A DNA stretch of 44,506 nucleotides from an uncultured bacterium (GTDB lineage Bacteria > Bacillota_I > Bacilli_A > Acholeplasmatales > Anaeroplasmataceae), in NCBI GenBank assembly GCA_949293265.1, contig CASFCK010000011.1, positions 1 to 44,506 on the forward strand. Reading direction: 5' to 3'. The notes below the pieces were generated by a model. That model was not told the origin of the DNA and did not search any database. It saw only the letters and a program-made list of their open reading frames with translations. Below are positions 1 through 44,506 of this stretch, in pieces (within the stretch, counting starts at the first letter, position 1; each line of letters opens with the position of its first letter). Position numbers and translations under genes: made by a program.

Positions 1-185
1 ATAATCTCCATTAATTTATATATTACTAAATAATTTTATTAATTAATAATTAATTTTTAATTTATAAACATAATTTATTAATAATTTTATAAATATTTTT
101 AATAATTTTTATTTTAGTAAAATTTTTTATTAATATCTGAAAATATTTTTCATTTATCCAGTGCAGTTTTTTTTTATTAATATCT

Positions 186-365
186 AGTGCAGTTGATCCA
201 CTTATAAGGTGAGTGATTGTATTATGTACCCTACTTTTTGAACATCGGGGGAGTTAGTTTATACATAATAGTTGCTAATATGTGTAAATTTAAACAAATT
301 TACATTGTTACGTTCATAAATGCTATTAATACATAAATTCATTAAGCATTTATTCACTCTTTATT
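186..365. ncRNA. Cloverleaf-like structured element (RNA or DNA), strand unknown
   Basis: Four nested, non-crossing perfect helices are visible: a closing stem GAGTGA/TCACTC (211-216 with 354-359), then 9-bp arms at 220-228/262-270, 283-291/296-304 (loop AAAC) and 316-324/345-353. Together they form a four-way junction of about 150 nt. The first arm has a 33-nt loop containing CCC and GGGGG runs. The element sits in otherwise nearly pure A+T, upstream of the early genes. It could be a small RNA, a long leader or a replication/packaging structure; nothing in the sequence decides between these. Confidence 0.45.
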
Positions 366-597
366 GTATTACTAATATATAAATATAAATAAATATAAAT
401 ATTAGTATAAATATATAGAAATATAAAAATAAAAACAGAGTCAACATAATTTCATTTAATCATTTTTATATTTAAAATATAAATTATAAGTATAAATATT
501 TTTCTTTTTGTATTTATACAATAACTTAATAACATTTTAATTTTTATTTTTCTATTTATAATAAATAGTTAAATAATTTTATATGTTATTATTTATA

Positions 598-639
598 ATA
601 AAATTTAATTAAATAAATATATGATTAATTAAATTTTAT
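598..639 (+). promoter_or_regulatory. 15-bp inverted repeat just before the first gene
   Basis: Arms at 598-612 and 625-639 are perfectly complementary, with a 12-nt loop. The right arm ends directly at the AAGGAG ribosome binding site (640-645) of the gene at 654. The arms contain only A and T, so chance is a real possibility, but other early genes also have a hairpin upstream of the start. Confidence 0.4.
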
Positions 640-653
640 AAGGAGTTTTAGAT

Positions 654-959
654 ATGAACTATTCAGTTGAAATTAATGATATTAATCATATTAATCATTG
701 TAAAATTTGTATATATTGTTCTAATAATTCAACATTATCTAATCCATTTATCTTAGATAATTTAAATAATAAAAATATTTATACAACTTATAAATCTTAT
801 TTAAGAAATAAATTAAATAATGATGCTAATTTTACAAATTATCTAAATATTTTATTAACTTTGTTAAGAATTAACAAAGAAATTCAATTAATTTATGATA
901 ATTCTTCAGATATTTATTTTCTTAAATTAATTAGATTAGTTTTATTGAAAAATATTTAA
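654..959 (+). CDS. Hypothetical protein, first early gene
   Basis: 101 codons, preceded by AAGGAG with good spacing. The protein is rich in Asn, Ile and Leu, with a small cluster of cysteines near residues 16-22 and no recognisable domain. It is the first gene of the rightward early operon. The neighbour at 979 follows after 19 nt. I do not recognise the family. Confidence 0.65.
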   Translation: MNYSVEINDINHINHCKICIYCSNNSTLSNPFILDNLNNKNIYTTYKSYLRNKLNNDANFTNYLNILLTLLRINKEIQLIYDNSSDIYFLKLIRLVLLKNI

Positions 960-978
960 CTATTTAGGAGATTTAGTT

Positions 979-1197
979 ATGATTTATACTAATAAAAATA
1001 AGATAATCGTAAAAATGTTAAATATTATCTATTATAATAATTATATAATTAAAAGTCGTCCTAATAGTTCTGATATTTATGATTCATCTTATAATAGTTT
1101 AGATAAAATGTTATATAAAGTTAAACAACTTACTGGTTGGAAATCATCAGTTGTATTTAGAATTCTAACAAGATTATCATATTTAAGAGAAAAATAA
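979..1197 (+). CDS. Hypothetical small basic protein
   Basis: 72 codons with TAGGAG upstream. The C-terminal half (from about residue 38) looks helical and basic, with TGWKSSVVFRILTRLSYLRE suggesting a small helix-turn-helix-like or amphipathic segment, but this is only an impression. Its stop codon lies within the left arm of the 12-bp hairpin at 1192-1226. Confidence 0.6.
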   Translation: MIYTNKNKIIVKMLNIIYYNNYIIKSRPNSSDIYDSSYNSLDKMLYKVKQLTGWKSSVVFRILTRLSYLREK

Positions 1198-1226
1198 ATT
1201 CTTATCATTTATGAAAGAATTTATTT
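1192..1226 (+). promoter_or_regulatory. Intercistronic hairpin (12 bp)
   Basis: Arms 1192-1203 and 1215-1226 are a perfect 12-bp inverted repeat with an 11-nt loop, overlapping the stop codon of the gene ending at 1197. It is followed by a T-rich leader and then TGGAG before the gene at 1269. The downstream CTTTCAT (1228-1234) is also complementary to ATGAAAG (1211-1217) in the loop and right arm, so an alternative pairing exists. It is not a classic terminator, as only short T runs follow. Confidence 0.5.
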
Positions 1227-1268
1227 TCTTTCATTATGTTTTAATTTTTCATTTATGGAGTAAATAGT

Positions 1269-1757
1269 ATGACAAATAAATCAGTTGTTATTGAAGAACC
1301 AAAACTAGTTAGTGATGATTACATGAATAGTGTATCAGATGTAATTAATTGTGTTCAATCTTTAATGCAATCTACATCAAATCAAAGAGCAATGATATTT
1401 CTTAGTGCTAAATTCTTAAATATATTTGCACAACAAAAAAGTTATTTAGACTATCTTAAAGATAAAGCTAGAGATGCTATTAAACATAAAGACAGATATG
1501 GTGTAAATAAAATAAAAACACAGATAGAAAATAGCATTGATTGTGTAGCATTTGACCATTATTGGAAAGATTTTGCTCAAATGTATGATAATTATATTAA
1601 AATGGTTGCACAAGATTCAACTAATGAAGATGCAATATATGGACAATATAGAACTTCTGAAGAAATTTTAGAAAGTGCTAGAAATTATTACATAACATTA
1701 GATGAACAAGAATTTGATGCACAAACTAGTGCATTAGAATTTATGATTAATATGTAA
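1269..1757 (+). CDS. Hypothetical protein, helical
   Basis: 162 codons with TGGAG followed by TAAATAGT before the ATG. The sequence is mostly charged and helical with no membrane segment or signal peptide. It is flanked on both sides by perfect hairpins (1192-1226 and 1754-1789) and has the U-rich leader shared with other early genes, which suggests that it is made in quantity. Family not recognised. Confidence 0.7.
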   Translation: MTNKSVVIEEPKLVSDDYMNSVSDVINCVQSLMQSTSNQRAMIFLSAKFLNIFAQQKSYLDYLKDKARDAIKHKDRYGVNKIKTQIENSIDCVAFDHYWKDFAQMYDNYIKMVAQDSTNEDAIYGQYRTSEEILESARNYYITLDEQEFDAQTSALEFMINM

Positions 1758-1797
1758 TCATTACCTAAACAAGTGAAGGTAATGATTACTTTCACTT
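1754..1797 (+). promoter_or_regulatory. 13-bp hairpin with possible H-type pseudoknot
   Basis: Perfect 13-bp arms at 1754-1766 and 1777-1789 enclose a 10-nt loop. The AAGTGAA at 1771-1777 (loop plus the first arm base) is complementary to TTCACTT at 1791-1797, just after the stem, so an H-type pseudoknot is possible. The left arm includes the stop codon of the gene ending at 1757. A long T-rich leader and TGGAG then lead to the gene at 1837. Seen directly in sequence; function inferred as mRNA processing, stability or attenuation. Confidence 0.55.
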
Positions 1798-1836
1798 TAT
1801 TTTATTTTAATTTTATTTTCTTTTGGAGTATTTGAT

Positions 1837-2088
1837 ATGAAAAAATTTACATTCTTATTAGCTTTATTTACATGTTTATTTGCTTTTAATGTTAATGCAA
1901 TTACATTAGAAGAAAAGATTGCAAAAGTTGATGCTAGTTATCAAAAGAGAATTACTCAAATTAATAATATGAAAAGAGCATCTGCTGAGAAGAAAGAAAT
2001 CTTAAAAAAACATGCTAAACAAAATAGAGATTTGAAAGTTGAACAAACTAAAGAACTTGATAGTCTTATGAAAGCATCTAAAAAATAA
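1837..2088 (+). CDS. Secreted small helical protein with signal peptide
   Basis: 83 codons with TTGGAG upstream. Residues 1-21 form a typical Sec signal peptide: MKK, a hydrophobic core (FLLALFTCLFAF) and NVNA before a likely cleavage site. The mature part (about 62 residues) is highly charged and predicted helical or coiled-coil, rich in Lys and Glu. It is the last gene before a clean intrinsic terminator at 2101-2141. Known phage proteins of this shape include periplasmic superinfection-exclusion and moron-like products, but no specific family is recognised and that role is inference. Confidence 0.75.
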   Translation: MKKFTFLLALFTCLFAFNVNAITLEEKIAKVDASYQKRITQINNMKRASAEKKEILKKHAKQNRDLKVEQTKELDSLMKASKK

Positions 2089-2100
2089 TTTAGATTTAAT

Positions 2101-2141
2101 TGAGGACTAAGTAGAAATACTTAGTTCTCATTTTTTATTTT
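2101..2141 (+). terminator. Intrinsic terminator
   Basis: A 13-bp stem (2101-2113 with 2118-2130, one G-T pair) closed by a GAAA loop is followed by TTTTTTATTTT. This is the clearest rho-independent terminator on the + strand. It isolates the genes at 654-2088 as a separate transcription unit. Confidence 0.85.
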
Positions 2142-2166
2142 AAATAATAATAATAAGGTTAATAAT

Positions 2167-2277
2167 ATGCTAAATAATAATAAAATAATTTTCAAGTTTA
2201 TTTACAAAATTATATTTATTACTCGTGGCGAGTGCATTTCTAGATCTAGATGTACGGTAATAGCCTTATTGGATTAA
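2167..2277 (+). CDS. Possible 36-residue peptide
   Basis: ATG at 2167 opens a 36-codon frame ending with TAA at 2275-2277. Upstream there is only a weak AAGG. The first half is Lys/Ile/Phe-rich like its neighbours. The second half (RGECISRSRC...) uses codons such as CGT, GGC, GAG and TGC that are rare elsewhere here, and overlaps a conserved non-coding motif (2246-2262). It may be a leader peptide or may not be translated at all. Confidence 0.3.
   Translation: MLNNNKIIFKFIYKIIFITRGECISRSRCTVIALLD
2221..2262 (+). promoter_or_regulatory. Hairpin, palindrome and CGGTAATA motif (copy 1)
   Basis: ACTCG-TGG-CGAGT forms a 5-bp GC hairpin at 2221-2233, followed by the 12-bp palindrome TCTAGATCTAGA (2239-2250) and the motif CTAGAT-GTA-CGGTAATA (2246-2262). 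The same motif with identical spacing occurs twice at 6509-6563. The start codon of the next gene is at 2284, and that gene has no strong Shine-Dalgarno sequence. Confidence 0.5.
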
Positions 2278-2283
2278 TGAAAA

Positions 2284-2484
2284 ATGTTAAAAACTACAAT
2301 TTTATATGAACTTAACAATATTCCATTATCAATTACAGTAAATAATGACATTTTATTATGGATTACACATGATAAAAATTTCAATTATGGTTGGTATTAT
2401 AAAATATCAAACAATAAACTTTATTTAGTGTATGATACTGAAATTACATATAAAGAAACTTTTATAAAGGATTTAGTAAAATGA
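2284..2484 (+). CDS. Hypothetical protein
   Basis: 66 codons; composition suggests a small beta-rich domain (several Trp and Tyr). Its ATG lacks a strong GGAG and is preceded at 22 nt by the CGGTAATA motif, so translation may be controlled by that element. It overlaps the next gene by 4 nt (ATGA). Family not recognised. Confidence 0.6.
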   Translation: MLKTTILYELNNIPLSITVNNDILLWITHDKNFNYGWYYKISNNKLYLVYDTEITYKETFIKDLVK

Positions 2485-2786
2485 ATATAGATAAAGATAA
2501 ACTTCGTGAAGGTATATTGAGATTAGAAGAATTAAACAATCCAGAAACAAAAGAAGATTGTATTATCAATAATATTTACATGATTTTAATTATGTTATTA
2601 GTAGAAAATGATGAAAATCCTACTAAATGTAAAAATGCAATGATACAATCTATGTTATATTATCTAAAATCAGAATGTAATATTAGTATTGAAAATATTA
2701 ATAAAAGATTAAATCAATTTGGTAAAATTCTTGGTATTAATATTCAAATACAAGAGATACAAGTTGATAATGCTTTAATGATTTAG
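2481..2786 (+). CDS. Hypothetical helical protein
   Basis: 101 codons, translationally coupled to the preceding gene through an ATGA overlap, with AAAGGA about 12 nt upstream. The protein looks all-helical with charged N-terminal and hydrophobic central helices. No motif recognised. Confidence 0.65.
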   Translation: MNIDKDKLREGILRLEELNNPETKEDCIINNIYMILIMLLVENDENPTKCKNAMIQSMLYYLKSECNISIENINKRLNQFGKILGINIQIQEIQVDNALMI

Positions 2787-2795
2787 GAATAAAAT

Positions 2796-3080
2796 ATGAA
2801 AGATATTGATGCTCTTTGTAGTAGATATGAAGAAATATGTAAAATTATTTCTGCAACTGTTAGAGATAAAGTAGATTGTAGTAATAATATTAAAGAATAT
2901 ATTAAAAAGCATGGTAACTTTGTTCATAATGGTTATATTTATTATATCAAATCTGAATATACTGCTAATATTGTTAGTATAAATCATTTAAAAGCAAATT
3001 ATCCAGAAGTTTATAAACAATGTATTAAGCCTATAAAAATTAAAGAAAGATTAATAAGGAGATTGTATAATGCTAAATAA
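2796..3080 (+). CDS. Hypothetical protein
   Basis: 94 codons with TAGGA upstream. An N-terminal helical part (about residues 1-35) is followed by a short beta-like segment (GNFVHNGYIYYI) and a basic C-terminus. It overlaps the next gene by 11 nt. Family not recognised. Confidence 0.65.
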   Translation: MKDIDALCSRYEEICKIISATVRDKVDCSNNIKEYIKKHGNFVHNGYIYYIKSEYTANIVSINHLKANYPEVYKQCIKPIKIKERLIRRLYNAK

Positions 3081-3300
3081 AATAATTATGGACGATATTT
3101 GTAATCGTTTTAATGATTTTAGAAATCATTTAGTTAAAAGTAATATTAATGAAGATATTATTAAATATTTTACTATAATTACTTCATTAGTTGTATTAGA
3201 AATTAGTGAATTAACTAAACAAGAAACTATTAATGTAGATAAACCTATACAAAAAGTTAAAAGAAAATATACAAGAAGGAAAAATAATGTGGAAATTTAA
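3070..3300 (+). CDS. Hypothetical protein with basic tail
   Basis: 76 codons with AAGGAG about 12 nt before the ATG. The last 20 residues contain a very basic stretch (KVKRKYTRRKN) preceded by a proline, resembling AT-hook-like DNA-binding tails. That comparison is inference only. It overlaps the following gene by 14 nt. Confidence 0.65.
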   Translation: MLNKIIMDDICNRFNDFRNHLVKSNINEDIIKYFTIITSLVVLEISELTKQETINVDKPIQKVKRKYTRRKNNVEI

Positions 3301-3835
3301 TGATTTTAATTATATTCTTGAACATAAAGATGAAATTATTGCAGATTATAATACAATAATTGATGGAAAATTTATCCATAATCACGAAACTATTAGAAGT
3401 AAATATAATATTAGATATGGTGATTATATTAGATTTAAAAGAATGTTTAAAAATCAATTAATTTCACATAAATCTAATCATTTTAATATTTATAGATATA
3501 TAAATGATTTAACAGAAAATGATATAGATAATATTGCTAAACTATATAATAAACCTCCAAAAGAAAAATTAAAAAATAAAGAAATTTGTGCAATATTTAA
3601 TATAAATGAACAAACTTTTTATACAATATTGAAAAAATATTCTAATAAATTTAACAGAATTAGAAATTTTAGAGATATTAATGAAGAAAATAAAATTAAA
3701 TGTTATTCATGTAATAATTATTATGATGTAGATGAAATGGTTAAAGATCCAAAATGTAAATATGGTTGTAGATCTTTATGTAAAAATTGTTATAATAAAC
3801 ATTATAGGGAGTTATATAGAAATGAGCATATATAA
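3287..3835 (+). CDS. DNA-binding protein: HTH region plus C-terminal zinc-ribbon
   Basis: 182 codons with AAGGA upstream. Residues about 95-125 (KEICAIFNINEQTFYTILKK) look like a helix-turn-helix. Near residue 143 begins CYSCNNYYDVDEM and then C-x3-C...CKNCYNKHY, the four-cysteine ribbon seen at the ends of many small phage zinc-finger and HNH/endonuclease VII-like proteins. The HNH histidine signature itself is not evident, so nuclease activity is not claimed. It overlaps an alternative-frame extension of the next gene, whose likely start is at 3822. Confidence 0.65.
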   Translation: MWKFNDFNYILEHKDEIIADYNTIIDGKFIHNHETIRSKYNIRYGDYIRFKRMFKNQLISHKSNHFNIYRYINDLTENDIDNIAKLYNKPPKEKLKNKEICAIFNINEQTFYTILKKYSNKFNRIRNFRDINEENKIKCYSCNNYYDVDEMVKDPKCKYGCRSLCKNCYNKHYRELYRNEHI

Positions 3836-4208
3836 ACTGAATAAAAATATTGATAAGTTTGATAAAGTTGATATTAGTATTAAATATAATATAGGTGGTA
3901 TTAACTATTTTAATTATAAAAATGAAGAAAGAGGATATTATTTACATTTTTGTCCTTGTTGTTTTAATGATCATGGTACTTATCAACATATTATGACAGA
4001 GCCATTTCATAAAAAATCATTTAAAACTTTAATTTGTCCAGTAAAAAGAAAAACAAATAATAAATTTAATTCATTAAATAATATTTTATTAGAAAATATT
4101 GATAAAATTAAAGATTGTTATGAAAATAAAGATGAAAATGATTTATATAAATTAATTTGTGATTTATATAAAGACTTTAAATTTAAGGAATTAACTAGAT
4201 GTCAATAA
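3822..4208 (+). CDS. Hypothetical protein with CPCC motif
   Basis: I chose ATG 3822 because AGGGAG lies just upstream; the frame is open further left but would overlap the preceding gene by about 100 nt. The 128-residue product has FCPCCFNDHGTYQH near residue 45 and a further Cys near residue 75, which could bind a metal ion. The rest is Lys/Asn-rich. It overlaps the next gene by 10 nt. Family not recognised. Confidence 0.6.
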   Translation: MSIYKLNKNIDKFDKVDISIKYNIGGINYFNYKNEERGYYLHFCPCCFNDHGTYQHIMTEPFHKKSFKTLICPVKRKTNNKFNSLNNILLENIDKIKDCYENKDENDLYKLICDLYKDFKFKELTRCQ

Positions 4209-4402
4209 TTAATTATAAACAATTATCTATTGATTTAAGAAAACAGATTACAAAACTCACAAAAGAAAATAATTATTATAAATATTGTAATGATTTATTA
4301 TTTACAATAAAATATACTATTGCTTATAATGAAAACAAATATAGTGATACTGAATTAATTAACATTATTAAAAATATTTTAAAGGAAAAATATCATGGCT
4401 AA
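4199..4402 (+). CDS. Hypothetical helical protein
   Basis: 67 codons with AAGGA about 10 nt upstream, overlapping both neighbours by 8-10 nt, as expected for coupled translation in a compact operon. Charged, helical, no motif recognised. Confidence 0.6.
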   Translation: MSIINYKQLSIDLRKQITKLTKENNYYKYCNDLLFTIKYTIAYNENKYSDTELINIIKNILKEKYHG

Positions 4403-4865
4403 TAATATTAAAGTATATAGAGTTGGTTATTATAATTTTAGTTCAGATGTATTATCTAATAATAATATTAGTATTGGCACTTCTGGTTGTGGTTATATTT
4501 TTAGAAATGCATATAATTATAATCTAAAAATTGATGATGTTGTATTTATTGTTGGAAATAATAAAATTTGTCTTGGAAAAATTTTAAATATTGAAGAATA
4601 TAAAGATATGCAAGATTTCAAAACCAAAACTGGTTATGATTTTTGTACACAAATTAAAAATATTTTAGGTAAAGTTGATGTATCTAATGCTAGAAAAGCT
4701 ATTAATAATGAAATAAGAAGAAATGAATTAGAAAAGATTATTAATGAAAAATATGAAAAGATTTCTAAAATTAAAATTCTTGAACAAATGTGTAAAGATG
4801 ATAATGAATTATCTGCATTATTAAAAGAATTTAAGGATTTAGATAATGAGTTGGAACAACAATAA
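4395..4865 (+). CDS. Hypothetical protein with C-terminal coiled coil
   Basis: 156 codons with AAAGGA upstream. Residues about 1-60 are beta-like (KVYRVGYYNF, DDVVFIVGNNKICLGKI), and residues about 95-156 form a long charged helix likely to be a coiled coil. This may be a small beta-domain protein that oligomerises. It overlaps the next gene by 20 nt. Family not recognised. Confidence 0.65.
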   Translation: MANNIKVYRVGYYNFSSDVLSNNNISIGTSGCGYIFRNAYNYNLKIDDVVFIVGNNKICLGKILNIEEYKDMQDFKTKTGYDFCTQIKNILGKVDVSNARKAINNEIRRNELEKIINEKYEKISKIKILEQMCKDDNELSALLKEFKDLDNELEQQ

Positions 4866-5151
4866 ATTATATTTTAAAGTAAAAAGAATAACTAAAGATT
4901 ATTTTAAATATAATCCTAATGGTAAGACTTTTTATACAATTAAAGAGTGTGATACTTGTGGTAGCTATTATATAGAAGAAGTAGGTATTATGACAAAAGA
5001 AGATAAAAAAGATTATAGTAATACTGTATTAGAAGGTAATTATGGTGAAAATTGGTTCACCATTTTTAGATCTAATAAAGGATTATATAAAACTGCTTTT
5101 GATGCTAAAAGAGTTATATTAAAAAGAATTAGAGAAAATAAAAATTACTAG
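4846..5151 (+). CDS. Hypothetical protein
   Basis: 101 codons with AAGGAT upstream; it starts within the preceding gene. A single CDTCG near residue 35 resembles half of a zinc knuckle. The segment GNYGENWFTIFRSNKGLYKTAFDAKRVI has the look of a small alpha/beta domain in phage accessory proteins. Function unknown. Confidence 0.65.
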   Translation: MSWNNNKLYFKVKRITKDYFKYNPNGKTFYTIKECDTCGSYYIEEVGIMTKEDKKDYSNTVLEGNYGENWFTIFRSNKGLYKTAFDAKRVILKRIRENKNY

Positions 5152-5175
5152 AAAGATTATATTTAGGAGATTAAA

Positions 5176-5382
5176 ATGTGGATAGCTATGATGATTGTTT
5201 ATTCATTTTGGGGAGATATTGATCATAGAATTACTGTTGGTCAATTTGAAAATCAACAACAATGTGAAAATTTTAGACTTAATTCATTTTCATCTAATAG
5301 AATTGCATGTTATAAAATGGAATATGCACCTAATGAAATTATAAATGGGAAAGAAATTCATGAAAAGATTACCAAAAATTAA
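5176..5382 (+). CDS. Small protein, possible membrane anchor
   Basis: 68 codons with TAGGAG upstream. The N-terminus (MWIAMMIVYSFWG) is a short hydrophobic stretch that might be a weak membrane anchor, followed by a soluble part with two cysteines (residues about 30 and 45) that could form a disulphide if exported. It overlaps the next gene by 23 nt. Confidence 0.55.
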   Translation: MWIAMMIVYSFWGDIDHRITVGQFENQQQCENFRLNSFSSNRIACYKMEYAPNEIINGKEIHEKITKN

Positions 5383-5857
5383 TGATATTTATCAAATTAA
5401 AGATAAACAATCTGATGATTATAATTGTTTTTGTAGAGTTTTAGAAATAGTTGATGAAAAATTATTTAAATATTTTATAGCTATTAGTGATAAAAATAAT
5501 ATTGTTAATAGTTTTCATACAGTTTCAAAGAAATTCTTTGATAATAATTGTAAATATATTGGTACTGCTAAATATAATGCACAATGTTTCTTTGAAAATT
5601 GTAAAAATAAAATAAAAGATATAAAAATTGATGATATTTATTTAGTAAATAGTAGTGATAGTATTTATGTTAATTCAGTTTTACGAATTTGTAAAATAGA
5701 TAAAGATAAAAATGAAGTACATTGTCTAATATCTTTTAATAATTCTAGAATTGTTGATGATTTTGTTGTAACTAATAAAGATTATATAAATAGATATTGT
5801 ACTTATTTAGGTAAAGCTATAAATAAAATTAATAATATCTTTGATTTTGGAGTATAA
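5360..5857 (+). CDS. Hypothetical protein with internal duplication
   Basis: 165 residues from ATG 5360; an in-frame ATG at 5345 has no better binding site. The protein consists of two copies of one domain: residues about 6-70 (KINDIY...RVLEI...NCKYIGTA) and about 89-152 (KIDDIY...LRICKI...RYCTYLGKA) align along their whole length. Each copy looks beta-rich. It is probably an early host-takeover or accessory protein, but no family is recognised. Confidence 0.65.
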   Translation: MKRLPKINDIYQIKDKQSDDYNCFCRVLEIVDEKLFKYFIAISDKNNIVNSFHTVSKKFFDNNCKYIGTAKYNAQCFFENCKNKIKDIKIDDIYLVNSSDSIYVNSVLRICKIDKDKNEVHCLISFNNSRIVDDFVVTNKDYINRYCTYLGKAINKINNIFDFGV

Positions 5858-5860
5858 AAT

Positions 5861-6124
5861 ATGTTATTATCTTTTATTGTTTCTTTATATTTAATTGGAT
5901 TTTTAACAACATTAGGATTATGTACATATTTATTTTGTTTAAATATAGTAAATTATCCAGTAACATCTAATGAAGCTAAACAATTTGATTTAATTTCATT
6001 AGTTATTTTTTGTGTAATAACTTTAATATTTTTATTAATTAGCTTTTTATCATGGGTAGGATTTGCGATTGTTTTATTAGCTAATATTGAAGATATAAAA
6101 ATTTATAAAAAATTAAATAGTTAA
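5861..6124 (+). CDS. Two-helix membrane protein
   Basis: 87 codons with TGGAGT upstream. Residues about 2-28 and 43-75 are long hydrophobic segments typical of transmembrane helices, separated by a short polar loop (NYPVTSNEAKQFD), with a charged C-terminus. It starts 3 nt after the preceding stop. Expected in the inner membrane; role unknown, with superinfection exclusion or envelope modification as possibilities only. Confidence 0.65.
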   Translation: MLLSFIVSLYLIGFLTTLGLCTYLFCLNIVNYPVTSNEAKQFDLISLVIFCVITLIFLLISFLSWVGFAIVLLANIEDIKIYKKLNS

Positions 6125-6145
6125 TTAATATTTAGGGAGAGAAAT

Positions 6146-6310
6146 ATGAATAAAAGATATTTACTTTTATGTAGATGTATTAGATATAAACATCTATATT
6201 TAGTAGATGAACTTTTATTTGAATTTATCTATAAAATATCTAATAAGCATCTATTATGGCTTACTAGATATATGTATAAAAACGGATTAAGATTTAAAAG
6301 AAAAAATTAA
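6146..6310 (+). CDS. Small basic hypothetical protein
   Basis: 54-codon frame with AGGGAGAG upstream, ending TAA at 6308. Rich in Arg, Lys, Leu and Tyr, with CRC near residue 10. The spacing to both neighbours and a strong binding site support translation. Confidence 0.55.
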   Translation: MNKRYLLLCRCIRYKHLYLVDELLFEFIYKISNKHLLWLTRYMYKNGLRFKRKN

Positions 6311-6328
6311 TAATAAATGAGGGAGATT

Positions 6329-6505
6329 ATGTTTAGGTTGGGAGTTTTGTTTTTCTATTTAGCTTATTTAATCAATCACACATTTAGTATTTTTTATAAT
6401 AAATTTATTCAGTATATAGTATTTATATTGAATAATTTTTTGTCTAAAATAGTGCATTTTTATAATATAAAATTGATTAATCTAATATTGTTTAGAGTAA
6501 TTTGA
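6329..6505 (+). CDS. Small hydrophobic membrane protein
   Basis: 58 codons; ATG 6329 is chosen over an in-frame ATG at 6317 because GGGAG lies at 6321-6325. Almost entirely hydrophobic, probably one or two transmembrane helices. It lies in the same run of small membrane and basic proteins as 5861-6310. Confidence 0.55.
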   Translation: MFRLGVLFFYLAYLINHTFSIFYNKFIQYIVFILNNFLSKIVHFYNIKLINLILFRVI

Positions 6506-6508
6506 TGT

Positions 6509-6563
6509 CTATATAAGCGGTAATAGTCATAATGAAATAACTAAACCTAGATAATCGGTAATA
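6509..6563 (+). repeat. CTA(G/T)AT-N3-CGGTAATA motif, copies 2 and 3
   Basis: CTATAT-AAG-CGGTAATA (6509-6525) and CTAGAT-AAT-CGGTAATA (6547-6563) lie 38 bp apart in a 90-nt intergenic gap. Each is followed by a TAATGAAAT-like sequence. Copy 1 is at 2246-2262 with the same 3-nt spacer. Both sites precede gene starts, so an operator, RNA element or protein-binding site is likely. Confidence 0.6.
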
Positions 6564-6595
6564 CGTTTAATGAAATTTAGTAAAGGAGAAATAAT

Positions 6596-6748
6596 ATGAT
6601 TAATGGTACATTAACAGTTGAAGAATTAATTGAACAATTACAAAAATTACCACAAAATGCTCCAGTAAAAGTAAAAGATAATGGTTTTGTTGTATTAGCT
6701 GTTTATAAAACTGATTATTATGATGGTACTGTTTATATTTTGGTGTAA
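6596..6748 (+). CDS. Small phage protein, T-x-x-ELI-x-x-L family
   Basis: 50-codon frame with AAAGGAG upstream. The sequence MINGTLTVEELIEQLQKLPQ followed by APVKVKD resembles a widespread small phage/bacterial protein type (TVxELIxxLxxLPxdaxV) of unknown function: one helix followed by beta strands. It lies directly downstream of the two CGGTAATA motifs. Confidence 0.65.
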   Translation: MINGTLTVEELIEQLQKLPQNAPVKVKDNGFVVLAVYKTDYYDGTVYILV

Positions 6749-6753
6749 TTAAA

Positions 6754-7068
6754 ATGAAATTAAAAGATTTTATTGAATTTTCTATAAGACATTTTGATCT
6801 TAATGAAAATTTATTTATCATGAATGTAGATAAAAATACATATCATAGTGTATTTTTCAGTTATGATGAAAATTTTGGTATAATTTTACCTATATATGAT
6901 AATAAAAATATAAAATATAAACAATGTAAAACTTATAAAGAAATTAAACGTATTGATTTATTTAATTATAAAAGGGGAACAAAAGATGAAAGATCAAAAA
7001 ACTGCTCAGATTGTGACTATACAAAACAGAGAGAAAGCCGTAGAAGAATTAAGCAAAATAATTCTTAA
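6754..7068 (+). CDS. Hypothetical protein overlapping the next gene
   Basis: 104 codons. Residues 1-70 look like an alpha/beta domain. The last ~28 residues are encoded inside the start of the next gene (83-nt overlap) and are unusually basic (RESRRRIKQ). Such a long overlap is odd for this operon. The C-terminal part may be a recent extension, or the end may be affected by an error. Confidence 0.55.
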   Translation: MKLKDFIEFSIRHFDLNENLFIMNVDKNTYHSVFFSYDENFGIILPIYDNKNIKYKQCKTYKEIKRIDLFNYKRGTKDERSKNCSDCDYTKQRESRRRIKQNNS

Positions 7069-7327
7069 AGATAGACAAAATACTCATGGAAATCCTGAAG
7101 ATAATTTTGATAAAATAGCAGTATTTTGGACAGATTATTTATATTTTAAGTATAATATTAATTTTAATTTAGATAAATATGATGTTTGTAATTTAATGGA
7201 ATTATTAAAAATGACTAGAAAAATATCATCGCCTAAAAATTTAGATAATTATTTAGATGGATCTGGTTATTCTTTAATTGGTTTAAGTATGTTATTAGGA
7301 GAATTAGAAAATGTTAAAGAGAAGTAA
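6986..7327 (+). CDS. DUF6378-like phage protein
   Basis: 113 residues from ATG 6986, chosen for GGGGA just upstream. The pattern ILKDRQNTHGNPEDNF, then IAVFWTDYL, NLMELLKMTRK and NLDNYLDGSGYSLIGL closely follows the DUF6378 family, common in phage early regions and of unknown biochemistry. It looks all-helical, MazG-superfamily-like in style. Family assignment is by motif recognition, not search. It overlaps the next gene by 17 nt. Confidence 0.7.
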   Translation: MKDQKTAQIVTIQNREKAVEELSKIILKDRQNTHGNPEDNFDKIAVFWTDYLYFKYNINFNLDKYDVCNLMELLKMTRKISSPKNLDNYLDGSGYSLIGLSMLLGELENVKEK

Positions 7328-7514
7328 CTTTATTGTATTTAGTAAAGTATCTAATGATAATAATACAGATAGTAATTGCAGTTGTATAGTATATAATACT
7401 AAAGAACAAGCAAAAGAAGCTATAGAAAAATTTAAAGATATTCACAAAAACGATAAGTATGTAATTAAATTAGTAGAAGGTGAAGTTATAGATGCAATTT
7501 ATTCGGAAATCTAA
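7311..7514 (+). CDS. Hypothetical small protein
   Basis: 67 codons, starting inside the preceding gene with TAGGAG about 10 nt upstream. It has the look of a small ferredoxin-like alpha/beta fold (strand, helix KEQAKEAIEKFKDI, strand), often seen in phage accessory proteins. It overlaps the next gene by 23 nt. Confidence 0.6.
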   Translation: MLKRSNFIVFSKVSNDNNTDSNCSCIVYNTKEQAKEAIEKFKDIHKNDKYVIKLVEGEVIDAIYSEI

Positions 7515-7722
7515 ATTATTTTTAATTAATTTATATAGATATATATTTACTAGAGAACATATTTATATTAATTTTATTGAAGATTTATATTTTTTTGAAA
7601 ATCAATTAAAAAGATATAAAAATCCTAATAAGTATGTATATAAAAGATTAAAAATAAAAGAAAAAGAAATGAATAATTATAAAATCTATATCGTATATTT
7701 TTATTATAAACGATATAGATAA
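7492..7722 (+). CDS. Basic, aromatic-rich hypothetical protein
   Basis: 76 codons with AAGGTGA upstream. Very rich in Tyr, Phe, Lys and Arg; pI clearly high. The 3' end encodes one arm of an 11-bp inverted repeat that ends at its stop codon. Confidence 0.55.
   Translation: MQFIRKSKLFLINLYRYIFTREHIYINFIEDLYFFENQLKRYKNPNKYVYKRLKIKEKEMNNYKIYIVYFYYKRYR
7684..7720 (+). promoter_or_regulatory. 11-bp hairpin at gene end
   Basis: ATCTATATCGT (7684-7694) and ACGATATAGAT (7710-7720) form a perfect 11-bp stem with a 15-nt loop, ending on the stop codon. It is followed by AAAAAATT on this strand, so it is not a rightward intrinsic terminator. It belongs to the set of hairpins at early gene boundaries. 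Confidence 0.5.
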
Positions 7723-7787
7723 AAAATTATTATCTAAATTATTATTAAGTTAAGTATTAATTTTATTTTTATAAAGGATTATGTATT

Positions 7788-7964
7788 ATGAATTTTGAAA
7801 ACGCATTAATTGAATTTAAAAATGGTAAAAAGATTAAACGACAATGTTGGGGTAAGAAAGAATATATTTATTACGATGGAATTACTATAACAAGTGATGA
7901 TGGTACTGAATATATTTTAGATATTGATGATATTTTTGCTAATGATTGGTGCGTTTATAGTTAA
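7788..7964 (+). CDS. DUF2829-like; possible short Tad2-type Thoeris inhibitor
   Basis: 58-codon frame with AAAGGAT upstream, ending TAA at 7962. MNFENALIEFKNGKKIKR, then W at residue 21, and a C-terminal I-F-A-N-D-W match the DUF2829 pattern (F-x-x-AL-x-x-LK-x-GKK-x-x-R-x-x-W ... A-x-DW). DUF2829 includes Tad2, which sequesters the cyclic ADP-ribose signal of Thoeris defence. At 58 residues it is shorter than usual family members, with the middle strands reduced, so the inhibitor role is uncertain. A U-rich leader and the hairpin at 7684-7720 lie upstream. Confidence 0.5.
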   Translation: MNFENALIEFKNGKKIKRQCWGKKEYIYYDGITITSDDGTEYILDIDDIFANDWCVYS

Positions 7965-7991
7965 ACTTTATAATAATTTGGAGTATAATAT

Positions 7992-8372
7992 ATGAAAGAT
8001 GATGTAAATATCTGCGGTATGGATCTATGTCCATTATGTGGAGAAGTAAAAAATTTAGTTATTAATGCAAAATTAAGAAAAAATTTTCCAGATAAAATGA
8101 TTACTGGACCAGAATTATGTGATAAATGTAAAGAAAAATTAACAAAAGAAGATAGAATTGTTTTATTTGTAGCAGATTATGATACAACTAAAAATAAATT
8201 ATTAGGATTAAAAGGTTCTTATGCTATATTACCACTTGAAGTTTTGAAATTAGATACTTTTACAGAACAACAAAAAGAATTTGTAAAAACTGAAAGAGTT
8301 GGTTTATGTAGTGAAGAATTTTTAACATATCTAAAAAATTTGGAGAATAATGATGAAGAAAAATCTAAGTAG
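7992..8372 (+). CDS. Zinc-binding phage protein
   Basis: 126 codons with TTGGAG upstream. CPLCG (residue about 13) and later GPELCDKCKEKL (about residue 40) provide two Cys pairs that probably hold one zinc ion. The remainder resembles small phage proteins that start with a treble-clef-like knuckle followed by a beta domain and a charged tail. Function unknown. It overlaps the next gene by 23 nt. Confidence 0.65.
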   Translation: MKDDVNICGMDLCPLCGEVKNLVINAKLRKNFPDKMITGPELCDKCKEKLTKEDRIVLFVADYDTTKNKLLGLKGSYAILPLEVLKLDTFTEQQKEFVKTERVGLCSEEFLTYLKNLENNDEEKSK

Positions 8373-8730
8373 ATTATTAGCTAATTTCTATGGTACAGAA
8401 TTTTATCATAATGATAATTTAAATGAAGAAAATAAAGAAGTATTATATACAGATGGTATATTAGAATTAAATAATATTATAAATAATGATAAACTATTTA
8501 ATAATATTATAAATGGTATGTATAACGGTTACCAAGCACATAAAGATAAAGGAATTATGTTTGGTGTACTAAAAATTCATGATGGTAATGTTAGTTTAAA
8601 CATTTATGATGATTTAGATGGAATGATTAATTATAATATTAATTTTATAGATAAATTAGAAGATTTTGCTGATTGTGAATTAAAATTATTTATTCAAGAT
8701 AATATTATTTGTTTATTATCTGAATATTAA
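8350..8730 (+). CDS. DUF6876-like protein
   Basis: 126 codons with TGGAG upstream (ATG 8350 or 8353). LLANFYGTEFYHN, LYTDGILELNN, a central GVLKIHDGNVSLNIYDD and the terminal LLSEY follow the DUF6876 pattern (F-x-GTE...Y-TDG...). Members are found in phages and plasmids, often near anti-restriction or accessory genes. No activity is known to me. Its stop is followed by the structured non-coding region at 8743-8947. Confidence 0.5.
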   Translation: MMKKNLSRLLANFYGTEFYHNDNLNEENKEVLYTDGILELNNIINNDKLFNNIINGMYNGYQAHKDKGIMFGVLKIHDGNVSLNIYDDLDGMINYNINFIDKLEDFADCELKLFIQDNIICLLSEY

Positions 8731-8742
8731 AAGTTAAGGCTC

Positions 8743-8947
8743 GTGTGAAGTCTATAGAATAGTTTGTCAATTACCTATTCATCACACCTAATAATATATA
8801 AAACTATAACTTTCGGAGGTAAGTGGTGTTATCTTTATAGGCTAGATGGGTTGTGATGTCCTTTAGTTTTTATATATTATTTAGTATTAGACATAAGTGA
8901 GCATTTATTCAATCATATATGTTTGGACTAATCTAGCCATACACCAC
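8743..8947 (+). ncRNA. Pseudoknotted non-coding RNA or long leader (strand not proven)
   Basis: A 240-nt gene-free interval, richer in G+C than its surroundings, carries long helices: GTGTGA/TCACAC (8743-8748/8782-8787) with GAATAG/CTATTC inside (8757-8762/8775-8780); an 18-bp stem with two single-base bulges (8788-8805/8865-8884); and GTGGTGT/ACACCAC (8823-8829/8941-8947) stacked on GGCTAGAT/ATCTAGCC (8840-8847/8931-8938). The last pair crosses the 18-bp stem, forming a pseudoknot. ACATA/TATGT (8891-8895/8918-8922) and GTCC/GGAC (8858-8861/8925-8928) fit as well. It ends just before the AAGGAG of the gene at 8976, so it may be a cis-leader or an independent RNA. Confidence 0.65.
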
Positions 8948-8975
8948 AAATTTTATTTTATTTAAGGAGATTAAG

Positions 8976-9662
8976 ATGAAAAGAAATAAACTTAATAAAG
9001 AAGATAGATATAAAATATTAGAAATTATTGGTCATTATATCTATGATAGAGAAGTTAAACCATATATGGATAAAGTTAATGAAACTTTTGAAGAAGAATT
9101 AATAAAATGTTTAGTGATATATGAAAAAACTTTTAATATTACAGAAGATGTTAAAAAGTTTTGTTTAAAATATAATATGTTTAATAATTCTTATACTGTA
9201 TATAAAGATGGTTGTAATAAATATAATTATAATACATTAAATTATTTTTACTTTAATAAATATAGTAAAGATTGTCCAGTAACTTTAGCTAAAAACCTTA
9301 GCTTTGAACAAAATTTTTCTTTTCCTTTTTATGATAAATTATGTTTTGTTCCAGTTACTATAGATGAATTTAATTTTAATGGATCATTTTCTATATTTTT
9401 AGAACAAAGATATAGAGAAACTTGTAAAGATTTATTAGAAGAAGTATCAGAGAAAAGTAAATATGCTTATGAGTTATATTCTAAATTTGAGTCTATAATT
9501 AATTCTTGTATTTATGAAGATGAAGTAAGAAAATTTGTGGAAATTCAACATGTTATTGATTATTTAGATTGTAGATTTAGAGATAAGTTATCCACAGAAT
9601 TATCCACAATAAATCAAGAAACTGTAGATTTTATAAAAATGTATTTGACATCTAAAAAGTAA
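8976..9662 (+). CDS. Hypothetical protein; weak Nmad5-like impression
   Basis: 228 codons with AAGGAG upstream, following the structured RNA region. N- and C-terminal helical parts flank a beta-like centre (about residues 70-130). The arrangement recalls T7-group phage proteins annotated Nmad5 (nucleotide-modification associated), but this is a weak resemblance. Its 3' end contains two perfect DnaA boxes 12 bp apart (9588-9608). Confidence 0.6.
   Translation: MKRNKLNKEDRYKILEIIGHYIYDREVKPYMDKVNETFEEELIKCLVIYEKTFNITEDVKKFCLKYNMFNNSYTVYKDGCNKYNYNTLNYFYFNKYSKDCPVTLAKNLSFEQNFSFPFYDKLCFVPVTIDEFNFNGSFSIFLEQRYRETCKDLLEEVSEKSKYAYELYSKFESIINSCIYEDEVRKFVEIQHVIDYLDCRFRDKLSTELSTINQETVDFIKMYLTSKK
9588..9608 (+). 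other. Tandem DnaA boxes inside a gene
   Basis: TTATCCACA occurs at 9588-9596 and again at 9600-9608 in the same orientation, encoding Leu-Ser-Thr twice. Both match the strict DnaA box consensus. They lie 40-90 nt before a gene boundary in the middle of the early region and could be a replication initiation or host-DnaA titration site. Confidence 0.5.
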
Positions 9663-9673
9663 AGTATTACATT
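9645..9673 (+). promoter_or_regulatory. Possible rightward promoter
   Basis: TTGACA at 9645-9650, a 17-nt spacer and TACATT at 9668-9673 (four of six -10 bases). It lies at the end of the preceding gene and could drive 9699 onwards. In such AT-rich DNA the -10 match is weak support. Confidence 0.35.
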
Positions 9674-9698
9674 ATAATCATTAACAAAGGAGAACATC

Positions 9699-9986
9699 AT
9701 GCAAGGTGATACACCAATACATAGAAAAACTTTTCTTGAAATGACAGATGAAGAACAAATTGTATTCATTAAACAATTACAAGATAGAAGATTAAAATCT
9801 GTTAATGATTATTTAGAAGTTAAAGAAGCTAAACGTCATGTAACTTTAGAAAAATTAAATAAAAAGTTAGAAACAAAACTTAAAGCATTTGAAAAATGTA
9901 ATGAGCAATGTGAAAAAGTATTAGAAAAATTAGCACAAAAAGCTAATGAATTAAAAATGCTTAAACTTGAAATAGATTTATCATAA
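9699..9986 (+). CDS. Coiled-coil protein
   Basis: 95 codons with AAAGGAG upstream. From about residue 45 the protein is a continuous charged helix rich in Lys, Glu and Leu with heptad-like spacing, so a coiled coil is likely. It pairs with a second helical gene immediately downstream. Function unknown. Confidence 0.65.
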   Translation: MQGDTPIHRKTFLEMTDEEQIVFIKQLQDRRLKSVNDYLEVKEAKRHVTLEKLNKKLETKLKAFEKCNEQCEKVLEKLAQKANELKMLKLEIDLS

Positions 9987-9996
9987 GGAATTTATA

Positions 9997-10242
9997 ATGT
10001 TAAAAGGTAGTGAAATTACATTTAAATTAAATAATGTTGATTGTGATCCAAAATTAAAAGAGATTATTATTCAACAGCAACAAGATATATTCTTTTTAAG
10101 AAAAGAATTAATTACTCTTGCAACTAATTTTGATAAATTAGTAGATCAAATGACAGTTTTGTCAACAGCATCAGAAGCATTTGGTAGACAATTACAAAAT
10201 GTTAGTAAACATTTGAAAAATGATGAGGCAAATGATGAATAA
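9997..10242 (+). CDS. Coiled-coil protein
   Basis: 81 codons with AAGGAAT upstream. A short beta-like start (GSEITFKLNNV) is followed by a helix to the end (IIIQQQQDIFFLRKELITL...). It may associate with the product of 9699. The acidic C-terminal codons overlap the next small gene. Confidence 0.6.
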   Translation: MLKGSEITFKLNNVDCDPKLKEIIIQQQQDIFFLRKELITLATNFDKLVDQMTVLSTASEAFGRQLQNVSKHLKNDEANDE

Positions 10243-10435
10243 TATTTTAGAATATTATTTTATTATAAATTGTATTATTACAGTTTGGTTTTTATTTAAT
10301 GTTTATTATGAAAGATCTTATAAATTTTTATATAAAAATCTATCTTTTGTAATAATGACTTTAGTTCTTTTTGGATTACCATTATTAATTTTAGCAATAA
10401 TTTTAGCAATAAAGGAAGCATTTGATGAGAATTGA
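10235..10435 (+). CDS. Two-helix membrane protein
   Basis: Four in-frame ATGs occur (10220, 10223, 10232, 10235); GAGG at 10225-10228 favours 10232 or 10235, giving 66-67 residues. Hydrophobic segments at about residues 6-22 and 38-60 are likely transmembrane helices. It overlaps the nuclease gene start by about 11 nt. Role unknown. Confidence 0.55.
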   Translation: MNNILEYYFIINCIITVWFLFNVYYERSYKFLYKNLSFVIMTLVLFGLPLLILAIILAIKEAFDEN

Positions 10436-11561
10436 TGAAATAAAAGAAATCAGTATTGATAATTATGATGGGCCTGAAAATGAAAGAGGTGTAGATTTTT
10501 CAATAATGAATGGTATATCTACATGTCCGTTTTATGGAATTATTAGATATATTCATAATAAAACATTTTCAGTTGTAGAAAGAAATTTAGCTTTAGAATG
10601 TGGCGATTTATGTCATAAATGTTTTGCATGTTATAGAGCATTATCAATATATTTTAGAGGTGTTAATGAAAATAAACAAACTTTGAAAGATATTGGTGCA
10701 AATAATGTTATAAAAATATTCCAAGAAGTTGTAAATAATGAATTAGATTTTGAATATTGTAAAGAAATTTTTACACAATTATTAAAACAATGTGAAGAAG
10801 TTGATACAATGTTATCAAAATATACATTATTTAGTGATTTTATTATTGATAATAGTGGATATTATGATGATCCAGAAGATAAAAAAAGAACTATAGCAAA
10901 TATTAAAGATAGTTTATTACATTATTTATCTAACTTTTTATCATTAGTTGAAGATGAACCAGTTTGGATTGAAGATGAAAATGATATTAATTCAAAAGTT
11001 GGTATAGAAATTCCATTTAATTTAAATGTTAAAATAAAATTTATAGCTAATGATGAAGAATTTACTAAAGTTATTCATTTTATTGGTAAATTAGATGGTG
11101 TTCATGTAAGAATTAAAGATAATAATTCATTAATTATTCATGAAAATAAAACAGCATCAAGATTAGATGATAGTTGGTTAGGTCAATGGTATAAATCACA
11201 TCAAATTACTGGATATTGTTTAGCTGGTTATTACTTTACTAAACAAGAATGTTTACAAGCTAGAGTATTAGGTATGCAAATTCCTGCACCTAAGACAAGT
11301 GGTTATGCTTTTAGAATGGAAAGAGTTGATAGAGAACAATTTAACTTTAATGATTGGGCTAGATGGGTATTAACAGTTAATGAGTTTATTGAAGATTATA
11401 AAGATTGTCCTGAAAAAGCTGTAATGAATACACATGCTTGTTGTAGATATTATAAACAATGTTCATTTGTTCCATTATGTTGTTCTAATGTTGAAGAAAG
11501 AAAAAGAATATTAGAAGAAGAAATGATTACAGATGAATGGAATCCATTAGAAAGTGATTAA
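10425..11561 (+). CDS. Cas4/RecB-like PD-(D/E)XK nuclease
   Basis: 378 residues from ATG 10425 (GGAAG upstream; a TTG at 10422 is in frame). The core has GKLDGV (Asp about residue 223) and HENKT (Glu-x-Lys about residue 240), matching motifs II and III of PD-(D/E)XK exonucleases. An N-terminal Cys (STCPFYG, about residue 35) and a C-terminal cysteine cluster (CCRYYKQCSFVPLCC, about residues 337-352) fit the Fe-S cluster arrangement of Cas4/AddB. Next to a Sak4-like ATPase and an SSB-like gene, it probably resects DNA for phage recombination or replication. Confidence 0.8.
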   Translation: MRIDEIKEISIDNYDGPENERGVDFSIMNGISTCPFYGIIRYIHNKTFSVVERNLALECGDLCHKCFACYRALSIYFRGVNENKQTLKDIGANNVIKIFQEVVNNELDFEYCKEIFTQLLKQCEEVDTMLSKYTLFSDFIIDNSGYYDDPEDKKRTIANIKDSLLHYLSNFLSLVEDEPVWIEDENDINSKVGIEIPFNLNVKIKFIANDEEFTKVIHFIGKLDGVHVRIKDNNSLIIHENKTASRLDDSWLGQWYKSHQITGYCLAGYYFTKQECLQARVLGMQIPAPKTSGYAFRMERVDREQFNFNDWARWVLTVNEFIEDYKDCPEKAVMNTHACCRYYKQCSFVPLCCSNVEERKRILEEEMITDEWNPLESD

Positions 11562-11568
11562 ACTTTTA

Positions 11569-11642
11569 TGAGAATGATAGTTGTCGTTTTGTTTCCCGTC
11601 TAACTTACTTATCCATACTTAAAAAACCTACTATCATTCTCA
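11569..11642 (+). promoter_or_regulatory. 12-bp hairpin with 50-nt pyrimidine-rich loop
   Basis: TGAGAATGATAG (11569-11580) and CTATCATTCTCA (11631-11642) pair perfectly around a 50-nt loop with few purines on its left side (TTGTCG...TTTCCCGTC). It lies between the nuclease gene and 11663. It is not a terminator because no T run follows. It could be a processing site or a small structured RNA. Confidence 0.5.
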
Positions 11643-11662
11643 CCTCAATTTGGAGATTAATT

Positions 11663-11872
11663 ATGAAAAGTATAATTAGTAGATATATTTCTTTTTATTC
11701 TATACTAAGTACAAAAGAATTTATTATAACTATAAATAAAAATGCAAATAAAAATAAATATTGTTTACATTGTTTTGCATATGGTGATGATTTTTTAATT
11801 AGATATGATTCATTAAAAGAATTATTTACTAATTTAAGAAAGGATTTTAATTATGAATACAAAAGAAAATGA
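11663..11872 (+). CDS. Hypothetical small protein
   Basis: 69 codons with TTTGGAG upstream. It looks like a small beta-beta-alpha protein: strand KEFIITINKN, HCFAYGDDFLIRY and helix SLKELFTNLRK. It overlaps the next gene by 20 nt. Confidence 0.6.
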   Translation: MKSIISRYISFYSILSTKEFIITINKNANKNKYCLHCFAYGDDFLIRYDSLKELFTNLRKDFNYEYKRK

Positions 11873-12188
11873 TGAAAATTTAGAAGATACTAAAGAAAAT
11901 ATTAAAAAATGTGAAAAACTTTTTAATAGATTAAATAAATTACGAGAAGAAAGAATAACAAATCATGCAGAAACAATGAAAACAATAAAAGAATTAGCAA
12001 AACTTAGAGATGAAAAAGTTTTTATTATACCATCTAATTGGAATGGTGTTGTTTATCATGATGTAGTTATTGCAAAAGATAAAATAACTGCAAAAGATAA
12101 TGGAATTATTGATTCTTTTTACGATTATGTAGATATTGTTGATGGTGATGGCGATATTTTAGAAAATGAAATAACTGAATATAAATAA
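11853..12188 (+). CDS. Hypothetical protein with helical N-terminus
   Basis: 111 codons with AAAGGAT upstream. Residues 1-55 form a charged coiled-coil-like helix; residues about 60-105 are beta-like and acidic (DIVDGDGDILE). It lies immediately before the Sak4-like gene, so a link to recombination is possible but unproven. Confidence 0.6.
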   Translation: MNTKENDENLEDTKENIKKCEKLFNRLNKLREERITNHAETMKTIKELAKLRDEKVFIIPSNWNGVVYHDVVIAKDKITAKDNGIIDSFYDYVDIVDGDGDILENEITEYK

Positions 12189-12204
12189 TTAGGAGAAAAA
12201 TATT

Positions 12205-12999
12205 ATGGAATTACGAATAGCTGGTGTAGAAGTTAAAAAAGTAGAACAAAATCCAAAAAGATTGAATTTACTTTTATGGGGAATGGCTGGTGTTGGTAAA
12301 ACATTATTTGCATCTACTGCTCCTGGTAAAAAATTATGGTTAAGTTTTGATCCAAATGGATTAGATACATTAAATTTTGCACCAGAAAGAGATAATATTC
12401 AATCAGTTGATTTAAGTAAAACTAGTTATTCAATAGTTAGACAAGGTTGTCAAGAAAATTGTTTTGGTATTGAAACATATTTGAAAGATAATTTATTTGA
12501 TTCTGTAATTTTTGATAGTGCTACTAGTTATTTAGATTTATGTTTACGTTTAGGTATTGAAGGAATTAAAAATGCTACAATAGAATTACCTTCAATGGCT
12601 GGATATGCAAAGAAAAATAGTTACTTTAAACAAACTATGATTAATTTAATTAAATTAACTAATAAATATAATAAACATTTAGTAATTATTGCACATGAAG
12701 ATAATGGTAAATGTGATGATTTAGGAAATATTATTGAACAAGCACCTATGATTGGTGGATCATCTGCACAATCCATTGCTATTATGTTATCTGAAATTTG
12801 GTATTTAGGTAACTTTAATGGTAAAAGAAAAATTATGTTTGCACCTTATTCAGTTAAAAAGATGATGAAATCAAGAATGGTTGATTTAGATAAATGTAAA
12901 CAGATTGAATGGAATTATTCTTTAGATGAAGGTGGTCATGGATTAAATACATGGTATGAACAATGGAAAAATTCAGATAAAAAGATAATTCCTGAATAG
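12205..12999 (+). CDS. Sak4-like RecA-fold ATPase (recombination)
   Basis: 264 codons with TTAGGAG upstream. The Walker A motif GMAGVGKT is at residues 26-33 and the Walker B strand DSVIFDSAT near residue 105; LVIIAHED is a sensor-like strand. Overall length and pattern fit the phage AAA_24/Sak4 single-strand annealing-associated ATPases, which act with an SSB and an exonuclease. Both partners flank it here: the Cas4-like nuclease and the SSB-like gene at 13093. Confidence 0.8.
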   Translation: MELRIAGVEVKKVEQNPKRLNLLLWGMAGVGKTLFASTAPGKKLWLSFDPNGLDTLNFAPERDNIQSVDLSKTSYSIVRQGCQENCFGIETYLKDNLFDSVIFDSATSYLDLCLRLGIEGIKNATIELPSMAGYAKKNSYFKQTMINLIKLTNKYNKHLVIIAHEDNGKCDDLGNIIEQAPMIGGSSAQSIAIMLSEIWYLGNFNGKRKIMFAPYSVKKMMKSRMVDLDKCKQIEWNYSLDEGGHGLNTWYEQWKNSDKKIIPE

Positions 13000-13002
13000 A
13001 GA

Positions 13003-13092
13003 ATTCATTTTATATGAATAAAAATTATTATGTTATTTTAATTTTCTTATTTATTGTTTTAATTTTATTAATTTATTTATGGAGTATTAGAT
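13003..13092 (+). promoter_or_regulatory. Short hairpin and U-rich leader
   Basis: ATTCAT/ATGAAT (13003-13008/13014-13019) forms a small stem. It is followed by about 60 nt almost without C or G and then TTTATGGAGTATTAGAT before the ATG. The leader is nearly the same as that before the gene at 1837 (TTTTAATTTT, GGAGTAT, GATATG). Confidence 0.45.
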
Positions 13093-13509
13093 ATGAATGA
13101 TACTGAATTTAGTTCTATTATTGAATTTGATGAAGATTTAGCAAATGTTGAAGCACCGAAACCACTTCCTGCTGGTGTTTATGATGGTGTAATCCAAACA
13201 GCTGAAATTGTAAAATCAAAAGATGGTGAAAAAGATATGTTGAAGTTAGGTATTAATATTTCTGCTGATCAATATCCAGCAGATTATACAGATGGTAATC
13301 CTAATGGTACAACTCTTTATTACAATATGTTTATTGATAATTCACCAAGAAATAAATTTTTGATGAAACAATTTATTTTAGCTATTGGTGCACCATTATC
13401 TAATAGAATTGATACAACAACTCTTATTGGATTGCCAGGAAGATTTGAAGTTACTAATAGTAACTATCAAGGAATGGATATGGCAAACATTCGTAGAGCA
13501 GTTGCTTAA
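13093..13509 (+). CDS. SSB-like / DUF669-like protein
   Basis: 138 codons with TGGAG upstream. LPAGVYDGVIQTAEIVKSKDG is the start of an OB-fold-like beta barrel, followed by DMLKLGINI and a helix NKFLMKQFILAIGA, then LIGLPGRFEVTN. This pattern is shared by DUF669-type single-strand-binding proteins in phage recombination modules. Its place directly after a Sak4-like ATPase supports that. The acidic C-terminal tail of typical SSBs is absent; the acidic residues are at the N-terminus instead. Confidence 0.65.
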   Translation: MNDTEFSSIIEFDEDLANVEAPKPLPAGVYDGVIQTAEIVKSKDGEKDMLKLGINISADQYPADYTDGNPNGTTLYYNMFIDNSPRNKFLMKQFILAIGAPLSNRIDTTTLIGLPGRFEVTNSNYQGMDMANIRRAVA

Positions 13510-13520
13510 TCTTTTGGTTT

Positions 13521-13548
13521 TGTTAGTTGTACCATTAAACAACTAACA
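13521..13548 (+). promoter_or_regulatory. 10-bp hairpin after the SSB-like gene
   Basis: TGTTAGTTGT (13521-13530) and ACAACTAACA (13539-13548) pair perfectly across an 8-nt loop, 11 nt after the stop codon. A U-rich stretch and TGGAG follow before the gene at 13584, matching the early hairpin-leader module. Confidence 0.55.
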
Positions 13549-13583
13549 TAATAATTTATTAAATTTATTTATGGAGAAATAAA

Positions 13584-13787
13584 ATGTCTGATGTAGAAGT
13601 ACAAAATAAACCATTAAGAGTTAAAGCAAAAAAGAAAATGCTTTTGGAAATTGTAGATGAAAACGGAAATCCGATGAATCTTAAACCAGAACAAATTAAA
13701 GTTCTTTGCATTTTTACTAAAGTTAATGAAGAGGTATATAATATTTCTGAACAACACCCAAACAAAATTAAAATTGAGTTTGAATAA
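13584..13787 (+). CDS. Hypothetical small protein
   Basis: 67 codons with TATGGAG upstream. Beta-rich, with VKAKKKMLLEIVDENGNPM and a later strand-helix. Preceded by the hairpin-leader module and followed by the RHH-like gene. Family not recognised. Confidence 0.65.
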   Translation: MSDVEVQNKPLRVKAKKKMLLEIVDENGNPMNLKPEQIKVLCIFTKVNEEVYNISEQHPNKIKIEFE

Positions 13788-13808
13788 TTAACTTTAAGGA
13801 GAATTATT

Positions 13809-14012
13809 GTGTCAAGTTTTGTTAAAATCAAAAAACCTTATAGAAAATATAATAATAGATTTAAAGGTGCTAAATCTAAAATATATACTATTAGGTTAAG
13901 AGATAATGAATTTGAGGTTATAACTAAAGCTAGTAAAAAACTTGACACAAAATTCTCCACATTTATAAAATATTTTGCAATAGAAGCATCTAAGCAAATA
14001 AACGAGGATTAA
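13809..14012 (+). CDS. Ribbon-helix-helix-like DNA-binding protein, GTG start
   Basis: 67 codons from GTG 13809, chosen for AAGGAGAA just upstream. Residues about 26-60 (YTIRLRDNEFEVITKASKKL...FSTFIKYFAIEA) have the strand-helix-helix pattern of RHH/MobC-like regulators; the N-terminus is basic. It lies directly before the helicase gene. A candidate promoter for the helicase is inside its 3' end, so it could regulate its own downstream genes. Confidence 0.65.
   Translation: MSSFVKIKKPYRKYNNRFKGAKSKIYTIRLRDNEFEVITKASKKLDTKFSTFIKYFAIEASKQINED
13942..13969 (+). promoter_or_regulatory. Sigma-70-type promoter, rightward
   Basis: TTGACA (13942-13947), a 16-nt spacer and TATAAA (13964-13969) inside the RHH-like gene, 45 nt before the helicase start. 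An 11 of 12 consensus match is notable even in AT-rich DNA. It probably adds expression of the helicase-polymerase block. Confidence 0.5.
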
Positions 14013-14013
14013 A

Positions 14014-15339
14014 ATGGAATTTGATGAAAAACAATTAAAAGCAATTAATCTTTGTTCTGATATGAGTAAAAGAATTGTTGCTGTAACTGGTGAAGCTGGT
14101 ACTGGTAAAACTACAATTATTAAAGAAGTTTATAAAAGATTTGTAGATTATATAGAAAATAATAAAGATTTATTTGGAATTAAGAAAACTGATCCAGTTA
14201 TTAATGAAGATTTTATTGTTTTAGTTGCACCAACTGGTAAAGCTGCAAAAAGAATTTATGAAGCTACTGGAATTCCTGCTATGACTATTCATAGATTATT
14301 AGAATATCCATCACCGGGAGAAGTTGATGAAGATACTGGTAAACCTATTACATCAACATCACCAAAAAGAGATAGAAAAAATCCTATTAAACAAAAAATT
14401 GTTTTATGTGATGAATATGCAATGGTAAGTTATGAATTACATAGAAATTTAATTGATGCTTTACCTCGTGGTGGTGTAATTAGAATGTTTGGAGATTGTA
14501 ATCAATTAGAACCGATTGAAGAAAGTAAAGTTCTAAAAAATAAACCATCACAATTTCAGGAAATGTTAATTAAATTTCCATGTGTTATATTAGATCAAAT
14601 ACATAGACAAGAAAATGGATCAAGTATTATTGAGAATTCTCATAATATTAACAGAGGTTTAATGCCAAAACGTACTGATGATTTTAAATTATATTTTACT
14701 AATGAAAAACTTTATCCAACTACAATTATTTCTAAAATATTAGAAGAAGATGAAGGTTATTATACATCTGAAAAACAAATTATTTCACCAACTAAAAAGA
14801 GTTGGATTGGTACAGATAAATTAAATAGTATGATACAATTAAAAAGATTTTCTGAACTTTATGATGAAGGTTATCCGATAGATAGACATAAATGGAGTTT
14901 AATTCAAGATTTTAGATTATTTATTGGTGATAAAATAATTTTTTGTAAAAATAATTATAATTTAGGAATTTTTAATGGAGAAACTGGTATTGTTATTAAT
15001 GCAGATAGATATGGAGATGTTGTTGTAGATTTTGGTGATAAAATTGTAACAATTCCTAATAAACAACAAATAGTTTTGTATGGAAAAACTGTAGAATATA
15101 ATCCACAAAAAGATATTGAATTAGCTTATGTAATTACTACACATAAATCACAAGGATCTGAATATAAAGAAGTTATTTATGTTATAGATAGAAGTGCAAT
15201 TTATATGTGCAGTAGAAAAAATTTATATACTGCTGTTACAAGAGCAAAACAAAAAGTAAATATTATTTCAGATCAAAGAACTTTAATATTTGCTTTGAAA
15301 AATGTTGTTAATCCATATTGTGCAAAAGGAGCAAATTAA
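14014..15339 (+). CDS. RecD/Dda-like SF1 helicase
   Basis: 441 codons; the start is placed by CGAGGAT upstream. Walker A GEAGTGKT is at residues 26-33, APTGKAAKRI (motif Ia) near residue 75, CDEYAMVS (motif II) near residue 134, FGDCNQLEPI (motif III), then ITTHKSQGSEY (motif V) and LYTAVTRAKQKV (motif VI) near the end. This set is typical of SF1B RecD2/Dda helicases, which move 5' to 3' and assist phage replication and recombination. The short length is like Dda rather than bacterial RecD. Confidence 0.88.
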   Translation: MEFDEKQLKAINLCSDMSKRIVAVTGEAGTGKTTIIKEVYKRFVDYIENNKDLFGIKKTDPVINEDFIVLVAPTGKAAKRIYEATGIPAMTIHRLLEYPSPGEVDEDTGKPITSTSPKRDRKNPIKQKIVLCDEYAMVSYELHRNLIDALPRGGVIRMFGDCNQLEPIEESKVLKNKPSQFQEMLIKFPCVILDQIHRQENGSSIIENSHNINRGLMPKRTDDFKLYFTNEKLYPTTIISKILEEDEGYYTSEKQIISPTKKSWIGTDKLNSMIQLKRFSELYDEGYPIDRHKWSLIQDFRLFIGDKIIFCKNNYNLGIFNGETGIVINADRYGDVVVDFGDKIVTIPNKQQIVLYGKTVEYNPQKDIELAYVITTHKSQGSEYKEVIYVIDRSAIYMCSRKNLYTAVTRAKQKVNIISDQRTLIFALKNVVNPYCAKGAN

Positions 15340-15683
15340 TGAAACTTTATATTATAAGAAATGCTGATAAAGATATTCAGTTAGTTACATTTAATTCTGA
15401 TGATGCTATTGAATTTTTAAGTAATAACAATGGTTTTCATTCTATACAATTTGATGTAGATTTACCAGAAACTAATCTAAAATCTATTACAAATTTTAAT
15501 GAAAAAACTTATTCACCATTACATTATAATTCAACAATTAATTTTGGAATTCATAAAGGTAAAATTGTTGGAGATTTAATTATTAGTCACCCAGATTATC
15601 TAAAATGGGCCATGGATAATATTAATTTGAAATTAGATGAAGATTGTCTTGATCTATTGCAACAAAAATTAGGAGAAAAGTGA
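15339..15683 (+). CDS. DUF3820 / ExoX C-terminal-like protein
   Basis: 114 residues; ATG 15339 overlaps the helicase stop by one base and has AAAGGAG upstream. The C-terminal part (INFGIHKGKIVGDLIISHPDYLKWAMDNI) is the module FG-x-x-KGK-x-x-x-x-I...P-x-YL-x-W found at the end of exonuclease X and in stand-alone DUF3820 proteins. No DEDD nuclease domain is present here. It probably has an auxiliary DNA-related role; the activity is not known. Confidence 0.65.
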   Translation: MKLYIIRNADKDIQLVTFNSDDAIEFLSNNNGFHSIQFDVDLPETNLKSITNFNEKTYSPLHYNSTINFGIHKGKIVGDLIISHPDYLKWAMDNINLKLDEDCLDLLQQKLGEK

Positions 15684-16066
15684 TGTTACAATTAAAAATG
15701 TCTGATATTAATAGCTATAAATTTGATTATAATTTAAGAAGAATTCATGAATATTTATTTGATGATACAAATTTGAAATCACAAATGAAAAAATATACAG
15801 AAGAATATAAAGAATTTGAAAATGCTAAGAATAGAGAAGAAAGAATTGAAGAATTAGCTGATTGTTATATTGTAGCTATTGGTATTGAAAGATTTGATTA
15901 TTCATTTGGTACTATTCTTAAAGATCATATAAAAAATATTGCAAAAGTTTTTGAAATTAGTGAAGAAGAATTTTATGTTGCTATTGTAGAAAAAACTAAA
16001 AAGTTGCAAGAAAGAGTCTGGGATAGAGATAATGAAGGATACTATAAACACAGAGATAGTGAATGA
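15683..16066 (+). CDS. MazG-like nucleotide pyrophosphohydrolase
   Basis: 127 residues from ATG 15683 (AGGAG upstream; TGATG overlap with the preceding stop). KKYTEEYKEFEN followed by RIEELADCYIV gives the E-x-x-E...E-x-x-D metal-binding pattern of all-alpha NTP pyrophosphohydrolases, and the ending KLQERVWDRDNEGYY resembles DUF550/MazG-like phage enzymes. It would hydrolyse (d)NTPs or alarmone-type nucleotides during nucleotide pool remodelling. It overlaps the next gene by 35 nt. Confidence 0.7.
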   Translation: MLQLKMSDINSYKFDYNLRRIHEYLFDDTNLKSQMKKYTEEYKEFENAKNREERIEELADCYIVAIGIERFDYSFGTILKDHIKNIAKVFEISEEEFYVAIVEKTKKLQERVWDRDNEGYYKHRDSE

Positions 16067-16256
16067 TTATAAATATGTAATAACTGATTATAAATTACAT
16101 AAATTTATTCCGATAGCTAAATATATAAATAAAGATAAAGTATATTATATTTATCAATTAGAAAATGATTTAGCTATTAATATAAATAATTGTAAATTAT
16201 TTGAAAATACTTCAACACTTCTTAAATATATTGGAGAATTTTTATGCCAGATATGA
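16032..16256 (+). CDS. Hypothetical protein between MazG-like and polymerase genes
   Basis: 74 codons from ATG 16032, embedded at both ends in neighbouring genes (35 and 13 nt). The binding site is weak, so coupling to the upstream gene is likely. Beta-rich and Tyr/Ile/Lys-rich. Family not recognised. Confidence 0.5.
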   Translation: MKDTINTEIVNDYKYVITDYKLHKFIPIAKYINKDKVYYIYQLENDLAININNCKLFENTSTLLKYIGEFLCQI

Positions 16257-18715
16257 AAAAGTTACAACATATTGCTCAATCTGTTGGTCAAATTATTGAA
16301 TGTGGTTCATGTGGTAATCCAAATGCTGAAATTGCTATAATAATTGATTGTCCTAGTGAAAATGATATTAAAATTAATTTACCATTATCTACAACTAATG
16401 GATCAATGTTATTTAAAATATTAGAAAAGTATAATATTTTTCGTAAAGATGTATATATTACTTGTGCATTTAAAAGAAAAATTCCATTAATTGTTGATAA
16501 GTATAAAGCAGATGGTACAGAATTATTAAATTGGAAAACAATTTTAGAATTAGAATTACAAGAATTACCAAATCTTAAATATATTTTGTGTTTAGGTAAG
16601 TATGGTTTACAATTATTAACAAATGAAAGAAGTATTGATAACTGGAGAGGTTCAGTTTTATCATATACTAATTCACATAATAACAAAACTTATCAAGTTT
16701 TATATACTTATAATCCATTTATGATATTTAGAGAACCAAAATGGGAAGTAATTTTTAAGTTTGATTTATATAAATTTTATTTATTAGTAAATAATAAATA
16801 TTATCCACATAAAATTAATGCATTAATTAATCCATCTTATATAGATGCATTAAAATTTATTTATAAAATGCAAAATGATAGAAAACCTTTTGCATTGGAT
16901 ATTGAAACTATTGGTAATGAGATGTGCTGTATAGGTTTAGCTAATGACATTCATGAAGGTATGTGTATAAATTTTAGAACATTAGATAAAAATACTTATA
17001 CAGTTGAACAAGAAATTAATTTAAGAAAAGCATTTTGTAGATTATTAACTGATCCAAATAGTTATATAGTTACACAAAACGGATCATTTGATGATAGCTG
17101 GTTAGCTTTTAAAGATAGATTTCCAGTATTTAAATGTAGTTTTGATACATTATTAGCACACCATTGTTTATATCCAAGACAACCACATAATTTAGGATTT
17201 TTAACTTCAATTTATACTACACACCCATTTTATAAAGATGATGGTAAAACTTGGAAAGAAGGTGGTAACATTAATCAATATTGGGAATATAATGTTAAAG
17301 ATGTTTGTATAACTTTGGCTTGTTTTTATAAATTAAAAGAAGAACTTAAACAACAAAATTTAGATAATTTCTTTTATAATCATGTTATGCGATTACAGCC
17401 ACACTTAGTTAATATGTGTGTTCAAGGTGTTAAGATTGATACGTCATTAAAAGAAAAAATTAATGAAGAATTAAAACAAGATATTGCAGATATTAAAAAT
17501 AAATTCATTAAAAAATGTGCAGAATTATTTACTATTGATACTTTTGAAGATTTTAATATGAATTCTCCTAAAGATATGGGTATGTTAATTTATGGATTTA
17601 TGAAAATACCTAACTTTAATAAAGATAAAAGAAAAGTTGATGAAGAAACTTTACAAATATTCTTAAATAGAGAGGATATTCGTGAAGATTATAAAGAAAT
17701 TATTAGATTATATTTACAATATAAGAAAGAAGTTAAATTTCATTCAACTTATGTAGAAACAAAAATTGATGATGATGATAGAATTCGTTGTGAATATAAA
17801 CAATATGGTACAATTTCTGCTCCAGGTCGTTTAAGTTCATGTGCAGTTTTGTGGGGAAGTGGTGCAAATTTACAAAATCAACCACAAAGAGCACAATCAA
17901 TGTTTGTTGCTGATAAAGGTTATGGTTTATTATACTTTGACTTGAAACAAGCAGAAGCAAAAATTGTTGCATATGGTTGGAATGTTACAAAATTAAAAGA
18001 AGCATTTATGAAAGCTGCTAAAGATCCAAACATGGATATTCACAGAATGAACGCAAGTGCTATATTTAAAGTACCTTATGATCAAATTCCAAGTTATGAT
18101 AGATTAACTTTTGGTAAAACAACTGATGATCCAAATAAAGATGGTGAAATTACTTTAAGATTTTTAGGTAAAAAATGTGTACATGGTTTAAACTATCGTA
18201 TGCAACCTGATAAGTTAAGTTTAACTACTGGAATTCCATTAAAATTAGCAAAAGAAGCATATGCATCTTATCATGCAGTTTATCCAGAAATTAAACAAGC
18301 GTGGAATAGAACTATTAATGAAGTAAGAAAAAATAAATGTTTATATAACTTTATGGGTAGAAGATTATACTTTCTTGAACCATTAACAGATACAAACATG
18401 GATTCAATTATTGCATTTGTACCACAATCAACTATTGGTGATTATGTTTCATCAATAATTGCAGATGTTGAAGAAGATATTGATTTTCCAAAAGATAAAG
18501 CTAGATGTTTACTAAATATTCATGATGCTTTAATATTCTTATATAGATTAGATGTTGAAGATTTAATGATGAAGTTAGTTTGGAAACATGCTAATAAACC
18601 GATTTTGATAAATGGTGAAGAAGTTGTAATTGGAATGGATTTCAAAAAAGGTTATCCTGACGAAAATGGTGTAATTCGTTGGTCAACATTAAAAGGAGTT
18701 GATTATAATGGGTAG
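16244..18715 (+). CDS. Family A DNA polymerase with N-terminal UDG-like domain
   Basis: 823 codons with TGGAG upstream. Residues about 10-190 follow the family-4 uracil-DNA glycosylase layout (NIFRKDVYITCAFKRKIP, LKYILCLGKYGLQLL, NWRGSV, TYNPFMIFREP), but GEAPG is replaced by DCPSE and the HPS histidine by Asn, so glycosylase activity is doubtful. Residues about 215-370 are a 3'-5' exonuclease: LDIET, NGSFDDSW and YNVKDV. Polymerase motif A is FDLKQAEAKI (about 565), motif B GKKCVHGLNY (about 643) and motif C NIHDAL (about 759), where the usual Glu after Asp is Ala. This is the replicative polymerase of the phage. Confidence 0.9.
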   Translation: MPDMKKLQHIAQSVGQIIECGSCGNPNAEIAIIIDCPSENDIKINLPLSTTNGSMLFKILEKYNIFRKDVYITCAFKRKIPLIVDKYKADGTELLNWKTILELELQELPNLKYILCLGKYGLQLLTNERSIDNWRGSVLSYTNSHNNKTYQVLYTYNPFMIFREPKWEVIFKFDLYKFYLLVNNKYYPHKINALINPSYIDALKFIYKMQNDRKPFALDIETIGNEMCCIGLANDIHEGMCINFRTLDKNTYTVEQEINLRKAFCRLLTDPNSYIVTQNGSFDDSWLAFKDRFPVFKCSFDTLLAHHCLYPRQPHNLGFLTSIYTTHPFYKDDGKTWKEGGNINQYWEYNVKDVCITLACFYKLKEELKQQNLDNFFYNHVMRLQPHLVNMCVQGVKIDTSLKEKINEELKQDIADIKNKFIKKCAELFTIDTFEDFNMNSPKDMGMLIYGFMKIPNFNKDKRKVDEETLQIFLNREDIREDYKEIIRLYLQYKKEVKFHSTYVETKIDDDDRIRCEYKQYGTISAPGRLSSCAVLWGSGANLQNQPQRAQSMFVADKGYGLLYFDLKQAEAKIVAYGWNVTKLKEAFMKAAKDPNMDIHRMNASAIFKVPYDQIPSYDRLTFGKTTDDPNKDGEITLRFLGKKCVHGLNYRMQPDKLSLTTGIPLKLAKEAYASYHAVYPEIKQAWNRTINEVRKNKCLYNFMGRRLYFLEPLTDTNMDSIIAFVPQSTIGDYVSSIIADVEEDIDFPKDKARCLLNIHDALIFLYRLDVEDLMMKLVWKHANKPILINGEEVVIGMDFKKGYPDENGVIRWSTLKGVDYNG
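16801..16809 (+). other. DnaA box in polymerase gene
   Basis: A perfect TTATCCACA match, here encoding part of YYPHK. Isolated; listed because perfect boxes are more frequent in this window than base composition suggests. Confidence 0.3.
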
Positions 18716-19133
18716 AAGATCTAATGAAGAAATTAATAATTTTATAAAAGTATCAATAGAAAATGAATTTTATGAATTATTAACAGAAGAAGAATTTAAT
18801 AAAATAAATAATCTTTATAAATTTATGAAAATTAGAAATAATTTTTATGATAGAAAAAGAAATAAAGTAGTATGTTCTTTAATTAAAGGTTATTTATCTA
18901 ATGAAAATAGTTATAAATTTTCTTTAAATTGGTTAAAGAAAGAATTATTTTGTACAAATTCTAAAACTTTATTAGATGTTGTTAAAAATAATCCAAAGTT
19001 ATTAAAAATTAAAGCAGAATATGATCATAAACTTTTAATGGATAGAAATAAATTACTAAATTCTTTACAAAAATATGTAAATTTAGGAGAAAATGTGCAT
19101 GAAGAAGGATTGGAAGAAGTTAATCAAGAATGA
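18708..19133 (+). CDS. Hypothetical replication-region protein
   Basis: 141 residues; ATG 18708 chosen for AAAGGAG upstream (the frame also has a TTG at 18699). Basic and helical (MGRRSNEEINNF...), with no recognised motif. Its position between polymerase and primase-helicase genes, with overlaps on both sides, suggests a replication accessory such as a loader or primase partner, but this is inference. Confidence 0.55.
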   Translation: MGRRSNEEINNFIKVSIENEFYELLTEEEFNKINNLYKFMKIRNNFYDRKRNKVVCSLIKGYLSNENSYKFSLNWLKKELFCTNSKTLLDVVKNNPKLLKIKAEYDHKLLMDRNKLLNSLQKYVNLGENVHEEGLEEVNQE

Positions 19134-20349
19134 TACGTTTATTTATCATTATTTAGATTATTGTGAGAATTTAGAAACAGCACAAGATTTTGATTTATGG
19201 GGAGCAATTTGGAATTTATCTTTAATTTGTAATAGAAATGTTAAAATTAATAGACCAAATTCACCATTATATCCTAATTTTTATATAACATTTATAGCAG
19301 ATAGTGGTATAGCTAGAAAATCTACTGCAATTAATTTAGCATTATCAATTAATAATGATTTATTAGATGAAATTACAGATAAAGTTAATATATTAACTGC
19401 ACAAAGTTCTACATCTAAATTTAATTTTGTATTAACTAAATCATCTAATATAAATAAAAATTGTATTATTGGTATAAATTGTCCAGAATTTATTACATTT
19501 TATAAAAATAAAAATATTATAGAATGTTTTACAGATTTATATGATTGTCCAGATGAAAGGAAAGGTTATGGAACATTTACAAATGGAGATATTAATATAT
19601 GCAATGTGTTTATTAGTAGTTTGTCAGGTAGCACTCCAAATTATTACTTTAAGGCAATTAGTAAAGATGAAATTGAAGGTGGATTTACATCAAGAAACAT
19701 CATCGTTTATGCAGACAAACCAAAAAGAAGAATTGCATGGGGAACAGAATATAAAAATTATTCAACCATTATTGAAAAAGGACAAGAGATTAAACGAAGT
19801 CTTATCAATTACAAACAAGGAATTAATCTATCAACCAAAGCAATTCACAGATATACTTCGTGGTATGGAAAACGAAGATTAAGTAATGATTTATATTCTA
19901 AATCTTTTGAAGCTAGAGAACAAGATTATGTATTAAAACTTGCTTGTTTATTGGCCATTAATGAAAATTGTTTAATAATTGATGAAAATCATATAGATTT
20001 AGCTATAAAAATTATAAAATATTATAAAAATTCTGCACAAAAATTCTTTAATGATGAAGTATATGAAGATGATAATGATAAATCTTATAAAATTATTTCA
20101 AGAATTAGAGAAATTATTAAATCTAAAGCAAGTAATGGAATTAAACATAGAGATTTATATTTAAGAGTTCATAATTCATGTACATCAGATGAATTTAATT
20201 ATATAATTAATTTAATGCATGAATTAGGAATGATAGAAATGTTCCAACTTTATAATAATAAAGCAATATATTATAGAGGTACGAATAATTTATATTCAGT
20301 ACCTCTAGAAAAATTAACAAAAAGTTTAATAGAGATTGAAAATAGTTAA
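19093..20349 (+). CDS. DUF3987-like primase-helicase ATPase
   Basis: 418 codons with TTAGGAGA upstream. Early in the protein, FDLWGAIWNLSLICNRN and FYITFIADSGIARKSTAI form a Walker A variant (G-x-x-RKST) typical of phage DUF3987-type replicative helicases. INCPEFITF and NVFISSLSGSTP are the following strands; a helical C-terminal domain with SKASNGIKHRDLYLRV looks like a winged helix. No primase domain is attached. It ends the rightward operon, 3 nt before the convergent operon. Confidence 0.65.
   Translation: MCMKKDWKKLIKNDTFIYHYLDYCENLETAQDFDLWGAIWNLSLICNRNVKINRPNSPLYPNFYITFIADSGIARKSTAINLALSINNDLLDEITDKVNILTAQSSTSKFNFVLTKSSNINKNCIIGINCPEFITFYKNKNIIECFTDLYDCPDERKGYGTFTNGDINICNVFISSLSGSTPNYYFKAISKDEIEGGFTSRNIIVYADKPKRRIAWGTEYKNYSTIIEKGQEIKRSLINYKQGINLSTKAIHRYTSWYGKRRLSNDLYSKSFEAREQDYVLKLACLLAINENCLIIDENHIDLAIKIIKYYKNSAQKFFNDEVYEDDNDKSYKIISRIREIIKSKASNGIKHRDLYLRVHNSCTSDEFNYIINLMHELGMIEMFQLYNNKAIYYRGTNNLYSVPLEKLTKSLIEIENS
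20274..20307. terminator. Possible bidirectional terminator at operon junction
   Basis: TAGAGGTAC (20274-20282) and GTACCTCTA (20299-20307) form a 9-bp stem with four G-C pairs inside the last 80 nt of the rightward operon. The two convergent operons are only 3 nt apart and no other hairpin is visible at the junction. There is no good T run on either strand, so function is uncertain. Confidence 0.3.
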
Positions 20350-20352
20350 ATA

Positions 20353-21303
20353 TTATTTACGCATATTATATAGAATATCTAAATATGTATTAATACCTCT
20401 ATTTGGTTCTAATCCATCATCTTCATAAGCTGGAAAAATTTTAGAATTTTTATTAAAATATGATATATCTTCATCAGAAAAATCTCTAATTCTTTTTGGA
20501 TTAGATATATTCATCATATTTTGTTCATTTAAAGCATCAATTAATTCATTACCAGTTTTAGTATATACAGATTTATCAGGATAATTAAAATTACCAGTAG
20601 CTAATAATTTATCTACTTCATTAGTTTGATTAATATAATTAGTATTAAATTTATCTGCTAACTGTTGATTAATTAATTCTGCTTCAAGTGAATTATAAAT
20701 ATCAGAATCTTGTGGATATTTATTCATTTCACTTTTTATTGATCCATAAATACCATCATCATTTAAATCAACTAAATCATTAGATGATTTTAATTCAGGT
20801 AAATTATATTCAGAAGTAGCATAATCTTCTAATTGTTTAGATGATAATTTACTTAAATCTTTATTAAGATTACTTCTATTTACATCTTTACCAGTTAATT
20901 GATAAATTAATTCATTTACATAATAATCTTCTGCATCATTATAGCTATCAAAATTATCTAAATAATTTCTTTTAGCTAAATTTTCTGCATCTGTGTAAAT
21001 ATTTTTATAATCATCACTAGTTAAAGAATTAAATGGACGTCTTTGTGTCAATTCATAATCAATACTATCTCTAAAAGTTGATGGATAATAATTATCTTTT
21101 AATAAATTAACATTACCTTCTGCAATTTTAGCATTAATTTGTTGCTTATATTTATCAGATAATTGTTGATAATTAGGATTTAATTTATCTGAATTCATAT
21201 TTTTATTATAAGCATTAAAAAATTTCTTAAAATTTTCATCAGTTTTAAGTCTATACTCTAATCCAGATAAGACTTGTTTTAATTTATTATTAAAAGATGA
21301 CAT
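20353..21303 (-). CDS. Virion-associated or hypothetical protein, last late gene
   Basis: 316 residues; the start at 21303 is chosen because GGAGAT lies just upstream. Soluble and rich in Asp, Asn, Tyr and Leu, without membrane segments. It is the final gene of the leftward late operon after the internal virion proteins and probably travels with them. No motif recognised. Confidence 0.6.
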   Translation of the reverse strand: MSSFNNKLKQVLSGLEYRLKTDENFKKFFNAYNKNMNSDKLNPNYQQLSDKYKQQINAKIAEGNVNLLKDNYYPSTFRDSIDYELTQRRPFNSLTSDDYKNIYTDAENLAKRNYLDNFDSYNDAEDYYVNELIYQLTGKDVNRSNLNKDLSKLSSKQLEDYATSEYNLPELKSSNDLVDLNDDGIYGSIKSEMNKYPQDSDIYNSLEAELINQQLADKFNTNYINQTNEVDKLLATGNFNYPDKSVYTKTGNELIDALNEQNMMNISNPKRIRDFSDEDISYFNKNSKIFPAYEDDGLEPNRGINTYLDILYNMRK

Positions 21304-21305
21304 AA

Positions 21306-21773
21306 TTATCTCCACCATTCAGTTTGTTCATCAGGTAATTTTTGATTTTCTAATAAAATATCCATAAACATATCTTCTTCTGCTTTTTTATTTGGTTTAT
21401 TTTTAACATAAGTATTAAAGTCTTGATTATATTTATTTTTAAAATCATTATAAAAATTTTGATTACCAGATTTTATATAATCATTTTCCATTAATGAATT
21501 TAGATGAGCAAAGAAATCATTAATACTCATTTTATCTCCATGCATATATGATTCATATATATCATTTTGATAATCATAAGGATCATTTTCATCATCAGCT
21601 AATTCATCAATATATTCTCTTTCACTATCAGATAACATACTTGATGCAACATTCCAAAGTAATTCAGGATCATTATAAGGAATTTCATCTTGTAAATCTT
21701 CTGATTTTCTTCTAGCAAAATCATTTGCTTTTTTCATTTCTAATGTATTAATTGCTTCTAATAAACTATTCAT
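21306..21773 (-). CDS. Hypothetical acidic protein of virion region
   Basis: 155 codons with GGAGAAT upstream, starting inside the end of the 1520-residue gene (8-nt overlap). Strongly acidic in the middle (ELADDENDPYDYQNDIY). It may be a chaperone or assembly partner of the giant internal protein, judged only from position and size. Confidence 0.6.
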   Translation of the reverse strand: MNSLLEAINTLEMKKANDFARRKSEDLQDEIPYNDPELLWNVASSMLSDSEREYIDELADDENDPYDYQNDIYESYMHGDKMSINDFFAHLNSLMENDYIKSGNQNFYNDFKNKYNQDFNTYVKNKPNKKAEEDMFMDILLENQKLPDEQTEWWR

Positions 21774-24700
21774 AAACTAATTCTCCTGCAAAAGTTTCTA
21801 AACTTAATCCCTTACCAAATTGTTGTTCAATAATTTTATTTAAATCTTCATATTCTTGATATTCTAATGCAAATAATCTAGAAATAGCTTTATCTATATC
21901 TTGCATTTTAATTTTTCTTCCTTCATAGTCAAGAGAAATTTGTTCACCATCAATAAAACCATTAGCTTTTACATGTTGTTTAACTTTTAGTAATTGAGTT
22001 AATTGTTTATGTAATGGACTAATTCTATTTTTTCTGTAAGATTTAATTAAATCATAAACTTTCTTTTGGTCATCATTCATTTTATTAGCTATTTTTGATA
22101 ATTTATTTACATATAATATTTTATCATAAACATATTTAGATGTTTCATTATATGAAGTAAATTTATTATTAACTAATTTACCAGAGCTAAATAAATCATT
22201 TAATATAGCTTTACTAGAATCAGTAATACCAGTAAATGTATCAACATTTAATCCAGCATTACCTTCTTCTATTGCATCTGTTAATGCTCTACCTAAAGTT
22301 CCAAATATTGTATTAATAATATTTATAGAATAATTAGATAAAACACCATTTTCATATGCAGTTTCTTCTAAATTAGGATTAATTATATCTTTTTTAATAT
22401 CATCTATACCTAATCTTTCATCTAATGGATTAATATTAAATCGTTTACCCATTGTTGCAGAAAGTAAATCAATACCAGCAATTTCATCTACAAATAAAGA
22501 TCTACTTAATGAGTTTAATAATAATTTATTACTCTTAAATGCTGGATCAATTTGATTAATACCAGACATACCTAATAAACTATCTAATAAATTATAAGTT
22601 AATGAATAAATAATTGCATATTCTTGATCCATAGGAATAAATAAATGTTTATCTTTTCCTAAAGCATTAGTTAAAATTAATTTAGATGCTTTATCATAAT
22701 CACTAATACCATGAAAAGCGTTTGCATTTTCTTGTGTTGCATAATTCCAAACATATGCCATCATTGCTGGAATTGATGCACCAGTAATTGCAGCTTGTAT
22801 ATATTTATTACCAGATGCAGATTTAATTTGATTTTTTATATTAGAAAATACTTCACTATAACTAATTTCTGGATTAAATAAATCAGAAACATCTTTTTTA
22901 ATATTTTTTATACCAGTTCCAATTTTTAATCCTCTACTTTTTGGTGCTAATGATTGTATCATTACATGACCATAAGGAAAATAGTTTTCAATAGCTTTAC
23001 CCATTGCACCAATAGATCCAAGATGTGATCCTCTTTTACCCATAGTAGCAGTATATTTGGAAGTTAATCTTAAAATTTCATTAAATTTTTTATAATCTAC
23101 AATATTATTATCAGAAATTGCACCAGTAACTTTACTTAAATATTGAACTAAACCAATACTTGGTGCTTCTCTTAATGCAGTTTGTGTATAATCAATAATA
23201 TTTAATAACTTTTTAGCATTATTTAATGAATTACTTTTTAATATTGCTTCTCTAACTTTATTAGATAGTACAGTATCTTTATTTAATGTATAATAAACAC
23301 CAGTATTTACATTAAATGGTTTAGATGATGCACCACCAGCTAACTGAATTTTAGTTAATAATGAATTATTAATATTATTTTGTAAACTTTGTTGTGTTAC
23401 TTCAAACATTTTTTGATCTAATAATCCATTAAGTTTACCAAAATTTTTAATATATTCTTCATTAAATATATTTAATAAATCTTTTGTTTGTTGTTGTGTT
23501 GTTAATTCATTAAAAGCTGTACCGATTTCTTTAATATAATCTTTTCTTGATATTAAATTTTTATCAAAAGCTATATTTAATTCATCAGCAATTTTACCTA
23601 ATGCAACTAAATTTTCTTCTGTTGTATAAAATGCAGATGGTACACTAAATGTTGGATTTAATTTACCAGTAATCATTTGTTGTCTTAAATCTCTAAACCA
23701 TCTAATACCTCTACCAATAATTCCAGGTAATTCAGGATTACTAGAAAATGCTTTAGCTATAATAGGATCTACTTGAAAATAATGCATATTTCCATTTTCT
23801 CTATAAGCTATAATATCATTTCTAGTTTGAAAATTTTTACTTGTTTTAGAAAATTTATCTTCACTTTCACCAAAAATTTGATTTAATGAATTACTTAACC
23901 AATCATCATCAACTTGTTTTCTATTTATAATATCAAAAAATGACTTAGGTTTAGCATGAGTATTTAATTCATCTAAATTTTCTACACCAACTGGACGAAC
24001 AATCATAGCATCATTAACTTTTGCTAAAGTCTTTTTATTTAAATTATTTAATTTATTTTTAACTTCATCAAAAGAGTCATGTTTATTAGCTAATATACTA
24101 ATTTTACTTTCAGCTGTATCATCTAAAACTTTATTAAGTGTTTTACTTTGTTTAGGTAATGCATCTTCTACAAATTTTTTAGTAATAGAATTATTATGAA
24201 TATCTAATAATGTACTTTTAATATCATTTTCTAATAAATCTAAATAATTTTGACCATTACCAACTGAACCTTCTGTTCTTATTTGAAAAATATCACTTGT
24301 TCTAAATTTATTATCTGCTCTATTAAATAATAAATTATCTAATTTATTAGAAAATGTTTGATCTATTACTTCTTTTCTAGGTTTATATGACATAAATCCA
24401 TTAAAACTTCTATTCTTTTTTAATAAATCAATAGATCTTTGTGAATATATACCAGATTTTTCTAAAACTTTTAACATAGCATTAGAAATATCAGATATTT
24501 CATTAATAATTGTATTAGTTTGTGGAATAGATCTTAACTCATTTAATAATTCAGTATGTTTACCTTTTAATTCTAATAAATTTTTAGTAGATCTATAATT
24601 AATACTTTCTTTAATATCTAATTTATTAGATCCTCTTGCCTTAATATATTCATCAGGCGACATATCTAATTGTCTATTTAAAACAAATTTATTAACTCTA

Positions 24701-26328
24701 TTAGTTTCATCTTGAATTATTGAAGAAATTTCAAGTAATTCTTCTAATTTATTATAATATTCAGGATTATTTGTTTTTAATGCAAATATTTTTTGTTTAG
24801 TTAATAAAGGAGATACATTTGTTTTAATATCTTTATCAAAAATTCCAGTAGAAAATTTAGCATCAATTTGTGAATAAATATCTTGACTAACTTCTGCTAA
24901 AACATCATCAGATAATTGTCCTCTTTGTTTCATTTTATCAATGAAATTCATTTTATCTGCAACAGAATTTTCAAATCTTTCAAAACCATCTAATTGTTTT
25001 CTAATATTATGTGGTTCACTATTTAATGATTGCATTAAAGGTGATAAATCGTTTTTATTATTTATATCTTTTTCATCACTAAATAAATTAGCTAATGTAT
25101 TAACTGGATCTTTATCTAAATCAGTTGTTTCAGCTAATTTATTTAATTTACTTTGTTTAACATTTTTTAATACTCTTGATGCAACAGATGTAGCTAATAA
25201 TCCACCAGCACCAATAGTTACATAACCTAATCCATTAAGTTCACCACTTTTATTATGAAATGGTGAATATTTTTTCCATGGTGCATTATAATATTCATCA
25301 TCATTAAATGTAATATTTCTAATTACAGATGGATCTAAATCTTCTATAAATAATTTTTTACCAATTTTAGAATTATTATCAATTAATGTAATTTGTTTTA
25401 AATTATTTTTATCTTTTTGTTCTACTGGTTGTGTAGTATTATCTCTATAATCATTAAGTACACCTTGTTTCTTAGCAAAATAAGACATTAATTCATCAAA
25501 ACCAACAGCTAATGGTAATTGTCCACCAATTTCTATAGCTTTTTGTTTTAATGAAGCATTATCTGTTACTTGTGGTCCAGGTAAAACGAAGTTTAATGCA
25601 CCTTCCATTCTTTTTAATTTAGCAGGATTTGTTTCAGTTATAAATGGTTTAAATCCTTTTTTAAGATAATTTTGTGGAATAGCAAACTGACCAATAAATT
25701 GTAATTGTTTATCTTCTTTATTATCAGTTTCCCATGCATCTTTTACATTTAATGCATCAGCTAATAAATTATTAAAGTTTCTTTGTTCTTCAAAAAATAT
25801 ATTATCTTTAAGTAATTCTTCACTAAAAGAATTATTTTCAGGATCTTGTATCTTTTTATATGTAGCTGTAGGTAAATTATAAAATAAACCTAATAAACCA
25901 GCACCACTATCACTAATACCTTTACCAGTTCCATAAATAATATTAGCAATAGTTTCTTTTGTTGCATCTTTTATTGCATTTATTTTGTTTTCTTTTTGTT
26001 TTTCTTCATACTTTTGTTTATTTTCTTTAAGTGTTTGAATAATTCTATCACTAAGTATAGCACGTTGAGTATCTTCATATTCAATCTCCTTAGGTGTTTT
26101 CTTTTTATCATTAAAATATTTTATAAATCTTTGTTTATCTGTATCAGGTCTAACATTTTCATCAACTGGTTTAAGATCATATTCATCAAAAATTTTAAAC
26201 ATTTCTTCTAGTTTTGAATTTTCTTCAATAACATTATTGATAGGAGTTTTACCTTGAAACAATCCTTCTAAAAGTTTTTTATTTTTGATTTCATTTTTCT
26301 GTTGTTCAGTTAATTTCTTTCTAGCCAT
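21766..26328 (-). CDS. Giant internal (ejection) virion protein, LPD38-like region
   Basis: 1520 residues, the largest product of the window, in the position of internal core/ejection proteins of podoviruses. It is mostly helical. Hydrophobic stretches occur at about residues 365-390 (YVTIGAGGLLATSVA) and about 1180-1200 (AAITGASIPAMMAYVW), which could insert in membranes during ejection. The segment RGIRWFRDLRQQMITGKLNP and the later DKHLFIPMDQEYAIIY resemble the large polyvalent protein domain LPD38. No lysozyme or transglycosylase motif was seen in it. An AT-rich C-terminal coiled coil ends with EEL-type acidic residues. Confidence 0.7.
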   Translation of the reverse strand: MARKKLTEQQKNEIKNKKLLEGLFQGKTPINNVIEENSKLEEMFKIFDEYDLKPVDENVRPDTDKQRFIKYFNDKKKTPKEIEYEDTQRAILSDRIIQTLKENKQKYEEKQKENKINAIKDATKETIANIIYGTGKGISDSGAGLLGLFYNLPTATYKKIQDPENNSFSEELLKDNIFFEEQRNFNNLLADALNVKDAWETDNKEDKQLQFIGQFAIPQNYLKKGFKPFITETNPAKLKRMEGALNFVLPGPQVTDNASLKQKAIEIGGQLPLAVGFDELMSYFAKKQGVLNDYRDNTTQPVEQKDKNNLKQITLIDNNSKIGKKLFIEDLDPSVIRNITFNDDEYYNAPWKKYSPFHNKSGELNGLGYVTIGAGGLLATSVASRVLKNVKQSKLNKLAETTDLDKDPVNTLANLFSDEKDINNKNDLSPLMQSLNSEPHNIRKQLDGFERFENSVADKMNFIDKMKQRGQLSDDVLAEVSQDIYSQIDAKFSTGIFDKDIKTNVSPLLTKQKIFALKTNNPEYYNKLEELLEISSIIQDETNRVNKFVLNRQLDMSPDEYIKARGSNKLDIKESINYRSTKNLLELKGKHTELLNELRSIPQTNTIINEISDISNAMLKVLEKSGIYSQRSIDLLKKNRSFNGFMSYKPRKEVIDQTFSNKLDNLLFNRADNKFRTSDIFQIRTEGSVGNGQNYLDLLENDIKSTLLDIHNNSITKKFVEDALPKQSKTLNKVLDDTAESKISILANKHDSFDEVKNKLNNLNKKTLAKVNDAMIVRPVGVENLDELNTHAKPKSFFDIINRKQVDDDWLSNSLNQIFGESEDKFSKTSKNFQTRNDIIAYRENGNMHYFQVDPIIAKAFSSNPELPGIIGRGIRWFRDLRQQMITGKLNPTFSVPSAFYTTEENLVALGKIADELNIAFDKNLISRKDYIKEIGTAFNELTTQQQTKDLLNIFNEEYIKNFGKLNGLLDQKMFEVTQQSLQNNINNSLLTKIQLAGGASSKPFNVNTGVYYTLNKDTVLSNKVREAILKSNSLNNAKKLLNIIDYTQTALREAPSIGLVQYLSKVTGAISDNNIVDYKKFNEILRLTSKYTATMGKRGSHLGSIGAMGKAIENYFPYGHVMIQSLAPKSRGLKIGTGIKNIKKDVSDLFNPEISYSEVFSNIKNQIKSASGNKYIQAAITGASIPAMMAYVWNYATQENANAFHGISDYDKASKLILTNALGKDKHLFIPMDQEYAIIYSLTYNLLDSLLGMSGINQIDPAFKSNKLLLNSLSRSLFVDEIAGIDLLSATMGKRFNINPLDERLGIDDIKKDIINPNLEETAYENGVLSNYSINIINTIFGTLGRALTDAIEEGNAGLNVDTFTGITDSSKAILNDLFSSGKLVNNKFTSYNETSKYVYDKILYVNKLSKIANKMNDDQKKVYDLIKSYRKNRISPLHKQLTQLLKVKQHVKANGFIDGEQISLDYEGRKIKMQDIDKAISRLFALEYQEYEDLNKIIEQQFGKGLSLETFAGELVYE

Positions 26329-26335
26329 GTTAAAA

Positions 26336-27169
26336 TTATCCTAATAAAGCTAACAATTTTAATAAAGTTTCTGTATCAATATTACTACTATTATTAGTTA
26401 ATGCACTATTCATTAAAGAATTTTGAACATTATTTTTAATTTCACCACTAGTTTGTGATTGTCCTAATGATAATGCTTTAGTTATATTATTTAAATCAGC
26501 AGTATTACCATTATAACCACCAACTAATGCAGAACTTAATGTATCTTGTTTAGGTCTAATAGCACCAGCCATATTATTATATTGATTCATTACAGTTCTA
26601 TTTAAATTATTTACCATATTTTGTAAATTACTTTGAATATTTTGAATAGGTCGCATAGCATTTGATGCATTATTTGCTAAATTATTTAAAGTATTTGCAT
26701 TATTATTTTGCCAATTACTAGCATTATTAAATGCTTGTGCATATGCTTTCTTTAAATTATTAGAATTATTTTGTGCATAAGAATTAGAAATATAACCTAA
26801 ATTACTTCCTTGTCTTAATGCATTTTTCATAGCACTTGCTTGATTAGAATCTGCAACTCTTTTATTAGCAGAATATAATGAATATAAACCTTCACTTAAA
26901 TAATCAGATCTACTCTTTGGATTATAATTTCCTAATGCAGACATTGCTTTATTTGCACCACTTCTTGCATCTTTAACAGAATTAGTTAAATTATAACTCC
27001 ATAAACCATTTTTATCAGCAGATAATTTGTTACCATAAGCATCTAATGAACCAGCTTTATACTGTTTTAGACCTTCTTGTAACATTTTCATTATTTGTTT
27101 TTGTGCTTTATTAGCATTTTTTGCAGATTTATATCCACTATATGCACCAATCGCAGCTCCGAATCCCAT
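26336..27169 (-). CDS. Internal virion protein (Asn/Ala-rich)
   Basis: 277 codons with GGAGAAT upstream. The glycine-rich start MGFGAAIGAYSGYKSAKNANK followed by a long Asn/Ala/Ser-rich helical region is typical of small internal or ejection proteins of podoviruses (T7 gp14-like position). It lies 7 nt upstream of the giant internal protein gene in expression order. Highly repetitive Asn-Asn runs give the region low complexity. Confidence 0.65.
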   Translation of the reverse strand: MGFGAAIGAYSGYKSAKNANKAQKQIMKMLQEGLKQYKAGSLDAYGNKLSADKNGLWSYNLTNSVKDARSGANKAMSALGNYNPKSRSDYLSEGLYSLYSANKRVADSNQASAMKNALRQGSNLGYISNSYAQNNSNNLKKAYAQAFNNASNWQNNNANTLNNLANNASNAMRPIQNIQSNLQNMVNNLNRTVMNQYNNMAGAIRPKQDTLSSALVGGYNGNTADLNNITKALSLGQSQTSGEIKNNVQNSLMNSALTNNSSNIDTETLLKLLALLG

Positions 27170-27178
27170 GATATTCTC

Positions 27179-27472
27179 CTAATCAAAATCATTTATTGTT
27201 AATAAATAATTATAAATATAATTTTCTATCTGTTGTTTTAATTTATCTTCATTATCATTAGTATTTATAATAATTTCATTACCAGAACTATCACTAACTG
27301 GTTCATATAAATCAGAAGATCCACCAATAGTTAAATCATAGAAATCATCTTCTGGATTATTTTGTTTAATCTTACTAATTAATTTATCAAAACCATAATC
27401 ATTTTCATTTCTAAAAGAATTTTCTAGAGAATTAATATAATTTCTATATTTTTCTAAACTATTATAATCCAT
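27179..27472 (-). CDS. Hypothetical acidic protein
   Basis: 97 codons. Acidic, Asn/Asp-rich, with no membrane segment. It starts 1 nt after the preceding gene's stop, so translation is probably coupled. Likely a minor virion or assembly protein by position. Confidence 0.6.
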   Translation of the reverse strand: MDYNSLEKYRNYINSLENSFRNENDYGFDKLISKIKQNNPEDDFYDLTIGGSSDLYEPVSDSSGNEIIINTNDNEDKLKQQIENYIYNYLLTINDFD

Positions 27473-27473
27473 A

Positions 27474-28298
27474 TTAAAACATTCCTTGATTACCTAAACC
27501 AATTTGTTGATCTTTTTTCTTATTTGTATCTTCAATAGCATTAATTAAATCATTTGATTGTTGATTACCAATACCAGATGCTACTTTTGCATCACCAATA
27601 ATTGAAGAAACATCAAAACCACCAAGTTGATCTAAGTTTGCTATCATATCATTATAAAAATTATTCATTTGATTATTATAAGTTTTATTTAATTCATTAT
27701 TTAAAAATCCTGAATTAACAGTACCATACTGACCTAAATTATAATTATCAACAATATCAGAAAATGAATTAAAAGTATTTTCTAGATCATCTCTATATGT
27801 ATTCATTTGATTACTACCAAATGATTGTGCATTACTTTCCATAATACTTCTATCATTATTTAATTCATTAATTGCATTATTATAAGAAGTTTCTGTTAAT
27901 AATCCTCTTTTTAATGCTCTATCTAATTGATCTAATGCAGATGAATATTTATCTGAAATATAATTATTAATCATTTCATCATCAGCAGTATCTGACCAAT
28001 ATCTATCTGAATTAGTCCAATCACCGACAAAACCATTTAACCAATTAAGCATATCTTGTGTCTGCTCATCAGTAAAAAATTTTATCATATCATTAATTAA
28101 TGCATTTTGATCAAACTTTTTACTTTTAGATCTATGAATACCATGCATATCACCATCATATGATGAATTACCCCAACTACCAATCCATTTAGAAATATCA
28201 TTTAGTAATTGTTCATTATCATATTTATCTAATTGATCTAATACTTTATCTTTAGTATTATTAAATCTATCATTAATTCTTCCATTATCTGCTGTCAT
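27474..28298 (-). CDS. Internal virion or structural protein
   Basis: 274 codons with GAGG upstream. The first gene behind the perfect promoter at 28340-28368, leading the internal-protein block. Highly helical, rich in Asp, Asn, Gln and Tyr, with aromatic-rich repeats (WLNGFVGDWTNSDRYW). No domain recognised. Confidence 0.65.
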   Translation of the reverse strand: MTADNGRINDRFNNTKDKVLDQLDKYDNEQLLNDISKWIGSWGNSSYDGDMHGIHRSKSKKFDQNALINDMIKFFTDEQTQDMLNWLNGFVGDWTNSDRYWSDTADDEMINNYISDKYSSALDQLDRALKRGLLTETSYNNAINELNNDRSIMESNAQSFGSNQMNTYRDDLENTFNSFSDIVDNYNLGQYGTVNSGFLNNELNKTYNNQMNNFYNDMIANLDQLGGFDVSSIIGDAKVASGIGNQQSNDLINAIEDTNKKKDQQIGLGNQGMF

Positions 28299-28420
28299 CT
28301 AAAACCTCAATAAAAAAAAAAACGATTAACATTATTTATATTATAAATAAAATTAATCGCTTTGTCAAGAAAACTAATCAAAGGTATAATGTAACTCACC
28401 AACAATTATATATTACATAA
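28299..28420 (-). promoter_or_regulatory. Intergenic control region of internal-protein operon
   Basis: This 122-nt gap contains the consensus promoter (separate entry), a 7-bp dyad CGATTAA/TTAATCG (28323-28329/28353-28359) centred on the -10 box, and an 11-base T run (on the - strand) right after the dyad. In read-through mRNA the dyad plus T run could act as an intrinsic terminator. As DNA, the dyad could be an operator. Confidence 0.6.
28340..28368 (-). promoter_or_regulatory. Perfect sigma-70-type promoter, leftward
   Basis: On the - strand TTGACA (28368-28363), a 17-nt spacer and TATAAT (28345-28340): all twelve consensus positions and the ideal spacing. It would start transcription near 28333, giving a short leader before the internal virion genes at 28298 to 20353. 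Confidence 0.85.
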
Positions 28421-28642
28421 TTATTTAGTATTATTAATAGTTTTTTGCACTTTATCCACAGCTTTTTTAGTGATATTATTTTTATGAATTTCTTGTAATT
28501 TTTTCATAAATTCATCATCAGCTGTAGTTTTTGTTTTCTTTACAATAAAACTACCAATATAAAGTAAAATACTTACACCAATAATACCAACAACTGAATA
28601 AAGTTTTTCTAAATTTTCAGCATCAAGTAAAAAATCAAACAT
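28421..28642 (-). CDS. Holin-like single-span membrane protein
   Basis: 73 codons with GGAGAAAT upstream. One transmembrane helix (about residues 16-34, VVGIIGVSILLYIGSFIV) is followed by a long charged helix rich in Lys. It overlaps the endolysin gene by 8 nt. Location right after the muralytic gene supports a lysis role (holin or antiholin), but the topology is not diagnostic. Confidence 0.55.
   Translation of the reverse strand: MFDFLLDAENLEKLYSVVGIIGVSILLYIGSFIVKKTKTTADDEFMKKLQEIHKNNITKKAVDKVQKTINNTK
28452..28460 (+). other. DnaA box
   Basis: A perfect TTATCCACA on the + strand inside the 3' part of the holin-like gene. Its role is doubtful. Confidence 0.3.
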
Positions 28643-29090
28643 CTAATTTCTCCTTTTTATTAATGAATGCTTCAACAGTTCCTTTACCTAGATAAGTATT
28701 ATAATATTTTTTCCAATAATTTGCAATATCTTTTATATCATTTGGTACTGGTTCTTTTATTCTTAAATAAAATACACGACATATAAAAATTTGATAAGCT
28801 AAATTATACATTAAATTTTGTTCTAATGTTAATTTTTTAATATATAATAAATTATGTAATTCTTTTAAATTTTCTCTATATTTTATATAATTATTTTGAA
28901 TATCTTTTGCAGTATTTGGTTCTATTTGAAATATTCCACATGCAGGGCCATTAATCTGTTTAATATATTTACCACATTCTGATTCAACACAAGCAGTTCC
29001 AACTATTAAATCAATAACATTTTCAGATTTTTGAAAATTACATAAAGTAAATATATCATCTATTGCAGATCTTAATTGTTTTACTATCAT
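28635..29090 (-). CDS. Endolysin: SLT/lysozyme-like muramidase
   Basis: 151 codons; starts by ATGA overlap with the upstream gene. VGTACVESECGKYIKQINGPA then CGIFQIEPNTAKDI is the phage family with catalytic Glu (residue about 36) and G-x-FQIEP-x-T motif, related to lysozyme-like transglycosylases. No signal peptide is present, so a holin is needed for release. Flanked by membrane proteins on both sides, it forms the lysis cassette. Confidence 0.75.
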   Translation of the reverse strand: MIVKQLRSAIDDIFTLCNFQKSENVIDLIVGTACVESECGKYIKQINGPACGIFQIEPNTAKDIQNNYIKYRENLKELHNLLYIKKLTLEQNLMYNLAYQIFICRVFYLRIKEPVPNDIKDIANYWKKYYNTYLGKGTVEAFINKKEKLDV

Positions 29091-29407
29091 TGTATTCCAC
29101 CATTTATGAAGATTTTAAATATAAATTCAAAAATTACAGCTAAAATTGTAAAATAAGCTAATGCTTTTGTTAATAATCTATCATGTTTTTCAACTTTTTG
29201 ATAAATTCCATCAATATTATTTGTACCAAATATATAATTTTCTAATTCATCAATACGTTTTTTATTTTCCATACTTTGTGATGAATGTTCACTAATAATT
29301 TTTTCTATATTTGCTAATTTATCATTAAGAATTAATAATCTTTCATCAATTCTTATCAATAATTCATTATATTTAATAGAACTATTATTACTTTGTTGTG
29401 TTGTCAT
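29087..29407 (-). CDS. Coiled-coil protein with C-terminal membrane anchor (holin or spanin-like)
   Basis: 106 residues; ATG 29407 is chosen because GGAG lies at 29417-29414 (an upstream in-frame ATG would overlap that site). Residues about 15-60 form a charged coiled coil, and residues about 85-103 (AYFTILAVIFEFIFKIFI) a single transmembrane helix near the C-terminus. First gene of the lysis cassette. The start codon lies inside the 3' arm of a 16-bp inverted repeat, a likely control of translation. Confidence 0.65.
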   Translation of the reverse strand: MTTQQSNNSSIKYNELLIRIDERLLILNDKLANIEKIISEHSSQSMENKKRIDELENYIFGTNNIDGIYQKVEKHDRLLTKALAYFTILAVIFEFIFKIFINGGIQ

Positions 29408-29446
29408 TATAATCTCCATAAACTATTTTAATTATAATGACAACAC
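29398..29446 (-). promoter_or_regulatory. 16-bp inverted repeat over lysis start codon
   Basis: Positions 29398-29413 and 29431-29446 are perfectly complementary (16 bp) with a 17-nt loop. In - strand mRNA the loop ends with the GGAG, and the 3' arm contains the ATG (29407-29405) and the first codons. A transcript coming from upstream would fold and bury the start codon. The -10 box of the adjacent promoter lies in the 5' arm, so mRNA started there would lack this arm. Confidence 0.75.
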
Positions 29447-29460
29447 TTTAATTATGTCAA
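29431..29460 (-). promoter_or_regulatory. Consensus promoter of lysis cassette, leftward
   Basis: On the - strand TTGACA (29460-29455), an 18-nt spacer and TATAAT (29436-29431). All twelve bases match consensus. Expected start near 29424, giving about 17 nt of leader with GGAG. It lies in a short gap right after the stop of the gene at 29466. Confidence 0.8.
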
Positions 29461-29465
29461 GTTAT

Positions 29466-29687
29466 TTATAACATTTTTGAACTAAACTTAGTTCTATAAT
29501 AAGAAGATTTAGATAAATTTTTAATAACTTCTGAAATATCTTTCATAACATCAGCATACATACTAACAGTATTCAAAGATATTTCAACATTTTCATCTGC
29601 TCTTGCTCCTTTTTCAAGTTTCTGTAAAATCATACGAGAACCTTGAATTAATGAATGTTTTAATTCACAGTATTCAGCATCTGTCAT
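29466..29687 (-). CDS. Hypothetical helical protein
   Basis: 73 codons with GGAGAAA upstream. Helical, charged, no membrane segment; MTDAEYCELKHSLIQGSRMI. Coupled to the preceding gene by ATGA overlap. Possible lysis-associated or minor virion protein. Confidence 0.6.
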   Translation of the reverse strand: MTDAEYCELKHSLIQGSRMILQKLEKGARADENVEISLNTVSMYADVMKDISEVIKNLSKSSYYRTKFSSKML

Positions 29688-30007
29688 TCATTTTCTCCAT
29701 ATTGTTTTAATTTGGAGAAAAAGTTTAGTATATCTCCTTCACTAATTTTATAAGATGTACCTAATGCTGGAATTATATTAGAAGTAATTATAGGAATTAA
29801 ATCTCTAGAATATTTTTCTAAATTATCTATATCAATTTTACCATTTTTGGAGATTATAATAGGTAAAAAATCAGGTAATTTTGTTGAAATAATCATATTA
29901 ATTCCAAGTTTATTTACACCATTAGTAAAATTTAATGGTAATTTACTAAATAATTCATTAATTGTTTCATCAAGTGCAACAATAAAATTATTTGTAGTAA
30001 TATACAT
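29684..30007 (-). CDS. Hypothetical protein
   Basis: 107 codons with AAGGAG upstream. Hydrophobic strands (NFIVALDETI, NMIISTKLPDFLPIIIS) and a helical C-terminus; no clear transmembrane segment or signal peptide. Not recognised. Confidence 0.6.
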   Translation of the reverse strand: MYITTNNFIVALDETINELFSKLPLNFTNGVNKLGINMIISTKLPDFLPIIISKNGKIDIDNLEKYSRDLIPIITSNIIPALGTSYKISEGDILNFFSKLKQYGENE

Positions 30008-30033
30008 AACTTTTTCTCCTTATTTAATTAAAA

Positions 30034-30672
30034 TTAATTAGCATCAACTGTACCAGAAACAACAGTACCAGTAGTTGTTCCAGCAGTTGTTGTAATAATT
30101 TGTGGATTTGTTGCAAGTTTTACGCAACCAGAAACAGGTTGTGGGCAAATTGTATCAATAGGTATAATTTCTTTAGTAACATTATTCATACGTTTTGTTA
30201 ATTCATCAATACGACCATTACTAATATAGAAATTATAATCCATAGCTTGTTTATTTAATGCAATTTCTTTATCAAGTTTGCAAACTTCTGCTTGTAATCT
30301 TTCACGAGATGCAACAAGTTCTGAAAAAATTGTTTCAAAACGTGAATTAATTTTTTCAGTTTGTTCTTTATCACGAGCAGTATAGTCTGCAAATAATTGT
30401 AAATCAGATTGATTAGATAAATCTTTTGCTTTAAGATTAGCAATAGTAAGATTTTGTTCCATTTCAAAACGATTTACTGGTGCACCAAAGTAATTATCAT
30501 AACCACAGCCACAACCATAGTTATTATAACTACCCCAATAACCATTACAATTATTCTGTCTAAAGTGTGATGCATTAGCTTTAACACCTAATGCTGTAGC
30601 ACCAAGAGCAATACCAGCACCAGCAGCAATAGTATTAAACAATTTCCAACCAGTTGAACCAATATTCTCCAT
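30034..30672 (-). CDS. Virion structural protein with hydrophobic start and Cys/Gly/Tyr loop
   Basis: 212 residues; ATG 30672 chosen for TAGGAGAAT upstream, instead of a longer frame. Residues about 8-30 (WKLFNTIAAGAGIALGATALGV) form a small-residue helix possibly able to enter a membrane. A Gly/Tyr/Cys/Asn-rich loop (about residues 40-62) and a long coiled coil follow, then CPQPVSG and a Thr/Gly tail. This build is familiar from structural proteins in gut podovirus-like genomes; exact role unknown. Confidence 0.6.
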   Translation of the reverse strand: MENIGSTGWKLFNTIAAGAGIALGATALGVKANASHFRQNNCNGYWGSYNNYGCGCGYDNYFGAPVNRFEMEQNLTIANLKAKDLSNQSDLQLFADYTARDKEQTEKINSRFETIFSELVASRERLQAEVCKLDKEIALNKQAMDYNFYISNGRIDELTKRMNNVTKEIIPIDTICPQPVSGCVKLATNPQIITTTAGTTTGTVVSGTVDAN

Positions 30673-30772
30673 GAATATTCTCCTAATAAAATAAATTATA
30701 AAGTAAAACACAATGCTTTACATTTTTATTTATATTATTAATAAATAATTGTGGATAGTTTGGTTTTTGTAG

Positions 30773-31066
30773 TTAAATGTCTGTAGGAAAGTATTGAAAA
30801 ATGAAAGAATCTAAATTGTCAAGTAATATTTTTAATGAATTTTTGTATTCTTTCATAATATAATCATGAGATTTATTTAATTTATACTCTATTTCTTTAA
30901 AATTAAGAGTTTTGTTATTTTGTGGAATAAAATAAGAAATTAAAATTTGTTTTTGATTTGGTGAAATGGGTATATGATTAAGGAAGCAAATAAAAGATAA
31001 AGGATTAACATATACCCATTTCATAATTAATCTCTTAATCCATTCCAACAATGGATCATTCATCAT
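30773..31066 (-). CDS. Sigma-region-4-like HTH protein
   Basis: 97 codons with GGAGAAT upstream. Residues about 33-90 (ISPNQKQILISYF ... NFKEIEYKLNKSHDYIMKEYKNSLKILLDNL) follow the layout of sigma factor region 4: lead helix, then E-I-x-x-K-L-x-K-S helix-turn-helix and a terminal helix with K-x-L. No region 2 is present. It may act as a late transcription regulator, or on host RNA polymerase. The match is by eye only. Confidence 0.5.
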   Translation of the reverse strand: MMNDPLLEWIKRLIMKWVYVNPLSFICFLNHIPISPNQKQILISYFIPQNNKTLNFKEIEYKLNKSHDYIMKEYKNSLKILLDNLDSFIFQYFPTDI

Positions 31067-31119
31067 AATAAATTCTCCGAGATTAATTTATATTAAATAT
31101 TTTTATAATAATACTTAGT

Positions 31120-32376
31120 TTATTTTGGTAAAATTGTTAAAACTTCATATTTAGGTATATCACTAGCAACAATTGTTCCAGTTGTATATCCAGTTAATGT
31201 TAATGAATTTTTAATATTAAATCTATCAGCATACCATTCATTATTTTTATTAACTAATTTATATGCACAATATATTTGAGTAGAATTTGCTTTATATCCA
31301 ATAATAATTGCTGTTAATAAATCATTTGATAAATAACATTTCCAAAATCTGCCAGCAGGTTGTATAAATTCTGTTGGAAAATTAAAATTAATTGCTAATT
31401 CTTCAAATGTTTTTGTTTCTTTATTAAATTTAAATACAAAAATATTAGTTTCTGTTCCTACTGTTAATATTTGATTATCATTATTGTATTGTATTCTGCA
31501 AGGTTGATTTAATAATGCTAATAAATTAGTAGGTAAATTTTGTGGTTCAACTAAATTATAATTTTCATCAAATTGATAAATAATTAATGCACCTTCTTCT
31601 GTGTCTGGAATAGATGGATTAGGAGTATTACCATTTTGTGATATAATATAATGATTTTCTCCAACACCAGTAAAAAATTGTAAATTTCTTCCTGGAAAAA
31701 TATACGAAACACTTTTAATTTCTGTTGGAGATAATAAATTTGTAACATCAAATACTTTATATAATCCAGAACCATTCATAAAAATTTTTTTATTTTCTAC
31801 ATCATAAAATGCAGATTGACAAGAATTTCTATAATTATCAAAAGATAATGTAGCAAATTCCATTCCTACTTCCCAAGTAACTGGATTTACTGTGAGTAAT
31901 GAATAAGCTGAAGAACTTTTATTTTTAATAACAACATCTTGACCTAAATAATATCCATCAACTTCAATATTTTGTTCTTGTTGTATAATATTTGATTTAC
32001 TAGTATAAACAGAATCAATAGTAAAAGTTATTCCATCAATAATTCTTAAAAAATTTTTACTATTTCTATATTGTAATGTATTATTTATCCAAGAATTTGT
32101 TTCTAAATTATATACTAGTTCATTACAATAACTACCTTGTATTACTATTATATCATCATTTGTTATAAAATTGGGAAAAATTTTATTACTACTATTATCA
32201 TGTTCAAAAACAGAATAGTTTTGTGTATCAATATTTCTTTTATTTAACCAAACTTTTTGATTTTTTATTAAATCTTGTCCAGTATTATTAATAGCATAAA
32301 CTAAATCTCCACCACTTGGTGATTCAATATTTATTGTTGCATTTGTACTTCCATATTCGTATCTAACATTACTCAT
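31120..32376 (-). CDS. Receptor-binding tail protein, beta-propeller-like
   Basis: 418 codons. The N-terminus and the C-terminal segment (GYTTGTIVASDIPKYEVLTILP) resemble short repeated motifs of phage tail proteins. The central part has several VYDxExNKIFMNGSG/LxVG-type blade-like segments separated by NNxIxxVGT strands, as in a beta-propeller. It overlaps the preceding fibre gene by 8 nt. Probably the host-binding tip. Confidence 0.65.
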   Translation of the reverse strand: MSNVRYEYGSTNATINIESPSGGDLVYAINNTGQDLIKNQKVWLNKRNIDTQNYSVFEHDNSSNKIFPNFITNDDIIVIQGSYCNELVYNLETNSWINNTLQYRNSKNFLRIIDGITFTIDSVYTSKSNIIQQEQNIEVDGYYLGQDVVIKNKSSSAYSLLTVNPVTWEVGMEFATLSFDNYRNSCQSAFYDVENKKIFMNGSGLYKVFDVTNLLSPTEIKSVSYIFPGRNLQFFTGVGENHYIISQNGNTPNPSIPDTEEGALIIYQFDENYNLVEPQNLPTNLLALLNQPCRIQYNNDNQILTVGTETNIFVFKFNKETKTFEELAINFNFPTEFIQPAGRFWKCYLSNDLLTAIIIGYKANSTQIYCAYKLVNKNNEWYADRFNIKNSLTLTGYTTGTIVASDIPKYEVLTILPK

Positions 32377-33277
32377 TTATATATTCCTTATAATATAAAG
32401 TTACATTAGGAACAAAAATTCTATCACTATTTGGAATTTCTTTTGCAAAAATTAAAACATTTACTGTTTGTATTATATCTGCATCAACAATAACACAATA
32501 ACAATATGGAGCATAATTACCAGATGCTATTTGTTCTGCATTAAAAATTACAAAACATGAAAAAGGATTATTATATTTATAATCTATATAAGTACAATCA
32601 AAAGATGTTACTAATGCTTGATATGGATATTGTGATTTTATATCATTATATTCAGTTTCTACCCATAATTCTTTAACAATTTCTAAATTATTTTTAATTA
32701 ATGGATAATTTTTTACAAAATCTGCTTCATTTTTACATTCATTTTTATAATTTTCAGCAGAAGTTGCAGAACTTTGTGCATTTTGTTCACTTTGTTTAGC
32801 ATTATTTGCATAACTTAATGCATTTTGTTCATGTAATCCTGCTTGTTGATTACTTATTTCAGCATTTTGTGCAGAAGTTTGTGCACTTTCTGAATAATTT
32901 TTACTTTCTTGTGCATATTTATAAGAATCATTAGCATCTAAATATATTTTATAATATGAAGAATGTTCACTATAATATAAATCAAATGTAGTATCTGTAG
33001 TAGTATGCTGTTCAATTACTTCAAAAATTCTACCAACATGTTCACTATTTGCATCATTAATAAATACTTTATCCCCAACTTCATATAAAGTATTAACTGT
33101 CCATGCACCTTTATAATTAGCTATTGAATAAATATAATTAAATAATGCATCTATTGATCTAAAATTTTCTTCAATATAATCATGCCAAGTAGCAATATCA
33201 AAATATGGAATATTAAATCCATAATAAGGAGTTTTAGCTTTTAAACTTCCTAAACTATTTTCACTAATATCATTCAT
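32369..33277 (-). CDS. Tail fibre with Ala/Gln/Ser neck repeats
   Basis: 302 codons. An N-terminal tail-attachment region (SLKAKTPYYGFNIPYFDIATWHDYIEENFRSID) is followed by a small carbohydrate-binding-like segment (KGAWTVNTLYEVGDKVF) and a coiled coil with repeated A-x-x-S-x-x-N-A/Q heptads near residues 135-185. A beta-rich C-terminal domain finishes it. A typical podovirus fibre or adaptor. It overlaps the tail tube B gene by 4 nt. Confidence 0.7.
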   Translation of the reverse strand: MNDISENSLGSLKAKTPYYGFNIPYFDIATWHDYIEENFRSIDALFNYIYSIANYKGAWTVNTLYEVGDKVFINDANSEHVGRIFEVIEQHTTTDTTFDLYYSEHSSYYKIYLDANDSYKYAQESKNYSESAQTSAQNAEISNQQAGLHEQNALSYANNAKQSEQNAQSSATSAENYKNECKNEADFVKNYPLIKNNLEIVKELWVETEYNDIKSQYPYQALVTSFDCTYIDYKYNNPFSCFVIFNAEQIASGNYAPYCYCVIVDADIIQTVNVLIFAKEIPNSDRIFVPNVTLYYKEYINE

Positions 33278-35850
33278 CGTCTAATATTCCCCATTTGATA
33301 ATATAAAGTTATACTATTAATATTTAATTTATATTTACTTGCACCATGTAATCTAAATTTTGCTATTTTAAATTTAGTAGTCCAAGCAAATAATAATTCA
33401 TTATTAGTAATTCTTCCACCACCATAATTTTGTTTACCATTTCCCCAACCATTACTATCACCAGCTAAAAAATTCATAGTAAGTTGTGGATCTAGTTTAT
33501 TATAGTAATTATTATAATAAATATAGTCTATAAAAAAGTCAATATTAAATTCAGAATTACCAGTAGATGATATAGCTAAATATCTAGAATGTTTAGTTGC
33601 AGATCTATCTCCAAAATCTGCCCATGGAAATTCCCAATCAAATTCAATTTCTTTACCACTTGGTTCATTATCTGTTACTGGATAATCAGGATCATCAACA
33701 TAATCTGCATAAATAGGATTATTTATACTACCTAATAAATAAATTTTTGTTTTATTTATTAAATAAACATCATTTAATGCAGAAGTACAACCACATTGAA
33801 AATTCCAACCAGTAAATTTACTCCATGCACCACTAGTTGCAGATTGTTTATTGTTATTATTTATAGTATAAGCATAACAAATGTATTCAGTTATATCATC
33901 ATATTCATCATTATTAGGAATAAATAATAAATATTGATTTTCTTTTGGATTATTTACAGAAAATATTTTATCTTCTACAGTTTTTTCTTTTAATCCTATA
34001 AAACTTGAATATAATTCTGGAGCAATTAAATTACTAATTCGTCCTGGCATAATTGTTGAATAAATACCAGTACGTTTAAATAATGGAACACCACTATAAT
34101 CTAAACAAATTAATTCAGTATTAATAGATGCATAACTTCTATTACAAATACAACCATTATTATCAATTACATCTTCAAACTGTGGAGTATGTACTTGTCT
34201 AGTTGTACCTTCTTCTTCATCAACTACCAATTCTGTATAATTTCCTAATACACCAAATACACTAACTTCATCAAATCCAACAACTAATCTATCTCTATAA
34301 CGAGAAAGTCCTTTAATAATTTGTTTATTTGATGAAATTGTTGTACCTAATCTTAATTCAACAGCATCATTTGATAAATCATCTTGATCACCTGAATAAA
34401 ATGTACCAATAGCATCTTTTGATGATATAGAAATTTTATCTTCTAAATAAATTCCTTCTGTTTCATCAAAAATATTTCCACAAACTAAATAATGATTAAA
34501 AGCTATTGCATATTTTGCAATAGGTACAAATGCATTTGATCCAGTACCTTCATCATATAAAAAATTACATGGAATTTGATTATTTAAATCAATAGCTAAT
34601 GGTTTATCTACACCATTCCATGCAGTAAGTATTCCATTAAATACAGTAAAACATACAGAAGTTGTATCATGCCAACCATTTATATCTTGTTCTGGATTAA
34701 CTGTTTTAGCAATTAAATCATTCCAAATAATTATTGCATTCATTTGGCCATCAACAGCTACAACTTCTCCAATATCAGATACTAAAATTAATTTATCAAT
34801 ATAATAAGTTACATTAATTATTCTATTTCCTTTAATATTTCTATTATCATGTTTAACATATAACTTATTTTGATTTTTTAATTCATCTGGAATATTATTT
34901 ATAATTAAATATTTCTTTTTATCTGAACCTTCACCCTCAATAACAACTTCTGAAATAGTTTGTGTATATTTAGTACCACTATAATCTTCATTTAAATAAA
35001 TATCTATAGTATGTCCAGCTATTAAATCACTATTTTCATTAACTAAAATCTTTAGTGAATCAACTTTTGAATAATAAGCATTATTATTTAATTCACCACT
35101 TGATGCTCTATTAAATTTTTCATCAACTAAATTATAAATAATCTTATCACCATTAAACCATTCATCAGATTTATTTAATTCTGCATCACTAATATCAATA
35201 GTTATTGTATTTTTATCTCTAAAATATGTTAAATTAGATGAATTATTATTAACACTTGTAATAGTAAATTTTTTATTTAATAAATTTTCAGATAAAGTTT
35301 CTGGACTTGTTATAATTATTTTATCATTTTTAACAATTTGATGATAAATAGGTTTACTTAATTGTATATCTTTACTATCATTTATAAATAATAAAGTACA
35401 TTCATAAGTTTCTGACCAAGTTTTATCTGTAGAATTATAAACTTGATAACCAATTATATCACCTTGTTCAGTTAAACTAAAAACATTTTCAATAACTATT
35501 GTAGAAGTTGAATAACTTTTAATTAAAGTATCTGTAGATGTTTGTCCGTCCTCATGAACTAATCTAATTGATGAATTTCTATTTACATCAAAACTTTTAT
35601 CATATAATAAAGTTAAATAATATTTAGAATTTGTTTCAACATTTTCAAAAGTTTCTTCAACTATATCATAAGTTTTAATATCTTTTAAGAATTGTGTACC
35701 ATATCTTTTAGCTTTTGTACCATTAATGTTATTAAACATGTTTATTTCTACTTTAGAAAACCTAGTATCCATGTTTAAATCATCATTAACTACATTCAAT
35801 CCACCATCAAATTCTCTAACTGTTGTAGTTCTTAAATCTTTAAATGCCAT
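33274..35850 (-). CDS. Tail tubular protein B-like (gp12-like nozzle)
   Basis: 858 residues from ATG 35850 (GGAGATAGTT upstream). The start DLRTTTVREFDGGLNVVNDDLNM and the long beta-rich body of propeller-like repeats are typical of T7 gp12-type tail nozzle proteins. It follows the gp11-like gene directly in expression order, as in other podoviruses, and ends at the fibre gene. Size is near the T7 gp12 length (about 800). Confidence 0.75.
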   Translation of the reverse strand: MAFKDLRTTTVREFDGGLNVVNDDLNMDTRFSKVEINMFNNINGTKAKRYGTQFLKDIKTYDIVEETFENVETNSKYYLTLLYDKSFDVNRNSSIRLVHEDGQTSTDTLIKSYSTSTIVIENVFSLTEQGDIIGYQVYNSTDKTWSETYECTLLFINDSKDIQLSKPIYHQIVKNDKIIITSPETLSENLLNKKFTITSVNNNSSNLTYFRDKNTITIDISDAELNKSDEWFNGDKIIYNLVDEKFNRASSGELNNNAYYSKVDSLKILVNENSDLIAGHTIDIYLNEDYSGTKYTQTISEVVIEGEGSDKKKYLIINNIPDELKNQNKLYVKHDNRNIKGNRIINVTYYIDKLILVSDIGEVVAVDGQMNAIIIWNDLIAKTVNPEQDINGWHDTTSVCFTVFNGILTAWNGVDKPLAIDLNNQIPCNFLYDEGTGSNAFVPIAKYAIAFNHYLVCGNIFDETEGIYLEDKISISSKDAIGTFYSGDQDDLSNDAVELRLGTTISSNKQIIKGLSRYRDRLVVGFDEVSVFGVLGNYTELVVDEEEGTTRQVHTPQFEDVIDNNGCICNRSYASINTELICLDYSGVPLFKRTGIYSTIMPGRISNLIAPELYSSFIGLKEKTVEDKIFSVNNPKENQYLLFIPNNDEYDDITEYICYAYTINNNNKQSATSGAWSKFTGWNFQCGCTSALNDVYLINKTKIYLLGSINNPIYADYVDDPDYPVTDNEPSGKEIEFDWEFPWADFGDRSATKHSRYLAISSTGNSEFNIDFFIDYIYYNNYYNKLDPQLTMNFLAGDSNGWGNGKQNYGGGRITNNELLFAWTTKFKIAKFRLHGASKYKLNINSITLYYQMGNIRR

Positions 35851-35852
35851 AA

Positions 35853-36509
35853 CTATCTCCAATCATCTAATGGATAAAATGCTTCCTCATCATTATAATT
35901 AATATCCATATTATTTTCAATAGTTAATAAAGAATTATACCTATTTTCATAAAGTTGTTTATATTTTTCTACTTGTAAAGATGAATTACCATCATCACAA
36001 CAATAATCCCAACAAACTTTATATACTAATAAATTACTATCAAATGGAATAATTGTATCAGGATTAAATTCAACTGGTCTAGTTTTTGCTCTAACATATA
36101 TCACACCAGTTGCATTAAATGGAATAATTTGAAAAATTTTCTTATCAATCGTTGTACTTTTATAATAAGCAGGAGTATTTCCTTTAATTAAAAATGGATT
36201 TGTTGTATCATGTAATCTTTTTAATGAATATTTTGGATTATTTTCTGTAGTTATACATTCAATATCATTAAAATTTTTTATATATTTAGAAACATCTTCA
36301 CCAACTACACCATTTTCACCAGCTAATGTAAATTTATACCAATCAGTTAAGTGATTCCAATATCTTTGATCATAAATATCAATAAAAGTTCTAATAATTT
36401 TATCAGCAATTCTATCTTCTGCATACTTTTGAGTACCAGTTCCTCTATACATTGATAATTCTGTTATAACTTCTTGAGTTAGTTGTGATAAAGTTTTATA
36501 ATTACTCAT
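35853..36509 (-). CDS. Tail tubular protein A-like (gp11-like adaptor)
   Basis: 218 residues; ATG 36509 is chosen because AAGGAGT (36522-36516) precedes it. The sequence TLSQLTQEVITELSMYRGTGTQKYAEDRIADKIIRTFIDIYDQRYW and the length fit the gp11-like adaptor that joins portal and tail nozzle. It is preceded by a strong 15-bp hairpin whose loop can pair with this ribosome binding site. Confidence 0.7.
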   Translation of the reverse strand: MSNYKTLSQLTQEVITELSMYRGTGTQKYAEDRIADKIIRTFIDIYDQRYWNHLTDWYKFTLAGENGVVGEDVSKYIKNFNDIECITTENNPKYSLKRLHDTTNPFLIKGNTPAYYKSTTIDKKIFQIIPFNATGVIYVRAKTRPVEFNPDTIIPFDSNLLVYKVCWDYCCDDGNSSLQVEKYKQLYENRYNSLLTIENNMDINYNDEEAFYPLDDWR

Positions 36510-36525
36510 AAAATTACTCCTTGAT

Positions 36526-36575
36526 TGAGTGTGCAATAATCTAAGGAGAACCTAAAAATAATTATTGCACACTCA
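36526..36575 (-). promoter_or_regulatory. 15-bp hairpin with anti-Shine-Dalgarno loop
   Basis: TGAGTGTGCAATAAT (36526-36540) and its exact complement at 36561-36575 enclose a 20-nt loop. It begins 9 nt after the stop of the head protein gene. On the - strand the loop carries CTCCTT (36547-36542), complementary to the AAGGAG (36522-36517) of the next gene. It may lower translation of the tail gene, terminate or protect the capsid-side mRNA. Confidence 0.7.
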
Positions 36576-36584
36576 TTTTATTTA

Positions 36585-37211
36585 TTATACTGGAACAGCT
36601 GGATTACCATACAATCCACCAACAAGTTCTCCTTCAACAGTTACTACAGAATTATCTGCAATACCAACAAATTCAAACTTATCACCAGCACTTGCACCAG
36701 TAAGTGTAATAACACCACGAGATGCTTTAGTACCATTTTCATTTTTAGTAACAACTGGTGCAGTAAGTGTAGGAATAGATGAAACATCTGTACCATTTTT
36801 CTTAACAGCCAACAATTTAGTCATCTTAAATTGTGGAAATACTTTTGTTAAATCTTCTTTAACTGTAACAGTACCAGTAGCTACTTTAATTTTTGTAATA
36901 TATTTAAATGGAACTGCAATAACTGATGCAGAATTTGTAATTGATTGTGATTTAACTGTAATAGGTTGACCAAGATAATCAAATCCTTCAATATCAATCG
37001 TAGTAGATGCTTCACTAGCTTGAACATTCAAACCACAACCAAACTCTGGACCAACTTCATAAGGAGATTCACCAAAATCTTTTTCAGCTACTCCAGTTAT
37101 AATTGTATTATTACTTGCAACATAACTAAATTTGCAAATATCATTACAAATGTTTGCACTAAATTCAGCTTTTGATGCATATTTATTCGTAACAATAGGA
37201 TATTCACTCAT
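36585..37211 (-). CDS. Head decoration or minor structural protein
   Basis: 208 codons with AAGGAAT upstream. Almost all beta, with a C-terminal Ig-like domain (VITLTGASAGDKFEFVGI ... VTVEGELVGG). It lies just behind the major capsid gene and before the adaptor, as decoration or head-completion proteins do. Better G+C content and a strong hairpin after it suggest high expression. Confidence 0.6.
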   Translation of the reverse strand: MSEYPIVTNKYASKAEFSANICNDICKFSYVASNNTIITGVAEKDFGESPYEVGPEFGCGLNVQASEASTTIDIEGFDYLGQPITVKSQSITNSASVIAVPFKYITKIKVATGTVTVKEDLTKVFPQFKMTKLLAVKKNGTDVSSIPTLTAPVVTKNENGTKASRGVITLTGASAGDKFEFVGIADNSVVTVEGELVGGLYGNPAVPV

Positions 37212-37227
37212 GTTTTTATTCCTTATT

Positions 37228-37536
37228 CTAACTAATTATTACTTGTGTTTGTGTAATTTTAGGAGAATCTAAATTATTTTCAGTATTATTATTCACCTGT
37301 TCAGAATTATTTTCAACATTTTTCTTTTCTTTTACATATTCTGGTACATCACCAATAATATTATACTTAGAAAAGTCTTTTCTATTAACAACAAATGAAT
37401 TATTATTCAAAGTTGTTACTAAATACATATCTTCTTGTTTAACTTCTGTAACAATTCTTTTACCTTTTTTATCAAAACTAATTACTTGTTTAGTTATTCC
37501 ATAATAAGGTTTAATACTTTTAATATTTTGTGTCAT
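37228..37536 (-). CDS. Small head-region protein
   Basis: 102 codons with AAGGAG upstream. Basic N-terminal part with beta strands and an acidic, Asn-rich C-terminal tail. It starts 22 nt after the capsid gene, whose stop lies in a 7-bp palindrome (AACTAAATTTTAGTT, 37550-37564). Possibly a head-stabilising or capsid-associated protein. Confidence 0.6.
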   Translation of the reverse strand: MTQNIKSIKPYYGITKQVISFDKKGKRIVTEVKQEDMYLVTTLNNNSFVVNRKDFSKYNIIGDVPEYVKEKKNVENNSEQVNNNTENNLDSPKITQTQVIIS

Positions 37537-37558
37537 TTAGATTCTCCTTAACTAAATT

Positions 37559-38518
37559 TTAGTTATTAATTACACATTGTGTTCTGTTAGCTTTCCACAA
37601 ACACATCTGACCTTGCCATACAATACGACGACCAACTGCATCATTTTGCCATGGAGCAGATAATTCTTTAACTTTCATATTAACATGTTTCAATACATGC
37701 ATACGAAGATAAGTTGTGTTCAAGAAATATGCTTTGTCTGCATCACAATCTTCATCATAAATAATTGTAATGCCACCATAAGTTACACCATCAAAACCAA
37801 GATCGTACATCTTTTTACCAGCAAATGTACCATTAGCTAAAATAGAAATTTTTTCTCTAATAGTTTTACGATACATTTTATAAATATTACGACCACAAAG
37901 AATTAAATCAGGTTTACCATCTTTTCCTTGTTTCATATCAAGCAAAATATCATCAAATTCATCTTCAATATTATCTGTTGACAATGAACCATCATAATTT
38001 CTTGCCATTGTTCTCCATTGTGGTTCAACTGCTCTATCAATTCCACCGAGTACACCAACATTTGGATTATCAGGAACAAGTAATGCTAAACCATTTGGAT
38101 CTTTACCAGAACCAGCACCATACAAATATTTTTGGAATTTTTCTTTCATAGATTCTTCCAATACTTGCATTTTACCTTTAAGAATTTTAAAGATTTCAGT
38201 TTCACCTTGGTTTTCATCTACTTCTTGATCAGAAATAATTACAGTACCAGCAACACGAGCCCAACCATATCTAACAGTATCAAATTCGTTGGTTTCATTT
38301 ACTGGTAAAGTATCATAATATGAATAAGAAGTTACATTCGGATTTCGTCCAGTAATCAATGGGTTAGAAATTTCTCTACCACCACTTTCATACTCAACTT
38401 TTTTATTAGCCATAGCATATGCATAAAAAGCATTAGCTTTAATTGCAGCAAACATTAACTTTTTTCTAGATTTTTCTAATGTAGCATGCAAAACAGTTTC
38501 AATCGTAGGACTTCCCAT
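37559..38518 (-). CDS. Major capsid protein
   Basis: 319 codons with GGAG upstream. An N-terminal helical arm (TLEKSRKKLMFAAIKANAFYA), then RYGWARVAGTVIISDQEVDENQGETEIFKIL, which is an E-loop/HK97-like pattern of P22/N4-type major capsid proteins, and a P-domain with DEFDDILLDMKQGKDGKPDLI. Codon use is richer in G and C than the flanking genes, as expected for the most highly expressed gene. It directly follows the scaffold gene. Confidence 0.85.
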   Translation of the reverse strand: MGSPTIETVLHATLEKSRKKLMFAAIKANAFYAYAMANKKVEYESGGREISNPLITGRNPNVTSYSYYDTLPVNETNEFDTVRYGWARVAGTVIISDQEVDENQGETEIFKILKGKMQVLEESMKEKFQKYLYGAGSGKDPNGLALLVPDNPNVGVLGGIDRAVEPQWRTMARNYDGSLSTDNIEDEFDDILLDMKQGKDGKPDLILCGRNIYKMYRKTIREKISILANGTFAGKKMYDLGFDGVTYGGITIIYDEDCDADKAYFLNTTYLRMHVLKHVNMKVKELSAPWQNDAVGRRIVWQGQMCLWKANRTQCVINN

Positions 38519-38540
38519 TTTAATACTCCATAAATAAAAA

Positions 38541-39575
38541 TTATTTTTTAATTTGTTTTAATACATCTTTAATTATATTATCATAACTATCATTAGCTTT
38601 TGCTATAGATGAAGTTATCGGTACACTTTTTATATTTTGATTTACATTAATACCATTAAAAGTTTTCTTATTTTGTTGCTTTTGTTTCATAATCTCCGCT
38701 AATGGGGTATCAAAATGATAATTATTTTCTAAATAATAATTCTTTAATTGATAATATATTTCACCTAATGATCTATTTGGATTTTTTCTATATAAAAACG
38801 CTATTTCGTTTATATGATTTTTAGCATCAGGATAATTATTTATAAATTCATTATAAACTTTTTGTGCTTTTTGTTTAGCTACAATCTGTTTTTGTTGAAT
38901 TTCTCTTTCTTGAATGAAAGGTTGTAGTTTTTGATCCAACATTGTATTAATAGCTTGCATATCTATTGATGAAGAATCTTTATTATCAATGTTAATACCA
39001 TAACTTTTAGCTTGTGTCAATAAAAATTTAATAGTATCAGCAGGAGATTTCTTCCAATTTTTAATTAATTGAATACCTAATGATAAATCTTGTGAAGTTA
39101 AATCATCAGCTTGCATAGATTTAAACACTTCATTGTATGCATTAACTTTACTTGCTAAATTATCATACTCTTGTTTAATTTTTGGTAAAATTTCTGAATT
39201 AAATCTATCTCTTTCTCTTTTTAATCTAACATTTTCTTCATAAAATCTACGTTCAGCACCAGCTTTAGCAATAATATTACCATTACTATCAACTAAATCT
39301 TGGGAATTATTATTTCCTTTTGATTTATTTGATTGTTGTTTTGCATTTTGTTTATCATTATTGACTTCATTATTAGATTTATTATCTGTTTTTGTTTCCG
39401 TTTCTTGTCCACTTGACATAATATCTTCAAGTGTTTCAAGTGTTTCTTCTTTGCTTTCTTCTTCATCATCATTATTATTATTAAAAATATCTAAATCATT
39501 TTCATCATTATTATCTTCTGTATCAATAACTGAATCAAAATCTTTATCTAAATCATCAAATGTATTATCATTCAT
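38541..39575 (-). CDS. Scaffolding protein
   Basis: 344 residues from ATG 39575 (AAGGAGAAT upstream). A strongly acidic N-terminal third (about residues 1-60, many Asp, Glu and Asn), a Gln/Asn/Lys stretch and a long coiled coil with a basic C-terminus are the standard features of phage scaffolds. It sits between portal and capsid genes. Confidence 0.8.
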   Translation of the reverse strand: MNDNTFDDLDKDFDSVIDTEDNNDENDLDIFNNNNDDEEESKEETLETLEDIMSSGQETETKTDNKSNNEVNNDKQNAKQQSNKSKGNNNSQDLVDSNGNIIAKAGAERRFYEENVRLKRERDRFNSEILPKIKQEYDNLASKVNAYNEVFKSMQADDLTSQDLSLGIQLIKNWKKSPADTIKFLLTQAKSYGINIDNKDSSSIDMQAINTMLDQKLQPFIQEREIQQKQIVAKQKAQKVYNEFINNYPDAKNHINEIAFLYRKNPNRSLGEIYYQLKNYYLENNYHFDTPLAEIMKQKQQNKKTFNGINVNQNIKSVPITSSIAKANDSYDNIIKDVLKQIKK

Positions 39576-39597
39576 AATAAAATTCTCCTTAATTTCT

Positions 39598-41727
39598 CTA
39601 ACCATTAATTAAATTGTTAGGTGTTTGTGTTTGTTGTTCAGATGGAATACCATTTAACTGTGACATTATCTGTGCAGTTTCAATAGTATTCTTATCTGCA
39701 TTTGTATTAGCTTCATTAGCTTCGGCACTAGCTAAATTAGCTTGTTGTTGTTGCATAATTTGTTGAGATTGAATTTGTTGTAATAAAGAATTTTTAATTA
39801 ATTCAATATCTTCTTGTGTAATTACAACTTCATCAAATGCTCTTTCTAAAATTTGCAACATAACTATTACAGTATATGGTGAAGCAGAAGCAAACTGACC
39901 AATCACTTGTGCCATTTGTAATGCTTGTTGTTTTTTACTATCACTAGTAGGTTTAACAGTTGTACCACCAATACAACGTAAAGAAAATACATTAACTATT
40001 TCATCACTTGATAAATTAATCCAATTTTGTGATGCATTTTCACCAATTAATTTTACAACTTGCTCTTTATCCATATTCATTAAACATAATTGAGCAATGG
40101 CCCAACCAATTCTGCCTAACCAAATTTCTATTGCATCTCTTTTATCATCTAATCTCATAGATTTACCAGCAACATAAGTTTGAATTGCTAAATTAGTTGT
40201 ATTAGTTTTATATTCACCACTACGAGTTGCAGCATCAGTACCACTAATCATATCAACAACTCTTAATAAATCTTGTTTATCATAAAGAGTTTGACTTTTA
40301 TCATAAGGTACTTGTCCAGTAAATATAATATCTTCAAACTTTTTATTAGGTGGTAATTTAATTGATACAATATTTTGTCCACCATTTGCCCATTTTTGAA
40401 TATCTTTTATATCAGCACCACTATTACTATCAAATAAATAATGATTAAAACCAAATTCTCTCATCTTTTGTAATTGTGAATTAATCATATTAATAGTATT
40501 TTGTTGATCTAAGTAATAACTTACTTCACCTTTGCATAAAGTATTAGTAGGATTTTCATGAAAGTTTAAAATATAATATGGAAAAAATTCTTCTAATTCA
40601 TATGGATCATTCCAAACCCATAATGGATAAGTCCAATCATTATTAGAAAATAAATAAACTCTTCTTTTTGTTTTATCCCATACCCAAAAACATTCAGTTA
40701 AGCAACTTTTTTTATAATCTTCTGCATTTTCATATCCAAAATCTTTATAATTATTTTCATCACCATCACTTAATGTTAATGCATCATCATTTTCTAAAAA
40801 TGTATTATCTAATCCTTGATTATTTACTGGTAAAACTTTTCCAGGTTTATAAATTGATTCAACTTCTTGATTATCTTCATTAGTTTTACCAAACTTTGCT
40901 TTTAAATATTCAGTTGGTAACCATTCTCTTTCAATAATCCATTTTGCATCAGTACCATCTTGATCTTCTGCATTTGGATCAATAAATAAATCATAAGGTC
41001 TAACACATTTTATATACGGACCACTTGGTTCTGCAAAATTTATTACTTCTTCTATTGCTTGAAGTTTACCTTCTAACTCTTTGATTGTAGTAATATCTTT
41101 AGCATTTTGTAATTGTTCACTAATTAAATTAATATCTCTAATTGCTTGTTCATTAATTTCATTTTTAATATTATAACCAACTTTTATAATACCTCTATTA
41201 GTTAAACAACAATTAAGAATTGCTTTTCTTGCTTTATTTTTTAAATTTAATCCAGGAGCAACACGTTTACTAAATAAAGTATTAATAACTCTTTCTAACA
41301 TTGTTGCTAATTTTTCACTTTGTTCATCATTTATTTTATTAGATGTAATTTCTACTTTAGGATCTTGTGAATATAATGCAGGTAATATACCAGTATTATT
41401 TGCCCAAATTAAATTTTCTGAATTTGTATTATTATTTCTTAATTTATTACCTTTAAATGTAAAAGTTCCATCATCTTTTATTGTAATTTGATCACTATTA
41501 AAATATTGATACGTTAAATCCCATGCATCAGAAACATCTTTCATTACAGTTTGTGCATTATCTTTTCTAGTTTTCCATAATTTTCCTTCTGCTTTACTAA
41601 TAGGAATACGATCATCACCAAAAATTCTATAAATTGGTTCATAATTATCATTAGTTTCTTCAATTCCTAAAGTTTCATTTAACTGTTCATTAATATAATC
41701 AGGTATTTCATCATTCGTAGTCGTCAT
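39598..41727 (-). CDS. Portal protein
   Basis: 709 codons. It overlaps the terminase gene by 17 nt. A central region with GRIGWAIAQLCLMNMDKEQV and WVWDKTKRRVYLFSN follows the P22/N4-type portal layout; the C-terminus is a Gln/Ala-rich helical barrel (QQIQSQQIMQQQQANLASAEANEANTNAD), as in long podovirus portals. Context (between terminase and scaffold) is decisive. Confidence 0.8.
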   Translation of the reverse strand: MTTTNDEIPDYINEQLNETLGIEETNDNYEPIYRIFGDDRIPISKAEGKLWKTRKDNAQTVMKDVSDAWDLTYQYFNSDQITIKDDGTFTFKGNKLRNNNTNSENLIWANNTGILPALYSQDPKVEITSNKINDEQSEKLATMLERVINTLFSKRVAPGLNLKNKARKAILNCCLTNRGIIKVGYNIKNEINEQAIRDINLISEQLQNAKDITTIKELEGKLQAIEEVINFAEPSGPYIKCVRPYDLFIDPNAEDQDGTDAKWIIEREWLPTEYLKAKFGKTNEDNQEVESIYKPGKVLPVNNQGLDNTFLENDDALTLSDGDENNYKDFGYENAEDYKKSCLTECFWVWDKTKRRVYLFSNNDWTYPLWVWNDPYELEEFFPYYILNFHENPTNTLCKGEVSYYLDQQNTINMINSQLQKMREFGFNHYLFDSNSGADIKDIQKWANGGQNIVSIKLPPNKKFEDIIFTGQVPYDKSQTLYDKQDLLRVVDMISGTDAATRSGEYKTNTTNLAIQTYVAGKSMRLDDKRDAIEIWLGRIGWAIAQLCLMNMDKEQVVKLIGENASQNWINLSSDEIVNVFSLRCIGGTTVKPTSDSKKQQALQMAQVIGQFASASPYTVIVMLQILERAFDEVVITQEDIELIKNSLLQQIQSQQIMQQQQANLASAEANEANTNADKNTIETAQIMSQLNGIPSEQQTQTPNNLING

Positions 41728-43195
41728 CTATTTCACTCCATTCTAAAGGTATTGAAGATTTTTTATCTTTTTTCTCAATTATATTAGATATATTAGGTCT
41801 ATATGTCAACATATATTTTAATGTGTCCATAGCATGATCATCTTTATCAACTGGTTTATCTTGATATTCATCTTTTGTAGATTTACTCCAATAATAATTA
41901 CTAATTTCAGTTTCAAAAAATTCTAATTTATCACTAATATACAAATAAGGTGAATTATATTCTTTAGTAAATGGATTTTGATGCATTTTATTTTTACTTA
42001 AATATCCAGTAACTTTTGCAATACCAGAAATAATATCATTTTGTGCTGGTATCATTCTAATATTATATTTAGTAAAAAATTCTTCTGCTAATGAAACATT
42101 TTTCTGTCCATCTATCATTGTTCTCTTAAAAATAGATGGATCTGCTAAAATATCACGATCAAAAATTCCATATTTCATTCTAATTTGTGTAATTTTTGTA
42201 GCAATTTGTTCTAAAGTTAATTCTTTTTCATACATACCATCTAGTATAATAATATTTCCAAATGGATCAACAAAACCTAACATATAACATGATGGTACAG
42301 CTAATCCATAGTCAAAACCTTCTAAAATTGTTAAATCATATTTACTTTTTAAATCAAAAAAGTATTCTTCAACCCATTTATTTGGTATCATATTTATACC
42401 AACATCAAATTCTGGATAAACTAATCCTTCATAACCTGCCCATTCACCATTCAAAAATCTATCTTTCATTTGTCCTTTGTAAGTTAATTCCAAAGTTCTA
42501 ATAAAATCTTCTGGAACATTATCTTTATTTTCATAAGTTGATCCTTCTACTAATTCTAATAATAATTTTCCATTTGCTTTATCAATTAATAAATCATCTG
42601 TAATTTTTCCAGTACGTTTATATAATAAATAAGGAGCAATTAATTTTTTATATACCCAATTTCTAGTTGGATTGCATGCTAAGAATAACCATCTCGGCCC
42701 AGTTCGTGGCATAGTTGGATCATCACCAACATATTTTGCACTACCTCTTAATCGTCCTAACAAGTCAGTAAAATCTTTATAAACAATTCCAGGATCTTCA
42801 ACTTGATCTACTAATGCCCAATCAAAAGTTGCAGATAATGTATTAGAAGTTGTATCACTACCACTACCTTGTTGTACTAAATAACTGAAAACACATGTAC
42901 TTCCATTAATTAATGTCAACATTCTATCTTGTTTATTAAAACTTTTTATCCAACTTTTAGGTAACCACTTAAAAAATTCTTTCATAGTTGTACCAGTAAC
43001 TTTTGGTAAAGTTTCTCTTAATACTGCACCATGACTTCCAGGATAATCTTTCATTAATTGAATTGCTTTAACACAAGTACAAGAAGTTTTACCATTACCA
43101 AAACCACCACCATAAAATTGTATTTTACTTCTTAATTTTAGAAATCTATCTTGTAAACTTCCATCAATTACTCTAAATTCATTACCATTTGTCAT
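41711..43195 (-). CDS. terL: Terminase large subunit
   Basis: 494 codons. Walker A is GGGFGNGKTS (residues 29-38); DWALVDQVEDP (about residue 133) is the Walker B segment with acidic residues; PRWLFLACNP is the coupling motif. The nuclease half has LEGFDYG (about residue 292), DILADPSIF (about 355) and DDHAMDTLKYM (about 455), the three-Asp RNase H-type site. It packages DNA through the portal. Confidence 0.92.
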   Translation of the reverse strand: MTNGNEFRVIDGSLQDRFLKLRSKIQFYGGGFGNGKTSCTCVKAIQLMKDYPGSHGAVLRETLPKVTGTTMKEFFKWLPKSWIKSFNKQDRMLTLINGSTCVFSYLVQQGSGSDTTSNTLSATFDWALVDQVEDPGIVYKDFTDLLGRLRGSAKYVGDDPTMPRTGPRWLFLACNPTRNWVYKKLIAPYLLYKRTGKITDDLLIDKANGKLLLELVEGSTYENKDNVPEDFIRTLELTYKGQMKDRFLNGEWAGYEGLVYPEFDVGINMIPNKWVEEYFFDLKSKYDLTILEGFDYGLAVPSCYMLGFVDPFGNIIILDGMYEKELTLEQIATKITQIRMKYGIFDRDILADPSIFKRTMIDGQKNVSLAEEFFTKYNIRMIPAQNDIISGIAKVTGYLSKNKMHQNPFTKEYNSPYLYISDKLEFFETEISNYYWSKSTKDEYQDKPVDKDDHAMDTLKYMLTYRPNISNIIEKKDKKSSIPLEWSEIDDDYE

Positions 43196-43215
43196 AATTT
43201 TTAATCCATTTTAAT

Positions 43216-43788
43216 TTATTTTATCTCTTCAAATTCAACATCTTTAATTTCATTTAACTTTTTCTCATCTTTTGTTATATGAACAATTCTTAATTCAGCG
43301 TCCATCTTATTAATATGTTCAACAACATCAACTGGTCTATGTCCACTTCTATCTAAAATATCTTTAGCAGCTTCAAGTGAATATTTTGTTGAACCAGTTT
43401 GCATAATTTCTACAATTTTATTTGCAGCTTTTTTAGTTTGTTGTTGTAAATAATCTCTAACATTAGATTGATCACTTTCTAAAATAGATGATGTAATTTT
43501 ATCAACCATTTCATTAAAAGCAGGTAACATTATTATATTATTTATTTGTTTTAATGGTATTTTTGTTATAATACTTATATCATTATTACTTAAACCAAAT
43601 AAATAATATGAAATAATTACAGAAATTGTATTCATTTTACTATCTTGTAATGGTAATTCATCAATTCTATGTCTAACTCTTGCATCTTCTAATTGTAATT
43701 GTTTATTAGTTTTAATTTTTGTTATATTTAATTTATTTTTTGGTTCAATAGTTTTACCTATTTTACCATTTTCTAATAAAATATCCAT
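43216..43788 (-). CDS. terS: Terminase small subunit
   Basis: 190 codons with AAGGAGAAC upstream. LSNNDISIITKIPLKQINNIIMLP is a helix-turn-helix, and the remaining helices (about residues 85-150) form an oligomerisation region. The first gene of the late operon, 20 nt upstream of the large subunit gene. Expected to recognise DNA for packaging. Confidence 0.7.
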   Translation of the reverse strand: MDILLENGKIGKTIEPKNKLNITKIKTNKQLQLEDARVRHRIDELPLQDSKMNTISVIISYYLFGLSNNDISIITKIPLKQINNIIMLPAFNEMVDKITSSILESDQSNVRDYLQQQTKKAANKIVEIMQTGSTKYSLEAAKDILDRSGHRPVDVVEHINKMDAELRIVHITKDEKKLNEIKDVEFEEIK

Positions 43789-43869
43789 AATGTTCTCCTT
43801 ATTTTATAAATAAATTATACATACTTATTAGTATATTAATTATAATAACAATAATTATATAAAAAGTAA

Positions 43870-43907
43870 ATAAAAATATTGCTTATTAAATTAATAATAA
43901 GCAATAT
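43870..43907 (-). terminator. Leftward terminator-like hairpin
   Basis: ATATTGCTTATTA (43876-43888) and TAATAAGCAATAT (43895-43907) pair perfectly (13 bp) around six bases. On the - strand the stem is followed by TTTTATTTAC and more T. It would end a short transcript from the right end, or act as an attenuator before the terminase genes. Confidence 0.6.
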
Positions 43908-43968
43908 CCGGACTAAAATGAAATTGAAAACAAAAATACTTTACAAATAAATATAAATAAGTCAATAA

Positions 43969-44010
43969 TTATTTTCTCTTTTTACCACCACACTTAAATT
44001 TTTTATCCAT
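43969..44010 (-). CDS. Possible 13-residue basic peptide
   Basis: The - strand frame MDKKFKCGGKKRK starts at 44010 and ends with TAA at 43971-43969, with GAAGGG about 8 nt upstream. It lies between the leftward promoters and the hairpin at 43876-43907, so it may be a leader peptide. Too short to be sure that it is real. Confidence 0.35.
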   Translation of the reverse strand: MDKKFKCGGKKRK

Positions 44011-44041
44011 TTTTCTATCCCTTCATAATTGACTATCGTAT

Positions 44042-44087
44042 TATATATATATATATATTTATTATATATTTATTATATATTTATTAT
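44042..44087. repeat. TA run and three 11-bp tandem repeats
   Basis: An alternating TA tract (44042-44058) merges into three exact copies of ATATTTATTAT at 44055-44065, 44066-44076 and 44077-44087. Such tracts melt easily and are found at replication origins. Confidence 0.7.
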
Positions 44088-44106
44088 ATATAACTATAAT
44101 TAATAA

Positions 44107-44120
44107 AGGGGAGAACCCCT
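44107..44120. other. GC hairpin
   Basis: AGGGG-AGAA-CCCCT forms a 5-bp stem with four G-C pairs in a very AT-rich stretch; CCCCC at 44123-44127 could compete for the GGGG. It lies about 45 nt downstream of the TTGACA at 44160-44165 on the - strand and is followed there by TTTATTAATT, a weak terminator-like end. Confidence 0.45.
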
Positions 44121-44138
44121 AACCCCCATGTAAACAAA

Positions 44139-44165
44139 ATTACATAAATTATACGAATATGTCAA
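44139..44165 (-). promoter_or_regulatory. Possible leftward promoter (proximal)
   Basis: On the - strand TTGACA (44165-44160), 15-nt spacer and TGTAAT (44144-44139). The spacing is short, so confidence is limited. It would drive the 13-codon ORF and terminase genes. Confidence 0.35.
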
Positions 44166-44179
44166 TCATTATTTATAAG

Positions 44180-44188
44180 TTATCCACA
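44180..44188 (+). other. DnaA box in right control region
   Basis: A perfect TTATCCACA in non-coding DNA, 93 bp from the 11-bp repeats and TA tract. The combination of DnaA box and easily melted DNA is typical of bacterial and plasmid origins. Confidence 0.5.
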
Positions 44189-44230
44189 ATTAATTTATGT
44201 ACAGATAAATAATAGACAAATATTATATAT

Positions 44231-44260
44231 TTTATATATTTATATCTATACCAGTGTCAA
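44231..44260 (-). promoter_or_regulatory. Leftward promoter (distal)
   Basis: On the - strand TTGACA (44260-44255), 18-nt spacer and TATAAA (44236-44231), eleven of twelve consensus bases. It points to the late structural operon and is the most likely promoter of terminase, portal and capsid genes. Confidence 0.5.
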
Positions 44261-44285
44261 CGTCCCTAATTTAATTTTAAATAAA

Positions 44286-44345
44286 AATCTTCTTTTTAAT
44301 TTAAATATAAACAACAATCTCTTTTTTAATTTAAATATAAATAAC
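44286..44345. repeat. 30-bp tandem repeat, two copies
   Basis: 44286-44315 and 44316-44345 are consecutive 30-bp units differing at only three positions; they share TTTTTAATTTAAATATAAA. A degraded third copy may follow to about 44390. Iteron-like sites or a packaging/terminal repeat remnant are possible. Confidence 0.65.
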
Positions 44346-44506
44346 ATTAATAATCTTAACTCTATTAAATTTAATTATAAATATAAATAATAAATAATAT
44401 TTTAATTATAATTTATAAATTAATTATAAAAATTAATTAATTATATAATTATTTATTATCTAGATTTATTATTCTTAATAGTATGTATAAATTTATTATT
44501 AATATA

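Follow-up and report, generated by a model that had tools for sequence, protein, structure and literature searches.

Does a hairpin that covers a phage lysis gene's start codon, with a promoter nested in one of its arms, time lysis in the manner of T4 gene e, or does it serve another end? The locus that raises this question lies in a window of 44,506 bases, the whole stretch of DNA analysed here, which constitutes contig C11 of a 1.59-Mb draft genome. Its gene content follows the layout of a tailed-phage genome: the plus strand carries replication genes (Sak4-like, helicase, DNA polymerase and primase), the minus strand those for terminase, portal, capsid and tail, and the G+C content is ~19–28%; the window is a gut-type bacterial virus. 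Annotated phage records contained no near match (capsid at most ~30% identical), the holin drew no match either, genome scans at the level of family, order, class and phylum returned only the window's own genome, and a GTDB-wide scan with the endolysin returned distant endolysins only. The same small set of contigs came back whether scans used the holin, the endolysin, the capsid or the upstream proteins. Rfam yielded no match, and viral contigs contained no exact copy of the hairpin arms. One relative, IMG/VR contig 3300012973_000033 (L015), shares the gene order of the window, with 75% identity in the upstream protein, 51% in the membrane protein and 69% in the endolysin.

The inverted repeat (29398-29413 and 29431-29446) consists of two 16-nt arms, 100% complementary to each other, around a 17-nt loop, confirming the perfect repeat of the initial annotation; it covers the start of the first cassette gene and not, as had been stated, the span of that gene. 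The full-consensus promoter described with it is also present: P1 lies on the minus strand and reads TTGACA-N18-TATAAT (-35 at 29460-29455, -10 at 29436-29431), and these coordinates put the -10 box within the 5′ arm. From the position of the -10 box, transcription is predicted to start at ~29424, and the GGAG in the loop sits 6 nt ahead of the ATG at 29407 (Table 1). An ATG further upstream, at 29419, was dropped as a candidate start because it is not conserved in L015, which makes 29407 the likelier start codon. A role for the P1 hairpin as a minus-strand terminator was likewise rejected, because no T run follows the 3′ arm. The stop codon of the upstream gene lies at such a distance from the 5′ arm that, by a footprint argument, a ribosome terminating there should leave the hairpin intact rather than melt it.

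Table 1. Coordinates of the features of the lysis cassette and its two nested promoters in the window.
Feature	Position	Strand	Remarks
Upstream 73-aa gene	29466..29687	-	Stop codon 19 nt ahead of the 5′ arm; 18 nt in L015
-35 hexamer TTGACA of P1	29455..29460	-	Conserved in L015 at 18960-18965
Hairpin 5′ arm GTGTTGTCATTATAAT	29431..29446	-	Holds -10 box TATAAT (29436-29431)
Hairpin loop, 17 nt	29414..29430	-	Predicted transcription start (~29424) and Shine-Dalgarno GGAG (29417-29414)
Hairpin 3′ arm ATTATAATGACAACAC	29398..29413	-	Holds start codon ATG (29407-29405)
106-aa membrane protein	29087..29407	-	Hydrophobic segment 83-101 in the C-terminal part; N-terminal part helical and charged
151-aa lytic-transglycosylase-like endolysin	28635..29090	-	Pfam SLT E 0.0014, below curated cut-off
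73-aa third cassette gene	28421..28642	-	One N-terminal hydrophobic segment; overlaps endolysin gene
P2 TTGACA-N17-TATAAT (28368-28340) nested in hairpin, then T run	28315..28368	-	z -5.1

From its position and make-up we infer that the 106-aa protein is a holin or XhlA-like; it matched none of the curated holin families, PF10779 (XhlA) included, and its L015 homologue gave E 0.039 and 14.6 bits against PF10779, short of the cut-off of 34.7. The 151-aa protein carries the Glu-Ser ... Gly-Phe-Gln pattern of SLT lysozymes, and its AlphaFold model (pLDDT 95) found lytic transglycosylases such as MltE as its top PDB matches, all weak (best E 0.06, TM 0.48). A promoter-like site, TTAACA-N18-TATAAT, was observed within the endolysin gene (28832-28803, minus strand), and a full-consensus TTGACA-N18-TATAAT occupies the corresponding position in L015, L018 and L013; the site could reflect coding constraint or serve the third cassette gene as an internal promoter. 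By eye, a hairpin-like stretch was also noted between the cassette and P2 (~28420-28385, minus strand) in the window, L015 and L019, with GGTG conserved in its loop, TACCTTT behind it and stems that differ among them.

The initial annotation held that the start codon sits in the stem on mRNA read from upstream, and that mRNA started locally lacks the 5′ arm and leaves the GGAG and ATG free. Folding both transcripts predicts this behaviour, masked in the former and open in the latter. Read-through RNA folds at -23.5 kcal/mol (z -4.4, a value reached by 0 of 200 shuffles) with an unpaired probability of 0.0 for the AUG, which is predicted to be fully paired whether the RNA starts at 29470 or at 29700. 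The predicted cost of opening the Shine-Dalgarno-AUG region in the window is 14.3-14.8 kcal/mol on read-through RNA versus about 1-2.5 kcal/mol on RNAs starting at 29421-29426, and the corresponding predictions for L015 are 10.0 kcal/mol versus 2.2-3.0 kcal/mol. Of all 51 gene starts in the window, none is as strongly masked as 29407 (15.4 vs 8.4 for the next), although 2 of 400 random ATGs on the same strand reach at least 13.5.

L015 is the one relative that carries the P1 element, and in it the structure is kept by paired changes. It retains TTGACA-N18-TATGAT and GGAG at unchanged distance, together with the hairpin (z -5.1), whose loop is 8 nt longer than in the window (25 nt vs 17 nt). 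Twelve of the 16 pairs are unchanged; of the other four, one shows a compensatory double change (U-A to G-C), two become G-U pairs (C-G to U-G and A-U to G-U) and one is broken, while an outer A.A mismatch is replaced by an extra G-C pair. The paired changes that were to be looked for in relatives are thus found with the promoter kept, and the contrary kind of change, which breaks pairing beside an intact promoter, affects one pair and leaves 15 of 16, a mostly favourable outcome. Simulated substitution with an equal number of changes (five) kept at least 15 of 16 pairs in 4-9% of trials (0.04-0.09). A second contig, 3300028833_000274 (L001/L013/L019), has a capsid 85% and an endolysin 58% identical to those of the window, and its holin-like gene is a different one (L013/L019), where neither a hairpin nor a promoter scoring >9 of 12 is present. 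The device is therefore dispensable, and the element appears to travel with the window-type membrane gene. The L018/L058 contig begins within the holin gene and is therefore uninformative on P1.

No other repeat in the window is as long, but length alone is modest evidence, since 10 of 300 dinucleotide-shuffled copies of the whole window also contained an inverted repeat of at least 16 bp (loop up to 40); the argument for the hairpin is carried by its place and conservation. The two full-consensus promoters of the window, P1 and P2, compare with 0.13 expected, two being reached in 1 of 100 shuffles, and for the repeat to fall on both a perfect promoter and a start codon is judged much rarer than the repeat by itself. 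An AT-rich genome of 22% G+C could yield TATAAT-like arms in a functionless repeat, and a 16-bp repeat does occur somewhere in 3% of shuffled windows, but chance is the least probable of the explanations considered here, given the placement on start codon and promoter, the first rank in masking and the compensatory change with which L015 retains the repeat. The perfect symmetry in the window and the overlap with the -10 box of P1 would also suit a DNA operator for a dimeric regulator. We regard this as improbable: the centre-to-centre distance shifts by 8 bp in L015, a poor fit to an operator of fixed spacing, two of the L015 changes suit G-U pairs and break the DNA symmetry, and no further copy of the arm exceeds chance in the window, where a search allowing 3 mismatches gave 6 hits, the two arms included, against 2.6 expected. 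The pair-preserving changes and the longer loop in L015 argue instead for pairing of a putative RNA stem. Such a stem, long, uninterrupted and drifting in identity while its pairing is kept, might be a site for RNase III or other processing, or a stabiliser of the 5′ end of the lysis mRNA. This is less probable still, as 16-17 bp is short for RNase III, a cut in the stem would split GGAG from AUG or ruin the start, and the nested promoter would be left unexplained.

The explanation we consider probable is that the element acts in cis to insulate the lysis cassette at the level of translation. Polymerase reading through from the structural genes would produce RNA with both arms, on which the hairpin would bury the AUG of the holin-like membrane gene; because the endolysin ATG overlaps the stop codon of that gene (ATGA), endolysin translation would probably be lowered too. 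RNA begun at P1 would escape masking because the whole 5′ arm is absent, and with GGAG and AUG accessible it would be translated, so that the dose of lysis proteins would be set by P1 and not by the amount of structural mRNA. The cassette would be closed by a terminator hairpin housing P2, at which P2 RNA, without the 5′ arm, would not terminate. It is from sequence, predicted folds and conservation (P1 in one relative, P2 in two) that we infer promoter use, start sites, the translation block and holin identity in this model. The initial annotation had instead proposed a temporal switch as in T4 gene e, with P1 silent early and on late and the hairpin blocking early lysis. The anatomy does equal that of T4 e, soc and I-TevI (PMC3014915, PMC2988022), and a late factor acting on P1 is conceivable. 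However, P1 matched a host-type consensus and not a phage late promoter; this consensus is threefold enriched in the host genome (30 matches vs 9 in the reversed control), so host RNA polymerase should manage P1 from the start. The proteins scanned, which were part of the protein set, included none recognisable as a phage RNA polymerase or sigma factor. The same-strand upstream genes (terminase, portal, capsid and tail) are late by convention, judged from gene content, so the read-through RNA is presumably late rather than early. Given a P1 sequence with no late signature and a structural upstream transcript, we prefer the insulator and consider the temporal switch unlikely. Of the T4 gene e logic, masking and escape find support (in the folds, the outlying start and L015), whereas late-promoter timing and the prevention of early lysis find none in the sequence.

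The insulator reading extends to P2, the sole other full-consensus promoter in the window, which lies ~1 kb downstream of P1. Its TTGACA, hairpin and T run are all retained in L015/L018 and L019, where a C-G pair has become U-A and the inner stems differ, and the -10 box is weaker in L015 (TAAAGT). The P2 hairpin looks like a terminator that ends the cassette, with its nested promoter starting the next unit. We tentatively suggest that this phage group may use host-type promoters in hairpins as compact insulators: P1 would block translation, P2 would end read-through RNA, and the RNA of each nested promoter would escape because its 5′ arm is absent, the late genes thus being split into independent units without phage-specific sigma factors.

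Several other hairpins were observed in the window. A 15-bp perfect hairpin (36526-36575, minus strand) precedes a 218-aa late gene that starts at ATG 36509. The hairpin loop, GGTTCTCCT, could form a pseudoknot with the AGGAG ribosome site downstream, to which it is complementary; this layout recurs in L015 (11306), L013 (11971) and probably L014 (~5058) with stems entirely different in sequence, a strong paired change. Ahead of the terminase small subunit, a 13-bp hairpin followed by a T-rich run (43907-43876, minus strand) is preceded by a promoter-like TTGACT-N16-TAAAGT at 43965, and the L015 and L013 leaders likewise carry a terminator-like hairpin; it could be an attenuator or antitermination point of the late operon, or the end of a small RNA. 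A 15-bp perfect repeat (30962-31023) inside a 97-aa gene (30773-31066) has a shorter, differently placed counterpart in L015 and is possibly due to chance.

The P1 hairpin is real, well placed and conserved, and the logic of masking and escape is already known from T4; what is new is the form, with a host-type nested promoter and a paired terminator version. If the model is true, the T4 lysozyme logic also operates in unrelated uncultured phages using ordinary host promoters, and any strongly transcribed operon could therefore have a dangerous gene shielded from read-through in this way. The pairing of a translational with a terminator version suggests a general design that can be searched for in other phages.

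Comparable start-site hairpins are known from T4 gene e, with late promoters in the region of the 5′ arm, and also from T4 soc, 49, I-TevI and segB and from Aeh1 mobE (PMC3014915, PMC2988022). In T4 gene e the long early RNA is masked and the late-promoter RNA is not, masking cutting translation ~100-fold (PMC3014915), and soc, I-TevI and others follow the same logic (PMC2988022). The window resembles T4 gene e in that a hairpin is predicted to hide the Shine-Dalgarno sequence and/or the AUG on read-through RNA, a promoter is so positioned that its own RNA, from the predicted start site, would lack the 5′ arm, a lysis gene is masked and the element is retained among relatives. The two phages are unrelated, and they differ in the promoter (host sigma-70 type here, a gp55-dependent late promoter in T4), in the read-through RNA (presumably late structural mRNA here, early in T4) and in the masked gene (a holin-like gene preceding the endolysin here, lysozyme in T4). 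In IS10/Tn10 and similar insertion sequences, the inverted repeats at the ends fold back on read-through mRNA. There, as at P1, a dangerous gene is shielded from outside transcription while RNA from an internal promoter escapes; the window element differs in being without a transposon, its repeat not being a transposon end.
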